NCBI GenBank assembly: GCA_903892365.1
Contig: CAITIF010000253.1
Span: forward strand, 1-11,764
DNA length: 11,764 bases
Reading direction: 5' to 3'
From: an uncultured Pirellula sp.
GTDB taxonomy: Bacteria > Planctomycetota > Planctomycetia > Pirellulales > Pirellulaceae
Shown here one piece after another: positions 1 to 11,764 of the stretch (position 1 is the stretch's first letter; each line of letters begins with the position of its first letter). The notes beneath the pieces were generated by a model. That model did no database searches. It had not been told where the DNA came from and worked only from the letters and a program-made list of their open reading frames with translations. A program made the position numbers and the translations under genes.

Positions 1-2842
1 CCATAACGCCTGGTTTCGCATTGTTTGGAATCGCAGTAGTAGAGTCCATAATGACCGGCGGTACAATCTCTTGCGAATCCGTGGGCTGCCCCCATTCCAT
101 CGAGCCTTCTTGCGGCATAATCATGTCGGTGGTTGGCTGAAATCCGTACGCCTCCGAGGTAATCGGTCCTGGATCGACCCATATGTTGTCGGAATCGACT
201 CGAATCGTTCCCAAGTCTTGATCCAGGTTTCTGCGCTGAGCCTCATAGAATACCCACACACCGAGAAAGGTATTTTGAGCGGTTAGCAGATCCTGCAACG
301 CGGACACACTGTCCCGAGCTGCCGTCGGGCCAGAAGCAAGGCTCAGTGTTTCACGAATCTGGCGCAAGTCTTCGTTAATGGTGATTTGCTGCGCTGCGAT
401 TCGAACCGCATAGCGTTGCAATTCAAAGTTATATTGGTTGTACCGGATGTTTCGTAATTCGGAACGCAAAGTTTGCCAAACACCATCTTCGAAACGATAG
501 TAGTTCCGTTTCGCTTGCTGGTACTCGATAAGCACTTGCCGATACTGGTTGCGTTCTTGCATTCTGGTCAACGGAGAATCCCATTGGAAACCAGCTCGCA
601 ATCGCCCGGTTCGATTGTTCAACGAGAACGGATTGTCATTGGCGTTTTGGATATCGCCCGAAAAAACAAGATCGAGCGAACTCTCTAAATTGTCCGCGAC
701 CACTTCGATGGCTCGCCATGAGTCGACCAAGGATGCACGGCTGTTCATCCAGTCCAAGCGATTGACACGAGCGATCTCCACTGCCTCTTCTGGCTGAATG
801 TCGACTTGTGGCAACATCACGCTTTCAATTCTCGCTCTCGCTTGCACTACTTGTAGGGCTAAAACATCTTCTGCAAATTCGGCCAGCAAACTTTGGCTTG
901 GAAGAATCGCTTTATCCCTCATCGTTTCGAATAAATCACGAGGGTTCGCTTCGCCCTTTTGCGCCAAGATAGCTTCCAAGTTCAGATCCAGCGTCTTAAG
1001 CTTCTCCTCTTTCTCTCGAAAACGATTTTCGATCTTGTCCAACTCTGCTGTCAGCACTGATGGCAGCGACTTGATCTGGCCAGAATCAAGTAGTGCGATG
1101 TCGAGCGATTCCGTCGGAAGCAATGAACAAACCTGACCTCGTTCTTTTTGATAAACTTCACGAAGCCGACTTAGCTCTTGTTCGCGTTGCCCGACAACAC
1201 TGGATAGCCTGACGATATCCGCTCGGACATCTGAAAAATCGTATCCTAGCAACGTTCGTCGCAATGACTCAATGCTATCGATACGATTGCGAATTTCGCT
1301 AACCGCATCTGCAACCTCTGCGTTCCATGGCAGCTCGCGAAACTTGCTTCCCGATTGCTCGTCGAGTTTAGGAGGACTCAGTTCCAGCAGTCTTCCATTG
1401 CTATTACCGATCGAATCGCGTAACTCACTCACTCTTGATCGACGATCACGCAAGTCTTGACTGATCAAATTGAATTGATCCAAGATTGGGTCCTTGATCT
1501 CCACACAGACATAGGGCGGCAACCCGAGCGTTCCTTTAAAGTTATCTAGTGTTTGTTCGTAGTTGAATCTTAGCTGAAGGAGCGTTGCTTGCGATGAAAT
1601 CAAAGCCTGTCTCGCCTGAGCTACTTGTAACTGCTGACTTGGAATAGAATCCTGAGTCGCAGGAATAATCGTCAGCTGTTCTCGAAGTGTATCTTCAAAT
1701 CGCGCAAGATTGTCTTTCAATCGAGCTACGTTCTCTTCGGCGTTTCGAATCTGCAATTGATTTTGGACCAAACCCAAAAACCCGCCAACAGATGGAACTC
1801 CTCCTCCACCGCCAAAGCCAGCGGCGTTGTTGGATTGAACATTGCCAACGGTTCCGAATCCACCACCCAGCCCCGTAAAACCTTGCAATCCAGCACCACC
1901 AAACAAACCACCTCGTCGGGTGGGCCCCGGTTCAGCGTTTCGTCCCACCGTTACCGTGGTGTAGAAACCTGTTCGATAGCGTTCGAAAGCACGAACGTTA
2001 TACAACAATGTACGTTCTGCTAGGGTCAAACGTTCCATGACAACATCTCGTCCACCACCGCGTAGCAACGGCTGGATCAGACTAAAGTCGATCAGGCTTG
2101 ATGCCGTTTGAGTATCAGGACCTGCGAGCTGCCATGTCATGGAGTTCGCGAACCCGACGATCATCTCGGCCCCATTGGTGAATTGGCGTTGCAAGGCGAT
2201 ACTGCGTGCACCTGGGGAGAAGGTCCCGGTACTGATAGTGGATCGGCTTTCCCCGCCCGCTCCCCGTCGCAAGGCTCCATCGGCCGTGTAGGCTGCGCTG
2301 TAACCAGCAAACAGCTGATTTCCCAAGAAGAATCGCTCGGTGCTGACATCCAACGCGGAAAGATAAAGCGTTTCTATTTCGCTTTGATAGTTGGTGTTGT
2401 GCAACACTGCGGTTCTTACGGCCATGTCCGCATCAAGAACCAAAACACCTCGCGCATCCAGCGGCAAGTATTGCCACCAAATAGGATTTTCTGCAGTATT
2501 TGTCTTTCCGTTCACATCCCACAATGGATAGTGCTTTTTCCCATTCAGCACCTTCATGTACCCGTGCGACACACCGTCGTCTTCTGGCATGGGAGGGCGG
2601 TCAGGATTGAAGGGGTCGAACATACGAGATGCCCGATCCATTTGCACACTCGGCACTCCAGGCGCGCATGCGTCTTGCACCTTCTCACCGATCAGATTCG
2701 TAACTTCCTGATCCGCGCGATTTCGGTAATGGGCTCGATTACATCCGGATTCGCTTGCCAAGACCTGAATGGTCAAAACGCTAAGGCAAGAAATACGCAA
2801 TAGGTTGCGAAGACGGTTACGTCGCTTATTCGAAGCTTGCAT
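1..2842 (-). CDS. TolC-family outer-membrane efflux/secretion protein, oversized, 3' end outside window
   Basis: An uninterrupted minus-strand frame of 947 codons runs from an ATG at 2842 to the left edge with no stop. TolC proteins form trimeric outer-membrane channels for efflux or type I secretion. The N-terminus has a basic segment, a hydrophobic stretch and a Cys at residue 34 (SESGC, a weak lipobox). It is followed by HYRNRADQEV, a pattern I associate with planctomycete TolC-like lipoproteins. The first outer-membrane-efflux repeat starts near residue 140 (AVLHNTNYQSEIE); the second is near 680 (AVEIARVNRLDWMNSRA). Between them lie a Gly-rich stretch (about 310-357) and charged, probably coiled-coil segments (about 510-570 and 595-630). 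Classical TolC has about 450-500 residues, so this one is about twice that. It lies 210 nt downstream of the metallohydrolase operon on the same strand, so cotranscription is possible but unproven. That gap shows no gene and no convincing terminator. The start is chosen because it gives a normal signal sequence; the Shine-Dalgarno is weak. I am confident of the family, not of the cargo. Confidence 0.88.
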   Translation of the reverse strand, partial: MQASNKRRNRLRNLLRISCLSVLTIQVLASESGCNRAHYRNRADQEVTNLIGEKVQDACAPGVPSVQMDRASRMFDPFNPDRPPMPEDDGVSHGYMKVLNGKKHYPLWDVNGKTNTAENPIWWQYLPLDARGVLVLDADMAVRTAVLHNTNYQSEIETLYLSALDVSTERFFLGNQLFAGYSAAYTADGALRRGAGGESRSTISTGTFSPGARSIALQRQFTNGAEMIVGFANSMTWQLAGPDTQTASSLIDFSLIQPLLRGGGRDVVMERLTLAERTLLYNVRAFERYRTGFYTTVTVGRNAEPGPTRRGGLFGGAGLQGFTGLGGGFGTVGNVQSNNAAGFGGGGGVPSVGGFLGLVQNQLQIRNAEENVARLKDNLARFEDTLREQLTIIPATQDSIPSQQLQVAQARQALISSQATLLQLRFNYEQTLDNFKGTLGLPPYVCVEIKDPILDQFNLISQDLRDRRSRVSELRDSIGNSNGRLLELSPPKLDEQSGSKFRELPWNAEVADAVSEIRNRIDSIESLRRTLLGYDFSDVRADIVRLSSVVGQREQELSRLREVYQKERGQVCSLLPTESLDIALLDSGQIKSLPSVLTAELDKIENRFREKEEKLKTLDLNLEAILAQKGEANPRDLFETMRDKAILPSQSLLAEFAEDVLALQVVQARARIESVMLPQVDIQPEEAVEIARVNRLDWMNSRASLVDSWRAIEVVADNLESSLDLVFSGDIQNANDNPFSLNNRTGRLRAGFQWDSPLTRMQERNQYRQVLIEYQQAKRNYYRFEDGVWQTLRSELRNIRYNQYNFELQRYAVRIAAQQITINEDLRQIRETLSLASGPTAARDSVSALQDLLTAQNTFLGVWVFYEAQRRNLDQDLGTIRVDSDNIWVDPGPITSEAYGFQPTTDMIMPQEGSMEWGQPTDSQEIVPPVIMDSTTAIPNNAKPGVM

Positions 2843-3052
2843 ATCTGACTCACCGCTCAACAAAAGATGCTTAATAAAAACGAGTTCTCTGTGTCTTTCG
2901 GCTTTTGCCGATCCTGTCGATGATTCCCGTAATACCAGCTCTACACGATTTACGGATTCTTCCTGGGTTGACTGTCTTTCCAGCAACACCAGAACGCCCT
3001 AGATTAACAGGCGGATTAGAAAGCTAAACGGACCGATTCAATCGTTGCCGGC

Positions 3053-5725
3053 TTATTGGGCCGGAAGCGACAGTCGAAAAAGCCCCCGGTTTTCGTTCCG
3101 AATAGGCAGATCACTTGCAGATACTTCGATCTGATAATCGCCGGCTTCTCTCCAACGAAGCTCGATCAACTTCCATTCGAATTCCTCGCCAATCAATTTC
3201 GCAGACGAGAAAATGTTCTCCACAATCCTGACTTCGAAACTGGGGGTCGTGACCGAGGGTGACCTATCGACTGGTTGAATGCTCAACGGAACCTGGACTT
3301 TCCCTTGGTTATGAATCTCAATGAGAAATCGATGCGTTCGGTCGGGAGATAAATGCCCCAGATCAATGCGAGGATGAACTTGGATCTGCGATTTTGCATC
3401 GATCGTTACGGCGCATAGCACCAACGGATCGACGGCTTTTCGAAGTTGATCGATATCCGTTGCGAGCAACAGCGACCGCATGCTCGCTAGATCATGCGAT
3501 TTGCTGGACGCAAAGGGGGCCAGCATCAGTAAATCATCCGCTTGCTCACTTACGGAAATCGATAGCTTCTTTGTTTGTTTGCGGGCTTTGGTTCGCCTGT
3601 CGATCAGTCGTTCGTAGCGGCGAATCGATTCGTCCGTATACTCAATCGCTTCCTGACGCTGGGCATCGTTTCCAAAGACCCCCTTCAATCGAATATCCCG
3701 AATGTGCAATCGCATGCGGTTGATCCACTCGCGGGCAGCATCTTCGCGAAACACCGGCTCATGGTCTACATGAACGTAGATTGCACTGGTATGCGCAATG
3801 TCCGGTTGCCAAATTGCATTCCACTGATCGCTTCGGGAGCATCTTGCAACCACCCAGCGACTTCGATCGGCTGGCAAACGAAGCTCGATAGTCGCCTCTT
3901 GTTCTTCGGTTGAGATTTCTTTCAGCACCTCCCCATTGGATATCAATTGCAAGCGGCCGATCGGAAACCGCGATAGAGCTTTCAGAGAAACTGTCAGAAG
4001 CTCATCTTTTTTTACCGAAACAACATCGCCCACTTGCTTCGAGTTGACAGTAAGAAACAGTAATGGTCCAGAAGTGGTAAAGGTTCGGCCGCGTCGGATT
4101 CCATCGATCCACTTCTCGTAACGAAAGTCTCCGTCAACCTTCACGTACGCTCGCGCACAACCAGCGATGCGAGCGGGGTGATCGCTACCATTGGTCAGCG
4201 GCAACTGAAACCCGCAATCCAACAAACGATAATAGTCGTCGGGCTCGATTTGATCGAGCGAGTCGGTTAATGCATGGATTGCATTCAGAGGAAGTTCGTG
4301 ATTGGCACCAATCCCATGAGCCTCAATGCTGATGGCCCCTTGTTCCCGGGCTTGAAGAATCGCGGGCTTGTTGATCGGATAATCCAAGGAGTCATCACCG
4401 GCGATCTGAGGCCCGGTGCCGATCGGTAAGACTAGCCATTTCAAGTTCAAAAAACACAAGTGGCCATAAAGGTTTTGGTTGCGATACTCTTCGGCCATCT
4501 CCAAATGGTAGTTTTCATCGCACAATCTTTGGATCGGTCCAACAGGAGCCTGGGAAGGTTTGATAAAAGCGTCGACATTCGTACGATGAAGCAGCGTAAG
4601 ATTGTTGGCGACACGCAAATCTTCGGCTCTCTGTACCCAAGCGAGGTCATCGATGGGCAAGTCCACGTTCCAAGCGTTGGTAACCCAATGAATGTGTGTA
4701 TCCCCGCTGATCCATCCCTCTTTCTTCATATCAACAAAACGACCAGAAGACAAACTCAGATCCCGAGTCTCGCCAGCTTTTAGGTCAACAGCTAGGTGCT
4801 CCAGCCGATGCTCAAAACCACGTTCGAGCGTCACCACGGTTGGCCCCGGCGGCAGATCCATCTCGAAGGAACCATCCGCATAGAAGAATGGAACTTGATA
4901 CGCTCGTGGGACCGTAAACAACAACAAAGGTTTTTCTGTGAAGGAGCGATTGGCTGCGAATGGACCGGAATGACGATATTGATGATCGCTGCCTTCCACC
5001 CAAACTCGTGCAGCCGTGGGTAAATTCAGGTCTTTGTCGCTCAATTGCACTCGGATTCGAGCCGGTTCGAGCTGTTGAACGGCCAATGGAAATCCATGAG
5101 TGACGGCACTGGATTTCAATTCAATCTTCGCATTGGGCTTATCCGCATTCAGGGTCAGCATAAAAAACTGCCCTTTCAATGGCAAGACGGTCCATGGCAC
5201 ACTGTTTTGCAGCTGATTGTCAACGAAAATGGACAGATTTACGGCAGCTGCATCTTCGTTTTCAACCTCTAAGAGAACACGTCGAGGTAAGCCAGCAGCC
5301 ACGCCGATGGGCGCAGGCGTATCCAAGGTCGATACCCCATGAACGCTCCACGAGCAACGGATCACCTGATGCAATTCACGGATCTTGGCATGCAACGAAG
5401 CACGTTGTCCCAATAGCTTTTCGAGTGGCAGAGCTTGAGGCACCTGAGTCGCGAAATGAAACTCCGCAAGCGCTTGATTGATAACGGCTGGCTGAATCGA
5501 GGTTGGACATTCCATGGCCAAAGACGTCAAGAATTCGAATTGAAAGTAGGCGAGCTGTCGGTCCAATTCCTCGACGGCCTGCCTGTTTGCAGCCAGTGTC
5601 GACGCGGTGGATACCTTCACTCCCTTCCGATGAAACTCAGGGGGATGAGCGTCAACCAGAGCCGTTTGGCCAACGGCTATCAACAAGAAGGCAATCGTTT
5701 GAAATCCAAGACTACATCGCGTCAT
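3053..5725 (-). CDS. Secreted CehA/McbA-family (PHP-like) metallohydrolase with C-terminal copy of the operon's shared module
   Basis: This 890-residue protein has a signal peptide (about 1-26, likely cleavage LVDA|HPP), so it should act in the periplasm or outside the cell. A β-sandwich-like region (about 215-330) precedes a PHP-type metallohydrolase core. The core shows GDTHIH (341-346), GHLCFLNL (421-428), IEAHG (467-471) and NGSDH (512-516), then the conserved TSGPL (551-555). These His/Asp/Glu residues are the expected metal ligands of the CehA/McbA family, which includes the carbaryl hydrolases CehA and McbA. Many members have unknown natural substrates. A helical charged stretch (about 660-720) leads to a C-terminal domain (about 768-890) that resembles the adjacent lipoprotein and the N-terminal part of the other metallohydrolase. 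The ATG overlaps the lipoprotein stop as ATGA, so translation is probably coupled. The family call is firm; the substrate is unknown. Confidence 0.88.
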   Translation of the reverse strand: MTRCSLGFQTIAFLLIAVGQTALVDAHPPEFHRKGVKVSTASTLAANRQAVEELDRQLAYFQFEFLTSLAMECPTSIQPAVINQALAEFHFATQVPQALPLEKLLGQRASLHAKIRELHQVIRCSWSVHGVSTLDTPAPIGVAAGLPRRVLLEVENEDAAAVNLSIFVDNQLQNSVPWTVLPLKGQFFMLTLNADKPNAKIELKSSAVTHGFPLAVQQLEPARIRVQLSDKDLNLPTAARVWVEGSDHQYRHSGPFAANRSFTEKPLLLFTVPRAYQVPFFYADGSFEMDLPPGPTVVTLERGFEHRLEHLAVDLKAGETRDLSLSSGRFVDMKKEGWISGDTHIHWVTNAWNVDLPIDDLAWVQRAEDLRVANNLTLLHRTNVDAFIKPSQAPVGPIQRLCDENYHLEMAEEYRNQNLYGHLCFLNLKWLVLPIGTGPQIAGDDSLDYPINKPAILQAREQGAISIEAHGIGANHELPLNAIHALTDSLDQIEPDDYYRLLDCGFQLPLTNGSDHPARIAGCARAYVKVDGDFRYEKWIDGIRRGRTFTTSGPLLFLTVNSKQVGDVVSVKKDELLTVSLKALSRFPIGRLQLISNGEVLKEISTEEQEATIELRLPADRSRWVVARCSRSDQWNAIWQPDIAHTSAIYVHVDHEPVFREDAAREWINRMRLHIRDIRLKGVFGNDAQRQEAIEYTDESIRRYERLIDRRTKARKQTKKLSISVSEQADDLLMLAPFASSKSHDLASMRSLLLATDIDQLRKAVDPLVLCAVTIDAKSQIQVHPRIDLGHLSPDRTHRFLIEIHNQGKVQVPLSIQPVDRSPSVTTPSFEVRIVENIFSSAKLIGEEFEWKLIELRWREAGDYQIEVSASDLPIRNENRGLFRLSLPAQ

Positions 5726-6306
5726 TTTTCCAGTACCTTGAATGTCACAAGCACATCGCTTCGAAATCCCAGGTCTTGTGTGCCCTGGCCTGCGTTAAAG
5801 TTCAGGATCGCGGTTCGGATTCCTAAATCGCGACTCTTGATTCGCAGCGTTCGGATTTCAGTGTACTCCCCTGAAAGCGGCCGATCAGGTTGCAGTTCGA
5901 TCTGGAGCCAACGATCTCGCGATGAATCTTGAGCTTCCGCAAGCAACTGCTCGGACTCAATGACCAACGGCGCTGTGATTCCAGCTGCATTCTCAATCTC
6001 GATCGAATAATCCTTCCATGTGCCTTGAACCAGCTCCATTGGGATCTCTTCGGCCGCCGCCTTGACTCTGGATTCCGGAGATATCGTGATCGTAATCAAA
6101 ATCGGCGGCCTTCCTGGCTCGGTAAGGTTGCTTGCGGCATTGCTGCTTCCTGAATTGTTGCCCAAGCTGCCCGATGAAGTATCCAATGAGACTGCGTTTG
6201 TAGATGATCCTGGTGGAGTACATCCGAGCACACTGCAAACCAAGAACGCCGCAAAGGACAACAATCGAACAACGGCTTGCGACGAACGCTTATTCTTTGG
6301 TTTCAT
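5722..6306 (-). CDS. Small lipoprotein made of a single shared β-rich module
   Basis: This predicted lipoprotein has 194 residues. A basic N-terminus (MKPKNKRSSQ) and a hydrophobic segment end in a good lipobox, SVLGC, with the lipidated Cys at residue 29. A Ser/Asn/Gly-rich linker (about 33-60) follows, then one domain (about 66-192). That domain matches parts of both neighbouring metallohydrolases: NAAGITAPLVI and AILNFNAG here correspond to NRAGLQSKLRV and ARLEFNAG in the upstream gene product. The frame stays open further upstream to 6609, but the start at 6306 is preferred. It has AAAGGA six bases upstream, gives the lipoprotein signal, and limits the overlap with the upstream gene to 17 nt. 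It overlaps the downstream gene by 4 nt. No named family is recognised. A role as a membrane-anchored partner or scaffold for the two enzymes is inference only. Confidence 0.82.
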   Translation of the reverse strand: MKPKNKRSSQAVVRLLSFAAFLVCSVLGCTPPGSSTNAVSLDTSSGSLGNNSGSSNAASNLTEPGRPPILITITISPESRVKAAAEEIPMELVQGTWKDYSIEIENAAGITAPLVIESEQLLAEAQDSSRDRWLQIELQPDRPLSGEYTEIRTLRIKSRDLGIRTAILNFNAGQGTQDLGFRSDVLVTFKVLEK

Positions 6307-8872
6307 TGAGAATCCTTTGGTAGGTCTTTCTCGCATGTTCATAATCCTTGCGAGCTTGAGCTTGTTCGTCGGGCGCATATGTTTTTTGTTTCTCGAGCCA
6401 ACATTGCTCCAGAGCGGCCAAACACCACTGTGCACTCGAGCGGATTTGGACGGGTTTGTCATCGATGCTGATCCAAATGGGATTGGTGTGAGCGGATGGG
6501 AAAATACGGGCAGCAACCCAACTGCTTCGGTCGACCTTGAGGCTTTCAAAACGAAGTTCGTTCTGCTTGCCATCTGCTTTGATCTTCTGGACTGCGACCG
6601 GATAGCCATTGACGATCAATTCGACATCCACCTCGGACCCGTCGGGCTTGAAGGATGCTGCCGTAAGTGAAAACGATCCATCCTGCTGTTTGGCAAAATC
6701 CATCAAGTGGCTTGTACCATCGCTTACGTAGCTTTCACCCCGCCGAAGCGCTTCGACCCAGCTATCGTAGTCCAAAACACCGTCTAGTTTGACGTAAACG
6801 CGTCCGATGCCCAGTCGTTCACCCGTCAGGCATGGGAAGTCGGTTTCACCGCTGGCCACGACGCGCGTTCCGCAATTGAGAACGTGGTACCAGATGTTCC
6901 ATTCCGATTCGCGAGGTGTGTTCATGGTCGCAATAAAGTCTAGGGCCGGTTGCTTCTTTCCATCCGGACCATCGACTTCGTGAGTCACCTGCATAATGAA
7001 CTCATTGGCTCCGATACCATCAAACGCCGGGATGTCAAAATTGGGTAACCGGTGGGGCCCATCTTCTCCTTCGATGCGACCTATGCTTCGTGTCAGTCCT
7101 GCTCCACTGTGCGCCGTTCCTGTTACAGCACCCTGCTGTTTAGCCCATCGAAGAGTATTCATGCCAAGTGTTGGCCAATGATGCTTCGAAGTCCCACCTG
7201 CAGGGATCTGCTGCCGTAGTTTGAGAAGGTTCAAGTGCCCTGATTGATGCGAACCAAATCCACTGACTTCGATATCGTACCGCAAAAGATAGGGATATCG
7301 GCTGACATCATCCGGCTTGCCACGGAAAAACTGCTTTTGAAAATCGAAGCATGGGCCCCACGTAAGGCAACAGCCAACTTTTACATCTTCGCCCATGATG
7401 TGTCGTAACATATCCTTTGGTAACACACCCTGCATCGGATTCTCGTAGTGCAAGCAACCAGCAGCATGAATATGATGATCGCCGCTCCAATAGCCATGCT
7501 GCGCCGTGTCGATCCATCGCTCCACTTGGTAGTTCAGCGTAACGGTTTGTTCGCCAACGTGCAGCGTTTGCATTTGAACAAGACTTTCAGGGCCATGCGA
7601 ACACTTGACGGAGTAGGTTCCTTGAGGCAATCGGATGCTCTCTCCCGTTTCGCGATAGATTTGAGTTTGAAAGAAAAAATCAGGAGCTTGTCGTTTGGAT
7701 TGATAAGGGTAAACCCGGCCCTGAGTATCGCGAATTTCAAATGCGGCCATGCAGGGTGAGCCATCTGCATCGGTCACCGCGAATCGCACCTCCGTGCTAG
7801 GAACCGTTCGTAGCTCGATTTCCGTACCGCTCCAAGAGCCACTTTCGCCGGCAGCGTATTCTAGATTGATCCAGTCGATACGGAATTTTCCTGGTCCTTG
7901 CAAGGGATCGATGCGAACACCTTTCAGCTCCCCTTCGACAGGGAATTCGATGGTATACTCGCGGTCACTACCCGGATCGAGCTGAAACACCATCTGGCGG
8001 CCACCATCGGGTTGCGGTATGGATTCCGTCCACCAAAAGACTTGCCCGACACCGGGTCCGTCTGGGCGTCCCCAAAATCGCAGGACCATTCGGCCACCTC
8101 GAGCTGACACAGGAGCCGAGAAAAAAGGATCGTCTCCGACAGCCTCCAAGTTCAGTGACTGATCGCGAACATTCATCTTGAGATCGTTCAGTTCGCCCCA
8201 TCCGTCGGAATCTTGATCGAATCGCCATTGCCGAATGACAGACGAGTTTGCAGAACCGGTCACTCCTGCATTGAACTCCAGTCGAGCCTTTCGATTTCCG
8301 ACTGTGGTAGAAGATATCTGGACGATACGGTACTCCAGTTCCAAGCCACTTAGGTTGGCATGGAGCGGCCTGCCATCGTACATGGACAGTGCCATCCAGC
8401 GATTTTCAATGTCATCTTGGGGCCCGTGAGGGATGGGTCGCGCGTTGGGGCTGTCCACGCGAAGCTTGGACTGAAGACCCGCTCGATTGACGACTTTCAC
8501 TAACATCGCTCGCCAACCATTTTCAGCCACTTCCATGGGGGCGGCAGGGCTGACGGTTACTTCGCCGTCGGTTTGAATTTCCACAGCGGCAATGCACATC
8601 GGATCGAGCATACGTTGCACGCTCGCTGTAATTTCCGAATCGTTGGTCTCGCTCTTTAGGGCTGCAAGCATTGTCATTTGTTCCGCCGTGAAGGGCGATC
8701 CTAGGGACTGCATGGCTTCGGCAAGCCGACCCGTGATCAACAGCAACGGCTGAGCATCCACGCGATCGACAACCGGCAACTCGCCACCTTGAGCTTGCAA
8801 AGGGGCTGCACCCGGAATCGCGGCAATGCCAAAAACAAGCAACAAAACGAACGCATTCAAGACCTTGGTCAT
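6290..8872 (-). CDS. Secreted CehA/McbA-family (PHP-like) metallohydrolase, multidomain
   Basis: This 860-residue protein has a clear signal peptide (hydrophobic 5-20, likely cleavage LQA|QGG near 28). Visible regions in order are a helical segment (about 38-90) and the module shared with the next two genes (about 92-216). A jelly-roll-like segment follows (about 213-340, starting RQWRFDQDSDGW, as in carbohydrate-binding-like domains of secreted enzymes), then a transthyretin-like β-sandwich (about 350-455). The metallohydrolase core carries YWSGDHHIH (461-469), SGHLNLL (544-550), GTAHSG (585-590) and GETDFP (675-680), ending in a charged helical tail. The His/Asp residues are expected metal ligands, although the usual GSDxH motif is replaced by GETDF. 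The frame is open to 9037, but the start at 8872 has GAAGGAAG seven bases upstream and begins the signal peptide. It is the first gene of the operon, divergent from the GntR regulator. The jelly-roll suggests a polymeric or glycan-associated substrate, which is speculative. Confidence 0.88.
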   Translation of the reverse strand: MTKVLNAFVLLLVFGIAAIPGAAPLQAQGGELPVVDRVDAQPLLLITGRLAEAMQSLGSPFTAEQMTMLAALKSETNDSEITASVQRMLDPMCIAAVEIQTDGEVTVSPAAPMEVAENGWRAMLVKVVNRAGLQSKLRVDSPNARPIPHGPQDDIENRWMALSMYDGRPLHANLSGLELEYRIVQISSTTVGNRKARLEFNAGVTGSANSSVIRQWRFDQDSDGWGELNDLKMNVRDQSLNLEAVGDDPFFSAPVSARGGRMVLRFWGRPDGPGVGQVFWWTESIPQPDGGRQMVFQLDPGSDREYTIEFPVEGELKGVRIDPLQGPGKFRIDWINLEYAAGESGSWSGTEIELRTVPSTEVRFAVTDADGSPCMAAFEIRDTQGRVYPYQSKRQAPDFFFQTQIYRETGESIRLPQGTYSVKCSHGPESLVQMQTLHVGEQTVTLNYQVERWIDTAQHGYWSGDHHIHAAGCLHYENPMQGVLPKDMLRHIMGEDVKVGCCLTWGPCFDFQKQFFRGKPDDVSRYPYLLRYDIEVSGFGSHQSGHLNLLKLRQQIPAGGTSKHHWPTLGMNTLRWAKQQGAVTGTAHSGAGLTRSIGRIEGEDGPHRLPNFDIPAFDGIGANEFIMQVTHEVDGPDGKKQPALDFIATMNTPRESEWNIWYHVLNCGTRVVASGETDFPCLTGERLGIGRVYVKLDGVLDYDSWVEALRRGESYVSDGTSHLMDFAKQQDGSFSLTAASFKPDGSEVDVELIVNGYPVAVQKIKADGKQNELRFESLKVDRSSWVAARIFPSAHTNPIWISIDDKPVQIRSSAQWCLAALEQCWLEKQKTYAPDEQAQARKDYEHARKTYQRILNETKE
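6313..6318 (-). promoter_or_regulatory. Ribosome binding site of the lipoprotein gene
   Basis: AAAGGA lies six bases before the ATG at 6306. It sits inside the last codons of the upstream metallohydrolase gene. It decides the lipoprotein start over the longer upstream-open frame and allows translational coupling. Confidence 0.7.
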
Positions 8873-8879
8873 CGGATCA

Positions 8880-8887
8880 CTTCCTTC
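8880..8887 (-). promoter_or_regulatory. Ribosome binding site of the first metallohydrolase gene
   Basis: GAAGGAAG lies seven bases before the ATG at 8872. It is a strong Shine-Dalgarno and selects this start over the in-frame ATG at 9037, which would otherwise reach into the GntR gene. Confidence 0.8.
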
Positions 8888-8896
8888 GGGACATTG

Positions 8897-8919
8897 CAAA
8901 CGAGATTTCAAACAAGATT
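8897..8919. repeat. 11-bp direct repeat in the divergent intergenic region
   Basis: CAAACGAGATT (8897-8907) is repeated as CAAACAAGATT (8909-8919), with 10 of 11 positions identical and a 12-bp period. It lies 25-47 bp upstream of the metallohydrolase ATG, so it is in the leader or promoter of that operon. A tandem regulator half-site is possible; chance is not excluded. Confidence 0.45.
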
Positions 8920-8936
8920 GCGATTGCACCATTTCC

Positions 8937-8948
8937 ATGGAATTCCAT
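8937..8948. promoter_or_regulatory. 12-bp perfect palindrome in the divergent intergenic region
   Basis: ATGGAATTCCAT is a perfect palindrome about 16 bp from the larger 24-bp palindrome and near the middle of the 139-bp spacer. It overlaps a second 10-bp palindrome, TTCCATGGAA (8933-8942). It may be an additional protein-binding site, but short palindromes also arise by chance. Confidence 0.35.
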
Positions 8949-8963
8949 TGCGGAAACGGAGCT

Positions 8964-8987
8964 AACTTGTAGGATATCCCACAAGTT
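8964..8987. promoter_or_regulatory. Candidate GntR operator, 24-bp near-perfect palindrome
   Basis: AACTTGT and ACAAGTT are exact inverted arms flanking a central GGATATCC, itself a palindrome. Only one symmetric pair (8971/8980) mismatches in 24 bp. GntR regulators of the FadR type bind short palindromes as dimers and often sit next to their operator. This site ends 24 bp before the GntR start and lies 91 bp from the divergent metallohydrolase ATG, so it could control both directions. A poor -35/-10 pair for the plus strand (TTGCGG at 8948, TAGGAT at 8970) would overlap it, but I do not rely on that. I saw no second copy in the other intergenic gaps. Confidence 0.65.
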
Positions 8988-8997
8988 GACGTTCTGA

Positions 8998-9004
8998 AAG
9001 GGAG
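8998..9004 (+). promoter_or_regulatory. Ribosome binding site of the GntR regulator gene
   Basis: AAGGGAG lies seven bases before the ATG at 9012, supporting that start. It begins only 11 bp after the candidate operator, so a bound regulator could also hinder expression here. Confidence 0.7.
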
Positions 9005-9011
9005 ACGGAGC

Positions 9012-9725
9012 ATGCAAACAGCAAAAGTGGTTGGCAAAGGCCGGCCGTTGTTGGTGGACCAAGTGATGGGTTTGTTGTCCGATTACATACAAAGGGAAAG
9101 GCTCCGTCCTGGAGATCGGTTGCCGAGCGAAGCGGACTTGGCGGAGCGAATGCAATGCAGCCGTAACGTTCTGCGTGAGGCCGTGGGGCGCATGACATCG
9201 TTAGGCTTGGTGGACGTTCGGCGGGGCAGTGGCATGTTTGTTGGAACGACAGACTCCGTTCGTTCTTGTGCGTTGTTGCTGCGATCTTCGTTAGCGATTT
9301 CCGTGAACGACTTGGTGGAGTTTACGGAGTTTCGGCGTGCTCTGGAGGGTTACGCCGCCCGCCAAGCTACCTCGAAAGCAACGGATGGTGAGCTTTCGGA
9401 ACTCGACGCGATGGCAACGGCGATCGACGATCCGGACATAACGCGAGAAGAGAGTTTGAAGCGTGACTCCGCATTTCACTTAAGACTTATGGAGATCGGC
9501 GGGAATCGTTTGATGGCAACTATTCTGGAATCGCTGCTCGACTTCATGCAAGCGTCGATGGATTCGACTACGGCTACACCTCGCGATATCGATACCAGTC
9601 GTCAGCTACATGCGGCGATTATGGATGGCTTATTAAAACGCGATCCGATTGCGGCCGAAAATGCCATGGAATTCAATCGCCAGCATACGATCAACAGCTT
9701 AAGTCGTCCTGCGAAATCCCAGTAA
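9012..9725 (+). CDS. GntR-family transcriptional regulator, FadR subfamily (FCD domain)
   Basis: This 237-residue dimeric DNA-binding regulator responds to a small ligand. The N-terminal winged helix-turn-helix (about 12-78) has the classic GntR string: RPGDRLPSEADLAE (32-45), then SRNVLREAVGRM (50-61), and the wing GLVDVRRGSGMFV (65-77). The C-terminal all-helical FCD effector domain (about 100-230) keeps the four residues that usually bind metal: D152 and H156 (DSAFH), H200 and H225. It is therefore probably a metal-containing sensor, typically of carboxylic or sugar acids in this family. It is transcribed away from the metallohydrolase operon across a 139-bp spacer with a strong palindrome, so local repression of both is likely. 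The SGNH hydrolase gene follows 52 nt downstream on the same strand. The family assignment is very secure; the ligand is unknown. Confidence 0.95.
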   Translation: MQTAKVVGKGRPLLVDQVMGLLSDYIQRERLRPGDRLPSEADLAERMQCSRNVLREAVGRMTSLGLVDVRRGSGMFVGTTDSVRSCALLLRSSLAISVNDLVEFTEFRRALEGYAARQATSKATDGELSELDAMATAIDDPDITREESLKRDSAFHLRLMEIGGNRLMATILESLLDFMQASMDSTTATPRDIDTSRQLHAAIMDGLLKRDPIAAENAMEFNRQHTINSLSRPAKSQ

Positions 9726-9777
9726 ATTTTTAGTCTATGTCCCACCACCTCTCACCACCCATCGACAGGCAACTTTC

Positions 9778-11085
9778 ATGACGATTCGACGCCGTGAATT
9801 TCTAGCATCCATTTCGGCTGCGGTTGCAGCATCGGCTGCCTTGGCTCGCCAGGGGAACACCCATGAGGCTTTACGATCTTTTTTGCAACCGCATGTGCTG
9901 CAGCGAAGTTCGCTAGACCAGTTCCTGGATCCCAAGGCTCAGGTGTGGGCCCGGTTTGATCCTGAGCTTGGATACTTGCTCCGGAATGCATTCGTTCGCG
10001 ATGGCGTCGATGGGTGCCACACGTTAGCTCGTTATCAGGAGACTGGCCAACGTCAGCAAGTCAATTTCCAGGATCAGCCCTGTCGAATACACACTTATGG
10101 CGACAGCTTTACCCAAGGGCATCAGGTCAGCGATGGCGAAACGTGGCAGGAGATATTGGCGGCACACTTTTGCGAACCGATAAAAAACTTTGGTGTTGGT
10201 GGCTTCGGTGTTTACCAAGCCTATCGCCGGCTGCTTCGGAGCGAAGCAACCGAACAATCGGCCAAGTACATCCTCTTCAATATCTGGGGGGATGATCACC
10301 TTCGGAGCGTTTATGCATGGCGATGGTTGGCCTTCCCTGACAATGCCCTTGCGTCGATGTCAGGAACTATGTTCCATGCCAATCCATGGGTCCATGCCCG
10401 TCTAGACGACCAAGGCGAATTACTGGATCGCGATAGCTTATGCCCGACAGAGGCCTCCCTTTATCAGTTGTGCGATCTCGATTTTCTGGTCGAAACATTC
10501 CGAGACGACGAGATTGCACACCTGTTGTTCGCTCAACGTACAGGTTCGATTCTCGATATCGAGACACTTGAAAAAGTAGCCGCCAAGTGCCAACGAAATA
10601 TGCCTGACTTTTTCACGGCCAATGCAATTAAGGCCAGTGCAACGCAATTGCTCCATGCTTATGCAGTGCGCGTTGGTATGCTGATCATGGATCGTTTGCA
10701 GGCGCACTGTAAGCAGAACAATCAGGAGCTGATGGTCTTGCTGAGCTATCCAGTTGGGTCTGTTTGGCATGCCTGTAATCGAAGTCCCGCGGACGATCCA
10801 GACAACACGGATTGGCATCCGCAGGTTTTTAAGGATCATTTGAAGGAACGAGGAATTCCGCTGGTAGACAGTCTGCCGGCTCACGTTGCCGAATACGACA
10901 CATTTAAACTCAGCGCCAAGCAGTATGTCGATCGTTACTACATTGGGCACTACAATCCGCAAGGAAATCATTTCTTTGCGTACGCCAACAAGGAATCGAT
11001 CCGTAACTGGCTGAACCCACCACCGCCCGCATACAGAAACGATCAAGAGCCATTGATTCGGTTCAAAGGCTATCTTCCGGGGTGA
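9778..11085 (+). CDS. Tat-exported SGNH/GDSL-like hydrolase
   Basis: This 435-residue protein begins MTIRRREFLAS and continues with an Ala-rich hydrophobic stretch to about residue 24, a typical twin-arginine signal, so it should be exported folded. SGNH hydrolases are serine esterases or acetyl-esterases. Block I is clear: HTYGDSFTQG (105-114, nucleophile Ser110). Block II is NFGVGGFGVYQ (137-147) and block III is probably FNIWGDDH (167-174), with Asp where Asn is usual. Block V is GHYNPQGNH (390-398), with catalytic His391, but the Asp normally three residues earlier is Tyr388; Asp385 is nearby. The protein is longer than simple SGNH enzymes, with an insertion between blocks III and V. It starts 52 nt after the GntR stop, with only a weak AGG upstream, and is followed by a terminator at 11113. 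It is likely cotranscribed with the regulator. The fold call is good; activity and substrate are uncertain. Confidence 0.85.
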   Translation: MTIRRREFLASISAAVAASAALARQGNTHEALRSFLQPHVLQRSSLDQFLDPKAQVWARFDPELGYLLRNAFVRDGVDGCHTLARYQETGQRQQVNFQDQPCRIHTYGDSFTQGHQVSDGETWQEILAAHFCEPIKNFGVGGFGVYQAYRRLLRSEATEQSAKYILFNIWGDDHLRSVYAWRWLAFPDNALASMSGTMFHANPWVHARLDDQGELLDRDSLCPTEASLYQLCDLDFLVETFRDDEIAHLLFAQRTGSILDIETLEKVAAKCQRNMPDFFTANAIKASATQLLHAYAVRVGMLIMDRLQAHCKQNNQELMVLLSYPVGSVWHACNRSPADDPDNTDWHPQVFKDHLKERGIPLVDSLPAHVAEYDTFKLSAKQYVDRYYIGHYNPQGNHFFAYANKESIRNWLNPPPPAYRNDQEPLIRFKGYLPG

Positions 11086-11112
11086 GCAGCATTAAGATTT
11101 CAGTGAGCGTTT

Positions 11113-11148
11113 GTCTCTCGAACCAGCCCATTTTCGACAGACTTTTTT
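11113..11148 (+). terminator. Rho-independent terminator after the SGNH hydrolase gene
   Basis: GTCTCTCGAA (11113-11122) pairs with TTCGACAGAC (11133-11142), with one C-C mismatch and a 10-nt loop. Six T follow directly (11143-11148). It starts 28 bases after the stop at 11085, the right place to end the GntR-SGNH transcript. Confidence 0.65.
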
Positions 11149-11161
11149 AGGAAGAAGAAAA

Positions 11162-11191
11162 GCGACGTTCGGGCTCGCCCCAGAATGTCGC
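11162..11191 (-). terminator. Strong hairpin, terminator-like on the minus strand
   Basis: GCGACGTTC (11162-11170) pairs with GAATGTCGC (11183-11191), with one G-U pair when read as plus-strand RNA. An inner GGG/CCC pairing closes a CTCG tetraloop, with a CA bulge. On the minus strand the hairpin is followed by TTTTCTTCTTC, a pyrimidine tract suited to termination; on the plus strand no T-run follows. No minus-strand gene is seen immediately to its right within the window, so its use is unclear. It may shield the cluster from antisense transcription. Confidence 0.45.
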
Positions 11192-11300
11192 AAATGGTTT
11201 GGAGTGCTAGTTGCATGCGCTAATAGACCGAGCTACGTTGCCTTTTGGCCTCGGCCGCTGCAAACTTGATCCGCCAGAAATCTTCTCACGCTTACGTCTG

Positions 11301-11764
11301 ATGCAAACCTGGATCGCTCTATTCCGCGGAATCAATGTCGGCGGCCGAAACAAGATGCCGATGGCGGTTCTTGCTAGGACGCTCGAATCTGTAGGCTGCC
11401 TTTCCGTACGTACTTACATTCAGAGTGGCAATGTTGTCTTTGTGTCTTCTTTGAGATCCATGACTATCCTCACTAAAAGACTTGAAGACGCTACCGAGGC
11501 TCAGTTTGGTTTTCGACCAAATATTTTTCTCCTGAAGGATACTGATTTTCGCTCTGCTATAGCTAATAACCCGTTCGCGGACGCGATACTCGAACCCAAG
11601 ACTCTCCACTTCTTCTTTCTCGATGCCAAACCGGCCCCGCCGAACATCAAAGGCATTGCTGAACTTGCCATTCCGTCTGAACGCTTCCAGTTGATTGAAG
11701 CTGTGTTCTACTTGCACACCCCCGATGGCTTTGGCCACTCGAAACTCGCAGCAGGTCTCGAACG
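11301..11764 (+). CDS. DUF1697-family protein, 3' end outside window
   Basis: The plus-strand frame is open from the ATG at 11301 to the right edge, giving 154 codons. The N-terminus MQTWIALFRGINVGGRNKMP followed by RTYIQSGNVVF is the signature of DUF1697 proteins (usually about 170-185 residues), so roughly 85% of the gene is present. The family has no established biochemical function; it is cytoplasmic in appearance, with no signal peptide. No convincing Shine-Dalgarno is seen before the start, which is chosen because it matches the usual family N-terminus. It is separated from the SGNH gene by a terminator and a second hairpin and appears unrelated to the secreted-hydrolase cluster. Confidence 0.88.
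   Translation, partial: MQTWIALFRGINVGGRNKMPMAVLARTLESVGCLSVRTYIQSGNVVFVSSLRSMTILTKRLEDATEAQFGFRPNIFLLKDTDFRSAIANNPFADAILEPKTLHFFFLDAKPAPPNIKGIAELAIPSERFQLIEAVFYLHTPDGFGHSKLAAGLE

Follow-up and report, generated by a model that had tools for sequence, protein, structure and literature searches.

Why should three consecutive genes of one bacterial operon carry the same small domain in three different settings, close to the start of one enzyme, as a free domain in a lipoprotein and at the very end of a second enzyme? This question is raised by a stretch of 11,764 nucleotides (hereafter the window), which is the whole contig C253 of the metagenome-type genome G000 (971 contigs); the order was taken as Pirellulales. 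On the minus strand, which holds all features of the operon discussed below, the first enzyme, E1 (6290..8872, 860 amino acids with an N-terminal signal-like sequence), is followed by the lipoprotein (5722..6306, 194 amino acids: signal peptide, lipobox SVLGC, low-complexity linker, module), the second enzyme, E2 (3053..5725, 890 amino acids), and then a TolC-like outer-membrane protein. The lipoprotein gene starts inside the 3' end of E1, and its stop codon overlaps the start of E2 (ATGA). Since the gene ends overlap at both junctions, E1, the lipoprotein and E2 are most likely made from one transcript. The TolC-like gene directly 3' of E2 (2-2989; Pfam OEP 18.6 bits, below the cut-off) has a close relative at the related locus L004, again after a remnant of E2. 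Upstream of E1 lies a divergent pair of genes for a GntR/FCD regulator and an SGNH/GDSL-like hydrolase (9012-11085, the hydrolase call being just under the Pfam cut-off); as this pair recurs upstream of E1 in L003, L006, L007 and L010, it may share the E1 regulon. L003 (G000:C607, 1-2773) contains a second, contig-cut E1 gene of the same genome with divergent GntR and SGNH genes as in the window and 90% identity across the overlap; it may belong to a paralogous operon or to a contaminating strain (contamination of the genome 4.97%). Two further neighbour clusters recur no more than five frames from E1, in 27 and 25 of 129 related loci; the representatives scanned were DUF1501 and DUF1549/DUF1553-cytochrome proteins.

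The first-pass annotation of this DNA had proposed by eye that the three segments are one domain, and the peptides that it quoted are all present: at residues 90, 125, 177 and 193 of E1, at residues 67, 102, 148 and 163 of the lipoprotein (194-residue form), and at residues 766, 802 and 850 of E2. With single sequences, BLASTP yields E1 and the lipoprotein as the sole significant pair (31% identity, E 4e-11 to 2e-10); the lipoprotein and E2 do not match significantly (E 0.06-0.24), and no match between E1 and E2 spans the module. Family profiles aligned with hhalign connect all three segments over 110 to 119 columns: E1 and the lipoprotein at 2e-18, E1 and E2 at 5e-20, and the lipoprotein and E2 at 3e-24 to 3e-26. 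The module pairs score 108 to 150, as compared to 11 to 12 for reversed-profile controls and 9.8 to 18 for windows of E1 and E2 outside the module. With every profile pair significant and the controls flat, the proposed homology is confirmed for residues 90-216 of E1 (8225..8605), the free copy of the lipoprotein (5725..6108) and a diverged copy at residues 766-890 of E2 (3056..3430). The lipoprotein copy is predicted to form a nine-strand beta-sandwich, with pLDDT values of 89 to 98 for the ten-residue blocks from residue 81 onwards and 62 for the block that holds a hairpin loop. The impression that the module has no named family also stands: the three segments of the window gave no significant Pfam match, NCBIfam had nothing over the module in the complete E1, lipoprotein and E2, and neither collection gave a family above cut-off for 57 lipoprotein relatives. 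In a literature search of titles and the beginnings of abstracts, the module was not found described.

The two enzymes can be placed well. Both pass the 80-bit cut-off of NF038032, the model for CehA/McbA metallohydrolases (E1 with 228.3 bits, E2 with 137.3 bits), and they are paralogous PHP enzymes (catalytic profiles E 6e-31). The catalytic domain of E1 spans residues 461-800 (6473..7492). Both enzymes retain the HxH motif and further conserved His, Asp and Glu positions, which we take to be PHP-type metal ligands: H467, H469, E495, H546, H588 and D678 in E1, and H344, H346, E368, H422, H470, D515 and H516 in E2, each at least 97% conserved. The predicted model of a relative encoded by a single gene matches the solved PHP-like protein 3e38; when the whole 747-residue model was used in Foldseek, whole-length superpositions were poor. 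Searches of PDB sequences with E1, E2, two family alignments and a domain inserted in E1 gave nothing useful. Some relatives join an E2-type and an E1-type enzyme in one chain of about 1200 to 1900 amino acids (L013, L037, L038, L155, L186, L189, P0256 and similar), with a loop-less module between the two catalytic domains.

What distinguishes the copies of the module from each other is the hairpin loop GQGTQDLGFR (5761..5790), which is more conserved than any other part of the copy in the lipoprotein. Eight of its ten positions are invariant among 57 aligned members of the lipoprotein family, and the remaining two are at least 90% conserved. The pattern behind all counts, G.GT.[DNE].GF[RK], has this single match in the window; the copies in E1 and E2 are without loop. 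Among the matches listed, the pattern is present in 118 of 120 relatives of the lipoprotein and 83 of 120 relatives of E2, and in none of the 120 nearest relatives of E1. We compared 203 loci: the window, 27 named loci (L004-L030) that were found with the lipoprotein family as the query and are thus biased towards presence of the loop, 114 loci of the order of the window picked among the hits of two queries, the lipoprotein family and the part of E1 that follows the module, 40 loci of a phylum sample found with the catalytic region of a single-gene relative, and 21 loci of a class sample found with the E1 region. Pieces of the window's own genome (L001-L003) were set aside before counting, as were loci with an E1 that is truncated or disrupted ahead of the module (L014, L018, L021, L074, L123, L124, L142, L160) and loci without E1 (L015, L030, L043, L044, L045). 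The counts hold near-duplicates: L012 and L185 stand for a single contig, and L011 shares its genome with L018.

No locus has two loops: one is present in 168 loci and none in 35, with one/none counts of 125/17 in the first 142 loci, 33/7 in the phylum sample (n=40) and 10/11 in the class sample (n=21). In 126 loci (82 + 11 + 33), an E1-type enzyme carries its own exact loop, always in its own N-terminal module, and none of these loci has a second loop-bearing module. Outside of the module, the loop did not occur in 2.4 million residues of open frames from the first 142 loci. Two sets of E1-type genes outside the loop-less lineage, one with a degenerate or absent loop (L083, L126, L127, L130, L161, L171) and one with near-variants of it (L101, L120, L136, L138, L159, L172), were counted as zero-loop and not as lineage members, and none of these loci has a partner.

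In a tree of the catalytic domains that was calculated without the module columns, the loop-less E1 enzymes shown make up one side of a branch (45 of the 57 rows, 99*); this tree keeps only 12 loop-bearing enzymes and omits L083, L101, L120, L123, ten near-duplicates and enzymes below 400 bits. In a further tree, L083, L101, L120, L123 and L159 are found among the loop-bearing enzymes. When module-free queries are used and the window is included, 27 of 35 resolvable loci of the loop-less lineage show a module with loop within the fetched stretch, the loop being exact in 25 and a variant in two (GKQTQDLGFR and GKMTQDLGFR). Such a partner is present in 15 of 16 loci of the order of the window and in 12 of 19 loci elsewhere, both variants being among the 12. 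The 35 loci omit those that are cut, masked or split (L003, L072, L074, L075, L189, L191, L192 and L199; in L192 a masked run lies in E2, and for L075 a partner-like gene sits on another contig of its genome, L043); if all eight are scored as partnerless, the count is 27/43. L203, the E1 of which lacks its 3' end, was kept since its partner is visible; leaving L203 out gives 26/34. The partner comes in different forms: it can be a free module, a lipoprotein-type protein encoded downstream, the C-terminal end of an E2 encoded upstream, or the N-terminal part of a third protein. Among the first 142 loci, it adjoins or overlaps the E1 frame on the same strand in all 27 cases (a 28th row, L021, is a broken single enzyme and is left out). 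In the class sample, seven of 12 partners share the strand of E1 and five are encoded opposite to it; among these five, the partner of L198 is about 3 kb away.

These comparative data point to E1 being paired with one loop-bearing module, be it in cis or in trans. We suggest, with a probability of about 0.5, that the lipoprotein is a subunit of E1 that has become detached and supplies in trans the loop that the E1 lineage has lost. The module would be a beta-sandwich that goes with one secreted family of PHP metallohydrolases, with the hairpin loop as its functional element, which may serve substrate binding or catalysis. In most of the relatives examined, the loop would act in cis, from the N-terminal module of the only enzyme of the locus; enzymes of the E1 lineage would have lost it from their own hairpin, in many cases with insertion of a domain at this place, and would receive it from a detached module. 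In the window, this trans subunit would be the lipoprotein, encoded by an overlapping gene and lipid-anchored, which presumably binds E1 and would in that case also keep it at the membrane. We infer the direction of these moves. A higher order of the loop in cis was considered as a sign of docking and then dropped: the pLDDT of the loop block is 62 in the lipoprotein alone and 71 in a single-gene enzyme. Since the loop is poorly ordered alone and little better in cis, the model shows no docked loop.

A bolder form of this idea, which we put forward tentatively, regards the ten-residue hairpin itself as an exchangeable working part that has been moved among proteins and is never kept twice at one locus, so that E1 and the lipoprotein of the window would be a naturally split enzyme. 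Starting in the N-terminal domain of the enzyme itself, the hairpin would have come to sit in three other places: an independent subunit, the end of a sister enzyme and a protein with a lipid anchor.

E1 does not simply lack the loop. At the position where loop-bearing relatives have it, in the last hairpin of the module, E1 carries an inserted domain of about 135 to 145 amino acids (7787..8224; anchor span 225 versus 90 amino acids). The anchor span is 90 amino acids in three loop-bearing enzymes, 86 to 111 in loop-less enzymes without the insert and 224 to 232 in those with it. The inserted domain has no significant match in Pfam or by PDB sequence, and that it binds glycans is only a guess. 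These features could also be explained if the module binds a ligand such as a glycan with the loop as the site and every locus requires a single binding domain of this kind, E1 having swapped its own for the insert and the free copy acting independently. The proteins may indeed bind a shared ligand, as the first-pass annotation had considered; the explanation by ligand binding and exchange is rather unlikely: loop-less E1 enzymes without the insert still have a loop-bearing module in their locus (L011, L016, L042, L195, L202, L205) or a module with a variant loop (L204), and no match to a ligand-binding family was found in Pfam or NCBIfam. As insert-free enzymes also have partners, it is not replacement by the insert that matters, and replacement of the loop by the insert as the sole cause was rejected.

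The copy in E2 has taken a different course. With residues 1-600 of E2 as the query, 11 of 246 genomes of the order match at E 1e-70, and ten of these have the loop-less type of E1; in the eleventh (G147, L044), the adjoining E1 is cut before the hairpin. Two more E2-like places (G211:C362 and G151:C237) lie outside this tally. Among the matches listed, the closest relatives of E2 (P0121-P0127, P0127 being cut short) are all without loop. The E2 module of the window is 53% identical to those of L006, L009 and L010 at 87 to 89% identity of the PHP domain; in three pairs of loop-bearing E2 enzymes, module identity is 73 to 84% at 86 to 91% for the PHP domain. Among L006, L009 and L010 themselves the divergence is mild (loop-less module 85 to 98% identical, PHP domain 95 to 98%), and it is therefore placed on the split from the window. 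In L004, the nearest relative of E1 on the trees, E2 is broken (10600-11182): its N-terminal part and its loop-less module are in different frames, and the catalytic part is gone. With E1 and the lipoprotein both intact there, it is these two that form the stable pair. E2 is absent from the fetched stretch of L005, L008, L011, L012, L016 and L031, where E1 and a lipoprotein-type partner are kept, and a search of the genome of L031 (G121) gave no match for E2. At L198, an E2 that lacks the module lies in the same locus as a free module, which at other loci is joined to E2 as its tail; this suggests that the E2 tail was gained by fusion. The best reading of these sequences is that the E2 copy is decaying in the clade of the window: it would belong to another line of loop-bearing modules and would have lost its loop once the lipoprotein carried one.

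The first-pass annotation had seen in the shared module an element of assembly or anchoring. According to this idea, each copy would bind the others, and both enzymes would be held at the membrane by the lipoprotein; three homologous modules encoded in one operon with overlapping genes, the lipobox of the window copy and the relatives with E1-type and E2-type enzymes in one chain would all fit. The lipobox SVLGC, a pattern that serves as the bacterial lipoprotein signal, precedes the low-complexity linker (Cys codon 6222-6220), and the start MKPKNK is common to close relatives. However, a lipobox-like motif before the module is present in only 51 of 120 lipoprotein relatives among the matches listed and is thus not family-wide, and the free modules of L011, L012, L013, L031, L039 and L041-L043 have none; for this reason the case for anchoring is weak, and anchoring as the main role was rejected. 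The case for a common glue of all three proteins is weak, too, since the E2 copy is loop-less and diverged, and E2 is broken or missing from the locus where E1 and its partner persist. We therefore consider assembly or anchoring improbable. At L016 (9896-10555), a lipoprotein-type module has in-frame GSGSLREP-like repeats ahead of its RW motif.

What speaks against the proposed detached subunit, besides the five opposite-strand partners of the class sample, is that in eight of the 35 loci the fetched stretch contains no loop-bearing module (L076, L155, L157, L186, L190, L193, L200, L201). Because of these eight exceptions, a strict rule of exactly one loop per locus was given up and restated as never two and usually one. 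L076 is the only resolvable exception of the lineage in the order of the window, and the other seven come from the wider samples. A search of the whole genomes of L076, L155 and L157 found no free partner, with loop-bearing matches only inside single-gene enzymes elsewhere. In the catalytic tree, the remaining loop-less enzymes have L076, L200 and L201 as their sister group, so loss of the loop may predate any partner. L155, L157 and L186 group with five enzymes that have E2-type partners, and they look like cases in which the partner was lost later. A partner was seen in none of the four rows of the group L191, L192, L193 and L199, of which all but L193 are cut or masked; the E2 adjoining L199 has an end without module. 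The number of independent events behind the pattern of loop and partner is few. That the pattern is passive, i. e. that duplications scattered the module, a single unrelated event removed the loop in the E1 lineage and adjacency reflects common descent, agrees with the position of the loop-less E1 enzymes of the tree on one side of a branch and with the eight partnerless loci, but is very improbable given that the detached copies keep the loop, that they fall into two module groups at different positions (in a FastTree tree of few columns with long-branch warnings), and that the second copy in the clade of the window, E2, lost the loop while the lipoprotein retains it.

If E1 and the lipoprotein act together, a large family of uncharacterised hydrolases from Planctomycetota and from genomes labelled Verrucomicrobiota and Acidobacteriota gains a testable partner and a testable site of ten residues, and E1 expressed alone would give a misleading answer on its activity. 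The relatives form a series in which a single-chain enzyme appears to turn into a two-component one. The closest known systems are of three kinds. (i) For the module, candidates are ASH/PapD-like and related Ig-like beta-sandwiches (HYDIN, CEP192, macroglobulin domains). (ii) E1 and E2 themselves belong to the known CehA/McbA family of PHP fold, as they pass its cut-off and keep the conserved His, Asp and Glu residues; CehA and McbA are carbaryl hydrolases. The NF038032 model is confined to the catalytic region and includes neither the module nor the inserted domain or detached subunit. We know of no description of a loop-bearing module placed in cis or in trans for CehA/McbA-type enzymes, and as far as the literature was searched, in titles and the first parts of abstracts, such a placement appears undescribed for them. 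(iii) The third kind are naturally split enzymes and the pairs that arise by domain fusion and fission, known as Rosetta stone pairs. The proteins studied here resemble such pairs in that what one lineage has in cis is encoded elsewhere by a gene of its own or fused to another protein. In contrast to these pairs, E1 retains the module without its loop, and only the ten-residue element appears to move.
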